The translations under genes were made by a program, and so were the position numbers. Shown here piece by piece: positions 1 through 64,000 of a stretch of DNA of 64,000 nt (positions are counted from its first letter, which is position 1; every line of letters starts with the position of its first letter). The notes beneath the pieces were generated by a model. It was not told the origin of the DNA and made no database searches. It saw only the letters and a list, made by a program, of their open reading frames with translations. The stretch is taken from the NCBI RefSeq assembly GCF_000424385.1, contig NZ_AUJU01000025.1, forward strand, positions 1 to 64,000, given 5' to 3'. The stretch is from Butyrivibrio sp. LC3010 (GTDB lineage: Bacteria; Bacillota; Clostridia; Lachnospirales; Lachnospiraceae).

Positions 1-2
1 TG

Positions 3-242
3 ATGCTTGCAGTAGAAAATCGCGAATCAGAAGATTCTCGAACTTTAGGCGAGTTGTTTGCATACTTCATGGATGAGGTGGCCGATGTAACATTCATCTA
101 TGCTTTTAACATCATTATGGAGATTTTCTCAAACATGATGATAGAAGAATTTGATCTCGATGAAGAAAAAATATCTTTAATGATAGACAAGTTTGTATCT
201 GCACTTACACCATCCATGCAACGTCATCTTCAGGCAGCATGA
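3..242 (+). CDS. C-terminal part of an unrecognised, probably all-helical protein (possible TetR-type regulator end)
   Basis: The frame is open from the window edge to a TGA at 240-242, so the ATG at 3 may be internal and the gene probably starts outside the window. The 79 visible residues are acidic and look helical, with hydrophobic stretches around FIYAFNIIMEIFSNMMI and a last helix near ISLMIDKFVSAL. Size and helix pattern resemble the C-terminal ligand-binding half of TetR-family regulators, but no DNA-binding part is in view, so this is a weak inference. A terminator-like hairpin follows directly. Confidence 0.4.
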   Translation: MLAVENRESEDSRTLGELFAYFMDEVADVTFIYAFNIIMEIFSNMMIEEFDLDEEKISLMIDKFVSALTPSMQRHLQAA

Positions 243-267
243 TTGGTACTTAATTGCCAATTTTTAT
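242..267 (+). terminator. Terminator after the first gene
   Basis: ATTGG (242-246) pairs with CCAAT (257-261), followed by TTTTTATT. The stem is short but overlaps the stop codon of the upstream gene. A second hairpin, CGCAGTT/AACTGCG (287-304), follows without a T tract. Confidence 0.5.
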
Positions 268-440
268 TGAATTATCAAGGTTCAACCGCAGTTTTGTAAC
301 TGCGAAGTTTCAGTCTATTAATATGCTATTGACCTCAGAATATAACTGCTTAACAACTTTCATATTAGTTAAAAATTGTCAAGTACGAGTTTTGAAATAA
401 ATTGTGCATAATTTGTAAATTTTCTTGAAATAAAGTTTCG

Positions 441-446
441 TATAAT
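441..446 (+). promoter_or_regulatory. Probable -10 box for the large surface-protein gene
   Basis: A perfect TATAAT lies 48 bp before the ATG at 494. No good TTGACA lies at the proper distance, so the -35 is weak or activator-dependent. An AAGGGGG ribosome binding site precedes the start. The rest of 305-440 is AT-rich with nothing else recognised. Confidence 0.4.
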
Positions 447-493
447 CTAAATGAACTATTATATTTATAATAATATGAAGGGGGAATTGCATA

Positions 494-3400
494 ATGCGAA
501 AGAACATTGCAAGAAAACTTGCTATGCTTCTGGCACTAGTAGTACTTGTAACGACCTTTGGGTCAGATTACAACAGTATAGGTGCCCATGCTACATCTGA
601 AGCTGATATCCAGCAAGCATCCACTGAAAAGTATTCATCGCTTTTTACCGAGAATATCGGTGATGAGCAAAATGTTGAACAGGAGGCTCCGGCTGAAGAG
701 GTCGTGGAAGAGCCTGTTCAGGATGAGGTTGTACAGGAGGAGCCTGTAGCAGAAGAACCTGCTCAGGAAGAGCCTGCACAGGAAGAACCTCAGGTACAGG
801 AGGAGGTTCAGGCAGAGGAGCCTGTAGCCGAAGAGCCTGCGCAGGAAGAGGTTGTTCAGGAAGAACCTCAGGTACAGGAAGAGGTTCAGCCTCAGACAGA
901 GGAAGCTGCTCCTGCAGAAGGTCAGACTTCTGAAGAGACCAAGACAGAAGAGGCTGCTCCCGCAGAACAGACTGCTGTAGAACCCGCTGCTGAAAATGCA
1001 GAGGAAGTTGCTCCTGCAGAAACACCTGCAGATCCTGAAGCAGTAGAGGAAGCTCCTGCTGAAGAGAAGGAAGAAGCTAAGGAAGAGGAAGAAGTAACTG
1101 TAGCTGAAGAGAAGTTAGTTACAATTTCTTATGCTACAACCGAAGGTGGTTCAGTTTCTGTTCAGAGTGAAGAAGTTGATGTTAATGCAGAGGATGCAAA
1201 ATTCAACGGATCAACTGCAACAGCTGACGAAGGCTTCAAGTTTACAAACTGGACAGATGAGAGCGGTAAGGAAGTTGAGACAGATAAGACTTTTGTACCT
1301 TCAGATGCTCAGATAGTTGATGGTGCAGTTTATACTGCTAATTTTGAAAAGCTTGAGGAGAAACTTCCTGCACAGACTTTCGAAGGACAGGCCGGCGATG
1401 CTTCTGTATATGTTGAAGCTCCCGAGGGTGCTTTTCCTGAAAATACCCAGATGACTGTTACAGAAGTTAAGGATGAGGCTATCATTAATGAGATCAAGGA
1501 TACTGCCAACGATGAAGTTGATAACTCAGAGCAGACAGCCATCGTTGTAGATATCTCATTTACACATGACGACATTGAAATTGAACCTTTAGCTCCTATC
1601 TCTGTAAAGATTACAAGTTCAATAGTAAGTACTGAAGAGGATACACAGGTAGTACATAGAGATGATGATGGAAATACTAATGTTATTGAAGCAACTATTT
1701 CCGATGATGCAGCTGAGTTTACTTCATCCGATTTCTCAATCTATGCTATCGTAATTGATCCGGATCCTACTGTTGTTACACCCAGACGTACTTACAAATT
1801 CACAGATTCAGACAGAACACCGTATGAGTTCTTTAATGAACTGGGTCAAAAAGTAGATAGCCAGATAGTAAAGAATGGTGACACACTTGCAGCAATTGAA
1901 CCCCCTTATCATAATGGATGGGCGTTTATTGGCTGGTATTTAGTTGATGAAACAAGCCATGATTATACAGACACTAAGGTAGAACTCGGACAGGTTATAA
2001 ATGGTATTACTGCCGATGAAACCGTTGAACTCAGAGCTAAGTATAAAGATCACTACACAATTACTTACTGCGATGAGAAGGGTACAGCTATTCATACTGA
2101 TGATGTTGTATCAGATGATGGTACTTATAAAATTGAATGGCCTTATACACCTATGAGCCAGGATTCTGCTTTCCTTGGATGGAAGCCTACAAAGAATCCA
2201 GATGCCATAACTGTAATAACCGAAGGCAGGACATCACCCTTTGAAAACGGAACAGAGATAAAGGTCACTAAGAGCGTTGAGTTTACAGCTTATACTCCTA
2301 AAGGATATTGGCTTGTGTTTGATGAGAATGCTGCAGGCGCAAGCTATGTAGGACCTCAGTTTGTAGAGCTTGGTCAAAATACAAAAGATCCTACAAAATA
2401 TAATAAGGATGATGCAGGTAACGACATACAAGACCAACCTATATGGCCTACAAGAATAGGATATAAAATTGAAGGTTGGTACACAGAGGCACCTTCAGAG
2501 CGTGGTGGTGAACCTGGCGGAACAAAATTTGTGTTTGGACAGCCCCTTTCCGAGAAGACTACTCTATACGCTAAGTGGGTTCCGGCTAATGAAGCAGATT
2601 ATACAGTAGTTATTTGGCAGGAATCTCTGAAAACCAATGAGGATGGTTCAAAGGTTTACGCATATAAAGAGTCTTTAACTAAGAGAGGTATTGTTGGCAA
2701 TGATGTTATCATAGACTTAAATCATACTGATTACAAGGCAGATATTGCCGGAACAGAGAAACAGTATATAGGCTTTGACCCTGATCATTATGACACAGGT
2801 AAAAAGATTAAGGCAGAAGGTAATACTGTAGTAAATGTATATTTCAACAGAATTGAATATAATCTTCAGTTTAGAATTGCTAAGATTAAGGGTAGTAATC
2901 AGCTTGAAATGTATCATTATGAGAATGATGATAGACATGTAAAGGATAAATTCGATGTTAGCATTATTCCTGGAGCAGTGTCTGAAGGAGGATATTATCT
3001 TTTTAAGGTAACGAAAAGATATGGAGATTCCATTAGTGATGTGTGGCCTCAGTATAGTGCCTTCACAAGAATGGAGGAAGTAACCGGGCTCAATATGATC
3101 AGCTGGATCCTCATGCCCACTGCAGGAGCAAGAACCGGAAGTGGCAATGGTGGAAATACTGTTAAAGGTGTTATTTCTACAATGGATGAGATGATTCTGG
3201 GTGATTGGAAAAATCCAAATGGTAACTACCTTAATGCCAGATATGATCCTGATCTTATATATGATTACACATATAGGATTTATGTAGAAAAGCTTCCGGA
3301 GGATACAACAACTCCTGCGGCACAAATAAGAACATATGAGGGCAAGGAGTATGTTCCTTACAAGTCAGGTTCAGAAACTACGATTGATGAAAGTACATTG

Positions 3401-6400
3401 GGAGTAAGATCCAGAGCTGATTTTTCGGGACAGCATCATCCTGATTATCCGGGATTTGAATATGAAAAAACGGAAAATGAGGAAAATGGCAGAGAAGGAA
3501 ATGTACAAAAAAGAACTGTTTATTATTACTACAAGAGATTATCAGGTGTTGTAGCATACTATGATGGTCTGTTTGTAAATGGTCACGATGCAGAAGAAGA
3601 TGGTTCTGAGGCAATAAATAATACACGTTTACTAGAATACGAGGGTAGAGGACATTTGTATGACAGTGATCCTATTCTATATGATGCGAGTGTAGGAAAT
3701 AGCATTAAGGATACTGAAAAATACAAGAATCCCCCGTCTCGTGAAGGATTTATTTTTGATGGCTGGTTTACAGATGAACAGTGCCTGAACAGATTTACAT
3801 TTACAGATAAAAATGGTCATGACCTTACAATGAGTAAGGATAACATCACTGTATATGCAAGATGGATCCGTAAAGAGTATCGTATATTCCTTCATCCGGA
3901 TGTTCCTACAACGGAAACAACATATAAGGACAACTTTGAAGCAGCTGGTTTAAGTGCTTCCTTTAGGGTAAATTATGGTGAGAAAATTGAAGGTATTGAT
4001 AAAGTAATAAGAGATGATAAGAAGCTGATAGGCTGGTATACAAAGACAGTTGTGGATGGAAAAGATGTCTATAAGCCATTCAATATCGAAGCCTATGCGC
4101 TTAATGATTCAACAGCCCCGGACACATATGATAAGTCAAGATCTACCGAACTTGATGCTTTTGGTAATTCTACAGAGAGTACAAATAAAGATACAAACCG
4201 TAGGTGGATATTAAATAGCCTTGATCTCTATGCTAGGTGGCGTGATGAACTTATTGGTGCCGATGGTATTAATGTTTATTACTATGTAGAAAATGGCACA
4301 AAGCAAATCTATGTGGATGAGACAAAAGATGTACTTTATGCAGATCAGGCAACTGCGACTGCACTTGATATTCCTTCAGAGTATGCTGAGATAACATCTG
4401 AGGATAAGATCTTCTCACATTGGGTTGTACAGAAATACAATAATACAACCGGCGAATTCGAAGACACAGATACAGTTGTAAAAGAAGGCCATGAATATGG
4501 TGTATTTAAGTCTGACGCTAAGAAGACAGATTTAAGAAGTTCAGAGACAGAAGATCCTAAATTCAGATATGAAGTTCATCTGAAGGCAGTTTATAAGCCT
4601 AAGAAGGATGATAATATCAAGACCACAAAGATTATCTATAATGGTAATGGTGGAACAACAAGTCTGGCTTCAGATGAGTCTCAGAATTGTACAGTAAATA
4701 CAGATAAGACAACAGTAAAGTATGATAAGCTTCAGCTTAACACAGAACTTACGATAACAGATGCCGGCTTTACAAGAGAAAATTATGAACTTCTTGGATG
4801 GAAAAAGTACGAGCCTAACGCTGAGAATGTCTATACAGTTGATTTCAAGGTTGGAGATGTTGTTGGTGTTGATGAACTTCCTAACCAGAACAATACACTC
4901 TTTGGTGTTTGGAAGAAGAAAGAAGCATCATATATCGTTAAGTATTACAAGGATGAAATCGATCCTAATGATGAAACCAAGAACTGTGTAGGTGAGAGTA
5001 GCAAATTTACAGCTGAGGTTGGTACACCAATCAGGTTAGTTTCTGGTGACCAGGATGGTAAGCTAAATTATAAGAAAAATGCATTAGATAATCCTGATTA
5101 CTATCTTGATGGTGTACAGCAGAATCCTGTTCCTTACGTAATGCAGGAAAGTACTTATAATCAAGATGGAACACCTGTTCCGCAGGTTATCAAGGTGCTG
5201 TATACTCGAAAGACAGCAACATATATCGTTAAGTATTACAAGGATGAAATCGATTCTAATGATGAAACCAAGAACTATGTAGGTGAGGGTACTCCTCATA
5301 CTGCTGAGGTTGGCACACCAATAAGATTAGTTTCTGGTGACCAGGATAGTCAGCTAAATTATAAGAAAAATGCATTAGATAATCCTGATTATTATCTGGA
5401 TGGTGTACAGCAGGGTGATGTTCCTTACACAATGAAGGAAAGCACATATAAGGAAGACGGAACACCTATCCCGCAGGTTATCAAGGTACTGTATGCTCGA
5501 AAGACAGCAACATATATCGTTAAGTATTATAAGGATGAAATCGATCCTAATGATGAAACCAAGAATTATGTAGGTGAGAGTGATGTTTATCCCGCTTATG
5601 TCGGAGAAGAAATCAGATTAAGTGAAGGTGATCAAGATGCTCAGCTAAATAATAAGAAGACTCGAGATGCATTAAATGATAATCCTGATTATTATCTTGA
5701 TGGTGTACAGCAGAATCCTGTTCCTTACGTAATGAAGGAAAGTACTTATAATCAAGATGGAACACCTGTTCCGCAGGTTATCAAGGTACTGTATGCACAT
5801 AAAACTACTTCTTACAGAATCGAATACTACAAGGGCAAAGAGCTTGATGGTGCAGCACATATTGAAGATGTGCAGGTAACTGATGGTAATGCAGGTGATG
5901 TTATTGAAGAAAAGGATATTAATTTAAATGCTAAGAAACCTGCAGGACATAAGAATGGTGAATGGATAGTTCCTACAGTTGATGGGGCAAAGAAACTTGT
6001 TTTAGACGTTGATTCAGAAAATAACGTAATAAAAGTTCTTTACAGACCTATAAAGGTAACTGTAAAGATTGAAGGTAAGCAGGTTGTAACCCAGTATAAT
6101 GGTAAGGAACAATCTACAGATGATGACGATTTTTATAATGAAGAATTTCCAAATGGATATAGGGTTACGGTTGTCCCCGAACAGGGTTATGAGAGTGAGT
6201 GTAGTGTCACAGATGGTCAGATCGGACTTGCTGAAGGAGCTAAAGCTGAGGCACATGGAACTGAAGTAAATGATAGCCGCAATAGTGAATATCCTGATTA
6301 CTATCCTATGAATCTTCATGGAACACCTGTAAATCCAGGTGATCCTGCATGTAGCTTCGTATGTAATAATCCCAATGGAGAGGATGTAACGTTTGAGCTG

Positions 6401-8581
6401 GTTGAAGACGGATGGCTTAAGATTACACCTGTTGAGGATTGGGTAGTTGTTACTATTCAGGGTAAACAGGTTACAACAACCTATAATGGTGAAGAGCAGA
6501 ACACCAACATGTTTAATGTGGATGGCTTCGAACCGGGTAAGGGTTACAGAGTGGTATCAATTAAGTATGAAGATGGCAGAGATGTTGTAGGACTTACAGC
6601 AGATGATATTGCTCTGGTTGAACCAGGAACTGATATTGCAAAGGGAACTGAAGCAAATACACCTGCGAACATTGAATATCCTGAGCACTATCCTATGAAT
6701 CTTCGTGGAACACCTGGAACGTCTGATGGATCCGAAGTAAGTGATGGTAATGCAGAAGTTACAGATGGTAATGCAGAAGACCAGACGTGTAGCTTTAAGA
6801 ATACTAATGACAGGTTCTTAGATGTTAAGTTTGTTGTCGAAGATGGATGGCTTAAGATTAATCCTTCCAACGAGAAGATTGTTGTAACAATTACAGGTAA
6901 TAATAATACTGTTTACTACAATGGCAAGGAACAGTCAGTAAAGGGGTATACAGTAGATTCCATCACAAAAGACGGAAAGCCGTTTGATAAAATTACAAAA
7001 GAAAACATTGTTCTTGTTAAAGAAGGAACAGATGTAGCTAGCGGAACAAATGTTAAGCGTACTGCTACAAAGGCAATTGATAAGTACATGATGAACCTTC
7101 ATGGAACACCTACAGAAACGGATACAGCCGAATGCAGCTTCAAGTGCATAAACAGTGACTTTAATGATGTAACTTTCATTGTTCATGATGGATATCTTGT
7201 GATCAATCCTCTTAAACTGACAGTAAATGTTGTTGGTAACAGAGGTGAAGAAGTCTATGATGGCACTGAGAAGAAGGTAACTGGATATACTCTGAATCTT
7301 GATTCAACTGTAAGTGATGGCAATGCAGAAGTCACAGATGGTAATGCAGATGTTTCCGGTGGAAATGCAGGTACAACTCCTGATGCTAGTAAGTTCTTCG
7401 ATGAGGGCAAAGTAGTATTCACAGGAGAAGCTGTTGCTAAGGGTGTATTACCTGATACTTATCCTATGGGACTTACAAAGGATCAGTTTAGCTATAGCGA
7501 TGAAAATATTGATGTAGACTTTGTTGTAGTAGATGGACAGCTCATTATCAAAGACAGACCTGAAACTGATAAACTCCATGTGGTAGCTAAGACACCTGAC
7601 AGGACCGAGATGTTTAGCGGCAAGACATGGGTTGGAACAGACTTCGACTACACAGTTGAGGGATCAGTGATTGTGCTAAATCCTCTTACAAAAGCTCTTA
7701 ATGCTATAGGAGATGTATTTGGTAAGTTATTTGGACTTAATGCAAATGCAGCGAATACAGGTAAAGAGATAGAGATTAAGGGTAATAAGTACACTGTATC
7801 TGGACTTAGAGTTGATGTTACTGCAAGAAATGTAGGTCAGTATGATCTTGTAATTGTAAATGAGGGATTCAAGGTAGTTGACGCTGCAGGAAACGATGTA
7901 ACAGCTCAGTTTGATGATCCTGAACTTATAAATGGTAAGTTTACGATTACGCCTAAACCGATTGAGCTTAAGTCAGATTCAGCTTCAAAAGTTTATGACG
8001 GAACACCTCTTGTAAGCCATCATGCATCAGCAAGTGATTCATGGGGTATAGGAGATGCAGTTACATACAACTTTACAGGATCCCAGACAGATCCCGGGTC
8101 AAGTGAGAACAAATTCAATGCAGTTGAGGCAACTGCTCTTACAGACTTTAGAAACTATACAATTACTTATGTATTTGGTACGTTGACCGTTACAGCGTCT
8201 TCAGATAGCGAAAATCCTCCTAAGAAGGATGACACGCCGAATGTAACACCTCCTAAGGGTGATGATAATCCGCCGGTAGATAATCCTGAGAAGGAGAACA
8301 AGAAAAAGAACAAGAAGACAGATACTCCTCCTACACAGTATGATGACAGTAACAATGACAACAATGATAGTGCTGTAAACAATACTACTCCTGCAGACCA
8401 GAGACAGGTTCTCGGAGCAAAGAGAGAGCAGGGTGAACAGCCCGGAGTACTTGGAGCAAGACGCGGAGGTACTGAAGATAATACAAATACTTCAAGAATA
8501 TTTGTTCTTCTTATCGCTGCAGGCGCAGCTGCTACACTTCTTGCATTAGGAAAAAAACGCAAGAAAAATGATGAGCAGTAA
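494..8581 (+). CDS. Giant secreted repeat protein (surface adhesin-like, InlB-type and MBG-like repeats)
   Basis: 2695 residues. A signal peptide (residues 1 to about 33, ending GAHA) is followed by a Glu/Pro/Ala/Gln-rich low-complexity stretch (about 50-200) built from QEEPVAEEPA-like units. A long series of InlB B-repeat-like modules (GY..GWYT, LYAKW endings) runs from about 205 to 1475. Three nearly identical 97-100-residue modules starting YIVKYYKDEID follow (about 1480-1773), then four MBG-like modules containing VTI.GK..YNG and ending G.L.I.P (about 1853-2356), with SDGNAEVTDGNA linkers. The tail is Lys/Asn/Pro-rich, then VLGAKR and VLGARR, a hydrophobic helix (VLLIAAGAAATLLAL) and KKRKK. 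This fits an exported, membrane- or wall-anchored adhesin. There is no LPXTG. The ligand is unknown and the function is inferred from architecture only. Confidence 0.8.
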   Translation: MRKNIARKLAMLLALVVLVTTFGSDYNSIGAHATSEADIQQASTEKYSSLFTENIGDEQNVEQEAPAEEVVEEPVQDEVVQEEPVAEEPAQEEPAQEEPQVQEEVQAEEPVAEEPAQEEVVQEEPQVQEEVQPQTEEAAPAEGQTSEETKTEEAAPAEQTAVEPAAENAEEVAPAETPADPEAVEEAPAEEKEEAKEEEEVTVAEEKLVTISYATTEGGSVSVQSEEVDVNAEDAKFNGSTATADEGFKFTNWTDESGKEVETDKTFVPSDAQIVDGAVYTANFEKLEEKLPAQTFEGQAGDASVYVEAPEGAFPENTQMTVTEVKDEAIINEIKDTANDEVDNSEQTAIVVDISFTHDDIEIEPLAPISVKITSSIVSTEEDTQVVHRDDDGNTNVIEATISDDAAEFTSSDFSIYAIVIDPDPTVVTPRRTYKFTDSDRTPYEFFNELGQKVDSQIVKNGDTLAAIEPPYHNGWAFIGWYLVDETSHDYTDTKVELGQVINGITADETVELRAKYKDHYTITYCDEKGTAIHTDDVVSDDGTYKIEWPYTPMSQDSAFLGWKPTKNPDAITVITEGRTSPFENGTEIKVTKSVEFTAYTPKGYWLVFDENAAGASYVGPQFVELGQNTKDPTKYNKDDAGNDIQDQPIWPTRIGYKIEGWYTEAPSERGGEPGGTKFVFGQPLSEKTTLYAKWVPANEADYTVVIWQESLKTNEDGSKVYAYKESLTKRGIVGNDVIIDLNHTDYKADIAGTEKQYIGFDPDHYDTGKKIKAEGNTVVNVYFNRIEYNLQFRIAKIKGSNQLEMYHYENDDRHVKDKFDVSIIPGAVSEGGYYLFKVTKRYGDSISDVWPQYSAFTRMEEVTGLNMISWILMPTAGARTGSGNGGNTVKGVISTMDEMILGDWKNPNGNYLNARYDPDLIYDYTYRIYVEKLPEDTTTPAAQIRTYEGKEYVPYKSGSETTIDESTLGVRSRADFSGQHHPDYPGFEYEKTENEENGREGNVQKRTVYYYYKRLSGVVAYYDGLFVNGHDAEEDGSEAINNTRLLEYEGRGHLYDSDPILYDASVGNSIKDTEKYKNPPSREGFIFDGWFTDEQCLNRFTFTDKNGHDLTMSKDNITVYARWIRKEYRIFLHPDVPTTETTYKDNFEAAGLSASFRVNYGEKIEGIDKVIRDDKKLIGWYTKTVVDGKDVYKPFNIEAYALNDSTAPDTYDKSRSTELDAFGNSTESTNKDTNRRWILNSLDLYARWRDELIGADGINVYYYVENGTKQIYVDETKDVLYADQATATALDIPSEYAEITSEDKIFSHWVVQKYNNTTGEFEDTDTVVKEGHEYGVFKSDAKKTDLRSSETEDPKFRYEVHLKAVYKPKKDDNIKTTKIIYNGNGGTTSLASDESQNCTVNTDKTTVKYDKLQLNTELTITDAGFTRENYELLGWKKYEPNAENVYTVDFKVGDVVGVDELPNQNNTLFGVWKKKEASYIVKYYKDEIDPNDETKNCVGESSKFTAEVGTPIRLVSGDQDGKLNYKKNALDNPDYYLDGVQQNPVPYVMQESTYNQDGTPVPQVIKVLYTRKTATYIVKYYKDEIDSNDETKNYVGEGTPHTAEVGTPIRLVSGDQDSQLNYKKNALDNPDYYLDGVQQGDVPYTMKESTYKEDGTPIPQVIKVLYARKTATYIVKYYKDEIDPNDETKNYVGESDVYPAYVGEEIRLSEGDQDAQLNNKKTRDALNDNPDYYLDGVQQNPVPYVMKESTYNQDGTPVPQVIKVLYAHKTTSYRIEYYKGKELDGAAHIEDVQVTDGNAGDVIEEKDINLNAKKPAGHKNGEWIVPTVDGAKKLVLDVDSENNVIKVLYRPIKVTVKIEGKQVVTQYNGKEQSTDDDDFYNEEFPNGYRVTVVPEQGYESECSVTDGQIGLAEGAKAEAHGTEVNDSRNSEYPDYYPMNLHGTPVNPGDPACSFVCNNPNGEDVTFELVEDGWLKITPVEDWVVVTIQGKQVTTTYNGEEQNTNMFNVDGFEPGKGYRVVSIKYEDGRDVVGLTADDIALVEPGTDIAKGTEANTPANIEYPEHYPMNLRGTPGTSDGSEVSDGNAEVTDGNAEDQTCSFKNTNDRFLDVKFVVEDGWLKINPSNEKIVVTITGNNNTVYYNGKEQSVKGYTVDSITKDGKPFDKITKENIVLVKEGTDVASGTNVKRTATKAIDKYMMNLHGTPTETDTAECSFKCINSDFNDVTFIVHDGYLVINPLKLTVNVVGNRGEEVYDGTEKKVTGYTLNLDSTVSDGNAEVTDGNADVSGGNAGTTPDASKFFDEGKVVFTGEAVAKGVLPDTYPMGLTKDQFSYSDENIDVDFVVVDGQLIIKDRPETDKLHVVAKTPDRTEMFSGKTWVGTDFDYTVEGSVIVLNPLTKALNAIGDVFGKLFGLNANAANTGKEIEIKGNKYTVSGLRVDVTARNVGQYDLVIVNEGFKVVDAAGNDVTAQFDDPELINGKFTITPKPIELKSDSASKVYDGTPLVSHHASASDSWGIGDAVTYNFTGSQTDPGSSENKFNAVEATALTDFRNYTITYVFGTLTVTASSDSENPPKKDDTPNVTPPKGDDNPPVDNPEKENKKKNKKTDTPPTQYDDSNNDNNDSAVNNTTPADQRQVLGAKREQGEQPGVLGARRGGTEDNTNTSRIFVLLIAAGAAATLLALGKKRKKNDEQ
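4931..5812 (+). repeat. Three in-gene tandem repeats of about 291-300 bp
   Basis: Units start at TATATCGTTAAG at 4931, 5222 and 5513, so the first two spacings are exactly 291 bp. The third unit is 9 bp longer (TRD/ND insert). They are nearly identical at the nucleotide level, which implies recent duplication or gene conversion. They encode 97-100-residue modules of the surface protein. Confidence 0.9.
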
Positions 8582-8611
8582 AATGAAACAATTTTATAGC
8601 TTTTAAATTCA

Positions 8612-8646
8612 GATACCCTCGCCGTTTTGCGGCGAGGGTATCTTTT
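8612..8646 (+). terminator. Strong intrinsic terminator of the surface-protein gene
   Basis: GATACCCTCGCC pairs perfectly with GGCGAGGGTATC around a GTTTTGC loop, followed by TTTTTG. It lies 30 bp after the stop codon. Confidence 0.95.
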
Positions 8647-8839
8647 TGCGAAAGCTTCAGAGAGTTTAGGGGAGCTTGCTTACGGAAAAGTGCTCGAAGG
8701 ATGAAGGAAAATGCTGTAGAATGTAAACTGAGTTTTGATAAATCTTGCTAAATCTATTTTTGTGCAACAAAATAGCTGTAAAAGTTTAAGCTGGACAAAA
8801 TATCAGCAGGATGTAAAGAAGTTTTATGGAGGATTTTGA
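8647..8839 (+). other. Intergenic stretch before the CAP-domain gene
   Basis: No gene seen. It holds a hairpin CTATTTT/AAAATAG (8754-8775) and a possibly degenerate palindrome AAGCT...AGCTT near 8654-8681. No clear promoter is visible. A GGAGG ribosome binding site (8829-8833) sets the next start. Confidence 0.4.
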
Positions 8840-10384
8840 ATGAAGAAAAGGATTTTTGCAGTAATCTCAGCTGTCACTGCATTGGTTATCGGTTTGTCGC
8901 CAATTTCAGGATTAGCTACCAGAGCTGCCAACGATAGCAGGATTAAAATTGATGTCACAGGAACTTATGAACAGACTACGGCCAGGAAAATGCTTGAAGA
9001 TATCAATGCATTTCGTACCGGAAATGATGCCTGGTATTGGAATGAGAGCAATACGGAAAAGGTACAGTGTAAAGATCTTAAGGCATTGGAATATGATTAT
9101 GAACTTGAAAAAACTGCAATGCAAAGAGCTATGGAGATAGCAGTTTATTTCAGTCATGAAAGACCTAATGGTACAGACTGTTTTACTGCATTTTCGCCTA
9201 CTAATGGATTTGTTGGGGAAAATTTAGCCTTTGGATATTTTTCGGCAGAGGAGGCCTTTAAAGGCTGGCAGGAAACGAATAACCCATTTGTGGGGCAGGG
9301 ACATCGCAGGAGCATGCTTGACCCTTGTTTTACCTGTGTTGCAATAGGACATGTAGTACGTGATGGTGTTGACTATTGGGTTCAGGAATTTCGCTCTGTG
9401 AATTTACAAAAAACAGCAACTAATGTCACCAATGCAACCAAAAATGTGAATGTAGAATTTCTTTTATCAAAGCTTAAATACAAAGCGACTCCTTCATCTA
9501 TTAGAATGAAGTACGGGGATAATTATGATCTGAGTAATGTGAAAGAGTCTTTATATTGTGAAAATGATATAGATTTTCGCAGTGAAAAGCCATCGATTAT
9601 TACAAAGCCGATTGATAACTTTTCGGTATCGGATAGTAATGTGCTAAAGGTAGACGGAAGTACACTTAAGGGTGTAGCAGCAGGTTCTGCGAACCTGACA
9701 GGATTACTTTCAGATAGAACAACGTACAGCATTCCTGTTAATGTCAATGCAGTTTCGCTGTCTGGAGCCACTGTTTCTTCAATAGGATATCAGGAATACA
9801 CAGGTTCTTCTATTACACCGGCATTTACTGTTACGTTAAACGGTAAGACGCTTGTAGAAAATACAGATTACACCGTCGAATATTCGAATAATGTAAACGA
9901 AGGCTATGGGAAAATTACAATTACAGGAAAAGGCAATTATTCCGGAACAAAAACCACAAGCTTTGTGATATTAAAAAAATGCACAACCGGTAATAATTCT
10001 CAGGTTATTTTCAGGAATCAGGGCTATAATGATGGATCACAAAGCGGATTTGTAGAAGATGGTAGTGATGAGTCAGATTTAAAAGAAAAGAAGTCTGTAA
10101 CTGCCACAAAAGTAAAAAGCTTTTCTCTTACTAAAGGTAAGAAATGTCTTACTGTAAAATGGAGCAAGGTATCCGATGTCAGTGGATATGAGATTCAGTA
10201 TGCTAACTCAAAAAGCATGGATGGAGCAAAGATAAAATCTGCGAAGGTATCAAAGAGTAGCCTTAAAATCAAAAAGCTTAAGTCCGGAAAGAAATACTAT
10301 GTCAGAATCAGAAGTTATAAAAAGGACGGAGAAGTGAAAGTTTATTCAGCCTGGAGCAAAATTAAAAAGGTAAAGGTAAAATAA
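8840..10384 (+). CDS. Secreted CAP/SCP-domain protein with C-terminal fibronectin type III domain
   Basis: 514 residues with an N-terminal signal peptide (MKKRIFAVISAVTALVIGL...). Residues about 45-185 form a CAP (SCP/PR-1-like) domain: an AMEIAVYFSHERPNG block carrying the first His, GENLAFG, then GHRRSMLDPCFTCVAIGH and WVQEF, matching the family's conserved H/E/H cavity. An Ig-like segment with GKTLVENTDYTV..YSNNVNEG and ITGKGNYSGT (about 300-380) follows. The C-terminal about 90 residues are an FN3-like domain (V.WSKVSDVSGYEIQYA; Y.VRIRSYK). Extracellular localisation is well supported, but biochemical activity of bacterial CAP proteins is mostly unknown. Like the preceding gene it is a surface/secreted protein, but a terminator separates the two. 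Confidence 0.85.
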   Translation: MKKRIFAVISAVTALVIGLSPISGLATRAANDSRIKIDVTGTYEQTTARKMLEDINAFRTGNDAWYWNESNTEKVQCKDLKALEYDYELEKTAMQRAMEIAVYFSHERPNGTDCFTAFSPTNGFVGENLAFGYFSAEEAFKGWQETNNPFVGQGHRRSMLDPCFTCVAIGHVVRDGVDYWVQEFRSVNLQKTATNVTNATKNVNVEFLLSKLKYKATPSSIRMKYGDNYDLSNVKESLYCENDIDFRSEKPSIITKPIDNFSVSDSNVLKVDGSTLKGVAAGSANLTGLLSDRTTYSIPVNVNAVSLSGATVSSIGYQEYTGSSITPAFTVTLNGKTLVENTDYTVEYSNNVNEGYGKITITGKGNYSGTKTTSFVILKKCTTGNNSQVIFRNQGYNDGSQSGFVEDGSDESDLKEKKSVTATKVKSFSLTKGKKCLTVKWSKVSDVSGYEIQYANSKSMDGAKIKSAKVSKSSLKIKKLKSGKKYYVRIRSYKKDGEVKVYSAWSKIKKVKVK

Positions 10385-10408
10385 CCGAGGTACTTATAAT
10401 ACGAGTTA
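10382..10408 (+). repeat. GA-clamp palindrome overlapping a stop codon (divergent copy)
   Basis: TAAC (10382-10385, including the TAA stop codon) pairs with GTTA (10405-10408). Inside, a GA at 10387-10388 and a GA at 10403-10404 flank a GTA/TAC stem. This is a loose member of the intergenic hairpin family described at 37530; an extra C and an extra G break the exact pattern. Confidence 0.45.
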
Positions 10409-10454
10409 CAAGCAAGATTGCGAATGATATTTGAAACTATCATAGAAATATATT

Positions 10455-10494
10455 AAGGCTGCCGTTCAGTTTAATTCTGATCGACAGCCTTTTG
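10455..10494. terminator. Shared terminator between convergent genes
   Basis: AAGGCTGCCG pairs imperfectly with CGACAGCCTT, followed by TTTGC on the plus strand. It lies between the CAP-domain gene and the convergent PilZ gene and could serve the plus strand best. Confidence 0.6.
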
Positions 10495-10509
10495 CTTATT
10501 TGCTTTTGT

Positions 10510-12390
10510 TTATTCATTTTTACTGATTCTCTCAAGCTCGATGATATCTGCTATCTGTTCGGGAGAGAGGAAACCATCATTCTGTTTTGGTAAAAACAGG
10601 CCTTCATCTATGGCATTTCCACTTTGGTTAAAGTATCCGTCATAGTCATCAGGAAAAGCTCCGGGATTCTTGGATATTTTCTTATTTCCCAAAGATGGTG
10701 CCCTATCAGGAAGTGAAGCGTTGCTCTTTGAGAAATCATTGGGTATCGAAGCGCTGGTAGCATGTATGACGCCACTTGCCCTTGATATGCCTGTCTGAAC
10801 GGGCTGCTCCTCTGAAGCTTTTGGTTTAGTGTTCTTTTGCGCAGCATTTGAAGGGCTGTTATAAGCATCCACAAATCTCATCTGATGACCGCTTGCAGAG
10901 GAAGTCATTGAGCTTGCCTGCGGAATGGTATTGGCATTTATGTTGTTATCAGTGAGCTTTGTCTTTTTGCGTGGCTTCGATGAGCTGCCGGATGAACCGA
11001 TGAGACTCTTAAGCTCATTCACATCACCCACAATTGATGAGATGAAATCAAGTTTCTTCTTAGTCTGCTCGGACGGATTGAAGTCTCTGCCTTCCAGCTC
11101 TGCAAGATCTGCAACCTGTCTCTTTGAAGTCTGGGTTGCTTTACCCGGTTGTTTCTTTAAATCATCCAGAGGATTAGCAGGCTTTTTGGGATATAACTTT
11201 TTGGCCTTAACCGGGGTTCTGTCCTCGATGGCTGCCAGTTCCTCTTCGTATTGCTGGTCAGGATCCTGACTGTCAAGGGACTTTGTAAGCTCTTTGGGTT
11301 CAGGGACATTCATGCCGGGCGTTCTATCTTCGATGAAAGTAACTTCTTCGAGATCCTTCTCTGCAATATAGGAGGGCTGATTTGCCTCATCTTCAATAGG
11401 ATTCATGTCTGCCACGCGGTTGGCTCTGGCAAGCATGATTTCAGCTTCACTTCGCTCAGGGATAAGATCAGCTGCTTCATCCGGTGACATAAGCTGTGGC
11501 TCAAGATTCTCAGGAGCATTTTCTTTTTCAGGAGGAAGCTCCTGGTAAGTCTGCTGTTCCTGATAAGCGAGAGCAGTCTTTTTGGAAGGAAGCTTTTCAT
11601 ATTTGGAAGTTTTCTCCGTATCTGCTTCATCCTTTGAGGAATCATTGAGTTCCCACTTCCCTGAGTATTTATTCTTTTCATAATCTCTGGAAGCAGCAAG
11701 CTGAGGCACATAGTTCACAGGAATCTTCTTGCCGGAAGCGATGCCTTCATCAGGAGATTTGGCAGTATCGAGGATGTCGTCGACCTTGATGCCGAGCTTT
11801 TCCTTCTTCCTGCTGCGGATGAGAGTTACGAGATCTGCCCCCATGGAATCCAGTGTGCAGCCGATAGCCGGTTGATCGTTCATGGTGAAAATGCGGACTA
11901 CCGTAGCTTCGCAGGCATAGAAATGGAAATATGCAGGATCATATCTGAAGGAAGCTATGACGTGATCTCCCACCTTAACAGAAGCATCTTTGTCAAGAAT
12001 GAATGCGATTCCCCTCATGGAAATATCATAAACAAGAGCATTTCTGATGTCTTTGCTCTCACCGATCCTGATAACTCCGAGTCTGTCTATGTCGTAGCGC
12101 TCGGCAGCTCTGCGGTTTATGATTTTCCCTTCATCGGTGCATCTTATGAGATGGAACTTCCCATACTTTGTCTCGACAGGACCAATGCGATTAGCTTCGA
12201 ATTCGTAGGACCTGCCGTCTCTCTTATTTACCGCTATGATCTTAGACGGACCTGAGAAGGTCAGATCCTCGTCAAAGTAGGTAAGGGAGTCAACAAGAAG
12301 CCCATCACTGACGCCAACTTCCGCCTTTGTAATAAGGAGAATGCCGTGACCGTTGATGGATGCATGAATTTTTATTTTTGAATCTTTCAT
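10510..12390 (-). CDS. PilZ-domain (c-di-GMP-binding) protein with long disordered tail
   Basis: About 626 residues on the minus strand. The N-terminal about 210 residues hold a YcgR-like preface and a PilZ domain with the two c-di-GMP signatures visible: NRRAAERYD (RxxxR type) and DISMRG (D/NxSxxG). The remaining roughly 400 residues are Glu/Pro/Ser/Lys-rich and low in hydrophobics, apparently disordered, with repeated EDRTP motifs. PilZ domains bind c-di-GMP and act on partners; the partner here is unknown. A Met 6 codons upstream (12408) lacks a ribosome site, whereas AAAGGA precedes the start used here; the choice is uncertain. It pairs functionally with the HD-GYP gene at 19818 as a c-di-GMP theme. 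Confidence 0.75.
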   Translation of the reverse strand: MKDSKIKIHASINGHGILLITKAEVGVSDGLLVDSLTYFDEDLTFSGPSKIIAVNKRDGRSYEFEANRIGPVETKYGKFHLIRCTDEGKIINRRAAERYDIDRLGVIRIGESKDIRNALVYDISMRGIAFILDKDASVKVGDHVIASFRYDPAYFHFYACEATVVRIFTMNDQPAIGCTLDSMGADLVTLIRSRKKEKLGIKVDDILDTAKSPDEGIASGKKIPVNYVPQLAASRDYEKNKYSGKWELNDSSKDEADTEKTSKYEKLPSKKTALAYQEQQTYQELPPEKENAPENLEPQLMSPDEAADLIPERSEAEIMLARANRVADMNPIEDEANQPSYIAEKDLEEVTFIEDRTPGMNVPEPKELTKSLDSQDPDQQYEEELAAIEDRTPVKAKKLYPKKPANPLDDLKKQPGKATQTSKRQVADLAELEGRDFNPSEQTKKKLDFISSIVGDVNELKSLIGSSGSSSKPRKKTKLTDNNINANTIPQASSMTSSASGHQMRFVDAYNSPSNAAQKNTKPKASEEQPVQTGISRASGVIHATSASIPNDFSKSNASLPDRAPSLGNKKISKNPGAFPDDYDGYFNQSGNAIDEGLFLPKQNDGFLSPEQIADIIELERISKNE

Positions 12391-12572
12391 TATGTCCTTT
12401 AGTTTCATATAAATATTTTATAACAACAAAAATACCTTCGCAATTACTAAAGGAAAACAGTTTTTATCCGATATATAGGTTGAGAATGAGGATGGCGGAG
12501 CTATCTTCCTTCGAAGTATTTAGCTGGGCAGACCCGTGATGGGTGTGCTCATTTTTTTGAGCATGCAAGTCG

Positions 12573-12599
12573 ACTTGGCGAGGTCTTTTCGAGTCTGGT
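12573..12599 (+). repeat. GA-clamp palindrome
   Basis: Arms ACT-T-GGC and GTC-T-GGT flank GA-GG-TCTTT-TC-GA. The inner triplet GGC/GTC and outer ACT/GGT use G-U pairs, so the fold is kept in RNA although the DNA arms are imperfect. It matches the consensus layout of the copies at 27279, 37530 and 37574. Confidence 0.7.
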
Positions 12600-12617
12600 A
12601 GAGTTTGCTTGAGCAGA

Positions 12618-12648
12618 GTACCGGCGAGATATTCCACGAGCTTAGTGC
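12618..12648 (+). repeat. GA-clamp palindrome, decayed copy
   Basis: Aligns with the 37530 copy over GAGCAGAG..AC and AGTGCGAGC. The inner stem GGC/GCT and both GA dinucleotides remain, but the outer arm no longer pairs. It sits about 20 bp after the copy at 12573, the same paired arrangement as at 27.3 and 37.5 kb. Confidence 0.5.
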
Positions 12649-12680
12649 GAGCTTGCTGCAACATTTGGAGGGAAGTGCTT

Positions 12681-13793
12681 ATGAGAATTACAGGCAGTAC
12701 GGTTAACCTTGTTTCAGAAAGGAAGTATCAGGAAAACTACAGTATCACTAAGGAAAACGGAATAATGGCATCATCTTTAATCGGAGATGGCATCGGGAGC
12801 TTTAGAAAGCTTTTGACATCTACAGGAAAAGAGAATGGAGCAATAGAAGAGAAGAACAAAGGGACTAATCCCGGAATAGAACAGGAGGGGGAGAAACCTC
12901 TTTTTACAAATTATAATGCTGACGGCGGGTATGCTGTGCAGAATGATTCACCGCTCATGTCCAGAATGTCTGAGATTGAAAACATCAGGATGCAGATTAT
13001 GGAACGGCTTTTGAACATCATGCAGATTCTTTATGAAGGTATGCCCTCGGGAAGCGGGAAAAGCAGAATGCAGGAATACATGAGGGGCCTTAGCGAAAAA
13101 ATGAGTGCAGGGTCTTTTCAGTGGATGTCAGTGTCTACCACTACTTATGTCCATACAGTCTCGGAACAGACAGCTTTTTCTGCTCAGGGCATTGCCAGGA
13201 CGGAAGATGGCAGGGAACTGAATTTTGGTGTGAATGTAACCATGTCGAGGCAGTTTTCAGAGGCTATTGGTGTCATGCATATAAGGCCGGCTCAGCTTAT
13301 TGATCCACTAGTAATAAATGTAGGAAACGGAATAACAGGAATCTCTGATCAGACCTTTACTTTTGACCTGGACGCTGATGGCACTGAGGATGAGATAAAA
13401 AGCCTCGCACCCGGAAGCGGGTTCCTTGCTTATGACAAAAATGGTGACGGAATAATAAATGACGGGAATGAGCTTTTTGGAACAAGAAGCGGCGACGGAT
13501 TTGCAGAGCTTTCAGGATACAATCTTGATGGCAATGACTGGATAGATGAGAATGATGAGATCTATGAAAAATTACGTGTCTGGTGCAGAGATGAAGAGGG
13601 GCGTGAGACTCTTATGACTTTGAAGGAAGCCGATGTTGGTGCAATCTATCTTGGGCAGGCAAAGACGGAATTTACTTCTCAGGGAAGTGATTTTATGGTC
13701 AATGCACAGTTTAGGGCAAGTGGTGTTTTTCTAAGGGAATCCACAGGACAGGCAGGTACAGTTCAACAGATTGATCTGGCTAAAATGGCGTGA
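12681..13793 (+). CDS. Conserved hypothetical protein with EF-hand-like calcium loops
   Basis: 370 residues. There is no signal peptide. The C-terminal half carries three Asp-rich loops of calcium-binding type: DLDADGTEDE, DKNGDGIINDGNELFG and NLDGNDWIDENDEIYE (about residues 225-300). The spacing fits EF-hand/dockerin-type or related calcium loops. The N-terminal half is helical and polar with no recognised domain. Proteins of this shape occur in several Firmicutes and Proteobacteria without known function; I assign none. The start is chosen at the ATG after GGAGG; a 24-codon in-frame extension upstream lies in repeat sequence and is unlikely to be translated. Confidence 0.65.
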   Translation: MRITGSTVNLVSERKYQENYSITKENGIMASSLIGDGIGSFRKLLTSTGKENGAIEEKNKGTNPGIEQEGEKPLFTNYNADGGYAVQNDSPLMSRMSEIENIRMQIMERLLNIMQILYEGMPSGSGKSRMQEYMRGLSEKMSAGSFQWMSVSTTTYVHTVSEQTAFSAQGIARTEDGRELNFGVNVTMSRQFSEAIGVMHIRPAQLIDPLVINVGNGITGISDQTFTFDLDADGTEDEIKSLAPGSGFLAYDKNGDGIINDGNELFGTRSGDGFAELSGYNLDGNDWIDENDEIYEKLRVWCRDEEGRETLMTLKEADVGAIYLGQAKTEFTSQGSDFMVNAQFRASGVFLRESTGQAGTVQQIDLAKMA

Positions 13794-13834
13794 CTATGTT
13801 TTGCTGTTGAACAGTAACCAGTAATGACTATGTT
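13791..13834 (+). repeat. Solo end of the MITE-like repeat between 10-bp direct repeats
   Basis: TGACTATGTT occurs at 13791-13800 (its TGA is the stop codon of the upstream gene) and again at 13825-13834. Between them is TGAACAGTAAC (13808-13818), identical to the terminal repeat of the element at 20482-20625. This looks like a remnant or internally deleted copy flanked by a target duplication, though chance is not excluded. Confidence 0.4.
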
Positions 13835-13906
13835 AAAGCAATGTACTAAAGTTGACGGTTTTATGTTAAAATAATTCTAACTATATTTGTTGGGGGAGTA
13901 TTACTT

Positions 13907-16672
13907 ATGGGGACCAATCATAGAATCCATTTCGGATTCCTTTTTCACGTAAACTTCTATCATGCACACCTTGGGGATACTAACGATGAACGGGGCTTTG
14001 GAAGAGATTTATCCAGAATTCGTGAGATCCTGGAGGTTTTAAAAAAGGCTAATAATGACGGTCAGCCGGTGCAGGCGACATGGGATTTTGAAAATGATTA
14101 TACGCTTGGAAGAATACTTCCATCACTTGGACCTGATGTAATTGACAGCGTCAAGGCGAGAATCAGGGAGAGAGGTGACGAGCTCGTTCTTTCAGGAAGG
14201 CATGCGAATCTTTTTGCCGGGATGACAGGAAAAGAACTGGCTTTTTCACTGCATTATAAGTCAAACGAGCTTGGAGAAACTTCAGATGTCCTTCGTGCTG
14301 AGGGAGATATTTTCACTCCTGCCATGATTGGAAGATTGAGGAAAGCCGGGATAAACACGGTCCTTCTTGGCAACAGTAATGTCGGACCTAATGCACTTTC
14401 AGGTGTTGGGAAGGAGTTTAGAAAGTCTGAGTATGCAACCTATAATCCCGGAATCTACAGGCATGGGAATAATTCAATAAATGTGATTCCTGTCTATACT
14501 CCCGCAGACTGGATCGAAGAGGGGTCAATGACAAGATTTCTCAGTAATCTTCATGCAAAGCAGATTTCAGGTGAGATCGAAGGTGATTTGTTTGTTCTTG
14601 CAGGGGCAGATGTAACAAGCCCATGGTGGGAACCTATGGAGATAAGGAGTCTCTTCAGAAGAGCTGCCGGGACTGAGGGACTTGCAGGATTTTTGAGAGC
14701 ATTAAGAAAGCTTGATTTTGTTTCCTACAACACTCCGAGTGGTTATTTATATGATCATGCTCCTGTGTGCGAGATGTCGTTTTCGGGAGATGTGGGCTGC
14801 GGAACCAGCGGAGATCTGTCCAATTACGGAGAACTTCCCTATGACAGACTGATATGGACAAGAATTGAGAGAGCCCGTATGGGAAGCAAGATTTATAACG
14901 CAGAGAGGGTTTCGGATTCTCTTGCGGAACGTACAAAGCTTCTTTGTGCTTCAGATTTTGGACCTTTTTCACCGGCACCTGCCAGCGACAGATTTGCACA
15001 TGCTAACAGGCTTTCAAAGGAAGTTCAGAAGATTGAGAGAAAAGCCATTAATTCAAAAGAGGTGTCCATGAGAACAAGCGGGCGCCAGAGGCTTAACAAC
15101 AGTGCTGCCGGAAAACATGCTTATTCCAGGAGAAAGGATGAAGAGGAGAGGAATTCTTTCATTATCATGAATCCTGCTGGGCAAAAGACTGTAACTTTTC
15201 AGCTTGCCATAGACAGTGGCATGTGTCCGAAGGTTTCAACTCTTGTGCTTGAATGTGATGAATGCCAGATAAATGCTTATACGGCAGTTGAGATGAGCAG
15301 GGAAAACGGATATGTGAATTCTGTTTTTGTGATCATGAGATTTGCCGAGGCTCAGGGAATCTACAAGATTTATTATCATTTTGACCGCACCGATATTCCA
15401 AAGGAACGGCATAAACCGCTTATAGAGCTTACTCCGGAAGATCATCCTGTTTTCCGTGCGGAAGGTGCCATGAAGAGACTTCTTGAGGCTCAGGGGAAAT
15501 TAAAAAAGGAACCGGAGCCTGTAAAAGAGGAGAATAAAGCCGTGGCTGACCGCATTGCTGCCATGAACAGCGCAAAAAATGCAGGAAAAGGAGCAAGCCT
15601 TAACTCAAACGGAGAGAGGGAGAGTTATATTATCACAAGCCCCGGTCAGAAGCTCAAAATCGTTTTAAGCGGTACGGGAACCAGTAAAGGAAAAATCCGG
15701 GAGGTCTTCTACGGAGATGAGAGGATCGGTGATGAGCAGTTTTTATCTTCGTTTGTAAAAAGCGGTGGAAGCAGAAGTGAATTTATATGTGAGGATGTGA
15801 CTGCTGCTGAATTCGCAGGAAAAGGCGATGGGGTGATGATAACCGGATCAGTTCATGCAAACGGTGAAAATGCTCCCGGAAAATATAAAATGCAGATAAT
15901 TAAGACACCGGCACTTAAGGGTATCGATGGTATATTTATTCAGATGGATGTTACATATCCTGATGTTTCAGGGCATGGAGAGGCGGTGCTTGAGGAGGTT
16001 GCACCTTTTGAGATTTCGCCCCAGTATCGCGCCGGAGTCTCTGTCATAAGAAAGAGCTTTACAGGAGATGTGAGTGATTTTCCTGTTTCGGTTTTTGGAA
16101 AATCTGTCAGGGGAAATGATAATCTGCAGTCCTTTAACCATCAGCTTACAGCCGGTATAGTTGGAGCAAAGGGCGCTCTTTCGGGATTTCTTCTTGGAAT
16201 GACGAGATCAGTCCTTGGGGGAATGGCGGTTTGCCCCGGGCGCCTCATGACGGATGGAGAGGGTCAGCACCTTAGTCTTAATCCCTATGGTACCTATGGT
16301 ATACGTGAAAAAAAGTATCCCTCAAAGAGCGATGGCCTTTTGCAGAAATATGCGGACATGTTGATAAATGATAAGCCGGTCAACACGGCAGCTGCCTACA
16401 GCGGAGTAAGAGAAAGATTCTGCATGTGTCTTACAGGCTTTGGCGGCGCAAGACCCACGGAAACACTGGTAGCTGAGCTTTCAGCCTTTTGTGATGGCGC
16501 TGTTATCTGTGGTGACGAGACAGGAGTTATTCATCCGTTTGAAGGAGATAACGTTATTTTGCCAAGAGCATTTGCGGATATTCAGGGAGACAGCACAAGG
16601 CGCGAGGAGCCTGCTGCAGCCAAGCAGTTAAAGGCAGAGCTTGCCAGGTTTTTAAATCATCGTCGTAAATAG
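13907..16672 (+). CDS. Large GH38/GH57-like glycoside hydrolase family protein
   Basis: 921 residues, no signal peptide, so probably cytoplasmic. The N-terminal about 330 residues resemble the catalytic barrel of GH38/GH57-type enzymes: an early His-rich strand (FLFHVNFYHAHLGD), TWDFENDYTLG, an RGDELVLSGRHANLFAGMT stretch, and FTPAMIGRLRKAGINTVLLG. A Lys/Glu-rich linker (about 505-560) leads to a beta-rich C-terminal part. The family call is a resemblance from fold-level motifs, and the substrate is unknown. The GGGGGAG ribosome site fixes the start. It is followed by the glnA leader and is transcriptionally independent of it. Confidence 0.45.
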   Translation: MGTNHRIHFGFLFHVNFYHAHLGDTNDERGFGRDLSRIREILEVLKKANNDGQPVQATWDFENDYTLGRILPSLGPDVIDSVKARIRERGDELVLSGRHANLFAGMTGKELAFSLHYKSNELGETSDVLRAEGDIFTPAMIGRLRKAGINTVLLGNSNVGPNALSGVGKEFRKSEYATYNPGIYRHGNNSINVIPVYTPADWIEEGSMTRFLSNLHAKQISGEIEGDLFVLAGADVTSPWWEPMEIRSLFRRAAGTEGLAGFLRALRKLDFVSYNTPSGYLYDHAPVCEMSFSGDVGCGTSGDLSNYGELPYDRLIWTRIERARMGSKIYNAERVSDSLAERTKLLCASDFGPFSPAPASDRFAHANRLSKEVQKIERKAINSKEVSMRTSGRQRLNNSAAGKHAYSRRKDEEERNSFIIMNPAGQKTVTFQLAIDSGMCPKVSTLVLECDECQINAYTAVEMSRENGYVNSVFVIMRFAEAQGIYKIYYHFDRTDIPKERHKPLIELTPEDHPVFRAEGAMKRLLEAQGKLKKEPEPVKEENKAVADRIAAMNSAKNAGKGASLNSNGERESYIITSPGQKLKIVLSGTGTSKGKIREVFYGDERIGDEQFLSSFVKSGGSRSEFICEDVTAAEFAGKGDGVMITGSVHANGENAPGKYKMQIIKTPALKGIDGIFIQMDVTYPDVSGHGEAVLEEVAPFEISPQYRAGVSVIRKSFTGDVSDFPVSVFGKSVRGNDNLQSFNHQLTAGIVGAKGALSGFLLGMTRSVLGGMAVCPGRLMTDGEGQHLSLNPYGTYGIREKKYPSKSDGLLQKYADMLINDKPVNTAAAYSGVRERFCMCLTGFGGARPTETLVAELSAFCDGAVICGDETGVIHPFEGDNVILPRAFADIQGDSTRREEPAAAKQLKAELARFLNHRRK

Positions 16673-16709
16673 TATTGACGCAGATGGGAATTATTTGATA
16701 TTGTTAACT

Positions 16710-16755
16710 AAGGCAAAGGCGCCATCCTGAAGGGAAAGTGTCTTTGCCTTTTTTA
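16710..16755 (+). promoter_or_regulatory. glnA leader: ANTAR-type hexaloop hairpin overlapping a terminator
   Basis: AAGGCAAAG (16710-16718) pairs with CTTTGCCTT (16742-16750), extended by G-U/C-G pairs, followed by TTTTT, which makes an intrinsic terminator. Its 5' arm alternatively forms GGC-[AAAGGC]-GCC (16712-16723). That is a six-base loop with A at position 1 and G at position 4, the signature of RNA hairpins bound by ANTAR antiterminator proteins. The ANTAR gene lies downstream at 18203. The second (upstream) hexaloop expected of these targets is not obvious. Confidence 0.6.
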
Positions 16756-16831
16756 TTATAATAATATTTAAGCTTCAAATAGCTATTGCATAAAATAGTG
16801 CTCCGGAATGAGAGTACGGAAAAGAGGAAAA

Positions 16832-18184
16832 ATGGGAAAGCTTACCAAAAAGGATATTTTCAGAATTGTTAATGAAGAAGATGTTGCATTCATAAGACTT
16901 CAGTTCTGTGATATTTTCGGGACTCCGAAAAATATAGCTATAACAACAGGGCAGCTTGAAAATGCACTTAATAACGAGTGTATGTTTGACGGTTCTGCTA
17001 TAGAAGGTTTTACCGGAATGGAGGATGAAACATCTGATACAGCTTTGAGTGAAATGTATCTCTATCCTGATCTCGACAGTTTTCAGATATATCCCTGGAG
17101 ACCACAGAGCGGTAAAGTTGCAAGAATGTTCTGTGATGTTTATACCGCAGACAGAAAGCCTTTTTCCGGTGATCCAAGAAGTATCCTGAAAAGAGTTCTT
17201 GATGAGGCAAAGGATATGGGACTTACTTTTAAAGCTGATCCTGAGCTTGAGTTTTTCCTGTTTGATCTTGATGATGAAGGACAGCCCACTACCGAAACCC
17301 ATGAAAATGCCGGCTATTTTGATCTGGCACCTGCAGACCAGGGAGAGAATGTAAGACGAGATATTATCATGAACCTTGAGGAACTTGATTTTAATATAAC
17401 CTCGTCTCACCATGAGATTTCTCCGGCACAGCATGAGATAGACTTTACAGAGGATGATGCCGAGAGGATGGCTGATATGATTATGACCTTCAAGATGGCG
17501 GTGAAGACAATCGCAAAGAGACACGGGCTTTATGCGACTTTCATGCCAAAGCCGAAGGAGGGCGTAAACGGCTCAGGTATGCATATCAATATTCTGTGCG
17601 AGGATGAGAATGGAAATGATATGTTTTCCGAGGAAGGCAGTCTTACAGATCTTGCAAAGGAATTTATAGCAGGTGTCCTTGATCATATTTGTGGTATGAC
17701 GCTTGTGACAAACCCTGGTGTTAATTCTTACAAGAGACTTGTTCCCGGGTATGATGCGCCTGTGAATGTTTCATGGTCATCATCTGCAGCCAACAGGAGT
17801 GCACTTATAAGGATTCCGTCCATGACAGGGAAAAATGCGAGAATCGAGCTGAGAAATCCCGATGCAACCTGCAATCCTTATCTTGCTATTGCGCTTATTC
17901 TGGCAGCAGGTATGGATGGCATAAAACGAGGACTCACACCGCCTGAAGAATTAAAGGTGAATCTGAAAAACAAGACGGATGATGAGCTTAGAAAGACGAA
18001 GCTTTCAACTCTTCCCGAAACTCTTGGTGAAGCGATAGAGAGTTATCAGAAGGATGAATTTGTTAAGAAGGTTCTTGGCGATACGGTATATGATATATAT
18101 CTTGATGCCAAGAGAAAAGAATGGAAGAATTTCCGCACCTGTGTAACACAGTGGGAAATAAGAGAGTATCTTAATAAACAGTAA
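16832..18184 (+). CDS. glnA: Glutamine synthetase, type I
   Basis: 450 residues, the length of short GSI-alpha enzymes. It makes glutamine from glutamate, ammonia and ATP in the cytoplasm, as a dodecamer. Visible motifs: FDGSAIEGF (beta-grasp domain), DPELEFFLFD (metal/ammonium site), ASSHHE-equivalent ITSSHHEISPAQHEIDF, FMPKPKEGVNGSGMH (ATP site), NPGVNSYKRLVPGYDAPV and RIELRNPDATCNPYLA. The ATG at 16832 is preceded by AGAGGAAAA; the in-frame ATG at 16808 is less likely. The ANTAR regulator gene follows after 18 bp, and the leader terminator suggests control by antitermination. Confidence 0.96.
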   Translation: MGKLTKKDIFRIVNEEDVAFIRLQFCDIFGTPKNIAITTGQLENALNNECMFDGSAIEGFTGMEDETSDTALSEMYLYPDLDSFQIYPWRPQSGKVARMFCDVYTADRKPFSGDPRSILKRVLDEAKDMGLTFKADPELEFFLFDLDDEGQPTTETHENAGYFDLAPADQGENVRRDIIMNLEELDFNITSSHHEISPAQHEIDFTEDDAERMADMIMTFKMAVKTIAKRHGLYATFMPKPKEGVNGSGMHINILCEDENGNDMFSEEGSLTDLAKEFIAGVLDHICGMTLVTNPGVNSYKRLVPGYDAPVNVSWSSSAANRSALIRIPSMTGKNARIELRNPDATCNPYLAIALILAAGMDGIKRGLTPPEELKVNLKNKTDDELRKTKLSTLPETLGEAIESYQKDEFVKKVLGDTVYDIYLDAKRKEWKNFRTCVTQWEIREYLNKQ

Positions 18185-18202
18185 AAAACGAGGAACCGGT
18201 AG

Positions 18203-18754
18203 TTGCAGAATATTATCTTGGCATTCGCAAAGCAGGAGGATGCGCTGAATTTCAAAAGTATATTGATGCGTGGCGGATTTGAGCCTGCCTATGTATGTCT
18301 GACCGGTGCACAGGCCCTTTCAGCAATGGAAAACCTGGGCAACGGTGTGATAATCTGCGGCTATCGCCTTGGAGATATGCTCAGTACGGAACTGTACGAG
18401 GAAATGTCTGAGTATTTTAAAATGCTTCTTATCGCCAGTAAATCAAAGGCTGACGATCTTGATTTTTATGGGAAAGACAATATTGTCTATCTTCCCACTC
18501 CCCTAAAAAAGGATGACCTTTTTTCAACTGTATCCATGATGATCGAGGGCGTTGCGACAAGACGCAAGAAGGTCAAAGAAAAACGCCGCTTTAGAAGCAG
18601 CGAGGATCAGAAAATAATTGACAGTGCAAAGTCACTCCTTATGGAGCGTCACAACATGACCGAGCCTGAAGCGCATAAATATCTGCAGAAGTGCTCAATG
18701 GACTCCGGAACCTCCCTCCTTGAAACGGCCGAAATGGTGATAGCACTTAAGTGA
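18203..18754 (+). CDS. ANTAR-domain RNA-binding response regulator
   Basis: 183 residues from a TTG start preceded by GAGGAA. The N-terminal about 115 residues are a receiver-like domain that appears to lack the usual phospho-acceptor aspartate pocket (VIICGYRLGDML in place of the canonical D). A basic linker (TRRKKVKEKRRFRSSED) leads to a C-terminal ANTAR domain with the family's Ala/aromatic-type pattern (IIDSAKSLLMERHNMTEPEAHKYLQKCSMDSG). ANTAR proteins bind paired hexaloop hairpins in leaders and prevent termination. The position directly after glnA, and the hexaloop in the glnA leader, suggest glnA is its target. Confidence 0.85.
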   Translation: MQNIILAFAKQEDALNFKSILMRGGFEPAYVCLTGAQALSAMENLGNGVIICGYRLGDMLSTELYEEMSEYFKMLLIASKSKADDLDFYGKDNIVYLPTPLKKDDLFSTVSMMIEGVATRRKKVKEKRRFRSSEDQKIIDSAKSLLMERHNMTEPEAHKYLQKCSMDSGTSLLETAEMVIALK

Positions 18755-18791
18755 GCTCTTAGCGAGGTACTTTCGAGCTTAGAGCTCACTT
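18749..18791 (+). repeat. GA-clamp palindrome spanning the stop codon of the ANTAR gene
   Basis: The most perfect copy. AAGTGAGCTCT (18749-18759) pairs fully with AGAGCTCACTT (18781-18791); inside, T, AGC, GA, GG, TACTT, TC, GA, GCT, T. The stop codon TGA (18752-18754) is inside the left arm. There is no T tract, so it is not a standard terminator. Confidence 0.85.
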
Positions 18792-18960
18792 AGTTCTGGC
18801 GAGCGAAGCGAGAGCAGAACTTCCTTGGAAAGCTTAGCGAGGTCTTTTCGAGCTTAGAGCATACATGGTCATTTCGAGCAAAGCGAGAGCAGAACTTCCT
18901 TAGAAATTTAGCGAGGTCTTTCGGGCATAGAGTTTACTTAGTTACTTAGTTCTGGCGAGA
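18792..18960 (+). repeat. Tandem array of decaying GA-clamp units with GAGCGAAGCGAG spacer repeats
   Basis: GAGCRAAGCGAGAGCAGAACTTCCTT occurs (in two parts) at 18801 and 18876, a 75-bp period. GA-clamp hairpins sit at 18833-18857 (AGC-GA-GG-TCTTT-TC-GA-GCT) and 18907-18931 (AGC-GA-GG-TCTT-TC-GG-GCA, decayed). AGTTCTG/CAGAACT (18792-18821) forms another hairpin. This fills the gap before the thioesterase gene. Confidence 0.65.
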
Positions 18961-19041
18961 AAATCCCTCACTAATAATCGCACTCCGCCCATGGAATGTG
19001 GTATAATTTTATATATCTTTTGCGGAAAACGGAGGGCGGTT

Positions 19042-19551
19042 ATGAATAACAGAGTTTTTCATGTAGATCATCAGATTGCCAGCAAAAATGTAGATGATTC
19101 GGTTACTGAGTGGACCAGGGTTGTCAAGTATGATGAGATCAACGGATATGAGAGATTATTTGGCGGCGAGCTTATGAGCTGGATCGATCAGATAGCAGGA
19201 ACGGTTGCGCTTAGACATGCGGGTACACCGGTTACCACTGCTGCGATTGATAATATGCAATTCAAGCAGGCCATCAGACTTAACGATATAGTTGTGATAC
19301 GTGGTCATATCACACACGTTGGGCGTACATCAATGGAGGTTCGCGTAGATACTTATGTTGAGGACCTGAGGACTGGCATGAGACATGTTGTAAACAGAGC
19401 CTATCTCACTGAGGTATGCATCGATGAAGAGGGTAAACCCACGACCGTACCTTATGGTTTAAATGTGCGCACTGAGGCAGAGAGAGCAGAGTGGCAGGGC
19501 GCTGAAAAAAGAATAGAGCTTCGAGCCCAGAGAAGACGTGAAGGTTTTTGA
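19042..19551 (+). CDS. Acyl-CoA thioesterase, hotdog fold (YciA/BFIT type)
   Basis: 169 residues, one hotdog domain. Motifs: GGELMSWIDQIAGTVALRHAG (family helix with the Asp) and the strand pattern VVIRGHITHVGRTSMEVRVDTYVEDL. It probably hydrolyses acyl-CoA thioesters in the cytoplasm, but the substrate chain length cannot be told. The ATG at 19042 follows GGAGGGCGG; the longer frame from 18991 is not supported. TATAAT at 19002-19007 is a plausible -10 box. Confidence 0.8.
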   Translation: MNNRVFHVDHQIASKNVDDSVTEWTRVVKYDEINGYERLFGGELMSWIDQIAGTVALRHAGTPVTTAAIDNMQFKQAIRLNDIVVIRGHITHVGRTSMEVRVDTYVEDLRTGMRHVVNRAYLTEVCIDEEGKPTTVPYGLNVRTEAERAEWQGAEKRIELRAQRRREGF

Positions 19552-19608
19552 TAGTTTTTGAAAATATTTTGGGGCTTTCACTTGGGCACGAAAAAGTGTA
19601 AAATGGTT

Positions 19609-19637
19609 TCCTGCGTATCAAGTATACGCAGGATTTT
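19609..19637 (+). terminator. Terminator after thioesterase gene
   Basis: TCCTGCGTAT pairs perfectly with ATACGCAGGA around CAAGT, followed by TTTTAATTT. The rest of the gap to 19818 is AT-rich; a GAGGGACAGAGG stretch (19801-19812) provides the ribosome site of the next gene. Confidence 0.9.
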
Positions 19638-19817
19638 AATTTAATAGGAATTCCTATGAATTTCCCGTTAAATTAAAAATGCTACTTAACAGAGTCTTTA
19701 TAATCATGGAGTTTTTTGAGGGAATGAAGCTCTTTTGGTTATGTGATGCAATGGTTATAAAGCTTTTTAAGTGACTGAACTTGTGAGGGAATCATTAATA
19801 GAGGGACAGAGGATACA

Positions 19818-20477
19818 ATGGATTATTTTGAAATCAAGTATCATCAGCAGAAAAGGCTGACGGATCAATTGATGCATGCTCTTGCTAGGGTTGCCGATGA
19901 AAATGGCAGGTACACTAAAGAGCATTCTGAAAGAGTGGCGCTGTATTCCATGGAAATAGCGCGTCGCATGGGGAAAAGCCGCAAGGAACAGTATGAGATT
20001 TATCAGATGGGACTCTTACATGATATAGGTAAGATCGGGGTCCCTGATGCAATCATAGCAAAGCCTGAGGGACTTCAATATGATGAGTATTGTCTCATGA
20101 AGAAGCATCCCATGATAGGAGCAAGGATTTTACAGGATATAACAGAGATTCCGGGACTTGCTGTAGGTGCCAGATGGCATCATGAGAGATTTGATGGGAC
20201 CGGATATCCTGACGGGCTAAAGGGACTTGCAATACCTGAGGAGGCGAGGATCATAGGCGTCGCCGATGCTTATGATGCCATGAGTTCTGAGAGGAATTAT
20301 TCGGGAGTCATGAAGCAGCAGAAGGTCAGAGAGGAGATCGAACACGGTAAAGGAACGCAGTTTGATCCAGATATAGCTGACATTCTTCTACAGATGATAG
20401 ATGATGATAAGGATTATGTGATGAATTCAGAGATCCCGACATATATCCTGGAGGAATACTTCGCAAGGATGGAGTAG
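19818..20477 (+). CDS. HD-GYP domain c-di-GMP phosphodiesterase-like protein
   Basis: 219 residues, a stand-alone HD-GYP domain without receiver or sensor. Visible: HSERVALYS, GLLHDIGKIGVPD (HD pair), KKHPMIGA, and HHERFDGTGYPDGL (contains the GYP-loop, here GTGYP), then VADAYDAM. Such enzymes hydrolyse cyclic di-GMP or related dinucleotides using a di- or tri-metal site; the motifs look intact. It is probably cytosolic. It stands alone between terminators. A MITE-like element is inserted at its stop codon. Confidence 0.9.
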   Translation: MDYFEIKYHQQKRLTDQLMHALARVADENGRYTKEHSERVALYSMEIARRMGKSRKEQYEIYQMGLLHDIGKIGVPDAIIAKPEGLQYDEYCLMKKHPMIGARILQDITEIPGLAVGARWHHERFDGTGYPDGLKGLAIPEEARIIGVADAYDAMSSERNYSGVMKQQKVREEIEHGKGTQFDPDIADILLQMIDDDKDYVMNSEIPTYILEEYFARME

Positions 20478-20481
20478 TCGG

Positions 20482-20625
20482 GTTACTGTTCAGACAGCTC
20501 TGCGCACTTGCTGCGCTGAGCGTGAGAATGTTCTACGTCTTGAATATAGGATTTGCCCCTTTGCCGAAGGCAACTGGAATGGGCAAATCCAGTTGCTGTG
20601 AGCACCGTAAGGTGTGAACAGTAAC
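20482..20625 (+). mobile_element. 144-bp MITE-like element with terminal inverted repeats and 8-bp target duplication
   Basis: GTTACTGTTCA (20482-20492) and TGAACAGTAAC (20615-20625) are perfect inverted repeats. GTAGTCGG directly flanks both ends (20474-20481 and 20626-20633), as a target-site duplication would; the left copy includes the TAG stop codon of the HD-GYP gene. Inside are GATTTGCCC/GGGCAAATC (20550-20589) enclosing TTGCC-GAA-GGCAA, and CTGT-GA-GCACC-GTAA-GGTGT-GA-ACAG with a GNRA loop. It has no coding capacity. Confidence 0.8.
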
Positions 20626-20771
20626 GTAGTCGGATATCAGGTAATGATGTTTTAATAAGCAGCACTAGTGTTGAAATGTAGGGTGCATCGTGGTAAAATT
20701 TTAACGATGTGCCCTACATTTTTTGACACATACTACTAAGAATATGATTTATATAATCAGGAGGTACACTG

Positions 20772-21698
20772 ATGAGTAAGAGTTTCGATGAAATCCTCGC
20801 TAAATTGAAGACAGCAAGTACTAAGAAGCTTGCAGTTGCATGTGCGCAGGATGAGCCTGTTCTTGAGGCTGTTAAGGCTGCTAAGGAGCGCGGAATTGCT
20901 GATGCGATCCTTGTAGGTGATAAGGATGAGATTGAGAGAATTGCCGGTGAGATGGGCATGGATCTTTCCCAGTTTGAGATCATCGATGAGAAGGATACTG
21001 TTGAGGCAGCAACTAAGGCTGTTCAGCTTGTTCACGATGGTAAGGCTGATATTTATATGAAGGGACAGCTTGATTCCAAGACATTCCTCAAGTCAGTTCT
21101 GAACAAAGAAGTAGGACTTCGTACAGGTCGTCCACTTTCTCATGTATGTGTATTTGAGATTCCGGGTATTGACCGTCTTCTTTTCCTTACAGACGTTGCT
21201 TTCATGCCCTATCCGACTCTTGAAGATAAAAAGGTTATTATTGAATATACAGTAAATGTAGCAAGAGCTTGCGGCGTTGAGTGCCCGAAGGTAGCTCCCC
21301 TTGCAGCAGTTGAAGTTGTTAACGATAAGATGCCTGTAACTGTTGAAGCAGCTGAGCTTACACGTCTCAACGAGGCTGGCGAGATCAAGAACTGCATCGT
21401 TGACGGACCTCTTTCCATGGACCTTGCAATCGATCCTTCTGCTGCTGAGCACAAGGCAGGTGCTAAGGACCGCAAGATTGTCGGTGATGCTGATATTCTT
21501 CTTTTCCCTGACATTCATGCAGGTAACCTTACATATAAGACAATCGTTCGTCTTGCTACTGTTAAGAATGGTAACATCCTTACAGGAACAAAGGCACCGG
21601 TTATCCTTACTTCACGTTCTGACTCTGTAGAAGTTAAGCTTAATTCAATCGCTTTAGCTGCTGTTGTTGCAGAGGATCAGAAAAAAGGAATTCTTTAA
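20772..21698 (+). CDS. ptb: Phosphate butyryltransferase
   Basis: 308 residues, the normal length. It converts butyryl-CoA and phosphate to butyryl phosphate and CoA. It belongs to the phosphate acetyl/butyryltransferase family: KADIYMKGQLDSKTFLKSVLNKEVGLRTG, LSHVCVFEIPG, FLTDVAFMPYPTLEDK, VDGPLSMDLAIDP and DILLFPDIHAGN. The AGGAGG site fixes the start. It lies 115 bp upstream of buk, with which it completes butyrate and ATP formation; the two are probably one transcript. Confidence 0.95.
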   Translation: MSKSFDEILAKLKTASTKKLAVACAQDEPVLEAVKAAKERGIADAILVGDKDEIERIAGEMGMDLSQFEIIDEKDTVEAATKAVQLVHDGKADIYMKGQLDSKTFLKSVLNKEVGLRTGRPLSHVCVFEIPGIDRLLFLTDVAFMPYPTLEDKKVIIEYTVNVARACGVECPKVAPLAAVEVVNDKMPVTVEAAELTRLNEAGEIKNCIVDGPLSMDLAIDPSAAEHKAGAKDRKIVGDADILLFPDIHAGNLTYKTIVRLATVKNGNILTGTKAPVILTSRSDSVEVKLNSIALAAVVAEDQKKGIL

Positions 21699-21813
21699 TT
21701 ATTAGTACAGGAAAAAGTATTTGAGAATCCAAAAAATTGAAACCCTCACAGAGTGCTGTGACTTATAGTTTTTTATAAGGCTATGACACATAGGAGGGGG
21801 AATAGGAGAGAAA

Positions 21814-22881
21814 ATGATTAAAAGTTTAATTATAAATCCCGGTTCCACATCAACAAAGCTTGGTATCTTCGAGGATGAGACACTTAAGATGGACGAGACT
21901 CTTCGTCATCCCACAGAGGAGATTGTCAAGTATGAGCATATTACAGATCAGCTTGGCTGGAGAAAAGAGCTTATTCTTAATTTCCTTAAAGAGAAGAATG
22001 AAGATGTTAAAACATTCAATGTTATCGTAGGACGTGGCGGGCTTGTTAAGCCTATTCCGGGCGGTACATATGAGGTTAATGATGCGCTCCTTAAGGATCT
22101 GAAGGAAGGTGTTCAGGGTGAGCATGCAAGTAACCTTGGCGGACTTCTTGCTAAGGAGATTGCTGATGAGATCGGCGTTCCTTCATACATCGTTGATCCT
22201 GTTGTTGTAGATGAGCTCTGCGATGAAGCAAGAGTTACAGGACTTCCGGAGATTCCGAGAGTTTCTATTTTCCATGCACTTAATCAGAAGGCAGTTGCCA
22301 GAAGATATGCTAAGGAAATCGGCAAGAAGTACGAGGATATCAATCTTGTAGTCGTACATCTTGGCGGCGGTGTTTCTGTCGGCGCTCATAAGAACGGACA
22401 GATCATTGACGTATTTAATGCTCTTGATGGTGATGGTGCTATGTCACCTGAGCGTGCAGGCGGTCTCCCTACAGGCGGACTTATCCGTCTTTGCTTCTCA
22501 GGTAAATATTCTGAGGCAGAGGTTAGAAAGATGGCAGTTGGTAAGGGCGGCTTTAATGCATGGCTCGGAACCAACGATATGAGAAATGTTATCAAGCTCA
22601 GAGATGAAGGTAACGAAAAGGCTAAGCTTGTTATCGATTCATTTATCTTCCAGCTTGCAAAGAATATCGGTTCTATGGCAGCAGTACTTGATGGTAATGT
22701 AGATCAGATCATTATCACAGGCGGTATCGCTTATAACCAGCCTCTCATGGACAGACTTACTGAAAAGGTTAAGTTTATCGCACCTGTTACAGTATATCCC
22801 GGTGAGGATGAGCTTCTCGCTCTTGCACAGGGTGCACTTCGTGTAATGAACGGCGAAGAGAAGGCTAAGATTTACGAATAA
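21814..22881 (+). CDS. buk: Butyrate kinase
   Basis: 355 residues, ASKHA-fold kinase of the acetate/butyrate kinase family. It transfers phosphate from butyryl phosphate to ADP. Motifs: [15 protein letters not shown] (phosphate 1), [47 protein letters not shown] (phosphate 2), [14 protein letters not shown] and [12 protein letters not shown] (adenosine). A strong GGAGGGGG site precedes the ATG. The gap to ptb holds a small CTTATA/TATAAG hairpin (21762-21779). Confidence 0.96.
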
Positions 22882-22949
22882 AAATAATCTTTTCATTATA
22901 ATCAGTTATTAGAAAAAGCGTCAGTTAAGCTGACAAAAGAGGGATTTTG

Positions 22950-22984
22950 AACCCTTCCGGGCGTTATGCTCGGAAGGGTTTTTA
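22950..22984 (+). terminator. Terminator after buk
   Basis: AACCCTTCCG pairs perfectly with CGGAAGGGTT around GGCGTTATGCT, followed by TTTT. It ends 14 bp before the next start codon, so the regulator gene must have its promoter close by or rely on read-through. Confidence 0.9.
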
Positions 22985-22997
22985 AGAAGGGGAATGT

Positions 22998-24602
22998 ATG
23001 AAGGTTTTTCTGGTAGAAGATGAATTTGTCGTGAGGGAAGGCATAAAAAACAATGTAGACTGGGAAGCGCATGGTTATGAGTTTTGCGGAGAAGCAGGGG
23101 ATGGAGAGGTTGCCTATCCGATGATCCAGAAGCTTCAGCCGGACATTGTTATTACTGATATAAAGATGCCCTTCATGGATGGACTTACTCTTAGCCGTAT
23201 GGTAAAGGAGCAGTTTCCATGGATAGAGATAATCCTGCTGACGGGGTACGAGGACTTTCAGTTTGCGCAGGAGGCGATTAAGATAGGTGTGTCCTGTTAC
23301 CTGTCAAAACCGATTAGCGGTGAGAATCTTATCAAAGAGGTGGACAGTCTTGCTGAGAAGATAAATGAAAAGCAGCGGGAGCGCGAAGTTAAAAAGCGCT
23401 ATGAAGAAGAAATGAAGGAACGGACGGAGTATGAGAAGCAGGAGCTTTTTAATGATCTGATTTCCGGCAACAAGGGGCTTTCGGAAATACTTGAAAGTGC
23501 CAAGAAGCTTGATGTGGATCTTACTGCAATAAGATTTAATGTGATCCTGTTTAAGGTGTGGTCCACAAGGCATGATGCCTACGAATACTCCCAAAGCGTT
23601 GTTGAAATAGAAAAAGGTGTCAGGGATATAGCTGACAAAATGAGTGCGGTTTTCTTTGATCTTGGAGTCGAAGGAGCAGCACTGTTATTCAGAGGGGATG
23701 ATGATGAGTCCCTTGATAAGAATATTGAAGAGAGCATAAATATGATGAAGTCTCTTTTTGATGACTATCATCATATAAGATATTTTGGCGGAGTGGGGCA
23801 GAGCGTCGGAAGAATTTCAGATATTCCCGTCTGCTTTACCTGGGCCAGCAGGGCATTTGCCCATATGTATCTGACTGAGGATAATGGCTTTTTGATAGGC
23901 TCTGAGGAACAGCTTCAGCCCGGCAAAAATGACGTGGTGTTGTCTGAGATAGACCCAAGACATATAGACCGGAAGCTTATCAAGGAGTTTTTGAGAAGAG
24001 GAGACCCTTCGGAGACAGAGTTTTTTGTTGAAGAATTTATAAACGGAATGGGGAAGGGTGCCATAAGATCCACACTTCTTAGGCAGTATATCGCCATGGA
24101 TGTGTATTTTTGTGTGGTAGATTTTCTTGAGAACGAGCTTTCAAAGGATGAGAGACCTGAGAATCCCACGCCGGAGGTTTTGGCGGATGAAGGCAGGACC
24201 AGGCAGTATATAGTCAGGATAATCAGCAGGGGAGCGACCTTAAGGGATGATGACTCCAAGGGACATTATCACGATGCGGTAAATCTTGTTATGTCATATA
24301 TTGAAGAGCATTATACCGAGGATGATCTGTCACTTAATAAGCTTGCGGCTCATGTAAATTTTTCACCAAATCATCTGAGTGCTGTTTTCAGGCAGCAGAC
24401 GGGACAGCCCTTTATCAAGTATCTTACTGATTATCGTATGAATGCTGCAAAGGACCTTCTTAGAACAACATCGAAAAAGAGTAATGAAATAGGGCTTCTT
24501 GTTGGTTATAAGGATCCACACTATTTTTCATATCTCTTCAAAAAGACGCAGGGGATCACGCCGACCCAGTATAGGGGAGGGAATCGCTCGGAGGAGGGCT
24601 GA
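22998..24602 (+). CDS. Response regulator, YesN/AraC type
   Basis: 534 residues. An N-terminal receiver domain (residues 1-120; VEDEFVVREGI, phospho-Asp in VITDIKMPFMDG, Lys in YLSKPIS) precedes a Glu/Lys-rich coiled linker. A divergent middle region (about 150-410) is followed by a C-terminal AraC-family DNA-binding domain (about 430-530; two helix-turn-helix units, LNKLAAHVNFSPNHLSAVFRQQTG and SNEIGLLVGYKDPHYFSYLFKK). It is paired with the sensor kinase that starts within its stop codon (TGATG). It presumably activates the sugar importer that follows. Confidence 0.93.
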   Translation: MKVFLVEDEFVVREGIKNNVDWEAHGYEFCGEAGDGEVAYPMIQKLQPDIVITDIKMPFMDGLTLSRMVKEQFPWIEIILLTGYEDFQFAQEAIKIGVSCYLSKPISGENLIKEVDSLAEKINEKQREREVKKRYEEEMKERTEYEKQELFNDLISGNKGLSEILESAKKLDVDLTAIRFNVILFKVWSTRHDAYEYSQSVVEIEKGVRDIADKMSAVFFDLGVEGAALLFRGDDDESLDKNIEESINMMKSLFDDYHHIRYFGGVGQSVGRISDIPVCFTWASRAFAHMYLTEDNGFLIGSEEQLQPGKNDVVLSEIDPRHIDRKLIKEFLRRGDPSETEFFVEEFINGMGKGAIRSTLLRQYIAMDVYFCVVDFLENELSKDERPENPTPEVLADEGRTRQYIVRIISRGATLRDDDSKGHYHDAVNLVMSYIEEHYTEDDLSLNKLAAHVNFSPNHLSAVFRQQTGQPFIKYLTDYRMNAAKDLLRTTSKKSNEIGLLVGYKDPHYFSYLFKKTQGITPTQYRGGNRSEEG

Positions 24603-25942
24603 TGGCTAGTGAAAAAGTTATGAGCAAAAATGCAAAAAAGGGGCATTCCAAGCTGGCCAACCAGATTCGAATATCCTATCTGATACTGCTCTTACCGGCT
24701 ATACTTTTTACTGCATACGCTTACTATACTCTTTATATGATCAACGAGCGTTATGATGAGATGCTTGGTTCGGTGGTGACTGCCAGTGAGTTCAGTCTTG
24801 ATTTTAAAGAGGACTTTGATTACGAAACGTACCTTCTTATTGTTGGTAATGTCAAGCTTGAGAATTCCAAGCTTCCCCAGTATCTGACGGATGCACGCAA
24901 GGTTGTGGAAAATCTTGAAGACTTTACAGATGATGCTGACAATAGGGGCAGGCTTGAGAGCGCGGCAAAATATCTGGATAATCTAGAGGCATATCTTCAG
25001 AGAATAGAAGAGAACATGATCTATGAGGACAGGTATGATGACAATATGACTATCTGGGAGAACGATGTTCAGATAGTTACAGCACTTTTACAGGAAACCA
25101 TAAATGAGTATGTTTACTATGAGAATAAGCAGTTGCAGACAGCCCAGATAGAATCGAGACAGTTCTATATGAACATTGTTAAGATATCTATGGGTATGGT
25201 TGCTTTTATAGTTCTTTTTGTCATGCTGATGTCTTTTCTGGGGCCTGTTTTGATCACAAGGCCTATCGAGGAACAGGTTAAGCAGGAACAAAAGCAACTG
25301 CGGAAAGCGGAATTTGAGCTGTTGCAGGCTCAGATAAATCCTCACTTTTTATATAACACACTTGATGCCATAGTCTGGTCTGCTGAGGCAGGCAATCAGA
25401 AGCAGGTTGTGAGTATGGTGGGGAGTCTGTCCGAGTTTTTCAGAAGCTCCCTCAACAAGGGTAAGGAAATTGTAACGATTCGTGAGGATTTGCAGCATGT
25501 AAGAAGTTATCTTGAAATCCAGCAGATTAGATATCAGGATATCCTTACTTATGAGATTAATGTGCCGGAGGAAATCTATAAATATACTATCCCGAAGATA
25601 ACCATCCAGCCTGTGGTTGAAAATGCTTTGTACCATGGAATCAAAAATAAAAGAGGTGGCGGAAAAATCATAGTAACAGGCGGAGAGCTTGATGATTGTG
25701 TGCAGATTACTGTAAAAGACGATGGCATAGGAATGTCAGAGGAAAGGCTTAATGAGATTCGAAAGAGTTTAAAACTCGATAAGCCGGAAAGTGATACCAT
25801 TTATGGTCTTTATAATATAAATCAGAGAATAAAGCTTTCTTTTGGGGACGAATATGGTATTGGGATAGACTCTACTGAAGGAGTCGGAACCGTGACAAAT
25901 ATCCGTCTGCCGAAAATCTTAACTGAAATCGTAAAAAAATGA
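24602..25942 (+). CDS. Sensor histidine kinase, YesM type
   Basis: 446 residues in the membrane. Two transmembrane helices (about 23-45 and 197-222) bracket an extracellular, helix-rich sensor region of about 150 residues. A HisKA-like family block (EFELLQAQINPHFLYNTLDAI) carries the phospho-accepting His; HATPase_c motifs follow (VVENALYHGIKNK, DDGIGM, GLYNINQRIKLSFG). It overlaps the response regulator gene by one base, so the two are co-translated. The recognisable HAMP domain is reduced to the short segment after the second helix (PVLITRPIEEQVKQ). Confidence 0.93.
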   Translation: MASEKVMSKNAKKGHSKLANQIRISYLILLLPAILFTAYAYYTLYMINERYDEMLGSVVTASEFSLDFKEDFDYETYLLIVGNVKLENSKLPQYLTDARKVVENLEDFTDDADNRGRLESAAKYLDNLEAYLQRIEENMIYEDRYDDNMTIWENDVQIVTALLQETINEYVYYENKQLQTAQIESRQFYMNIVKISMGMVAFIVLFVMLMSFLGPVLITRPIEEQVKQEQKQLRKAEFELLQAQINPHFLYNTLDAIVWSAEAGNQKQVVSMVGSLSEFFRSSLNKGKEIVTIREDLQHVRSYLEIQQIRYQDILTYEINVPEEIYKYTIPKITIQPVVENALYHGIKNKRGGGKIIVTGGELDDCVQITVKDDGIGMSEERLNEIRKSLKLDKPESDTIYGLYNINQRIKLSFGDEYGIGIDSTEGVGTVTNIRLPKILTEIVKK

Positions 25943-26022
25943 AACAGAAATAAAAAAGTGTAAAAAAACCAACTTTAATGCATTTTTTATTCAATGGTTT
26001 TTTGAACATGGAAGATTAAAAT

Positions 26023-26065
26023 AGTAATTGTTAAGGGAATGGCTCCCTTAATAATTACTTTTTTT
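26023..26065 (+). terminator. Terminator between the two-component genes and the importer
   Basis: AGTAATTGTTAAGGGA (26023-26038) pairs with TCCCTTAATAATTACT (26044-26059) with one mismatch, followed by TTTTTTT. It sits just before the ribosome site of the binding-protein gene, so it may also act as a leader attenuator. Confidence 0.85.
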
Positions 26066-26085
26066 AATTAGGAGGAAAAAAAGTT

Positions 26086-27204
26086 ATGAAGAAAAAGGTA
26101 TTGTCAGTATTAATGGCATCAGTTATGACACTCAGTCTTGTTGCTTGTGGCGGTGGCGCAAAGCAGGAGACAGCTACAGCTACAGAAACACCTGCAGCTG
26201 AGGAAACCAAGACAGAGGAAAAGGCTGAGGAGCCTGCAGCTGAGGAACCGGCAGCTGAAGAGACTGCAGAAGAAGAAACTGCAGCTGAGGAAACAGCTGA
26301 GGAGGCTACAGCAGCATCTGGTGACCTTATTAAGGTTGGTATCATTAACAACGATCCTAACGAGTCCGGCTATCGTACAGCAAACGATGCTGACTTAAAG
26401 GCAATGTTTACAGAAGCTAACGGCTATGATGCATCCTTCGCTTACAGCTTAAAGAATGATGAGCAGATTGCAGCAGCTCAGACATTCATCCAGGATGAAG
26501 TTGACTACCTTCTTCTTTCTGCAGCTGATACAGCAGGCTGGGATTCAGTTCTTCAGGATGCTCAGGCAGCAGGCATAAAGGTTATTCTTTTCGACCGTAC
26601 AATCGATGCTGATCCCAGTCTCTACGAGGCTTCAATCGTATCTGATATGGCAAAAGAAGGTGAGATGGCAGTTGAGTGGCTTGCAGGCCAGGGACTTGAT
26701 GAGTACAACATCATTCACATTCAGGGTGTAATGGGTAGTGCAGCTCAGCAGGGCAGAAGTGGTGCTCTTAGTGATAAGGCAGCAGCTGAAGATAACTGGA
26801 ATCTCGTAACACAGCAGACAGCTGAATGGAACGCAGAGAAAGCACAGCAGATCGTTCAGTCAGTTATCGATGCAGGCACACCTTTCAACGTAATCTATGC
26901 TGAGAACGATGATATGGCTAAGGGTGCAGTTGCAGCACTTGATGCAGCAGGCATCTCACACGGTGTTGGCAAAGACGTAATCGTTATGGGTTATGACTGC
27001 AACAAGTGGGCACTTGAAGAGCTCCTTGCTCAGAACTGGAACTATGATGGACAGTGCAATCCTTTCCAGGCTAGCTACATTGATGAGATAATCAAGACTC
27101 TTGAGAGCGGACAGACTCCTGCAGAGAAGACAATCATCATGGATGAGAAGGGCTTCGATGCTGAGACAATCACTCAGGATGATGTTGATAAGTATGGTAT
27201 TTAA
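26086..27204 (+). CDS. Sugar ABC transporter substrate-binding lipoprotein
   Basis: 372 residues. A lipoprotein signal peptide has its lipobox at SLVACGG. About 50 residues of Ala/Glu/Thr low complexity form a tether. The rest is a periplasmic-binding-protein type I domain (LIKVGIINNDPNESGYRTAND; VDYLLLSAADTAGWD; VILFDRTID; IQGVMGSAAQQGR; VIYAENDDMAKGAVAALDAAG). It is closest in pattern to the YtfQ/RbsB group. It delivers a sugar to the permease encoded downstream. A strong hairpin after the gene, together with its first position, suggests it is made in excess over the membrane parts. Confidence 0.9.
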   Translation: MKKKVLSVLMASVMTLSLVACGGGAKQETATATETPAAEETKTEEKAEEPAAEEPAAEETAEEETAAEETAEEATAASGDLIKVGIINNDPNESGYRTANDADLKAMFTEANGYDASFAYSLKNDEQIAAAQTFIQDEVDYLLLSAADTAGWDSVLQDAQAAGIKVILFDRTIDADPSLYEASIVSDMAKEGEMAVEWLAGQGLDEYNIIHIQGVMGSAAQQGRSGALSDKAAAEDNWNLVTQQTAEWNAEKAQQIVQSVIDAGTPFNVIYAENDDMAKGAVAALDAAGISHGVGKDVIVMGYDCNKWALEELLAQNWNYDGQCNPFQASYIDEIIKTLESGQTPAEKTIIMDEKGFDAETITQDDVDKYGI

Positions 27205-27236
27205 TTTAGCGATAAAAATATAATAGCCAAGTTTTT

Positions 27237-27271
27237 AGAGCGGTGCGGAATGTCCGCACCGCTCTTGGTTT
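27237..27271 (+). terminator. Hairpin between binding-protein gene and ATPase gene
   Basis: AGAGCGGTGCGGA pairs perfectly with TCCGCACCGCTCT around ATG. The T tract is weak (TGGTTT), so it probably allows partial read-through, as often seen after importer binding-protein genes, and stabilises the upstream message. Confidence 0.75.
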
Positions 27272-27278
27272 AAGCAAA

Positions 27279-27309
27279 GCACTTGACGAGGAATTATCAA
27301 GTCTGGTGT
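27279..27309 (+). repeat. GA-clamp palindrome, 31-nt core
   Basis: GCACT-T-GAC and GTC-T-GGTGT flank GA-GG-AATTA-TC-AA. The outer pairs include two G-U pairs, and the second clamp dinucleotide is AA instead of GA. Same length and layout as the copies at 37530 and 37574. Confidence 0.75.
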
Positions 27310-27320
27310 GAGCTGCAAGC

Positions 27321-27350
27321 CAACTTACAGAGGTTAGTTGAGCTTGATTG
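27321..27350 (+). repeat. GA-clamp palindrome, decayed copy
   Basis: CAACT-T-ACA and GCT-T-GATTG flank GA-GG-TTAG-TT-GA. The clamp and outer arm partly survive; the inner triplet no longer pairs. It follows the 27279 copy at a spacing like that of the 37530/37574 pair. Confidence 0.45.
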
Positions 27351-27387
27351 AAGGTAGAGCAGAAGAACGAAGGAAAGAGGTAGACCG

Positions 27388-28896
27388 GTGGAAGAAAACA
27401 GAGTGCTGGAAATGCGAGGAATCAACAAAAGCTTTCCGAATATAAAGGCATTACAGAATGTGGATTTTTCACTAAATAAGGGAGAAATTCATGCACTTAT
27501 GGGGGAAAACGGAGCCGGGAAGTCAACTCTGATCAAGGTTCTCACAGGTGTTTACACTAAGGATGAAGGAACCATCAGTCTTGACGGACATGGAAAAGTT
27601 ACCATACATTCACCGCAGGATGCACAGAAGTATGGTATCAGCACCGTTTATCAGGAAATTACACTTTGCCCTAATCTTACAGTAGCTGAGAATATGTATA
27701 TAGGGCGTGGTGATGCCAAACTCACGAATTGGAAGAAGATGAATGAGGATGCAGACAGAATTTTGCAATCTCTTGAAATTCCGGCAAAGGCTAATCAGCA
27801 GCTTTCGAATTGCTCTTTGGCAGTTCAGCAGATGGTTGCGATAGCAAGAGCAGTAGATATGGATTGTAAGGTTCTGATTCTGGATGAGCCTACATCATCT
27901 CTTGATGAGCAGGAAGTTGAGAAACTGTTTGGTCTCATGAGAGATCTTAAGAGCAGAGGCGTCGGCATCATCTTTGTAACACATTTTCTGGATCAGGTGT
28001 ATGAGGTATGTGATAAGATAACAGTTTTACGAGATGGAAAGCTTGTAGGAGAGTATGAGATAAAGGATTTGCCGAGGATTAAGCTGGTTGCGAAAATGCT
28101 CGGTAAAGAGATGGATGATCTCTCTGATATCAAGGGAGAGGGTGGAACCTATGAAGGTCCCGACGGAGATGAAAAGGTATTTGAAGCAACCGGTCTTCAG
28201 AGTAATGCGGGCATAAAGCCTTTTGATTTCCACATTAAGAAGGGTGAAGTCAACGGATTTACAGGTCTTCTCGGATCAGGAAGAAGTGAGTGCGTAAGAG
28301 CAATTTTCGGTGCAGACAGAGTGATTGGCGGTACAGTGAAAATGCACGGTAAGGAAATAAAGATTTCCAATCCGCTTGATGCTATGAAGCATGGTATAGC
28401 ATATCTTCCTGAAAACAGAAGAGGTGATGGAATCATTGGCGATCTGTCGGTTAAGGAAAATATTGTTCTTGCACTTCAGGTGCTGACGGGATTCATGAAG
28501 CCGTTCAGCAAGGCTCAGGTCAATGCCTTTGCAGATGAATACATTAAGAAGCTCAATATTAAAACAGCTTCTGCTGAGACTCCTATTAAATCACTCTCAG
28601 GTGGTAATCAGCAGAAATGTATTCTTGCAAGATGGCTTTTGATGCATCCTGAATATCTGATCCTTGATGAGCCTACAAGAGGTATCGATGTAGGAACAAA
28701 GGTTGATATACAGAAACTTGTTCTTGAACTTGCCAAGGACGGAATGAGTGTTACATTCATTTCTTCTGAGACTGATGAAATGTTAAGAACATGTTCAAGA
28801 CTGGTTGTCATGAGAGACAGAAAGGTTGTAGGTGAGCTCACAGGAGAAGACCTTACACAGAATAAGATAATGAGTACGATCGCGGGGGATAAGTAA
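27388..28896 (+). CDS. Sugar ABC transporter ATPase, double-domain (RbsA/MglA/YtfR type)
   Basis: 502 residues from a GTG start after AAAGAGG. There are two ATPase domains. The first has Walker A GENGAGKSTL, signature-region SNCSLAVQQMVAIARA (degenerate signature) and Walker B VLILDEPTSSLD. The second has the degenerate P-loop GLLGSGRSECVRAIFG, signature LSGGNQQKCILARWL and YLILDEPTRGID. This arrangement is typical of the CUT2 sugar importer family. It energises import by the two following permeases, with which it is tightly linked (3-bp gap). Confidence 0.95.
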   Translation: MEENRVLEMRGINKSFPNIKALQNVDFSLNKGEIHALMGENGAGKSTLIKVLTGVYTKDEGTISLDGHGKVTIHSPQDAQKYGISTVYQEITLCPNLTVAENMYIGRGDAKLTNWKKMNEDADRILQSLEIPAKANQQLSNCSLAVQQMVAIARAVDMDCKVLILDEPTSSLDEQEVEKLFGLMRDLKSRGVGIIFVTHFLDQVYEVCDKITVLRDGKLVGEYEIKDLPRIKLVAKMLGKEMDDLSDIKGEGGTYEGPDGDEKVFEATGLQSNAGIKPFDFHIKKGEVNGFTGLLGSGRSECVRAIFGADRVIGGTVKMHGKEIKISNPLDAMKHGIAYLPENRRGDGIIGDLSVKENIVLALQVLTGFMKPFSKAQVNAFADEYIKKLNIKTASAETPIKSLSGGNQQKCILARWLLMHPEYLILDEPTRGIDVGTKVDIQKLVLELAKDGMSVTFISSETDEMLRTCSRLVVMRDRKVVGELTGEDLTQNKIMSTIAGDK

Positions 28897-28899
28897 GAT

Positions 28900-29988
28900 A
28901 TGAGTAAACAGATGACTAAAAATGAAGGGAGCTTCTTAAGGAAGCTGATGGGTAATCAGTTGTTTATTCCGATTCTGGCACTTTTACTCCTGGCGGTAAT
29001 AAACCTGATAAATGATCCCGGATTTTTCAAAATAACACTTGGAACTAATAACGCAGGTAATCCGGTTCTGTCGGGTTATCTGATAACAATTCTTGATTAC
29101 GGCTCAGAGCTTGGAATTCTTGCAATCGGTATGACACTTGTAACTGCTGCTTCCGGCGGACAGGATATTTCAGTTGGTGCAACTATAGCAATCGCAGGAT
29201 CTGCAATGCTTAGAGTCCTCTGTGGAGGAACCTCAAGACCTACTGAGCTTGCGGCACCTATCTTTGTGGCATTTATTGTTGCATGTATCGTGGGAATGCT
29301 TTGCGGTGCGTTTAATGGAATGCTGGTTGCGGTCTTCAAGATTCAGCCTATGATAGCGACTCTGATTCTGTTTACGGCAGGTCGTTCGATAGCAGCCTGG
29401 ATCAACAATAATGAGCTTCCTATTGTTCCTGATCCTAAATTTTCATATTTTGGAAGCTTTATTCCGGGAATTCCGATTCCGACAACAGTTTTCATAGTTA
29501 TTGCATGTGTGGTTGTGATCGCTCTTGTGCTTAAGTTCACAACACTTGGTCTGTATACTCAGGCTGTTGGTATAAACGAAGGAGCTTCAAGACTTAATGG
29601 TATAAATCCTACATTTATTAAGTTCCTCAGTTTTGTAATTCTTGGACTTTGCGTAGCGGTTGCTGCTTTGATTAAGGTAAGCCGTCTTTCAACCATTAAC
29701 TATTCAGTTATTGCAAAGGATATAGAGATGGATGCTATCCTTGCGGTAGCCCTTGGCGGAAATTCGCTTTCAGGCGGTAAGTTTAACATGTGGGCATCAA
29801 TTCTGGGCGCATATGTTATTCAGTTCCTGACAACAACTCTTTACAAATTTAATGTTCAGTCTGATGCACTTGCAGCATATAAGGCAATCGTAGTAATTGT
29901 TCTCGTTGTTTTCTCAGCTCCTACAGTCAGAGAATATATGAAACAGCTGGCAAAGAAGGTTGCACCTGCAAAGAAGGAGGTGGCCTGA
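28900..29988 (+). CDS. Sugar ABC transporter permease (YtfT/RbsC type)
   Basis: 362 residues with about 8-10 hydrophobic helices. The family block LGGNSLSGGKFNMWASILGA (EAA-loop equivalent) and TLVTAASGGQDISVGATIAIAG are CUT2 permease signatures. It forms a heteromeric membrane channel with the next gene product, as YtfT does with YjfF in the galactofuranose importer. The stop codon abuts the next start. Confidence 0.92.
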   Translation: MSKQMTKNEGSFLRKLMGNQLFIPILALLLLAVINLINDPGFFKITLGTNNAGNPVLSGYLITILDYGSELGILAIGMTLVTAASGGQDISVGATIAIAGSAMLRVLCGGTSRPTELAAPIFVAFIVACIVGMLCGAFNGMLVAVFKIQPMIATLILFTAGRSIAAWINNNELPIVPDPKFSYFGSFIPGIPIPTTVFIVIACVVVIALVLKFTTLGLYTQAVGINEGASRLNGINPTFIKFLSFVILGLCVAVAALIKVSRLSTINYSVIAKDIEMDAILAVALGGNSLSGGKFNMWASILGAYVIQFLTTTLYKFNVQSDALAAYKAIVVIVLVVFSAPTVREYMKQLAKKVAPAKKEVA

Positions 29989-31029
29989 ATGAAAAACGAA
30001 AAATCAAAATCCGGCTTCTTTGGGAGAATGAATGACACCAATCTGCTTTTGACAATTACTATTGTGATTTTCTTCCTGATGTACATTGGTGCAATAGTAT
30101 TTCAGGGCGGAGGATTTACCAAGCCGCAGATGTTTTTCAACATATTAAATGCCAATGCAGCTCTAATAATCACAGCCTGCGGAATGAGCGTTGTAATGAT
30201 TTCCGGCGGTATCGATATTTCAGTCGGCGGTGTGGTTGCTCTTGTTTCCATGTGCTGCGCTGTATATCTTGACCATCATGATGGAAGTGTATTCGGGTCA
30301 ATACTTATCGCTCTTGGAATAGGACTTGCCTATGGCCTTGTTCAGGGATTCCTTGTGGCTTATCTGGACATACAGCCCTTTATCGTGTCACTTGCAGGAA
30401 TGTTCTTTGCAAGAGGTATGACAACTATAGTTAACACAGCACCTTTCAATGTGGCAGACGAAGAGTTCACCGCACTTAAGCTTACAAGAATTTTCATACC
30501 CGGAATGGGTACAACAAATAAAAAGGGCATATATGTTCCTGCATATGTTGAAATCGGTGTTATAGTTGCACTTCTTGTAGTAATTATCCTGTTTGCAGTG
30601 CTTCGCTGGACCAGACTTGGCAGAAATTTCTATGCAGTTGGCGGCAACAAACAGAGTGCATTGATGCTTGGTATTAATGTCAAAAAAACCAAGTTCCTTT
30701 CACACCTGATATGTAGTATACTTGCTGGTATTGGCGGTTATGTTTATTTCCTTCATGTTGGCTCAGGTTCAGCCAGTCATGCAATGGGTATGGAAATGAA
30801 TGCCATCGCATCATCAATCATCGGCGGAACAATGCTGACCGGTGGTGTCGGTAATATTATTGGAACACTTTTCGGAGTGCTCTCTCTTAGTACTATTCAG
30901 AATATTGTATCATCAGCCGGACTTGATCAGGCATGGTGGACCGGTATTACAATAGCAGCTATGCTTTGCATATTCCTTCTTATTCAGAGTATAGTAATGG
31001 CACAGAAGAAAAAAGCACTTAAGGCATAA
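29989..31029 (+). CDS. Sugar ABC transporter permease (YjfF type)
   Basis: 346 residues, multi-spanning. Signatures: ACGMSVVMISGGIDISVGGVVALVSM, FLVAYLDIQPFIVSLAGMFFARGM, YAVGGNKQSALMLGINV and SIIGGTMLTGGVGNIIGTLFG. It is the second, non-identical permease of the importer; a pair of different permeases points to a YtfQRT-YjfF-like system rather than ribose or xylose systems with one permease. It starts immediately after the stop codon of the preceding gene (TGAATG), implying translational coupling. Confidence 0.92.
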   Translation: MKNEKSKSGFFGRMNDTNLLLTITIVIFFLMYIGAIVFQGGGFTKPQMFFNILNANAALIITACGMSVVMISGGIDISVGGVVALVSMCCAVYLDHHDGSVFGSILIALGIGLAYGLVQGFLVAYLDIQPFIVSLAGMFFARGMTTIVNTAPFNVADEEFTALKLTRIFIPGMGTTNKKGIYVPAYVEIGVIVALLVVIILFAVLRWTRLGRNFYAVGGNKQSALMLGINVKKTKFLSHLICSILAGIGGYVYFLHVGSGSASHAMGMEMNAIASSIIGGTMLTGGVGNIIGTLFGVLSLSTIQNIVSSAGLDQAWWTGITIAAMLCIFLLIQSIVMAQKKKALKA

Positions 31030-31042
31030 GAATGAGGACTAT

Positions 31043-32080
31043 ATGAAAAAAATTGCTGTTTTTACAGCTATCACGCTCCTGCTTCCGGTACTTCTCGCCG
31101 GCTGCGGGAGCAGTGTCATTAAGGAAGAAAATAAAGTTGAAACTGTGAGCGAAGAGCTTCTGACAGTTGGATTTTCACAGCTTGGTGCAGAGTCTGACTG
31201 GCGAAATACCAATACTGTTTCGATGCAGGAGGCGCTGTCTAAGGAGAACGGTTTCAATCTTGTATATAAAAACGGACAGCAGAAGCAGGCAAATCAGATA
31301 ACGGCTGTTAGGATGTTTATCCAGCAGGGGGTTGATTATATTGTGCTTGCACCTGCCACAGAGACCGGGTGGGACATAGTTCTTGCGGAGGCAAGAGATG
31401 CGAATATTCCCGTAATTCTTGTGGACAGGAGAGTTGATGTTTCGGATAAAGGGCTTTATTCCTGCTGGGTTGGCTCGGATTTCGAGCTTGAAAGTAAGAA
31501 AGTAACGGCATGGCTTAAAGCTTTTTCAGACAGGAGAAATATTTCTCCTGAAAATATACATATAGTAAATATTCAAGGGTCCATAGGATCTACTGCTCAG
31601 ATCGGACGCACCAGAGGACTTGCCAATGCTGCGAGGGAGTATGGCTGGGATCTTTTAACCGAGGCAAGCGGAGATTTTACGGAAAATAAAGGCAGAGAAG
31701 TTATGGCTGCCCTGCTGAAAGGCCATGATAATATCAACGTGGTTTATTGTGAAAACGATAATATGGCAATAGGAGCTATCGATGCGATAGAAAGTGCCGG
31801 CAGAAAAGTCGGGCCAAATATTCTTAATGGCGATATCATGGTAGTTTCTTTTGACGGCGTAAATGAACAATCGCTGGATTATTGCAGAGAAGGGAAAATT
31901 TCCTGTATAGCAGAGTGCAATCCTTTACACGGACCAAGAGTGAGGGCACTTATTGAAGCACTTCAGGCCGGTGAAACACCTGAAAAATTCAATTATGTGG
32001 ATGAGCGTATATTCAGCTCTCTCGATATAGTTGATAACATAAGTGTTGATGGGATAACCTACGATGTTGAGGAACCATGA
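31043..32080 (+). CDS. Second sugar-binding lipoprotein, YtfQ-like
   Basis: 345 residues with a signal peptide and lipobox VLLAGCGSS. The PBP type I domain is strikingly YtfQ-like: LTVGFSQLGAESDWRNTNT, NGQQKQANQITAVRMFIQQGVDYI, APATETGWD, ILVDRRVDV, IQGSIGSTAQIGRTRG and VYCENDNMAIGAIDAIESAG. It lies 13 bp after the last permease, so it is in the same operon. It lacks the Ala/Glu linker of the first binding protein. It could deliver a second sugar to the same importer or act as a sensor for the neighbouring YesM kinase; neither is shown by sequence. Confidence 0.9.
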   Translation: MKKIAVFTAITLLLPVLLAGCGSSVIKEENKVETVSEELLTVGFSQLGAESDWRNTNTVSMQEALSKENGFNLVYKNGQQKQANQITAVRMFIQQGVDYIVLAPATETGWDIVLAEARDANIPVILVDRRVDVSDKGLYSCWVGSDFELESKKVTAWLKAFSDRRNISPENIHIVNIQGSIGSTAQIGRTRGLANAAREYGWDLLTEASGDFTENKGREVMAALLKGHDNINVVYCENDNMAIGAIDAIESAGRKVGPNILNGDIMVVSFDGVNEQSLDYCREGKISCIAECNPLHGPRVRALIEALQAGETPEKFNYVDERIFSSLDIVDNISVDGITYDVEEP

Positions 32081-32092
32081 GCTTTGGCAGGG

Positions 32093-32121
32093 TTGATTAT
32101 ATCCTTGTTATTTGCTAGAAT
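32093..32121 (+). promoter_or_regulatory. Probable secA promoter
   Basis: TTGATT (32093-32098), a 17-bp spacer and TAGAAT (32116-32121). It lies upstream of the hairpin at 32149, so a transcript from it would meet a terminator before secA. Confidence 0.6.
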
Positions 32122-32148
32122 GACATTTGTGATTTTGTCTTTATAGAG

Positions 32149-32176
32149 TAGGAGGCGAATCAGCTTCCTATTTTTT
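32149..32176 (+). terminator. Terminator between the importer operon and secA
   Basis: TAGGAGGC pairs with GCTTCCTA (one G-U) around GAATCA, followed by TTTTTT. It lies 39 bp before the secA start. Confidence 0.85.
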
Positions 32177-32214
32177 ATGTGCAAAAACGTAATATATTTA
32201 TGGAGCGATAAGAA

Positions 32215-34782
32215 ATGAGCATTATTGATAAGATCATTGGTACGCATAGTGAGCGTGAGCTTAAGCGCATTCAGGGAACGGTTGATAAGATCGAGAGTCT
32301 TCAGCCTGATATGAAGAAGCTTTCTGATGCGGAACTTAAGGCTAAAACCGATGAATTCAAGAAGAGACTTGAGAATGGCGAGACACTTGACGATATCCTT
32401 CCTGAGGCATATGCAACTGTCCGTGAGGCAGCTTGCAGAGTGCTTGGAATGGAGCACTTCCGTGTACAGCTTATAGGTGGCGTGATCCTTCATCAGGGTC
32501 GTATCGCAGAGATGCGTACCGGTGAAGGTAAGACACTGGTGGCTACACTTCCTTCATACCTTGACGCACTTGCAGGCAAGGGTGTTCACGTGGTAACAGT
32601 TAATGATTACCTGGCTAAGCGTGATGCTGAGTGGATGGGTAAGGTACATGAATTTCTGGGCCTGACTGTCGGAGTTGTACTTAACAGCATGACCAGTGAA
32701 GAGAGACAGGCTGCATATAACTGCGACATTACTTATGTTACAAACAATGAGCTTGGATTTGATTATCTTCGTGACAATATGGCTATCTACAAGGAACAGT
32801 GCGTTCTCAGGGGATTGAATTACGCTATCATCGATGAGATAGACTCAATTCTTATTGACGAAGCCCGCACACCTCTAATTATTTCAGGACAGAGTGATAA
32901 GTCTACCAAGCTCTATGAGGCGTGTGATATTCTTGCTAAACAGATGACCAGAGGCGCAGACATGGAAGAGTTTTCCAAGATGGATGCCATCATGGGAATC
33001 GAGCAGGAGGAAAGTGGAGACTTCATCGTAAACGAGAAGGACAAGCTTGTGAACCTCACTGCACAGGGTGTTTCTAAGGTCGAGAATTTCTTCAGAATAG
33101 ATAACCTTGCTGATCCTGAGAATCTGGAGATTCAGCATAATATTATTCTTGCTCTTCGTGCAAATAACCTTATGTTTAAGGATCACGATTATATCGTAAA
33201 GGACGATGAAGTACTTATCGTTGATGAATTTACCGGTCGTGTTATGCCCGGACGTCGTTATTCTGACGGTCTTCATCAGGCTATTGAGGCTAAGGAGCAT
33301 GTTAAGGTTAAGAGAGAGAGTAAGACTCTTGCTACGATCACATTCCAGAACTTCTTCAATAAATTTGAAAAGAAGTGCGGTATGACCGGTACAGCTCTTA
33401 CTGAGGAAAGAGAATTCCGTGATATCTACGGAATGGACGTTATAGAGATTCCTACAAACAAGCCTGTAATCCGTAAAGATCTTCAGGATGCTGTTTATAA
33501 GACCAAGAAGGAAAAGCTTAATGCAGTAGCAGATGCGGTTCAGGCTGCGCATGAAAAAGGACAGCCGGTTCTCGTAGGTACTATCACTATTGAATCTTCA
33601 GAGGAAGTTAGTAAGCTTCTTAAGAAGAGAGGTATTCAGCATAATGTCCTGAATGCCAAGTTCCATGAGATGGAAGCTCAGATAGTTGCTGAGGCAGGAA
33701 AACACGGTGCTGTTACGATCGCTACTAACATGGCAGGTCGTGGTACTGATATTAAGCTTGATGATGAGGCTGTTGCAGCAGGTGGTCTTAAGATCATCGG
33801 TACAGAGCGTCATGAAAGCAGACGTATTGATAATCAGCTCCGCGGACGTTCAGGTCGTCAGGGAGATCCCGGTGAATCTAAATTCTATCTTTCACTTGAG
33901 GATAATCTCCTTAGATTGTTTGGATCAGAGAGACTTATCTCAATGTTTAACTCTCTTGGTATTCCTGAAGGTCAGGAGATTGAGCACAAGGCTCTTTCAA
34001 AAGCTATCGAGTCAGCTCAGAAGAAGATTGAGGATAACAACTATGGAATCCGTAAGAACCTTCTTGAGTATGACCAGGTTAACAATGAGCAGAGAGAGAT
34101 CATCTATGATGAGCGCAGACGAGTTCTTAACGGAGACAGCATGCGCGATACTGTTTACAAGATGATCACTGATATAGTAGAGGATTCAGTTGAGACTGTA
34201 GTAGGTGAGGTTACTGATTCAGATGAATGGAATCTCTCAGAGCTTAACGAGCTCCTGCTTCCAATAATTCCGCTTAAAAAGATCAATCGCGGACGTATTA
34301 CCAAGCTCACAAAGAATGGTCTTAAGCAGCAGCTGAAGGAAGAGGCTGTGAAGCTTTACGAGGAGAAGGAGGCTGAGTTCCCTGAACCCGAGACCATCCG
34401 TGAGATTGAGCGAGTAATTCTTCTTAAGGTCATCGACAGAAAGTGGATGGACCACATTGATGATATGGATCAGCTTCGTCAGGGCATTGGCCTTCAGGCT
34501 TTTGCACAGAGAGATCCTAAGATAGAGTATAAGCTGGCAGGCTTTGAGATGTTCGACGAGATGACACGCAACATCAAAGAGGATACTGTAAGACTTCTGT
34601 TCCATGTTCACATCGAAGAGAAGGTTGAGCGTGAACAGGTTGCAAAGGTTACAGGAACCAATAAGGATGACAGTGTTGCCAAGGAACCGACAAAGCGTAT
34701 GGAGGCAAAGGTTTATCCTAATGATCCCTGCCCTTGCGGAAGTGGTAAGAAGTACAAGAACTGCCATGGCAGAATGCAATAA
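32215..34782 (+). CDS. secA: Protein translocase ATPase SecA
   Basis: 855 residues, full length. The motor drives preproteins through SecYEG. Visible: Walker [15 protein letters not shown] (about 100-112), the DEID Walker B box ([18 protein letters not shown]), the preprotein cross-linking region, the second nucleotide-binding domain ([28 protein letters not shown]) and the helical wing and scaffold. A C-terminal zinc-binding SecB/ribosome-type tail [14 protein letters not shown] closes it. GGAG lies 10 bp before the ATG. prfB follows after a hairpin-rich gap, a common secA-prfB pairing in Firmicutes. Confidence 0.98.
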
Positions 34783-34825
34783 ATAAAGCTCCACTATGGA
34801 TGCACACTTGCACGAGAGAAATATA

Positions 34826-34874
34826 GTTGCTAAAGCAACCGCGCTCTGCGCGAGAATTTCGCGAGCGGAATTCT
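34826..34874 (+). repeat. Cluster of three small hairpins between secA and prfB
   Basis: GTTGC-TAAA-GCAAC (34826-34839), CGCG-CTCTG-CGCG (34840-34852) and AGAATT/AATTCT (34853-34874, loop TCGCGAGCGG). No T tract ends it, so it is not an obvious terminator; it resembles other compact palindromes in the window. Confidence 0.55.
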
Positions 34875-34896
34875 AATTTTATGGAAGGATATTAGT

Positions 34897-36039
34897 ATGG
34901 TAATTTTAGATCAGATGAAAGTTGAACTCTCTAACCAGCGTAGCACATTAGATGAGGTTACAGGTTCACTTGACCTTGATTCAAAAAAGAAGATGATTGA
35001 AGAGTTGTCCCGTGAAATGGAAGAGCCGAACTTCTGGGATGATGCAGAAAAAGCTAACAAGAAGACTAGAAATCTGAAAAACATGCAGGATCTTGTAGCA
35101 TCTGTAGAAAGTCTTCATAAGCAGTATGATGACATCATGGATCTCATTGATCTTCAGAATGCTGAAGGTGTAGATGATGATGACATGGCTGCTGAGATCA
35201 GAGAAGAGCTTGATAACTTTGAGGATACCCTCGAAGAGATAAGAATCAATAATCTTCTCAGCGGAGAGTATGATAACTGCAATGCAATTCTCAGATTGGC
35301 AGCAGGCGCAGGTGGTACAGAGGCTTGTGACTGGTGCAACATGCTTTACCGTATGTACACCAGATGGGCTGAGAGAAAAGGCTTCAAGATTGAAGTTCTT
35401 GATATTCTTGACGGAGATGAAGCAGGTCTTAAGTATGTTCAGTTCCAGATTGATGGAACAAATGCATACGGACTTCTCAAATCTGAGAAAGGCGTGCACA
35501 GACTTGTTCGTATCAGTCCTTTCAATGCTCAGGGTAAGAGACAGACTTCTTTTGTATCACTTGATGTAATGCCTGATATTGAAGATGACCTTGATGTTGA
35601 GATCAACCCTGAAGATCTGAGAATTGACACATATCGTTCAAGTGGTGCCGGCGGACAGCATATTAACAAGACTTCATCTGCTATTCGTATCACACACCTT
35701 CCTACAAATATAGTAGTAACCTGTCAGAATGAGAGATCTCAGTTCCAGAATAAAGATAAAGCCATGCAGATGCTGAAGGCTAAGCTTTACATGTTAAAGC
35801 TTGAAGAGCAGCAGGCCAAGATTGACGGCATTCGTGGTGAGGTTAAGGATATTGCCTGGGGAAATCAGATTCGTTCTTATGTTCTTCAGCCTTACACAAT
35901 GGTAAACGATACCAGAACCGGTGAGAAAAGTTCAAATGCTGACGGAGTGCTTGATGGAGATCTTGATCCTTTTATCAATGCATATCTTAAGTGGCTCGCT
36001 ACCGGCGGTAAACCGGTAGGGGATTCCGAGGAAGAATAA
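34897..36039 (+). CDS. prfB: Peptide chain release factor 2, without programmed frameshift
   Basis: 380 residues in one continuous frame from an ATG after AAGGA. It releases peptides at UGA and UAA. It has RF2 tripeptide SPF (VRISPFNAQGKRQTSF), GGQ motif (SSGAGGQHINKTSSAIRITHLP) and QNERSQFQNKDKAMQMLKAKL. Most RF2 genes carry CTTTGAC near codon 25, where a +1 shift autoregulates the gene. Here the same place reads CTTGAC (GSLDLD), one T short, so RF2 is made without a shift. Confidence 0.97.
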   Translation: MVILDQMKVELSNQRSTLDEVTGSLDLDSKKKMIEELSREMEEPNFWDDAEKANKKTRNLKNMQDLVASVESLHKQYDDIMDLIDLQNAEGVDDDDMAAEIREELDNFEDTLEEIRINNLLSGEYDNCNAILRLAAGAGGTEACDWCNMLYRMYTRWAERKGFKIEVLDILDGDEAGLKYVQFQIDGTNAYGLLKSEKGVHRLVRISPFNAQGKRQTSFVSLDVMPDIEDDLDVEINPEDLRIDTYRSSGAGGQHINKTSSAIRITHLPTNIVVTCQNERSQFQNKDKAMQMLKAKLYMLKLEEQQAKIDGIRGEVKDIAWGNQIRSYVLQPYTMVNDTRTGEKSSNADGVLDGDLDPFINAYLKWLATGGKPVGDSEEE

Positions 36040-36124
36040 TCTGGTTTGATTCTTGATAATAGAGAGAAAAAGCGGATTATACGTATTTGTAAGAATTTCG
36101 GTTGATAAATTTTTAAAATAATGA

Positions 36125-36153
36125 TTGACATATAATAAAAAATGTGATAACTT
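36125..36153 (+). promoter_or_regulatory. Promoter of the rplJL operon
   Basis: TTGACA (36125-36130), a 17-bp spacer and TAACTT (36148-36153), directly upstream of the L10 leader. Confidence 0.75.
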
Positions 36154-36155
36154 AT

Positions 36156-36277
36156 CAAAGGTCGTTATGACCAGCCGAAGACAGTAGGTGTCATTTAAAT
36201 GACGTAAGCAAAGCGCCTACCGAGGAAAAAGTATTATATGACTTTTACACCTCTTGTCTTTGCGATAAGAGGTTTTT
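36156..36277 (+). promoter_or_regulatory. Ribosomal protein L10 leader
   Basis: The stretch matches the L10 leader family by its conserved pieces: GACCAGCCGAAGACAGTAGGTG near 36169 (in two blocks) and GCGCCTACCGAGG near 36215. A terminator-like hairpin follows, CCTCTT (36250-36255) with AAGAGG (36267-36272) and TTTTTC. L10(L12)4 binding to this RNA represses its own operon in Firmicutes. Confidence 0.85.
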
Positions 36278-36310
36278 CTTTGGCGGTAAATTCTATAAGG
36301 AGGTAAAAAG

Positions 36311-36886
36311 ATGGCAAAGGTTGAATTAAAACAGCCCATAGTAAAAGAGATTTCTGATAAGATTCAGAACGCTCAGGCACTTGTACTTGTAGATCACCGT
36401 GGTTTAACTGTTGCTGAGGACACAGAGCTTCGTAAAAAGCTTCGTGCTGAGAACGTCAGCTACAAGGTTTACAAAAATACGATGATGAACTTCGCATTCA
36501 AGGGTACAGATTTTGAGCAGCTCGCTGATCTTCTTAACGGACCTAGCGCACTCGCTATTTCTGAGACAGATCCTGCAGCTCCTGCTCGTGTACTTGTTGA
36601 GTTTGCAAAGAAAGCAAAGGCTCTTGAGGTCAAAGGTGGTGTGATTGAGGGAAAACTGTATGATGCAGATGCCCTTAAGGAGATTGCTATGATCCCGCCC
36701 AAGGATCAGTTGCTTTCCAAGTTGCTTGGTTCTATGCAGTCACCTATCGCAAACTTCGCACGTGTCGTTAAACAGATCGCTGAGAAGAAGGCAGAGGGTG
36801 GCGAGGCAGCTCCCGCAGAGGAAGCTCCTGCAGCAGAAACAGCTGAGGCTCCTGCTGAAGAGGCAGCAGCTACAACAGCTGAGTAA
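36311..36886 (+). CDS. rplJ: 50S ribosomal protein L10
   Basis: 191 residues. L10 anchors the L7/L12 stalk on the ribosome and represses its operon. Typical motifs: VLVDHRGLTVAEDTELRKKLR, YKVYKNTMMNFA and GPSALAI. The last about 30 residues are Ala/Glu/Pro-rich, longer than in most homologues. AAGGAGG before the ATG. rplL follows after 50 bp with its own AGGAGG-like site. The usual rplK and rplA are not upstream; prfB is there instead. Confidence 0.96.
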   Translation: MAKVELKQPIVKEISDKIQNAQALVLVDHRGLTVAEDTELRKKLRAENVSYKVYKNTMMNFAFKGTDFEQLADLLNGPSALAISETDPAAPARVLVEFAKKAKALEVKGGVIEGKLYDADALKEIAMIPPKDQLLSKLLGSMQSPIANFARVVKQIAEKKAEGGEAAPAEEAPAAETAEAPAEEAAATTAE

Positions 36887-36936
36887 TTACAATTTTTTAA
36901 TGAAAATCAACTTATTTTTAATGGAGGTAAATAATA

Positions 36937-37311
36937 ATGGCAAAGTTATCTACAGCAGAGATTATCGATGCAATCAAAGAGTTATCAGTTCTTGAGCTTA
37001 ACGATCTTGTTAAGGCTTGTGAGGAAGAGTTCGGCGTATCAGCAGCAGCAGGTGTTGTTGTAGCAGCAGCAGGCGGCGCAGCAGCAGCTGAGGAAGAGAA
37101 GACTGAGTTCAACGTAGAGCTTACAGAAGTTGGCCCTAACAAGGTTAAGGTTATCAAGGTTGTTCGTGAGATCACAGGTCTTGGACTTAAGGAAGCAAAG
37201 GATCTTGTAGACAATGCTCCTAAGATGATCAAGGAAGGCGCTTCTAAGGAAGAGGCTGATGATATCAAGGCTAAGGTTGAGGCTGAAGGCGCTAAGGTTA
37301 CTCTTAAGTAA
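36937..37311 (+). CDS. rplL: 50S ribosomal protein L7/L12
   Basis: 124 residues. It is the flexible stalk protein that recruits translation factors. The N-terminal dimerisation part ([31 protein letters not shown]) is followed by an Ala/Gly hinge and the C-terminal domain ([42 protein letters not shown]). Confidence 0.97.
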
Positions 37312-37320
37312 TCTTGTCTA

Positions 37321-37459
37321 CTTCAAAGTCAAGCATGTAAATAAAAAAGAAAGCTACTTGCAAGTTTACTTGCGAAGTAGCTTTCTTTTTTATTTACATA
37401 TTTGACGCGAAGCGTCAATTGAGGAATGCGAAGCATTCTGAGTGTGCTTGACTTTGAAG
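37321..37459 (+). terminator. Compound multi-helix terminator after rplL
   Basis: An outer stem CTTCAAAGTCAAGCA (37321-37335) pairs with TGCTTGACTTTGAAG (37445-37459). It encloses a perfect 24-bp hairpin (37336-37359 with 37375-37398, rich in A on one side and T on the other), the small hairpin TTGACGC-GAA-GCGTCAA (37402-37418) and GA-GGAATGC-GAA-GCATTCT-GA (37421-37441). The long hairpin with its T-rich arm should terminate transcription. Confidence 0.8.
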
Positions 37460-37529
37460 CAGGCAAAGAGATAAAGGTGAATACTTGCAAGTTTACTTGC
37501 GAAGTAGCTTTCTTTTTTATTTGAGCAGA

Positions 37530-37560
37530 GCACTTGACGAGGTATTGTCGAGTCTAGTGC
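37530..37560 (+). repeat. GA-clamp palindrome, 31-nt reference copy
   Basis: GCACT-T-GAC-GA-GG-TATTG-TC-GA-GTC-T-AGTGC: a 5-bp outer arm, a T/T mismatch, a 3-bp inner arm, facing GA dinucleotides (tandem G-A pairs), then G-C and G-U pairs closing a 5-base loop. Confidence 0.85.
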
Positions 37561-37573
37561 GAGCCATGTAAGT

Positions 37574-37604
37574 CCACTTAGCGAGGTTCTTCCGAGCTTA
37601 GTGG
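37574..37604 (+). repeat. GA-clamp palindrome with different arms
   Basis: CCACT-T-AGC-GA-GG-TTCTT-CC-GA-GCT-T-AGTGG. All arm bases that differ from the 37530 copy are compensated. An outer ATGTAAGT (37566-37573) pairs with ACTTACAT (37610-37617). Confidence 0.85.
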
Positions 37605-37729
37605 AGCTTACTTACATATTTGACGCGAAGCGTCAAATGAGGAATGCGAAGCATTCTGAGTGTTCTCGACTTTGCGAAATTATTAAAAAAATATTAAAAA
37701 TCAATACTTGACTTTTTGAAAAATTCTGC

Positions 37730-37758
37730 TTGACGTAAAAAAAAGTTTATTGTAGAAT
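37730..37758 (+). promoter_or_regulatory. rpoBC promoter
   Basis: TTGACG (37730-37735), a 17-bp spacer and TAGAAT (37753-37758). A structured leader follows: AGTGGTAGGCA (about 37779-37789) can pair with TGCCTGACTACT (37815-37826). rpoBC is thus transcribed separately from rplJL. Confidence 0.8.
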
Positions 37759-37856
37759 GGATGATGCACTATTGTGGAGTGGTAGGCATTTTGCGCGCTT
37801 TTTTAGAATACGCATGCCTGACTACTAAATAAAAAATAAGAACGGGGTGAATGTCA

Positions 37857-40800
37857 ATGGAAAAAAACAGATTGCATCCTATTGGTACTGGTAAGAATGT
37901 ACGTATGAGTTTCCAGCGCCAGAAGGAAGTCCTGGAGATGCCGAACCTGATCGAAGTTCAGAAGAACTCTTATCAATGGTTCCTTGACGAAGGTCTTAAA
38001 GAGGTCTTTGACGATATCTCTCCTATTGAGGATTACAGCGGCAAGCTGAGTCTTGAATTTGTTGATTTCAAGTTATGTCCTGATGAAATCGATAAGAACA
38101 AGAATACAATCGAGAAATGTAAAGAGCGAGATGCTACATTTGCAGCACCGCTTAAGGTTATGGTTCGCCTTAACAACAAAGAGAGTGGAGAGATTGCTGA
38201 ACACGAGATTTTCATGGGCGATCTTCCGCTTATGACAGCAACCGGTACATTTGTAATCAACGGAGCAGAGCGTGTTATCGTCAGCCAGTTGGTACGTTCC
38301 CCTGGTATCTATTATGATATAACCCGAGATAAGGTTGGTAAGAAGCTGATCGCATGTACTGTTATACCTAATCGTGGTGCATGGCTCGAGTATGAGACAG
38401 ATTCCTATGATGTTTTCTATGTAAGAGTAGACAGAACCAGAAAGGTTCCGGTTACTGTACTTATTCGTGCACTTGGAATCGGCTCTAATGAAGAAATTGT
38501 TGACCTGTTTGGTGATGAACCTAAGATTCAGGCCAGCTTTTCTAAGGACCCCTCAACAGATTATCAGAGTGGTCTTCTTGAATTATATAAAAAGATTCGT
38601 CCCGGCGAGCCTCTTAGCGTAGAGAGCGCAGAGAGCCTTATTAATGCTATGTTCTTCGACGCAAGAAGATATGATCTTGCTAAAGTAGGACGTTATAAGT
38701 TTAATAAGAAGCTTCATTTTAAGAACAGAATTAACCGCCAGATTCTTGCTGAGGATGTAATTGATGAGAATACAGGTGAGATGATCGCAGCTGCCGGAAC
38801 TAAGATTAACCGCCAGCTTGCTACAGATATTCAGAATGCAGGTATTCCTTATGTAATGATTCAGGGTGAAGAGAGAAATATTAAAGTTCTTTCTAATATG
38901 ATGGTTGATATCACAAGCTTTATTGATTGCAACCCTGAAGAACTCGGAATCAATGAGGATGTTTACTATCCTGTACTCAGAGATATTCTTACAGAGTATG
39001 CTGATAAGGATCCTGAAAGTCTTGCTGATGTTATTAAAAAGAACATCAACGAGCTTATTCCTAAGCATGTTACAAAGGAAGATATTTTAGCATCTATTAA
39101 CTACAATATGCACCTTGAGTATGGCGTTGGTAATGACGATGATATCGATCACCTCGGAAACCGTCGTATCCGTTGCGTGGGTGAACTTTTACAGAACCAG
39201 TACAGAATCGGACTTTCAAGACTTGAGCGTGTAGTACGTGAGCGTATGACAACTCATGATGCTGATGAGATTTCAGCTCAGAGTCTTATAAACATTAAAC
39301 CTGTGCAGGCTGCTGTTAAGGAATTCTTTGGATCTTCACAGCTGTCACAGTTTATGGATCAGAATAACCCTCTTGGTGAGCTTACACATAAGCGTCGTCT
39401 TTCAGCACTTGGTCCCGGTGGTTTGTCTCGTGACAGAGCCGGATTCGAGGTTCGAGACGTACACTATACACACTATGGACGTATGTGCCCTATCGAGACT
39501 CCTGAAGGTCCTAACATCGGACTTATCAACTCACTTGCAAGCTATGCAAGAGTTAACCAGTATGGTTTCGTAGAGGCTCCTTATCGTAAGGTAGACCGTA
39601 CAGATCCTCAGAATCCTCGTGTAACAGATGAGGTTGAGTATCTTACAGCGGATGAAGAAGATAATTACCATGTAGCTCAGGCTAATACACCTCTTGATGA
39701 GAATGGTTATTTCAAGAAGAACAATGCTTCAGGTCGTTACAGAGAAGAGACTTCTGAATATCCGAAGACCATGTTTGAGTACATGGACGTATCACCGAGA
39801 ATGGTATTCTCAGTTGCTACAGCACTTATTCCTTTCCTTGAGAACGACGATGCTAACCGTGCACTTATGGGATCAAACATGCAGCGTCAGGCAGTGCCGC
39901 TTCTTACAACAGAAGCTCCTGCTGTTGGAACAGGTATGGAACGTAAGGCAGCTGTTGACTCAGGTGTCTGCGTAGTAGCAAAGAAAGATGGTGTCATTGA
40001 CTTTGTTGATAGTAAACTTATTCAGATGACATATGATGATGGTGAGAAGGAAGAATATCACCTCATTAAGTTCCAGAGAAGTAACCAGAGTAACTGCTAT
40101 AACCAGAGACCTATCGTGTTCAAGGGCGATCATGTAAAGGCAGGCGATGTAATCGCAGATGGTCCTTCAACTTACATGGGTGAGCTTGGTCTTGGTAAGA
40201 ACCCTCTTATCGGATTCATGACGTGGGAAGGTTATAACTACGAGGACGCTGTACTTCTTAGTGAGAGATTGGTTCGTGATGATGTATTTACTTCTATTCA
40301 TATTGAGGAATATGAAGCTGAAGCACGTGAGACAAAGCTCGGGCCTGAAGAAATAACAAGGGATGTACCCGGTGTCGGCGATGAAGCACTTAAGGATCTT
40401 GATGATCGCGGAATTATCCGTATTGGTGCTGAGGTTCGTGCAGGTGATATCCTTGTTGGTAAGGTTACTCCTAAGGGAGAAACAGAGCTTACTGCTGAAG
40501 AAAGACTTCTTCGTGCAATTTTCGGTGAAAAGGCACGTGAAGTTCGTGATACATCACTTAAGGTTCCTCATGGTGAGTACGGTATCGTAGTTGATGCCAA
40601 GGTATTCACAAGAGAAAATGGTGATGAGCTTAGCCCGGGTGTAAACCAGGCAGTTCGTATATATATAGCACAGAAGAGAAAGATCTCAGTCGGCGATAAG
40701 ATGGCTGGTCGTCATGGTAACAAGGGTGTCGTTTCCCGCGTACTCCCTATAGAGGATATGCCATACCTGCCTAACGGTCGTCCGCTTGATATCGTACTTA

Positions 40801-41717
40801 ATCCTCTGGGCGTGCCTTCTCGTATGAATATCGGACAGGTCCTTGAGATTCACCTTTCACTTGCTGCTAAGGCTCTTGGATTTAATATTGCAACACCTAT
40901 TTTTGATGGTGCTAACGAGAAAGATATTCAGGCTACTCTTACTATGGCTAACGATTATGTAAATAGTACATGGGAAGAGTTTGAGGAGAAATATAAGGAT
41001 CTTGTGGATCCTGATATCATGAAGTATTTGTATGATAACAGAGATCACAGAGAGCTTTGGAAGGGTGTACCGATTCATACAGATGGTAAAGTTCAGCTGC
41101 GTGATGGTCGTACAGGTATTCCTTTCGATTCACCGACAACAATTGGACACATGCATTACCTTAAGCTCCACCATCTGGTAGATGATAAGATCCATGCCCG
41201 TTCAACCGGTCCTTACTCACTGGTTACACAGCAGCCTCTTGGTGGTAAGGCTCAGTTTGGTGGACAGCGTTTCGGAGAAATGGAAGTTTGGGCTCTTGAG
41301 GCATATGGCGCAGCTTATACACTTCAGGAGATCCTTACTGTTAAGTCTGATGATGTTGTTGGACGTGTTAAGACTTATGAAGCTATTATCAAGGGCGATA
41401 ATATACCTGAACCCGGTGTTCCGGAGTCATTCAAGGTTCTTTTGAAGGAACTTCAGTCACTTGGCCTTGATGTAAGAGTACTTCGCGAGGATAACACAGA
41501 GGTTGAGATCATGGAGTCAGTAGATTACAGTGATTCTGACTACCGCTATGAGATTGAGGGCGAGGTTAACCGCGATTACGATCGTGAGAATCTTGCTGAA
41601 AACGGATATCAGACACAGGCTTTTGATGAAGATGGTGAGCTTGTGACTGAGGATGATGAAGCAGCGCTCGAGGAAGAAGAATTTGATGCTGCTGATGGTC
41701 TTGATGACAACTTTTAA
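37857..41717 (+). CDS. rpoB: RNA polymerase subunit beta
   Basis: 1286 residues, full length. Catalytic core subunit of RNA polymerase. The rifampicin-binding region is normal ([31 protein letters not shown]), followed by the EGPNIGLI and GYNYEDA segments and the C-terminal clamp [22 protein letters not shown]. An acidic tail ([15 protein letters not shown]) ends it. GGGGTG lies only one base before an ATG at 37851 but 7 bases before the ATG at 37857, so the latter is preferred. Confidence 0.97.
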
Positions 41718-41770
41718 TATGCGGTAATTAAGTAACTGCAACCATGTAAACAACAGAAAAGAGGTTACGA

Positions 41771-44700
41771 ATGTCTGATTCTACAATGAATAAAGCAATT
41801 AACGAAGCTTCAAGTGGAAGAACTTCATCAGCACCGACATATCAGCCGATGACTTTTGATGCAATAAAGATCGGACTTGCTTCTCCTGAGAAAATCAGAG
41901 AGTGGTCACACGGAGAAGTTTTAAAGCCTGAGACAATTAACTATCGTACACTTAAACCCGAGAGAGATGGTCTGTTCTGTGAAAAGATTTTTGGACCTAC
42001 CAAGGATTGGGAATGTCACTGCGGTAAGTATAAGAAGATTCGTTACAGAGGTGTTATCTGTGACCGTTGTGGTGTTGAGGTAACAAAGAGCAGTGTTCGT
42101 CGTGAGCGTATGGGTCACATCGAACTTGCAGCACCTGTATCACATATCTGGTATTTCAAGGGTATACCCAGCCGTATGGGTCTTATCCTTGACCTTTCTC
42201 CCAGAGTGCTTGAGAAGGTTCTGTATTTCGCTTCATATATAGTGCTTGATCCGGGTGAAACAAATCTCGAATATAAGCAGGTACTCTCTGAGAAAGAGTA
42301 TCAGGATGCTCGTGAAGAGTGGGCTGGCAGATTCCGTGCCGGAATAGGTGCAGAAGCTGTTAAAGAACTTCTTATGAGCATTGATCTTGAGAAAGAATAT
42401 CAGGAACTTAAGGAAGGTCTTGATACTTCCAGTGGACAGAAAAAACAGCGTATTATTAAGAGACTTGAGGTTGTTGAGTCTTTCCGTGAGTCAGGAAATG
42501 ATCCTTCATGGATGATCATGGATTGCATACCGGTTATTCCTCCGGATCTGCGTCCTATGGTTCAGCTTGATGGTGGTCGTTTTGCTACATCAGATCTTAA
42601 CGATCTGTATCGTCGTATTATTAACCGTAATAACCGTCTTAAGAGACTTCTTGACCTTGGGGCACCGGATATCATCGTTAGAAATGAGAAGCGTATGCTC
42701 CAGGAAGCAGTTGATGCTTTGATCGATAACGGTAGACGTGGAAGACCTGTAACAGGTCCCGGCAACCGTGCTCTTAAGTCACTTTCAGACATGCTTAAAG
42801 GTAAGGGCGGTCGTTTCCGTCAGAACCTTCTTGGTAAGCGTGTTGACTATTCAGGACGTTCAGTTATCGTCGTTGGTCCTGAGCTTAAGATTTATCAGTG
42901 TGGACTTCCTAAGGAAATGGCTATCGAGCTGTTCAAGCCTTTCGTAATGAAAGAACTTGTTTCCAGAGGAATCTCACAGAACATAAAAAATGCTAAGAAG
43001 CTTGTTGAAAGACTTGATGAGCAGGTTTGGGACGTTCTTGAGGACGTTATCAAAGAGCACCCTGTAATGCTTAACCGAGCTCCCACACTTCACAGGCTTG
43101 GTATTCAGGCATTTGAGCCAATTCTTGTAGAAGGTAAGGCTATTAAGCTTCATCCGCTTGTATGTACACCTTTCAATGCGGACTTCGACGGAGACCAGAT
43201 GGCTGTACATCTTCCATTGTCAGTTGAAGCTCAGGCAGAGAGCCGTTTCCTTATGCTGGCTCCTAATAACCTTCTTAAGCCTTCTGATGGTGGCCCTGTA
43301 AACGTTCCTACGCAGGATATGGTACTTGGTATTTATTATCTTACTCAGGAACGTGAAGGTGCTAAGGGTGAGGGTAAGTTCTTCAAGAGCATTGATGAAG
43401 CAATTCTTGCATACGAGAATGACTTCATTACTCTTCAGTCCAAGATCAAAATTCGTGTTTCACGTAAGGATGAGAATGGAGAAGACATTTCAGGAATAGT
43501 TGAATCTACATTAGGAAGATTCCTGTTTAATGAGTTTATTCCTCAGGATCTTGGATTTGTAGATCGTTCTGTTCCGGAGAACAAGTTCAATCTTGAGATC
43601 GACTTCATGGTTGGTAAGAAACAGCTGAAGAAGATCGTTACAAATATGATTAATACTCACGGTACATTTGCTACCGCTGAGGTACTTGATAAGATCAAGG
43701 CAACAGGTTATCACTATTCAACAAGAGCTGCCATGACAGTATCTATCGCAGATATGACAGTGCCTCCGCAGAAGCAGCAGATGCTTGATGAAGCACAGGC
43801 AGTAGTTGATGAGATCGCTACAAACTATCGTCGTGGTCTTATGACTGACGAAGAGCGTTATCGTCTTGTAGTTGAGACTTGGATGGATACCGATAAGAAG
43901 CTTACTGATGTACTTCTTAAAGGACTTGATAAGTACAACAATATTCACATGATGGCTGATTCCGGTGCCCGTGGTAGTGACCAGCAGATTAAACAGCTGG
44001 CAGGTATGCGTGGACTTATGGCTGATACAACAGGTCGTACAATCGAACTTCCTATCAAGTCAAACTTCCGTGAAGGTCTGGACGTACTGGAATACTTCAT
44101 GTCAGCGCATGGTGCTCGTAAGGGTCTGTCAGATACTGCTCTTCGTACAGCCGATTCCGGATACCTGACTCGTCGAATGGTTGACGTATCACAGGAACTT
44201 ATTATCCGTGAGCTTGACTGTAGCGAAGGAAAGGCTGTTATTCCTGGAATTACTGTCAAGGAATTCAAAGATGGTAAGGCAATGATCGAGCCTTTAGAGG
44301 ATCGTATCACAGGAAGATATACATGTGAGGATATCAAGGACAAGGACGGAAACGTTATTGTTAAGAAGAATCACATCATAACACCCAGCCGTGCTAAGAG
44401 AATTCTTAGTGAAGGTGTCAACAGTAAGGGTGAAGCTGTAACAGCTGTAAAGATCAGAACAATCCTTACATGCCGTTCACATATTGGTATCTGTGCAAAG
44501 TGCTACGGTGCTAACATGGCAACAGGTGAGCCTGTACAGGTCGGTGAGACAGTTGGTATTATCGCTGCCCAGTCAATCGGTGAGCCTGGTACACAGCTTA
44601 CAATGAGAACCTTCCATACCGGTGGTGTTGCCGGTGGCGATATCACACAGGGTCTTCCCCGTGTTGAGGAGCTTTTCGAAGCAAGAAAGCCGAAGGGACT

Positions 44701-45478
44701 TGCTATTATTTCAGAACTTGATGGTACAGCAACCATTAAGGATACAAAGAAGAAGCGTGAAGTCATCATCACTAATGATGAGACAGGTGAATCAAAGGCA
44801 TATCTTATTCCTTACGGTTCACGTATCAAAGTTCTTGACAACCAGCAGGTTGAAGCCGGTGATGAACTTACTGAAGGTAGCGTAAATCCTCATGATCTTC
44901 TTAAGATTAAGGGTATTCGTGCAGTTCAGGATTATCTGCTTCGTGAGGTACAGAGAGTTTACCGTTTGCAGGGTGTTGATATCTGCGATAAGCATATCGA
45001 AGTTATTGTTCGTCAGATGCTTAAGAAGGTACGTATTGAGGAAAGCGGAGATACAAACTTCCTTCCCGGAACACTTGTTGACGTACTTGATTTCGAAGAT
45101 GATAATGAGAGACTTATCGGAGAGGGTAAGAAGCCCGCTGAAGGTAAGCAGGTAATTCTTGGTATTACCAAGGCTGCACTTGCTACTAATTCATTCCTTT
45201 CAGCTGCTTCCTTCCAGGAGACAACTAAGGTTCTTACCGATGCTGCTATTAAGGGTAAGGTAGATCCATTGATCGGTCTTAAGGAAAATGTTATTATCGG
45301 TAAGCTGATTCCTGCTGGTACAGGTATGAAGCGTTATCGCAACACAGCGCTTAATACTGATGCAAACTTTAAGGATCTTGATAAGCTGATCCTTAAGAAG
45401 AATCTTGATGATGACGATTTTATCGGTGATTTCGACACAGAAGCTGATGAAGTAGTTGTTGCAGATGATGAGGAATAA
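41771..45478 (+). CDS. rpoC: RNA polymerase subunit beta'
   Basis: 1235 residues. Largest catalytic subunit. Zinc-binding cluster near residues 75-100 ([20 protein letters not shown]), active-site NADFDGDQM (about 475), bridge helix/trigger-loop region ([16 protein letters not shown]) and a second zinc site ([13 protein letters not shown]). It lacks the large insertions of proteobacterial homologues. It is 53 bp after rpoB in the same operon, with an acidic C-terminus ([10 protein letters not shown]). Confidence 0.97.
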
Positions 45479-45567
45479 GACTTTTTAAAAAGCTCTGAAG
45501 ATTTTATAATTTTGAAAGCCTAATTATGAAAAGTTCATAAAATAGTACAATTTTACTTTGATTGTGC

Positions 45568-45596
45568 TTGACAAGGCAAATTTATATATTTATACT
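45568..45596 (+). promoter_or_regulatory. Promoter of the str operon
   Basis: Perfect TTGACA (45568-45573), a 17-bp spacer and TATACT (45591-45596). Confidence 0.85.
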
Positions 45597-45613
45597 ATGA
45601 AAATGTGCGACAA

Positions 45614-45644
45614 GCGAGAGGGGAACTATGCCCCTTTCGCTTGA
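45614..45644 (+). promoter_or_regulatory. Hairpin in the rpsL leader
   Basis: AAGCGAGAGGGG pairs with CCCCTTTCGCTT (one G-U) around AACTATG, shortly after the expected transcription start. There is no T tract. It may be a leader structure for feedback control or message stability. Confidence 0.6.
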
Positions 45645-45733
45645 AGTATGTGTTGATTCTCAGATAGTTTCTATGTCAGAGAGCTGTCTGTTTATCATAT
45701 ATTGTTTTACTACTAAAATAGGAGGTAAAAGGA

Positions 45734-46153
45734 ATGCCAACATTTAACCAGTTAGTTCGTAAAGGTCGTCAGACTTCTGAGAAGAAGTCAACAGCTCCTG
45801 CGCTTCAGAAAGGATTCAATTCCCTTCACAAGAAGGCTATTGACACTGCTTCACCGCAGAAGAGAGGCGTATGTACTGCTGTTAAGACAGCTACACCTAA
45901 GAAGCCTAACTCAGCTCTTAGAAAGATCGCCAGAGTACGTCTTTCTAACGGTATCGAGGTAACAAGCTATATTCCTGGTGAAGGCCACAACCTTCAGGAG
46001 CACAGCGTTGTTCTCATCCGTGGCGGAAGAGTAAAGGATCTGCCTGGTACAAGATATCACATTATCCGTGGAACTCTTGATACAGCAGGTGTTGCAGACC
46101 GTAAGCAGGCTCGCTCCAAGTACGGCGCAAAGAGACCTAAGGCTGCAAAGTAA
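45734..46153 (+). CDS. rpsL: 30S ribosomal protein S12
   Basis: 139 residues. Decoding-site protein; the conserved [20 protein letters not shown] and [27 protein letters not shown] blocks are intact, with Lys at the usual streptomycin positions. First gene of the str operon; AGGAGG upstream. Confidence 0.97.
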
Positions 46154-46325
46154 TTTAAGTAACTATCATAACAAGATCTAATTTTTTTAATAGTGTTGGT
46201 GTTTCTTCTATTCACATATATAGAGTATAAATACCGCACGTACACTAAAATTAGTGAGTACCTATGATCTATAGTAAACAGATGAAGACTGACACTCATC
46301 TGCGATTCTAAAGGAGGGAAGAACC

Positions 46326-46796
46326 GTGCCGCGTAAAGGACATATTGTAAAACGTGACGTATTAGCGGATCCTTTATACGATAACAAGGTTGTAACAAAG
46401 CTTATCAACACAGTTATGCTTGATGGTAAGAAGGGTGTTGCACAGAAGATCGTATATGGTGCATTCGCACAGGTAGAGGAGAAGGCTGGAAAGCCTGCTC
46501 TTGAAGTATTCGAGGGTGCTATGAATAACATCATGCCCGCTCTTGAGGTAAAGGCTAGACGTATCGGTGGTGCTACATATCAGGTACCTATTGAGGTTCG
46601 TCCGGATAGACGTCAGGCTCTTGCACTTCGCTGGCTTGTAACATTTTCTCGTAACAGAGGCGAGAAGACCATGGTTGACAGACTTGCATCTGAGATTCTT
46701 GATGCATTTAACAACACTGGTGCATCTGTAAAGAGAAAAGAAGATATGCACAAGATGGCAGAAGCAAACAAGGCATTCTCACACTACAGATTCTAA
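46326..46796 (+). CDS. rpsG: 30S ribosomal protein S7
   Basis: 156 residues from a GTG start after AAAGGAGGG. Primary binding protein of the 30S head: [38 protein letters not shown] equivalent [15 protein letters not shown] and the C-terminal [20 protein letters not shown]-like end. The 172-bp gap after rpsL shows no recognised element. Confidence 0.97.
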
Positions 46797-46849
46797 TTTT
46801 TTTAAGATCTGGTGTAGAAAGCGTTTATTATTATTAGGAGGATAAACCT

Positions 46850-48967
46850 TTGGCTGAAAGACAATACCCATTGGAGAGAACCAGAAACATTGGTATTATG
46901 GCTCATATTGATGCCGGTAAGACAACTCTTACAGAGCGTATTCTTTACTATACCGGTGTTAACTATAAGATTGGTGAGACTTACGAAGGTACTGCTACCA
47001 TGGACTGGATGGAACAGGAGCAGGAAAGAGGTATCACTATCACATCTGCAGCTACAACATGCCATTGGACACTTCAGGAAAACGGAAAGGTTAAGCCTGG
47101 TGCACAGGAACATCGTATCAACATTATCGATACTCCCGGCCACGTTGACTTTACCGTTGAGGTTGAGCGTTCACTTCGTGTACTTGATGGCGCAGTAGGC
47201 GTATTCAGTGCTAAAGAAGGCGTTGAGCCTCAGTCTGAGAACGTTTGGCGTCAGGCTGATGGATTTAATGTTCCTCGTATGGCATTCATCAACAAGATGG
47301 ATATCATCGGAGCAAACTATTTCGGAGCTGTTGAGCAGATCAGAAATAGACTTAAGAAAAATGCAATTATGATTGAGATCCCGATCGGAGCTGAGGATCA
47401 GTTCCAGGGTGTTATTGATCTTTTTGAGATGCAGGCTTACATCTATAATGATGATAAGGGCGAAGATGTAACAATCGGAGAGATCCCTGCTGATCTTAAG
47501 GATGATGCAGAGCTTTATCGTAGTGAGCTCGTAGAGAAGATCTGCGATCTCGATGAAGATCTTATGATGAAGTACCTTGAAGGCGAAGAGCCTACAAAGG
47601 AAGAGCTTAAGGCTGCACTTCGTAAGGCTACTTGCGAGTGCAAGGCATTCCCTGTTTGCTGTGGTTCTGCTCACAGAAACAGAGGTATCCAGAAGCTCAT
47701 CGATGCTATTATCGAATTCATGCCTTCACCTATTGATATCCCTGCTTGTAAGGGAACAGATATGGATGGCAATGAGATTGAAGTTCCTTCAACTGATGAT
47801 GGCCCGTTTGCAGCACTTGCATTCAAGATTGTCAGCGATCCTTTCGTAGGAAAGCTTGCATTCTTCCGTGTATATCGTGGTACTGCAAATTCAGGTTCTT
47901 ATGTACTTAACAGTACTAAGGATACAAAGGAACGTCTTGGACGTATCCTTCAGATGCACGCTAATAAGCGTTCTGACCTTGATAAGGTTTATTCAGGTGA
48001 TATCGCTGCAGCTGTTGGTCTTAAGAACACAACTACAGGTGATACACTCTGTGATGAGAAGAACCCCGTAATCCTTGAGTCTATGGAGTTCCCAGATCCC
48101 GTTATCGAGCTTGCTATCGAGCCTAAGACTAAGGCTGGTCAGCAGAAGCTTGATGAAGCTCTTCAGAAGCTTGCAGAAGAGGATCCTACATTCAGAGCAC
48201 ACACAAATCCTGAGACAGGTCAGACTATCATCGCTGGTATGGGTGAGCTTCACCTTGATATCATCGTTGACAGACTTCTTAGAGAGTATAAAGTAGAAGC
48301 TAACGTAGGTGCACCTCAGGTTGCATATAGAGAAGCTCTTACAAATGCATGCGATATCGAAAGTAAGTATGCTAAGCAGTCCGGTGGACGTGGTCAGTAT
48401 GGTCACTGTAAAGTTCGTTTCGAACCTATGGATGCTAACGGAGAGAATCTCTATCAGTTTGATAGCGAAGTTGTTGGTGGTTCTATTCCTAAGGAATATA
48501 TCCAGCCTATCAGCGAAGGTATCGAAGAAGCTATGAAGGCAGGCTCTCTTGGTGGATTCCCTGTTGTAGGCGTACACGCTACAGTTTATGACGGATCTTA
48601 TCATGAAGTCGATTCTTCAGAAATGGCATTCCATATTGCCGGATCTATGGCATTTAAGGATGCTATGGCAAAGGGAGGAATGGTTCTCCTTGAGCCCATA
48701 ATGAAGGTTGAGGTTACAATGCCTGAAGAGTACATGGGTGATGTTATCGGTGACGTTAACTCACGTCGTGGACAGGTTGAAGGTATGGATGACCTTGGCG
48801 GTGGAAAGATTGTTAGAGCACATGTTCCGCTTGCTGAGATGTTCGGATATGCTACAGACCTTCGTTCAAGAACTCAGGGTCGTGGTAACTACTCAATGTT
48901 CTTTGAAAAGTATGCTCCTGTTCCGAAGAACATTCAGGAAAAAGTTCTTTCTAACAAGAACGCATAA
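46850..48967 (+). CDS. fusA: Elongation factor G
   Basis: 705 residues from a TTG start, with GGAGG 11 bp upstream. The translocase GTPase: [15 protein letters not shown] (P-loop), [11 protein letters not shown] (switch I), DTPGHVDF (switch II), NKMD, then domains II-V including [11 protein letters not shown] and [15 protein letters not shown]. Third gene of the str operon. Confidence 0.97.
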
Positions 48968-48974
48968 ATAATTA

Positions 48975-49034
48975 AAATAAATGGGGCCTAGGGTTTTTCA
49001 TTGAAAAATGAGTCTCAAAGCCCCTATTTATACT
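48975..49034 (+). promoter_or_regulatory. Hairpin between fusA and tuf
   Basis: ATGGGGC near 48981 pairs with GCCCCTAT near 49020, enclosing TTTTTC-ATT-GAAAAA (48995-49009). It is followed by ATTTATACTATTTTAG with no clean T tract, so it is a weak terminator or processing site before tuf. Confidence 0.5.
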
Positions 49035-49140
49035 ATTTTAGGCTTGATTTAAAGCTTAAATTTTAATATAATCGATATAGTCGGTTATTATGAGAAAAGA
49101 ATGTTAATGTAACATTTTTATTTAAGGAGGATATTTTAAA

Positions 49141-50331
49141 ATGGCTAAAGCTAAGTTTGACAGAAGCAAACCGCACGTAAACATTGGTACAATCGGACAC
49201 GTTGACCATGGTAAGACAACTCTTACAGCAGCTATTACAACTGTTCTTGCTGACAGAGGATTCAGCCCTGCTGTTGCTTTCGATCAGATCGATAAAGCAC
49301 CCGAAGAGAAAGAGCGTGGAATAACAATTAACTCTGCTCACATCGAGTATGAGACAGCTAACAGACACTATGCACACGTTGACTGCCCTGGCCACGCTGA
49401 CTATGTAAAGAACATGATCACTGGTGCAGCTCAGATGGATGGTTCTATCCTTGTTGTTGCTGCTACTGATGGTGTTATGGCTCAGACAAGAGAGCACGTT
49501 CTTCTTGCTCGTCAGGTTGGTGTTCCTTACATCATCGTATTCATGAATAAGTGTGATATGGTTGATGATCCTGAACTTCTTGACCTCGTTGAGATGGAGA
49601 TCAGAGACCTTCTTACAGAGTATGAGTTCCCTGGAGATGATATTCCGATCATCCGTGGTTCAGCTCTTAAGGCTCTTGAGGATCCTAAGTCTGAGTGGGG
49701 CGATAAGGTTATGGAACTTATGGATACAGTTGATTCATACATCCCTGAACCTACTCGTGAGACAGATAAGCCTTTCCTTATGCCTGTTGAGGACGTATTC
49801 ACAATCACAGGTCGTGGAACAGTTGCTACAGGTCGTGTAGAGAGAGGTCACCTCAACCTTAACGACGAAATCGAAATCGTTGGTATCAAGGAAGAGACAG
49901 CTAAGTCTGTATGTACTGGTATCGAGATGTTCCGTAAGACAATGGATTACTGCGAAGCTGGTGACAACGTTGGTCTTCTTCTTCGTGGTGTTGACCGTGA
50001 TGGTATCCAGAGAGGTCAGTGTATCACAAAGCCCGGCACAGTAACTTGCCACAAGAAGTTCACTGCTGAGGTTTACGTTCTTACAAAGGATGAAGGTGGA
50101 CGTCATACTCCTTTCTTCAACAACTACAGACCTCAGTTCTACTTCAGAACAACTGACGTTACAGGTGTTTGCAACCTTCCTGAAGGTACAGAAATGTGCA
50201 TGCCTGGTGACCACGTAACAATGAGTATCGAGCTTATCCACCCCATCGCTATGGAGCAGGGTCTTAAGTTCGCTATCCGTGAAGGTGGTAGAACAGTTGG
50301 TTCAGGCCGTGTTGCTACAATCGTTGAGTAA
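49141..50331 (+). CDS. tuf: Elongation factor Tu
   Basis: 396 residues. Delivers aminoacyl-tRNA to the ribosome. [14 protein letters not shown] (P-loop), [39 protein letters not shown] and the beta-barrel domains. AAGGAGG upstream. Confidence 0.98.
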
Positions 50332-50350
50332 TCTTCACGCTAGCTTTGAG

Positions 50351-50482
50351 CTAAGCGCATAAAAGCCAATATAAACAGCCCGTCGTGCTTGCACGAATCG
50401 GGCTGTTTTTTATTGGCTTTTTAGGCATTCAGCGAATGCCGTGACCGAGATGGAGCGTAAGCGGAATCGAGGTTGCGCTTAG
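50351..50482 (+). terminator. Compound multi-helix terminator after tuf
   Basis: An outer stem CTAAGCGCA (50351-50359) pairs with TGCGCTTAG (50474-50482). Inside: the terminator AAAAGCCAATA/TATTGGCTTTT with ACAGCCCG/CGGGCTGT and CGTGC/GCACG (50361-50421), hairpin GGCATTC-AGC-GAATGCC (50424-50440), and ACC-GA-GAT-GGA-GC-GTAA-GC-GGA-ATC-GA-GGT (50444-50473). The layout parallels the element after rplL. Confidence 0.8.
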
Positions 50483-50492
50483 TGGATTTATG

Positions 50493-50526
50493 CAGCTTCC
50501 AGAGTATCTCTGAAAGCTGTTTTTTT
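50493..50526 (+). terminator. Additional terminator downstream of tuf
   Basis: CAGCTTCCAGAG pairs with CTCTGAAAGCTG (one mismatch) around TAT, followed by TTTTTTTG. Confidence 0.75.
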
Positions 50527-50576
50527 GTATACAATCTAGCCGAAAATGACCTTTGGCTCTAAAAATATGGATAAAT

Positions 50577-50701
50577 TCAGAGTCAAGCGAAAGTATTTCA
50601 AAATTCATATGTCGAGCTCGAACAAATGGATTTTGGAATACTTTCATTTGGCGGATATCTGCCAACGAGGAAACGATTTCGTTTCCGAGTCTTGACTCTG
50701 A
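50577..50701 (+). repeat. Multi-branched palindrome with GA-clamped hairpin
   Basis: An outer stem TCAGAGTCAAG pairs with CTTGACTCTGA (50577-50587/50691-50701). Three helices inside: a 20-bp stem (50589-50608 with 50626-50645; both mismatches are G-U), TTGGC/GCCAA (50648-50665), and AC-GA-GGAAACGA-TT-TCGTTTCC-GA-GT (50665-50690). It has the same order of parts as the element after rplL, including the shared AGTCAAG/CTTGACT outer stem. Confidence 0.8.
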
Positions 50702-50919
50702 TTATATTCAGTATTTATGCTCTTTTATAAAGAGGGGCGGTGCCAAAATGGAGACATGAAAATAGTATAAATCTATTATTCTTGTGCTTGTTTTTCAATA
50801 ATGATGATGGTAATCTTCTCTTAAGAAGAGAGCGAAAGCTTTCTGGGCTGGTCGAAAGACCCGGGTCCACCTATTGGCGGGTAAGACACCCGCTTTTCTC
50901 ATGCAATAAAGGGAGGGGT
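50702..50919 (+). promoter_or_regulatory. Structured leader candidate before the DUF3800 remnant
   Basis: AGAGAGC-GAAA-GCTTTCT (50827-50844) and GGTC-GAAA-GACC (50850-50861) are GNRA-capped hairpins. Then CCACC (50867-50871) can pair with GGCGG (50876-50880), competing with a terminator GCGGGT-AAGAC-ACCCGC-TTTT (50877-50897). The layout is that of a leader with antiterminator and terminator. I do not recognise the family. Confidence 0.55.
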
Positions 50920-51210
50920 ATGAAGGAATTAAGTATATTTGTAGACGAATCTAGAGATTTTGGTGAATACGGTCCCCATTCTCCGTTTTATATAATATCA
51001 ATGGTAATGCATGACCAAGTAGTTGATATCACTGATGATCTAGCTAAACTTGAAGCGCAGATGTAGTATTTAGGATTGCCGCATCATTGTGTGCATGCAG
51101 GACCAATAATTCGATCTGAGTATGAGTATAAAGAGTATACCGTAGAGAATAAAAGGAAAATTTTAAAAAATTTGATGATTTTCAGCAGGCTGATATAATT
51201 ATTTCGTGGG
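50920..51210 (+). pseudogene. Broken DUF3800-family gene fragment
   Basis: It starts with MKELSIFVDESRDFGEYG, the typical N-terminus of DUF3800 (RNase H-like) proteins, with GGGAGGGG upstream. An in-frame TAG at 51064-51066 interrupts it; the frame continues as LPHHCVHAGPIIRSEYEYKEY, also DUF3800-like. A frameshift near 51180 moves FQQADIII to another frame, and the C-terminal two thirds are missing. The function of the intact family is unclear, often near mobile elements. The remaining 51211-51324 shows no gene. Confidence 0.75.
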
Positions 51211-51324
51211 GAGTTGCATTAGGGAAGGTATGAAAAGAAGAAACGTTATTGTGGGATTTCAATCTGTCATGTGCGTTTTGTCTGCATGTGCTTTTTCAAA
51301 AAATACAACTAAAGGAATGTAATA

Positions 51325-52392
51325 ATGTTAATGACAATATGGTCTATACTCAGACTTGTAATTTTTATGTTCACAGTACCTATGTGCATAGGACAACTGT
51401 TCAAATTTATTTTGAAAAAAGAACTTAGAACTCCGGGGATTACTTTCTTACTTGGATTTTTTGTCTACTCAGGGATTATTCAGATAATATCCATCTTATG
51501 TATTATGACAATTGCGAGTAAGCCTCATGCTTTTGAAACTTGTTTCAAATGGAGTCTTTTTGTGGTACTGCTTTTTTCTGTAGCAGGTATTTTCAGATTT
51601 GATAAGACTATGTTTAAAAAGCCTGATATAAAGGGACTTAGTATAGATACCAAGATCTTTTATGGAATATTCTTTGCACTTGTAGTGTTCCAAATGGTAA
51701 TGGCGATTGTAACCAGAATATTTGACGGAGACAATTCGTATTATGTCACTCAGTCTGTAATCGCACAAAAAATGGGAGCAATGTATACTGTAGATCCTAA
51801 TAAAGGCGGAAGCATTATGCTTGATGGGAGGCATGCGCTTGCGGCTATTCCAATGTGGATAGCGTTTATTGCAAAAGCTGCAACTGTACATTCTACAATC
51901 GTTGCGTATACTGCTTGGCCGATTCTGATCATTCCGTTGGCATATTTTATTTATCACGAGATAGCTAAAGTGCTGTTTGCGGATAATATCGCGTTGAGAC
52001 CGATTTTCATGATCATTGTCAATATGCTTATGATCTTTGGAAATATATCGATCTATACTCCGGCGACATTCTTTCTGATGAGAACCTGGCAGGGAAAGTC
52101 CATGCTTACAAGTATTGCCTTTCCAACTATCCTGTTGATTTTTTTATGGATGTTTAAGGAAACGGGCGGAGAAGGAAATCTTTCGCTACGAGCTTCTTTC
52201 TGGGGACTGTTGGCAATGGTGAACATGTTTTCAGGAATGTGTTCAGAAATGGGAGTTGTGTTCGGGGCTGGACTTGTTATGTTGCTAACACTTGTTCTAC
52301 TGTATTCATCAAAGCGAGTGACAGTTCTTTTAGGAGCATTTTGCTGTCTTATTCCAAATATTATTTATGTTGTGCTATATAAGCTTATGTGA
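51325..52392 (+). CDS. Multi-spanning membrane protein, N-terminal part of a probably split gene (DUF6077-like)
   Basis: 355 residues with about 9 hydrophobic helices and an extracellular loop carrying DGDNSYYVTQSVIAQKMG. It resembles large Lachnospiraceae membrane proteins annotated as DUF6077-like; I cannot assign a function. The frame ends in LYKLM at a TGA where an 87-bp tandem repeat begins. The next frame (52580) continues with helices and an extracytoplasmic tail that would fit the same protein, so this is probably the 5' half of an interrupted gene. Weak AAAGGA ribosome site. Confidence 0.6.
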   Translation: MLMTIWSILRLVIFMFTVPMCIGQLFKFILKKELRTPGITFLLGFFVYSGIIQIISILCIMTIASKPHAFETCFKWSLFVVLLFSVAGIFRFDKTMFKKPDIKGLSIDTKIFYGIFFALVVFQMVMAIVTRIFDGDNSYYVTQSVIAQKMGAMYTVDPNKGGSIMLDGRHALAAIPMWIAFIAKAATVHSTIVAYTAWPILIIPLAYFIYHEIAKVLFADNIALRPIFMIIVNMLMIFGNISIYTPATFFLMRTWQGKSMLTSIAFPTILLIFLWMFKETGGEGNLSLRASFWGLLAMVNMFSGMCSEMGVVFGAGLVMLLTLVLLYSSKRVTVLLGAFCCLIPNIIYVVLYKLM

Positions 52393-52550
52393 GGAGGAAC
52401 CATCATGACGAAGTCATGATTCGGAATGGTTCCGACCGATAGGGCAGGATTACGAAGTAATCGTGCCAATACACAAAGAGGAGGAACCATCATGACGAAG
52501 TCATGATTCGGAATGGTTCCGACCGATAGGGCAGGATTACGAAATAATCC
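52391..52550 (+). repeat. Two tandem 87-bp structured repeats
   Basis: Unit starts GAGGAGGAACC at 52391 and 52478. Each holds GA-GGAACCAT enclosing CATGAC-GAA-GTCATG, then ATGGTTCC-GA, and a second hairpin of the type GGATTAC-GAA-GTAATC. In unit 2 the second hairpin gains a G-C pair that unit 1 lacks. The repeats lie between the two halves of a membrane protein. Confidence 0.8.
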
Positions 52551-52579
52551 TGCTGATAAATATTTTACGAGGATGATAT

Positions 52580-53434
52580 ATGTACGGAATTTTTAGGGAA
52601 TGTCTAGTCGATCTTCAGAGATATGGTGGACTGGGAAACGGAAGTTTCTGGATAATTTTTTGGCTTCTTTTATTGATATCATCGTTTTATCTTATAGTAA
52701 AAGAATCTGATGTAAGAAAGAAAATCATATTTGGAGTAATGCCGTTTGTGGTAGTTGCAGGATTTCTTTTTCCTGTAACAAAGAAGCTGTATGTTAAAGT
52801 GGTAAGAATTGAAAATGCCAATACATATTACAGAATTTTATGGATCATCCCAATGTATGTAACTATTGCTTACGCATTTACCAAGTTTATTGGTAGCCTT
52901 AATAACACTGTAAAAAAGCGTATTGCAGTTGGTGTTGCAGCTGTGGTTATTGCAGTCACGGGTTCATGTGTATATTTAAATGAACATGTATATATGGCGG
53001 AAAATATGTATCATCTGCCACAAAATGTTATAGATATATGTGACAGGATAAAACCAACAGAGGATGAAGGAACAGTAAGAGCTGCGTTTACTCCGGAACT
53101 GGTCTACTTTGTAAGGCAATATGCTCCCAATATATTGATGCCTTACGGAAGAGATTATGTTGATCATAATTATTACGCCGGAGTTCTTAAATTGATGAAT
53201 GAAGAAGGAGAAATGGAAACCCAAGAGCTTTTGTATTATACAAGAGTGGATCTGGACAGATATATAATTCTTCCTACTGATAAAAAAATGGATGAAGACA
53301 TAACACTTTTTGATGTGAAGCTCGCCTGTACTATAGACGGATATAATATCTATGAAGATATCCTGATAAGTGAGAACAGGGAAAAAGAAAGAGAACATTA
53401 CGTCAATGCAAGAATAGACATGTATGGAGAATAA
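52580..53434 (+). CDS. Membrane protein, C-terminal part of a probably split gene
   Basis: 284 residues. Three to four transmembrane helices in the first 140 residues (WIIFWLLLLISSFYLIV; IIFGVMPFVVVAGFLFPV; ILWIIPMYVTIAYAF; IAVGVAAVVIAVTGSCVYL), then a soluble extracytoplasmic domain of about 140 residues. No domain is recognised in the tail. ACGAGGATGATAT gives an acceptable ribosome site, so it might be translated on its own, but it most likely formed one gene with 51325-52392. Confidence 0.5.
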   Translation: MYGIFRECLVDLQRYGGLGNGSFWIIFWLLLLISSFYLIVKESDVRKKIIFGVMPFVVVAGFLFPVTKKLYVKVVRIENANTYYRILWIIPMYVTIAYAFTKFIGSLNNTVKKRIAVGVAAVVIAVTGSCVYLNEHVYMAENMYHLPQNVIDICDRIKPTEDEGTVRAAFTPELVYFVRQYAPNILMPYGRDYVDHNYYAGVLKLMNEEGEMETQELLYYTRVDLDRYIILPTDKKMDEDITLFDVKLACTIDGYNIYEDILISENREKEREHYVNARIDMYGE

Positions 53435-54016
53435 ATCAGATCAGTTACTTAATTCTGTTCTGCAAATGTTGACTGGCAGCTATACTACGTGGTCTTAGAG
53501 GAAGCACAGGCTTATCTCGATGATATGCAGGAATTGGATAAAACAATAGAGAATATTCAGAGTAGGGCAAATATCTATGTTGCGGAGCGTGGTGGTATGT
53601 GATTCTGTCTGCAGAGGTTATAAATACATATAATGTAAAATGCGATATGTTGTGCGGAGGAATATGTGCTATGAGAAGATCATTAGAGATAATAAGCTAA
53701 TAATGCTATTAGTAGGAACGGCAATTATTAGTGTGGCCTTCGGCAGTAAAAAGGATAGTATTGCTAAGCCGGAAACTATAGTGATTGAATATGAGAATAA
53801 TAAGAATGTTGGGGGAGAGTGTGTAAGTGATTTTATTTTACCAAAAGCTGGATGGTTTTCAATGATATATTCTTCATAATAATGATTATCTGCAACAAAT
53901 GATGCGATTGAAGGCAACTTTCTGCATGGATATAGTGGAATATGAGATGTCACGTAAAGTCAAGGCTTCCGAGAGTTTTCTCTGGAGCCTTTTCTACATG
54001 TTTATAAATTATGATA
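53435..54016 (+). other. Degraded region with short coding remnants
   Basis: A frame from about 53475 to 53601 reads DWQLYYVVLEEAQAYLDDM and then an ELDKTIENIQSRANIYVAERGGM end, but has no start and an upstream stop; it looks like the tail of a lost gene. An ORF at 53640-53879 (79 residues, one hydrophobic helix) is not convincing. A terminator AAGGCTTCCGAGAG/CTCTGGAGCCTT (53962-53991, two bulges) with TTTTC ends the stretch. Confidence 0.5.
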
Positions 54017-54045
54017 TTGTAATGTGAGATACGGTATGTTAGCAT
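54017..54045 (+). promoter_or_regulatory. Promoter of the efflux-gene leader
   Basis: TTGTAA (54017-54022), a 17-bp spacer and TAGCAT (54040-54045). It would start transcription near 54052, giving a leader of about 320 nt. Confidence 0.55.
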
Positions 54046-54077
54046 AAAGCAAGCAGCGAATTCACAAGGGAGAGACA

Positions 54078-54089
54078 ATGAGCATTTGA
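54078..54089 (+). CDS. Three-codon upstream ORF (Met-Ser-Ile) in the efflux leader
   Basis: ATG AGC ATT TGA preceded by AAGGGAGAG at ideal spacing. Very short upstream ORFs sense ribosome stalling in leaders of several antibiotic-resistance genes. That this one is translated is inferred from the ribosome site and the hairpins that follow. Confidence 0.5.
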   Translation: MSI

Positions 54090-54123
54090 TAATTTGATTT
54101 AAGAACACTTACATTATGAACAG

Positions 54124-54334
54124 AGCATGTGTCTGGAGCTATTCAAGCAAGGGGAACATGCTGTTATAAGCGTGTATGAAGATGATATACGCTTTTGATT
54201 TTGTCTAGAGAGAAGCTTTAGGCGTATTTTTTGTGTACTCTTAAATTAGATTATCGAGCATTTTCTTTGCCTGTTTTATATAGGAATTGATTAGTATGAG
54301 TCTATTTTTGTGTACACAAGAATAGACTTTTTTT
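54124..54334 (+). promoter_or_regulatory. Attenuator with alternative hairpins before the efflux gene
   Basis: AGCATGT/ACATGCT (54124-54162) is followed by AAGCGTGTAT (54168-54177) pairing with ATATACGCTT (54185-54194). The same ATACGCTT can instead pair with AGGCGTAT (54220-54227), followed by TTTTT, forming a terminator. A second terminator is a near-perfect palindrome GTCTATTTTTGTG/TACACAAGAATAGAC with seven T (54300-54334). Mutually exclusive pairings are the hallmark of attenuation. Confidence 0.65.
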
Positions 54335-54370
54335 GTGCAAAGCAACTTGATATTATTACCGGAGGAAGAT

Positions 54371-55636
54371 ATGGAAAAAGATAACAATACTAATTCAAAT
54401 CCCTTGTGGACCAGGGATTTTACAATAATCACACTTGGAAGTGTGGTATCTATGTTTGGAAATGGTATGGCAGGATTTGCCATGAGTCTGATGGTACTTG
54501 ATTATACCGGATCTACGATGCTGTATGCGATATATCTGTCAATGTATACGATTCCGCAGCTGATAATGCCAATTATATCCGGCGCAATACTGGACAGATT
54601 TTCAAGAAAAAAGATGATATATACATTGGACTATGCGATGTCAGTGATATACATTATTGTAGCTATAGCTATCTGGAGAGGACTGTTTAACTTTCCATTG
54701 TTTGCAGTTATGACATTTTTACTTGGGTGCATCAGCAGCATATATATGGTGGCCTATGACAGTTTTTATCCACTTCTTATAACAAAGGGCAATTATTCAA
54801 AGGCCTATTCCATAGCAAGTGTTCTTGAGACCTTGTCGCAGTTTATGGTGCCCCTTGCGACATTTTTCTACAATCTTGTGGGAATTGCTCCGCTTATGAT
54901 TGTAAACGGCATAAGCTTTTTTATTGCTGCATCATTGGAAATGCAGATACAGACTGAAGAGAAATATATAGAAAAACAAAGAGCCGAAATTACAGATCAG
55001 AATCTGGGGAAAATAGCCAGAGTTTTAACTGATATAAGAGAGGGCTTTAAATATCTTATTTCTGAAAAAGGACTGAGGGCTATAGCGATCTATTTCCTTT
55101 TTAGTGCCATGGCAGGAGGTGCCATGAATGTTATAGGGCTTCCGTATTTTAAGAGTAACTATAATTACGGAGAGTATATATTCATCGCAGTATTCGGCAT
55201 GAGCTTTGTGGGAAGAGCAGTAGGAGGATTATATCACTACAGGCACAGGTTACCTGCAAGATATAAATATTCAATTGCGCTTTTTGTCTATGTAATGATT
55301 GGTATATTTGAAGGAGCTTTCCTGTATCTGCCATTTTATATAGCGATGCTACTAAGCTTTATGGTTGGAATCCTAGGTGTTACCAGCTATACCATCAGAA
55401 TATCATCCACTCAGAGCTATGTTCCTGATGAAAAGAAGGGAAGATTCAATGGAGCTTTTCAGGTACTTAGCACATCCGGAGCCTTGGTGGCAGAGCTCTC
55501 AGCAGGTGCACTTAGCATGTTCATGGGACAAAGGGAAATAGTTCTTTTATTTGAGGTTTTGGGAGTTGCTGCGGCGCTGATACTTATTGGCGGAAATAAA
55601 AAGTATGTGGAGAAGATTTATAACAGAAATATGTAA
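54371..55636 (+). CDS. Major facilitator superfamily efflux transporter
   Basis: 421 residues, about 12 transmembrane helices. MFS features: GNGMAGFAMSLMVLDYTGS in helix 1, the A-motif-like GAILDRFSRKKMIY between helices 2 and 3, and a second-half equivalent GRAVGGLYHYRHRL. Family resemblance is to drug efflux permeases of the MFS_3/Mef kind, so export of an antibiotic is plausible but not proven. The GGAGGA site supports the ATG at 54371 over an in-frame ATG at 54335. Its leader looks like an antibiotic-responsive attenuator. Confidence 0.8.
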   Translation: MEKDNNTNSNPLWTRDFTIITLGSVVSMFGNGMAGFAMSLMVLDYTGSTMLYAIYLSMYTIPQLIMPIISGAILDRFSRKKMIYTLDYAMSVIYIIVAIAIWRGLFNFPLFAVMTFLLGCISSIYMVAYDSFYPLLITKGNYSKAYSIASVLETLSQFMVPLATFFYNLVGIAPLMIVNGISFFIAASLEMQIQTEEKYIEKQRAEITDQNLGKIARVLTDIREGFKYLISEKGLRAIAIYFLFSAMAGGAMNVIGLPYFKSNYNYGEYIFIAVFGMSFVGRAVGGLYHYRHRLPARYKYSIALFVYVMIGIFEGAFLYLPFYIAMLLSFMVGILGVTSYTIRISSTQSYVPDEKKGRFNGAFQVLSTSGALVAELSAGALSMFMGQREIVLLFEVLGVAAALILIGGNKKYVEKIYNRNM

Positions 55637-55755
55637 TAGCAAATTTTTTTTTCCAAGGCTCGTAGTAGCTATTATAATAATATATGTAGTTATTTAGTTG
55701 TGTGACCGAAAAGTAATACTCTTTATATCGATAAAAAAATATTGATGAGGAGAAT

Positions 55756-56112
55756 TTGCATGGAAAAAAGGAAGCCAAAAGAGATAACATACTTCTTAAG
55801 ATTGAGAAGTTTTGCGATAAGTTGCCACAACCGGCTATTTTATTCATGGTGTTATTTGTGATTACAGCTGTTTTTTCATTGCTTTTCTCGGTATTCAATG
55901 TAAAGGTTATCAATCCGACCTCAATGGAGGAAATTTATGTCAGAAATTTTTTCACCAAAGAGGGGATGTATTGGCTTTTGGAAAACATGATAACTAACTT
56001 CATCTCGTTTCCGCCTCTTGGAATTGTGCTTGTCATGTCTGTGGCAGTTGGCTTTTGTGAGGAATCAGGGCTAAAAAATATAATGAGAATCTTGTCAGTA
56101 ATTGTACGGTAA
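55756..56112 (+). pseudogene. N-terminal fragment of an AbgT-family transporter
   Basis: The 118-codon frame reads LLKIEKFCDKLPQPAILFMVLF, NFISFPPLGIVLVMSVAVG and FCEESGLKNIMRIL, matching the start of AbgT (p-aminobenzoyl-glutamate) transporters of about 500 residues. It ends after the second helix. The natural ATG at 55760 is out of frame, consistent with a slip in an A run; the open frame uses a TTG at 55756. About three quarters of the gene is gone. Confidence 0.7.
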
Positions 56113-56129
56113 TTTGAAAGGAGATCTAA

Positions 56130-56642
56130 ATGGAGTTTAGTGAAGTAGTAAAGGATAGATATTCCTGTAAGAAATATGATGGTAGAAAAGTTGATAAGGA
56201 CAGCCTTCAGAAGATTCTGGAAGCGGGAAGGGTAGCACCTACAGCCAAGAATCTGCAGGAACAGCGCATTTATGTAATTGAGTCAGAGGAGGCTCTGGCA
56301 AAGATTGACAGTGCAACAGCTTGCAGATATGGTGCTTCAACTGTGGTTGCAGTAGCTTTTGATAAGAATAATGTTTTCACTTATCCGGGCGGAAAAAGAG
56401 ATTCCGGAATTGAAGATGCTACAATCGTAGCAACACATATGATTCTTGCAGCATATAATGAAGGTGTTGATAGCTGCTGGATCAATTTATTTGATCCTGA
56501 TAAGCTGGCTGAGGCGCTTGGACTTCCTGAAAATGAGGAAATCCTTATGTTGATGGATCTTGGCTATGCAGCTGGAGGGGCAGGTCCTTTGGAAAACCAC
56601 TCAAGAAGAAAAGAGCTTTCTGAGACAGTTAGCTATCTGTAA
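56130..56642 (+). CDS. Nitroreductase-family flavoprotein
   Basis: 170 residues, a compact nitroreductase fold expected to bind FMN and use NAD(P)H. Motifs: RYSCKKYDGRKV (FMN phosphate-binding Arg/Ser), EAGRVAPTAKNLQEQRIYVI, DATIVATHMILAAYNEGVDSCWI and LMDLGYAA. The physiological substrate cannot be told. AAAGGAG site; 17 bp after the AbgT remnant. Confidence 0.9.
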   Translation: MEFSEVVKDRYSCKKYDGRKVDKDSLQKILEAGRVAPTAKNLQEQRIYVIESEEALAKIDSATACRYGASTVVAVAFDKNNVFTYPGGKRDSGIEDATIVATHMILAAYNEGVDSCWINLFDPDKLAEALGLPENEEILMLMDLGYAAGGAGPLENHSRRKELSETVSYL

Positions 56643-56659
56643 AAATAATAGTAAATTAA

Positions 56660-56705
56660 AAGGAACATATAACCTTTACATTGAGGATATATGTTCCTTA
56701 TTTTG
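56660..56705 (+). terminator. Terminator after the nitroreductase gene
   Basis: AAGGAACATATA pairs perfectly with TATATGTTCCTT, then ATTTTG. It lies between convergent genes; the minus-strand side is A-rich and may serve the aldo/keto reductase gene too. Confidence 0.85.
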
Positions 56706-56814
56706 CAGAGTCCTTAGCAAGGTTTTTCAAGCCTGATATGCTAATACCCTATTTCTTTAAATACTTTATCCATGAAACACATCTTTCTTATGCAAAACCT
56801 CTTTAGCGTCTTGT

Positions 56815-57960
56815 CTATTTTCCAAACTGCTGAGCAACCAGCTCAAGATTTTTCCTAATGGGAAGATGCTGAGGACATATGTTCTCGCACTTGCCACATT
56901 TTATGCAATCGCTCGCTTTACCGTAAACCTCTGTAAGTCTGTTATAGTATCCAGCCTGGGGAGTGAAGCCTTTTCCTGCATACTCCTGCTTTTCAAGATT
57001 ATATAGTGAGAAATACTTCGGTATCGGTATGTTTTTAGGGCATCCATCAACGCAGTATGCACAAGCTGTGCAGGGTATTGCTATACTTGAGTTGATGATT
57101 TCGGTTGCCTTGTCTATTATCTCAAGTTCTTCAGGATTAAGTGGCACAAAGTCCTTCATGTATCCGGTATTATCCCGCATCATATCCATATTGCCCATTC
57201 CGGAAAGAACCATCTTAACACCCGGCTGACTTGCGGCGAATCTGATTGCCCAGGATGCTACTGATCTGTCAGGAGCATAACTCTTAAATAATTGCTCTAC
57301 CTCAGGAACTACATTTGCAAGTGTTCCGCCCTTTACAGGCTCCATGACAACGACAGGCTTGCCATGCTTTTCACAGACTTCGTAACACTTCTTTGACTGA
57401 ATGGCCTCACTGTTCCAGTCGAGATAATTTAACTGAAGCTGTACGAACTCGACTTCGGGATGCTCTGTGAGAATCCTGTCAAGAAGATCGGCCCTGTCAT
57501 GATAAGAAAATCCCATATGTTTTACATAGCCTGCCTTCTTCTTATCTGATAGCCACTCGAAACATCCAAGTTTTGTATATTTTTTATAATGATCTTCACC
57601 GAGATCATGAAGAAGATAATAGTCAAAATAATCGGTTCTTGTCTTTTTTATCTGGGCTTCGAATATCTTTTCCATTTCATCTTCGTTATTGAAAAAGCCG
57701 CCATGAAGCTTGGTCGCAAGGGTGAAGGTGTCTCTCTTATGCCTGCTGGTAAGAGCTTCGCCGACAGCATCCTCGCTTTTAAATCCGCAGTACATCCATG
57801 CGGTATCAAAATATGTAAAGCCCTGATCGATGAAATAATCCACCATTTCCTTAGTGGTTTCGATATCTATGTTACCGAATTCTGAAGTTGTAGAGATTTC
57901 AGGTAATCTCATCAAACCAAAACCCAACTTCTTTGGTGAATCTGAAAAAGCAAAATCCAT
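56815..57960 (-). CDS. Aldo/keto reductase with C-terminal 4Fe-4S ferredoxin domain
   Basis: 381 residues. The N-terminal about 290 residues are an aldo/keto reductase barrel ([47 protein letters not shown] with catalytic-type residues). A ferredoxin-like domain carries two cysteine clusters: [18 protein letters not shown] and [17 protein letters not shown]. It probably couples NAD(P)H-type reduction to iron-sulphur electron transfer; the substrate is unknown. GGAGG supports the ATG at 57960; a 12-codon extension upstream is unlikely. Confidence 0.9.
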
Positions 57961-58421
57961 AGCGTAATACCTCCTTAGAACACACTGTATTTTCAAAAGA
58001 AATGTGATATCTGCAGATTCACGAATTCTAGAGAAAATTCAGGAATCTGTGTAATAATAGTCTACAAAAAATTGATAAAGAATTTCAATAGAGTTTTTGC
58101 TTCTAAAAATGAAATTTTCTTAAATAATTTCCATGTATGACATGGTGTTTTGATAGTGTGAAATAACCCTTTTTATTTTTGAGAAAAACAGGAATCTTTC
58201 CTGTTTTGTACCGGAATTATTACAAGGATTGCTGAATTAAAGAAATAAAAAACAGTTAGCAGCCTTTACATTAAAGCGTAAAATCAGTAATCTTGATAGG
58301 GATATAGCATATAGTAGATGCATTAGCTATAGCAAGATTTATGGGTGAAATGATGACTGTTAATCAGGCTGGAATTTGGCCCTGCTATTAAAAAAAACGA
58401 TATACTAAGGAAGGTAGTTAT
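57961..58421. other. AT-rich gap with a hairpin between divergent genes
   Basis: Promoters for the two divergent genes must lie here, but no clear consensus pair stands out. The hairpin AAAACAGGA/TCCTGTTTT (58185-58207) is the only structure seen. Confidence 0.5.
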
Positions 58422-59561
58422 ATGTTAAAAGAATACAGAGTCAGTGAAATAAATGATATTAAAGTGCATGGAAGAACGACTAAAAACAGGAATCCTCTGA
58501 CACTTTTCTGGACGGCTTCAGGCGTAGAGTTTAATTCCAGGGCCTGCGAAGTAAGGCTTAAATACACAGCGGATTATGATCAGTTTGAGCCTTGGATAGA
58601 TGTAATAATAAACGGTGTCAGATATCAGAAGAGACCATTGGAGAAGGGAACACATGAAATTACTATCTGGAGAAGTAATGAGAATCGAAATGGTGTAGAA
58701 GTTCCGGTAAGGAATATTAAGATTCTCCGCGATACACCTGCGATGCCCGGAGATGCAAAAACTTTGGTGCAGATAGAAAGCATATTATCTGATGGTACAT
58801 TTGAAAAAGTCGATGAGCCTAAGATGCGACTGGAATTTATAGGGGACAGCATAACTTCAGGCGAGGGATGCATGGGACCTTTGCAGGAGCAGGATTGGAA
58901 CAGCTCATGTTTTGACTGTGTAGATCATTATGCATATATTACAGCAAAAAGGCTGAATGCCGATTATCAGGTATTTAGTCAGAGCGGATGGGGAATTTCC
59001 TGGTCCTGGTATGGAAACCACAATGAGAATATGCCTGCTCATTATGGCAAGATCTGTTCATTGTTGCCTGATGGAAAGTTTAGAGAATATGGCGCTTTTG
59101 ATGACAATAATTTTGAGAGCTTCAAGGCGGATGCAATCATTGTTAATCTCGGAACGAATGATGTAGGAGCTTTTTCTGTTGAGGGACATGATTCAGCAGC
59201 TGCCATGAATTTTGAAAATAAACATGTTTTAACTTCAGAGGGATTGATACCGGAGGAAGACGAAGCTTTTCTTAAAGGTGCTGTGGTTGATTTTCTTGCT
59301 ACACTCAGGGAGAAAAATCCTGATGCCAAGCTTATATGGGCTTATGGAATGCTTGCTGCAGGCAGCAGGAAGCTCACTTTGCAGATGAGTTCGCTACTTG
59401 AAAATGCGGTAAAGACATATTCTGAAGAAACAGGTGATAAGAACGTATTTTATCTGAGCCTTCCTGAAACACAGGATGACGGATTTGGATCAAGAAGCCA
59501 TCCGGGACTAACGTCGCATGAAAATGCAGCAGTTACCATCTCGGAATTCTTAAGAAATTAA
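58422..59561 (+). CDS. Carbohydrate esterase family 2-like SGNH esterase
   Basis: 379 residues. The N-terminal about 140 residues form a jelly-roll-like beta domain (FWTASGVEFNSRACEVRLKYTADYD); the rest is an SGNH hydrolase with FIGDSITSGEG (block I Ser), QSGWGISWSWYG, NLGTND (block III Asn) and SHPGLTSHENAA (catalytic His). This two-domain order is that of CE2 acetyl esterases acting on xylan or mannan side groups. There is no signal peptide, so it probably deacetylates imported oligosaccharides in the cytoplasm. Confidence 0.85.
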   Translation: MLKEYRVSEINDIKVHGRTTKNRNPLTLFWTASGVEFNSRACEVRLKYTADYDQFEPWIDVIINGVRYQKRPLEKGTHEITIWRSNENRNGVEVPVRNIKILRDTPAMPGDAKTLVQIESILSDGTFEKVDEPKMRLEFIGDSITSGEGCMGPLQEQDWNSSCFDCVDHYAYITAKRLNADYQVFSQSGWGISWSWYGNHNENMPAHYGKICSLLPDGKFREYGAFDDNNFESFKADAIIVNLGTNDVGAFSVEGHDSAAAMNFENKHVLTSEGLIPEEDEAFLKGAVVDFLATLREKNPDAKLIWAYGMLAAGSRKLTLQMSSLLENAVKTYSEETGDKNVFYLSLPETQDDGFGSRSHPGLTSHENAAVTISEFLRN

Positions 59562-59730
59562 CCATTTATGCGCTTTTTATACCTGTAAGTAGAAAAATCA
59601 GTGTATAAATGAATAAACTTTGCAAGTCTATTATAATCTGAGATTAACTATATAATGTGTTAATGCATTATGAAATAAAGATAAAATAATATTAAAATCT
59701 ATATAGGCGGCTTTTGTCAGGATTCTGGTA

Positions 59731-60627
59731 TTATAGTTTTGCACATTCGTAAGAAGAAATATCATGTCTTAATAACTCCATGATTTTTAGTTCATCCATC
59801 GCATCCATTACGGCATTGTGAGTTTCACGATAGCAGTAGTCACTGCTTAGCATCTGCAGGATGCTTTCAACTGAATATCCGCGTTTTAATCTGCCGCTTT
59901 TACATACTTCTGCATCAGCAGGGATAGCATGATTGAACTGACGGTAGGCAGCAAGTCTCATTATATCAAACCATTTAAAGTCATGAAGCTCTTTAAGATG
60001 TCCATGGTCGAATTTGGCATTATATGCAAAGATGTGCTTTGTATTGTTGGATGTAAGGTAATCACAGATATCTCTCATGGCAGCCTCCCTTGAAGTGACT
60101 GTTTGAGGGATACTTTTTACTATCCTTAGGACATCGGAATACATGCCACCCTTCTTATACTCAGGATCGATGATGTAATATTTTGCACCAACACATTTGT
60201 AGGTATCCATATCTGCCAGAACGATTCCGACTGACATTACCTCATTGTTCCAATTTGTTTCAGTGTCGATGACTGCTATTTTATTATCAGGATTATGACG
60301 GGAAATTGTGCGTTTAAGAGAAATAACTGTCTCTGCATGTTCAGTATTAGAGACTGCCTTCTTTGTTTCTGGATGCACAGTCTTTTTCTGAGTATCATAC
60401 TTGGTGTCAGGGTGTTCGGATTTCTTATAGGTATCATACTTGGGGTCAGAATGTTCGGGATTCTTATAGGTATCATACTTGGTATCAGAATGTCCGGTTT
60501 TCTTCTGAACCTCATGTTTAGTATCAGAATGTCCGTTTTTTGTATGAATATCTGTTTTAGTGTCCGGGATATTGGACTTGGTATTTTTTATCATATCTAA
60601 AAAATCAAGGGATTTGTTGTAACTCAT
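59731..60627 (-). CDS. DEDDh 3'-5' exonuclease with N-terminal 13-residue repeats
   Basis: 298 residues. Residues about 110-298 are a DnaQ/RNase T-like exonuclease: VIDTETNWNNEVMSVGIV (DxE), HIFAYNAKFDHGHL (second Asp) and THNAVMDAMDELKIMELL (His and last Asp), so all catalytic residues are present. Residues about 20-92 are hydrophilic repeats of HSDTKYDTYKKPE type, probably disordered. The role (DNA repair or RNA trimming) cannot be decided. GGAG supports the ATG at 60627 over an upstream hydrophobic extension. Confidence 0.85.
   Translation of the reverse strand: MSYNKSLDFLDMIKNTKSNIPDTKTDIHTKNGHSDTKHEVQKKTGHSDTKYDTYKNPEHSDPKYDTYKKSEHPDTKYDTQKKTVHPETKKAVSNTEHAETVISLKRTISRHNPDNKIAVIDTETNWNNEVMSVGIVLADMDTYKCVGAKYYIIDPEYKKGGMYSDVLRIVKSIPQTVTSREAAMRDICDYLTSNNTKHIFAYNAKFDHGHLKELHDFKWFDIMRLAAYRQFNHAIPADAEVCKSGRLKRGYSVESILQMLSSDYCYRETHNAVMDAMDELKIMELLRHDISSYECAKL
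60352..60570 (-). repeat. 39-bp in-gene tandem repeats of the exonuclease
   Basis: About 5.5 units encode 13-residue blocks (IPDTKTDIHTKNG, HSDTKHEVQKKTG, HSDTKYDTYKNPE, HSDPKYDTYKKSE, HPDTKYDTQKKTV, HPETKK). Copies differ by few bases; the number probably varies between strains. Confidence 0.85.
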
Positions 60628-60764
60628 ATTTTTCTCCAATTTAATTAGTAAACCAATTATAATAAATAGAAGTTGAAACATGCAACTTTGGAATAAGTGA
60701 ATTAATGTGCTGATTTTTTCAGATCATCAACATGTCAGTTCGTAGTCAATATAAGGAGATAAAA

Positions 60765-61220
60765 ATGAGAGCAGTTGTAACAAGAGTTTTGTCAGCGTCA
60801 GTAACAATAGAGGGGAAGAAAGTAGCTGATATAGATAAAGGTTTTTTGGTATTACTTGGGGTTCATGTCAGTGATACAGAGCAGGAGGCGAAGAAAATTG
60901 CTGACAGGATATGTGGACTGAGAGTATTTGAGGATGAAAATGGAAAGATGAATATCAATCCCAAGGATGCAGGGGCGAAGCTTCTTATTGTCAGTCAGTT
61001 TACCCTTTATGCAGATTGCAAATCCAGACGCCCGGGATTTACTGATGCAGCAAGGCCTGAAGTTTCCAATCCGTTGTATGAGCTGGTGGTAGCTGAGTGC
61101 AGGCAGCAGGGATTTGAAGTTCAGACAGGAGAATTTGGGGCTGATATGAAAGTTGAGTCAGTCAATGATGGACCGGTCACGATCATTCTTGATACGGATG
61201 AACTTTCTTCAAAAAAATAA
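60765..61220 (+). CDS. dtd: D-aminoacyl-tRNA deacylase
   Basis: 151 residues. It hydrolyses D-aminoacyl-tRNAs such as D-Tyr-tRNA. Motifs: SASVTIEGKKVADIDKGFLVLLGV, LLIVSQFTLYADCKSRRPGF (SQxT) and NDGPVTIILDT (GP). AAGGAG supports the ATG at 60765, not the one at 60732. Confidence 0.95.
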   Translation: MRAVVTRVLSASVTIEGKKVADIDKGFLVLLGVHVSDTEQEAKKIADRICGLRVFEDENGKMNINPKDAGAKLLIVSQFTLYADCKSRRPGFTDAARPEVSNPLYELVVAECRQQGFEVQTGEFGADMKVESVNDGPVTIILDTDELSSKK

Positions 61221-61259
61221 GAATATAAATCAAATCTATTTAATGGAAAACTCAAAAAT

Positions 61260-61310
61260 ACCCACTAAGCTTCAGGAAAAATTGTATTTCCTGGCTTAGT
61301 GGGTGTTTTA
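61260..61310. terminator. Bidirectional terminator between dtd and pyrG
   Basis: ACCCACTAAGC..CAGGAAA pairs with TTTCCTG..GCTTAGTGGGT (61260-61304), followed by GTTTTATT; the other strand is preceded by AAAAATA. A second perfect hairpin ACGACATCAGG/CCTGATGTCGT follows at 61317-61343. Confidence 0.85.
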
Positions 61311-61396
61311 TTGTTAACGACATCAGGAATTGCCTGATGTCGTTTGCAGCACCGAATTTTGGTCATTTAAAGTGGCGTATTTCCATATTGGTGGAG

Positions 61397-62998
61397 TTAT
61401 TTGTAGTCTCTTGCTGCTTTTATGAAGCCTGCAAAGAGAGGATGCGGATTATTGGGACGTGACTTAAATTCAGGATGAGCCTGTGTTGCAATGAAAAAGG
61501 AATTAACAGGATATTCGATCATTTCAACAATTCTGTTATCCGGAGATAATCCGCACAAGCGCAGACCGTTTTCTTTTAACGCATCACGGAAATCGTTGTT
61601 CACTTCATAGCGGTGACGATGACGCTCTGTGATGTTTTCTGATCCATACAGTGAGAAGGCAAGTGTGTCTTTCTCAAGGGTGCAGGGATATGAGCCAAGC
61701 CTAAGAGTACCGCCTAAGTCCTCGCCTGTTGTATGATCCGGTAAAAGCGCGATAAGCGGATGTGTAGTACCGGGATTAAACTCAATTGAATGAGCATCTT
61801 CATAGCCTATAACATTTCTTGCAAATTCGATTATTGCAAGCTGCATACCAAGGCAGATTCCAAGGAATGGAATATTATTTTCCCGTGCATATTGTATGGA
61901 GGTGATCATGCCTTCAATTCCGCGATCGCCAAAACCGCCGGGAACAATCACTCCCTGCACGTCTGACAGTATTTCTGAAACATTATCTTTTGTTACGGTT
62001 TCGGAATCAATCCATTTGATCTTAACTTCTCTTTTTGCTGCGATACCGCCATGTTTAAGCGCTTCAACTACGCTCAGATAAGCATCGTGGAGCTGAGTGT
62101 ATTTTCCTACCAGTGCTATGGTCACAGATTCTTTTAGAGAATATAAAGTGTCAACCATGCTTTGCCAGTCGTCGAGCTTTGGTGAAGGGCACTCAAGGCT
62201 AAGGCATTCAAGAGTAACCTCAGCAAGCTGTTCTTTTTCCATTGCAAGCGGTGCTTCATACAGGTATTTAAGATCAAGATTGTTTAACACATTTTTGCTC
62301 GGAACATTGCAGAAAAGAGAAATCTTTTCCTTGGTCTCCTTATCAAGTTCGACCTCGCTTCTGCAGACGATAACATCCGGAGATAAGCCCATGCCCTGCA
62401 AGGTCTTTACTGCTGACTGAGTTGGCTTTGTCTTGATTTCCTGTGAACAGCGAAGATAGGGGATAAGAGAAACCAGAATGATCATTGCATTCTCATGTCC
62501 TACATCATGCTGAAACTGTCTGATTGCCTCAAGGAAGGGCTGAGATTCAATATCACCCACTGTTCCTCCGACTTCAATGATTGCGATGTGAGTGCTGTCA
62601 TCCTCATAATTCCTGTAGAAACGATCCTTTATCTCATTGGTAATGTGGGGTATAACCTGGACAGTATGTCCGCCATAATCACCGCGGCGCTCTTTGTGTA
62701 ATACTGACCAGTATATTTTGCCGGTCGTAACATTCGAGTTTTTATCAAGACTTTCATCTATGAATCGCTCGTAATGTCCAAGATCCAGATCGGTTTCCGT
62801 GCCGTCTTCAGTTACAAAAACCTCACCATGCTGAATGGGATTCATTGTTCCCGGATCCATGTTTATATATGGGTCAAATTTCTGCATGGTCACTTTGTAG
62901 CCACGAGCCTTCAAAAGTCTTCCAAGCGACGCTGCCGTAATTCCCTTTCCTAATCCTGAAACTACACCGCCCATAACGAAAACATATTTTACCGACAT
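61397..62998 (-). CDS. pyrG: CTP synthase
   Basis: 533 residues. It makes CTP from UTP, ATP and glutamine. The N-terminal synthetase domain ([47 protein letters not shown]) is followed by a class I glutamine amidotransferase domain ([19 protein letters not shown] with the catalytic Cys; [12 protein letters not shown] with the His and Glu). AGGAGG precedes the start. A terminator-bearing leader precedes the gene. Confidence 0.97.
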
Positions 62999-63026
62999 AA
63001 AGCCTCCTATTCATAAAAATAAAACA

Positions 63027-63066
63027 GGCGCCAAAACAGTGAGAGTTACCCTACTGTTTTGGCGCC
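63027..63066 (-). promoter_or_regulatory. Terminator-like hairpin in the pyrG leader
   Basis: GGCGCCAAAACAGT (63029-63042, read on the plus strand) pairs with ACTGTTTGGCGCC (63054-63066) with one bulged base. On the minus strand it is followed by TGTTTTATTTTTAT and then the pyrG ribosome site. This is where attenuators controlling pyrG by CTP level lie in other Firmicutes. Confidence 0.7.
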
Positions 63067-63083
63067 ATTGCCATTACCTATCT

Positions 63084-63112
63084 ATGTTAAATACTTTTAT
63101 TTAGCATGTCAA
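63084..63112 (-). promoter_or_regulatory. pyrG promoter
   Basis: On the minus strand: TTGACA (63107-63112), a 17-bp spacer and TAACAT (63084-63089). Transcription would start near 63077 and run into the leader hairpin. Confidence 0.75.
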
Positions 63113-63142
63113 TATGTTTTATATGATTAAGCGAAAAGTAGC

Positions 63143-63172
63143 TTGACACATAATTACAGGCAGTTGTAAATT
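63143..63172 (+). promoter_or_regulatory. Probable dapL promoter
   Basis: TTGACA (63143-63148), an 18-bp spacer and TAAATT (63167-63172), divergent from the pyrG promoter. Confidence 0.55.
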
Positions 63173-63179
63173 AAATCAT

Positions 63180-63220
63180 AAGGCAAAGGCGTCTTGGATT
63201 ATTCCATGACGCCTTTTTTC
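63180..63220 (+). promoter_or_regulatory. dapL leader: hexaloop hairpin overlapping a terminator
   Basis: AAGGCGTC (63186-63193) pairs with GACGCCTT (63208-63215) with an inner TGGA/TCCA and then TTTTTC, making a terminator. The overlapping GGC-[AAAGGC]-GTC (63182-63193) repeats the ANTAR-type hexaloop of the glnA leader; AAGGCAAAGGCG is identical in both. Confidence 0.6.
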
Positions 63221-63261
63221 TTTAATTAAGAAGCAAAACCATGGAAGGAGTATAACGAAAA

Positions 63262-64000
63262 ATGGCACGAATAAATTACAATTATCTAAAGCTTCCCGGA
63301 AGTTATCTGTTTTCCACAATAGGGAAAAAGGTAAGAGAGTTCTCAGAGAAGAATCCAGATAAAGAGATTATAAGACTTGGAATCGGCGATGTAACACAGC
63401 CTCTTGCACCGGCAATAGTTGATGCGCTTCATAATGCAGTGGATGAGATGGGCAATTCTGACACCTTCAAAGGATACGCTCCGGATCTTGGATATGATTT
63501 TTTAAGAAATATCATCTCAGAGAAGGATTTTAAGGATAGAGGGTGTGATATAGATCCTGATGAAATTTTCGTGTCAGACGGTGCCAAGAGCGACTGCGGA
63601 AATATCCAGGAAATATTTGGCCTTGATAACAAAATTGCCGTATGTGACCCTGTTTATCCGGTTTATGTTGATTCCAATGTAATGGCAGGAAGAACAGGTG
63701 AATATATGCCTGAAATAGAGCGCTTCAAGGATGTTATTTATATGAAGTGTACTAAGGAAAATGATTTTACGCCTGACATACCTGATGAGATTCCTGATCT
63801 TATTTATTTGTGTTTTCCCAATAACCCCACAGGTGCAGTAATGAAAAAGGATAAGCTTCAGGAGTGGGTAGACTTTGCTAACAGAAATGATTCGATCATT
63901 CTTTATGACGCAGCATATGAGGCATTTATTTCTGAGGATGATGTGCCTCACAGTATTTATGAATGTGAAGGTGCTAAGGACTGCGCAATAGAATTCAGAT
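63262..64000 (+). CDS. dapL: LL-diaminopimelate aminotransferase, cut by the window end
   Basis: The 246 visible residues start at the ATG after AAGGAG and run past the window end; the full enzyme is about 400 residues. It is a PLP-dependent class I aminotransferase making LL-diaminopimelate from tetrahydrodipicolinate and glutamate, for lysine and peptidoglycan. Visible: NYLKLPGSYLFSTIGKKV, RLGIGDVTQPL (family signature), FVSDGAKSDCGNI, DPVYPVYVDSNVMAGR, LCFPNNPTGAV (PLP-binding Asn) and LYDAAYEAFI. The Schiff-base Lys lies outside the window. Confidence 0.95.
   Translation, partial: MARINYNYLKLPGSYLFSTIGKKVREFSEKNPDKEIIRLGIGDVTQPLAPAIVDALHNAVDEMGNSDTFKGYAPDLGYDFLRNIISEKDFKDRGCDIDPDEIFVSDGAKSDCGNIQEIFGLDNKIAVCDPVYPVYVDSNVMAGRTGEYMPEIERFKDVIYMKCTKENDFTPDIPDEIPDLIYLCFPNNPTGAVMKKDKLQEWVDFANRNDSIILYDAAYEAFISEDDVPHSIYECEGAKDCAIEFR

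Follow-up and report, generated by a model that had tools for sequence, protein, structure and literature searches.

We describe here a family of short hairpins with a conserved tandem GA clamp, dispersed through Butyrivibrio genomes and through other genera of the same family, the Lachnospiraceae. The hairpin family is genuine and, judging from aligned orthologous sites, has inserted since close species split. Its members are probably small palindromic DNA elements of this bacterial family, mobile but non-autonomous, whose arms are kept Watson-Crick paired at the DNA level.

The hairpins and their copies in the window

The window, meaning the whole 64-kb stretch of Butyrivibrio sp. LC3010 DNA that was analyzed, carries a 91-nt unit (37523..37613) made of two hairpins in direct tandem, located between the T-run TTTTTTATTT and ACAT. 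This unit and all window features given below lie on the plus strand. Both hairpins were found as outlined in a preliminary description, which had proposed a 31-nt plan composed of a 5-bp arm, a T.T mismatch, a 3-bp arm, a GA, 2 bp, a 5-nt loop and a second GA facing the first. The core of hairpin A (37530..37560) reads GCACT T GAC GA GG TATTG TC GA GTC T AGTGC, and that of hairpin B (37574..37604), which has an outer arm beyond the core, reads CCACT T AGC GA GG TTCTT CC GA GCT T AGTGG. They scored 57.4 and 50.7 bits, respectively, with R1, a covariance model of 38 nt and 10 pairs built on 22 copies of the same genome. The alignment behind this model (A1) keeps 22 of 28 rows, with three core-identical rows and three non-members (L011:449, L018:558 and L024) omitted. 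The pattern CGAGGN5YCGAGNYT gives 24 matches on both strands of the 4.59-Mb genome, one of which (L024) was judged a non-member by eye; read in reverse, it gives 3.

In the window, R1 detected six copies, at 12568, 18752, 18827, 27276, 37527 and 37571 (E up to 0.5). Ten places had been listed beforehand, and the six others than 12618, 18907, 27321 and 10382 are thus supported by the model. Among the four places that lack an R1 match, 12618, 18907 and 27321 adjoin true copies, and at 10382 such pairing was not seen by eye either. The starts first given for the copies at 12573, 18749, 18833 and 18907 miss the arm by 2 to 6 bases. Scanning both strands for the structure, with loops of 3-8 nt allowed, produced seven matches: the four with 5-nt loops correspond to the copies at 18748, 18833, 37530 and 37573, and the three with other loop lengths are apparently unrelated.

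At 12568..12605, a single hairpin lies behind a terminator-like T-run and has its decayed neighbor at 12618, and at 27276..27351 a hairpin pair, the second one decayed, lies behind a conserved terminator. A hairpin of a second class, X, sits on the TGA stop of ORF 18203-18754 (18748..18792) and has a 12-bp outer run, TAAGTGAGCTCT/AGAGCTCACTTA. With the adjoining hairpin Y (GTTCTGGCGAGCGAAGCGAGAGCAGAAC, 18793..18820) as partner, it forms a composite, about 75 nt long, of dispersed occurrence. A second copy of the X core (18827..18864), matched by R1, lies in a 75-nt tandem duplication, and its outer arms no longer pair.

Distribution among relatives

R1 has 60 matches in the LC3010 genome at E<=0.01. 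Within the genus, 66 of 79 Butyrivibrio genomes, LC3010 included, carry matches (E<=0.001), with a maximum of 55 copies. Across the family, matches were found in 72 of 348 sampled genomes, i.e. 71 of 333 genera (E<=1e-4), and in a class-wide sample of 391 genomes the 8 with matches all belong to the same family. The genus, family and class searches were run with stricter filters, so that weak matches are lost from these counts. Copy number is patchy across genomes. Searching relatives with a covariance model, as the preliminary description had proposed, gave copies in abundance, beyond what chance would provide.

The hairpins do not correspond to a known RNA family, a candidate rejected on the basis of Rfam searches of the window sites and of 18 loci of relatives. 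At the gathering level, no family lies over the hairpin sites of the 64-kb window. At E<=10, the interval 37300-37800 shows 28 sub-gathering matches, mostly on a palindrome at 37323-37410, and none of them covers the hairpins. The 18 loci of relatives yielded just 14 tRNAs and one Clostridiales-1. The first impression that no named family has this plan was thus upheld in Rfam and in a literature search; the latter, which left most subscription journals outside its scope and is weak evidence for novelty, did not find the family described. Butyrivibrio is unmentioned in the accessible part of PMC6006769.

Anatomy of the repeat units

The commonest Butyrivibrio unit consists of hairpin A (TTGAGCAGAGCACTTAGCGAGGTNTTNTCGAGCTTAGTGCGAGCCATG) followed about 44 nt on by hairpin B, in direct and not inverted order. 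The outer arms of hairpin B vary (GGG/CCC, CAAG/CTTG and others). Conservation was profiled over 70 distinct copies, which are mostly first hairpins and include some orthologs. It begins at TTTG, 19 bases 5' of GAGG, and fades about 73 bases past GAGG, i.e. about 92 nt from the TTTG start. Tandem arrays have a 91-nt period in LC3010 (C3 and C20) and in two genomes of other genera (G353 and G336), and a period of 92 in some others. The 91-nt arrays comprise two to four units, a variable module number reminiscent of BOX elements. The second composite, of about 75 nt, combines hairpin X on a stop codon with a GCGAAGC-type hairpin Y. Parts of this X+Y composite have 27 further matches in G015 (40 candidates scored), and at L007 (about 1530-1800) hairpin Y occurs four times in tandem, with its own spacers, behind one gene.

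Wider sets of copies were collected with the core motif, the tested pairs being left free and near-identical copies (<=6 differences in 70 nt) merged; they contain a few rows resembling chance matches (e.g. L042). A set of 124 copies served for counts of closing pairs and GAs, and one of 136 copies, representing 122 distinct cores, for the pairing test. G-T forms the inner closing pair of 116 of the 124 copies, and in 68 a GA faces a GA outside the 5-bp arm. Pairing extends beyond these outer GAs: A-type copies, in a register with a 1-nt bulge, average 2.14 of 4 pairs versus 1.86 when shuffled (0 of 1000 shuffles above 2.00), and the other GA/GA copies average 3.31 of 5 versus 2.68 (none above 3.03). 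At the hairpin foot of the 70 copies, position -13 is C in 63% and GCAG is commoner than GTAG; a conserved GTAG or CGTC tag was not seen there.

Presence and absence at orthologous sites

The 91-nt unit of the window lies in the rplL-rpoB gap. The start of RpoB was recovered from 59 of the 79 genus genomes and 30 rplL-rpoB gaps were read; the element is present in one, that of the window itself, and the other 29 lack it. At the 27279 site, the terminator is common to LC3010 and five relatives, yet the element occurs only in LC3010 and, as a weak copy (R1 E 0.067), in G025, its closest relative over the first 120 RpoB residues; behind the same terminator, it is missing in four of the five relatives. 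Absence from the other rplL-rpoB gaps, together with the empty counterparts of 27279, therefore indicates that copies are inserted.

The window also offers a paralogous empty site. The first copy of a duplicated terminator arm (37355..37395) ends in TTTTTTATTT and is directly followed by ACATATTTGACG, as the direct repeats D1 and D2 show, and this region is in a single-copy state in G025. Comparison of TTTTTTATTT-ACAT with TTTTTTATTT-[GAGC...CTTACTT]-ACAT delimits the element. In this single case, neither terminal inverted repeats nor a target-site duplication was seen. The exact junction is based on this one paralogous site, the orthologous flanks of A/B units being too diverged for base-exact ends. 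The duplication around the element involves another composite repeat (37323-37456 and 37608-37674) with GACGCGAAGCGTC and AATGCGAAGCATT mini-hairpins, present as a single copy in G025.

At C7c, the element is absent from all five relatives: G015 and G016 have short gaps, and G014 and G066 a different repeat. The latter, seen in L260 (G066) and L261 (G014), is a distinct dispersed palindromic repeat (CCCCTCATCCG...AAGGGGAAGGC) placed where LC3010 has X+Y. At C11b, the element is present in LC3010, G016 and G066 (in G066 by eye, being missed by R1 at E<=0.01) and was not seen in G015, G025 and G014, so that G015 is empty at both C7c and C11b. At 18752, R1 matches the X-class hairpin at the same site in G025 and G014 and gives no match in G015, G016 and G066; past the stop, G066 has a sequence similar to the 5' half of the copy in G025, perhaps what is left of the element. 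When the 35 clusters of LC3010 were compared with 15 G025 loci, four sites besides 27279 were clearly common by flank match.

The preliminary description had offered a mobile palindrome copied with its structure as one of two readings. Lineage-specific insertions, empty sites, tandem units and patchy copy number all support it.

Covariation of the arms

Covariation was judged with shuffles and slid registers. In the 22 seed cores, 93.2% of 220 cells are paired and 24 are doubly changed. None of 500 shuffles attained either value; for two further measures of this test, 9 and 13 of the 500 did. In the 122 distinct cores, restricted to six pairs outside the recognition pattern, 674 of 732 cells are paired (shuffle mean 538) and 160 are doubly changed (shuffle mean 53), compared with at most 308 and 33, respectively, in slid registers. 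The observation that the arms differ while pairing is kept thus holds in both the seed and the wider set.

Compensatory change had also been taken, with G-U pairs, as a sign of selection on an RNA fold, and this argument is not supported by our counts. Selection on an RNA fold is expected to spare G-U. G-U pairs do occur in the window, but over the family their rarity matches that of A-C mismatches (16 and 13 of the 732 cells), and both are depleted to the same extent relative to shuffle means of 93 and 95. Drift of inserted DNA would be expected, by reasoning, to give G-U and A-C equally. A tRNA control produced with ARAGORN was discarded: all bracketed pairs were standard, with no A-C or other mismatch, and its zero count of A-C was for this reason uninformative.

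Folding gave a similar result for the two strands. Compared with shuffles, the window unit has z scores of -3.23 (plus) and -3.30 (minus) as RNA, and of -3.46 and -3.03 on the two strands as DNA. In the minimum-energy RNA fold of the plus strand, the plan is kept for hairpin B, and hairpin A is paired differently. The facing GAs had been read as a known RNA motif. Together with the G-T closing pair they do show a preferred fold of one strand, but this strand can be single-stranded DNA.

Compensatory change at one site across species was seen at 18752, in three genomes, and at C11b, in LC3010 and G066. At C11b, both genomes have perfect outer arms of 13 bp, which are distinguished by 3 pairs; in each of these both bases have changed, and two of the changes, T-A to A-T, cannot have passed through G-U. 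Within the 3-bp inner arm, G066 has one pair with both bases replaced and another that no longer pairs; in the G016 copy, several inner pairs are broken and G-T pairs also occur. Template switching is described as a source of multi-base compensatory changes in the accessible text of PMC8794818. Since G-U is no commoner than A-C and both strands fold equally, we place the pairing constraint at the DNA level, where it would act at spreading or by template switching; the changes at C11b fit this.

Units of about 75-91 nt, each with two hairpins, occupy sites in one lineage that are empty in its relatives, and also occur in tandem. Their core, i.e. the tandem GA clamp, the T.T mismatch and the G-T closing pair, is nearly fixed, with arms varying between copies as Watson-Crick pairs. 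In our proposal, a putative trans-acting enzyme would use the GA clamp to recognize the single strand in its folded form and would insert it, and well-paired copies alone would spread. Copies would then drift, and fold-back template switching at replication would re-perfect some arms. The effect on the host may be mostly passive, the sites being gene ends and the stop codon often coming from the element.

Insertion sites and orientation

Often, the left edge of a unit follows the T-run of a terminator or the end of a tRNA, or falls on a stop codon. A terminator-like hairpin with a T-run precedes 19 of the 35 LC3010 clusters versus 592 of 7000 control positions, in a crude test that misses some evident terminators and whose controls, 150-900 nt away, are mostly coding. 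An open frame of 80 codons or more ends within, or just ahead of, the 5' arm in 30 non-redundant copies (136 without this condition; no control count). Where A-type copies carry GTAGAGC, the TAG comes from the element itself. Copies at L111 and L122 lie directly 3' of tRNAs.

In LC3010, the upstream ORF is co-directional in 32 of the 35 clusters and the downstream ORF in 31, according to simple ORF calling in which some short ORFs are probably false. The bias is weaker in other genera (20 loci, 18 genomes), where these figures are 11 of 20 and 14 of 20. Seven first copies in other genera lie just behind a -10-like box, TATAAT or TATACT (L237, L238, L239, L241, L242, L244 and L255). One of these loci, L237, has four tandem units, and the gene behind them reads, by eye, like lepA.

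Orientation bears on the strongest alternative, in which selection on RNA maintains the hairpins as cis-acting RNA elements that stabilize or process mRNA at gene ends and between cistrons, or whose GA clamp is bound by an RNA-binding protein. The bias in LC3010 is predicted by such a role and counts against the mobile-DNA reading, as do X-class hairpins with paired arms at orthologous sites (18752 and C11b) of diverged species, whose compensatory changes RNA selection could also explain. Folding of the window unit beyond shuffles and conservation of GA and G-T on one strand are likewise in its favor. Nevertheless, we regard it as unlikely: G-U is not favored over A-C, the minus strand folds equally and the plus-strand fold pairs hairpin A differently, most orthologous sites read lack the element, and the orientation bias is weak in other genera. 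Moreover, many copies lie 3' of a terminator, so that the upstream transcript should mostly stop before them. The RNA reading is thereby reduced, and may hold at single sites.

Matched arms at stop codons

In the 30 stop-site copies, the complement run outside the 5-bp arm averages 3.53, compared with 1.90 between different copies, and the real mean was reached by 0 of 2000 shuffles. Runs of at least 5 were found in 11 of the 30 copies versus 59 of 870 between-copy pairings. In these 11 copies, the 3' arm is prolonged by the reverse complement of the 5' flank at that site; ACAAT/ATTGT at C4b and AAAGT/ACTTT at C7c are examples, in which the 5' arm contains the last codons of the host gene. The 11 represent about eight arm types: four are AAGTA/TACTT, two of these being from one orthologous site, and L067 and L268 are also one site. 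The other 19 copies, 11 of them A-type, show no arm match.

Target pairing, fold-back copying and later correction are each a possible source of matched arms. We raise, tentatively and with more doubt than belief, the possibility that the element matches its own target: the 3' arm would be made, or recognized by base pairing, as the reverse complement of the host gene end including the stop, giving a site-specific stem by fold-back copying or guide pairing, in a new mobile palindrome family that uses neither a RAYT nor a known IS. If arms are site-matched at insertion, this would be an unusual form of target recognition or of fold-back copying, testable in culturable Butyrivibrio.

Search for a mobilizing enzyme

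Comparison of Y1_Tnp and GIIM across the 79 genus genomes tied no transposase or other enzyme to the hairpin family; presence and absence were compared by eye, without phylogenetic correction. Mobilization by a RAYT was rejected, Y1 presence not tracking the copies and RAYT-like genes being flanked by other motifs, and so was mobilization by a group II intron, GIIM not tracking them either.

Repeats of REP/REPIN type, moved by the RAYT (a Y1 transposase) of the same genome, would also be palindromic, extragenic and multi-copy, and the accessible texts on these systems report supplied stop codons for GTAG REPs (PMC3733652) and compensatory changes for REPINs (PMC3116915). Furthermore, RAYT-like genes exist in the genus, and Y1_Tnp matches occur in 60 of the 79 genomes. 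We nonetheless consider this origin very improbable. Y1_Tnp has no match in G027 and G069, which carry 24 and 26 copies, and G001, with 8 Y1 matches, carries no copy. None of the Y1 genes of LC3010 is long: there are three of 160-163 aa, plus a fragment (L211) with a frame of 72 residues. The hairpins stand in direct, not inverted, tandem. Among 14 long RAYT-like Y1 loci, some of them near contig ends, hairpins of the family occur in one, about 2.6 kb from the gene, and GGGACGG-type motifs were instead read by eye beside 12 of the 14 genes.

By eye, GGGACGG-type palindromes bracket the long RAYT-like genes in L213, L214, L216, L218, L219, L221 and L224, and in L212, L215, L217, L220 and L225, though not in L222 and L223, the genes have related motifs next to them. 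These palindromes are apparently the RAYT-like genes' own REP family.

Group IIC introns also insert behind terminators and prefer terminator T-runs. Spread by their reverse transcriptase would account for a like preference in the hairpins, and GIIM matches occur in 25 of the 79 genomes, but copies occur in 66, including several with no GIIM match (among them G003, G005, G007, G022, G027 and G069), and no group II intron family is among the Rfam matches; we give this explanation hardly any credence.

Comparison with known systems

The family would represent a new, unnamed mobile palindrome family of a known general kind, BOX- or REPIN-like, with an unusual choice of sites and an unusual clamp. 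As far as the accessible text of PMC3049150 goes, the BOX elements of Streptococcus pneumoniae are likewise small, modular, tandemly repeatable, strongly folded, extragenic and thought to be non-autonomous mobile elements; they have terminal inverted repeats and target duplications, neither of which was found in the Butyrivibrio family (one empty site). The Butyrivibrio family further differs in its host group, in its sites at stop codons and T-runs and in its tandem GA clamp, and the two are likened by description, not by sequence. REPINs and GTAG REPs share with it, in what was accessible of PMC3116915 and PMC3733652, extragenic palindromes, compensatory hairpin changes and ends that give ORFs their stop codons. 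In contrast, the Butyrivibrio family has no linked RAYT, its doublet is direct and not inverted, and GTAG is not conserved; the element thus lacks features that define REPINs.

IS200/IS605 elements have imperfect subterminal hairpins that are recognized in single-stranded DNA beside short T-containing targets. The likeness lies in this recognition of hairpins, but no family hairpin was found beside the four Y1 matches of LC3010 (motif scan and R1 positions). Ends in common with an IS of the same genome, a feature of IS200/IS605-derived MITEs, were likewise not found at these four matches, to which the comparison is confined.

In many genomes of the Lachnospiraceae, a major family of rumen and gut bacteria, gene ends are marked by these apparently undescribed repeats. 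The repeats also call for caution: strong arm covariation, the usual proof of RNA, can have a DNA palindrome as its source, and a comparison of G-U and A-C counts helps tell the two apart.

GA-cis RNA (RF02987) offers a further parallel. It occurs in the same window (52389-52556), where its start falls on the stop of ORF 51325-52392; inspection by eye shows a second, near-identical copy following it. Like the hairpins, it overlaps a stop codon and is in tandem, but its sequence and plan are different and its model has no match at the hairpin sites. The window also contains a DUF3800-XI RNA (RF02975; 50844-50891), located immediately 5' of a short ORF that ends abruptly.
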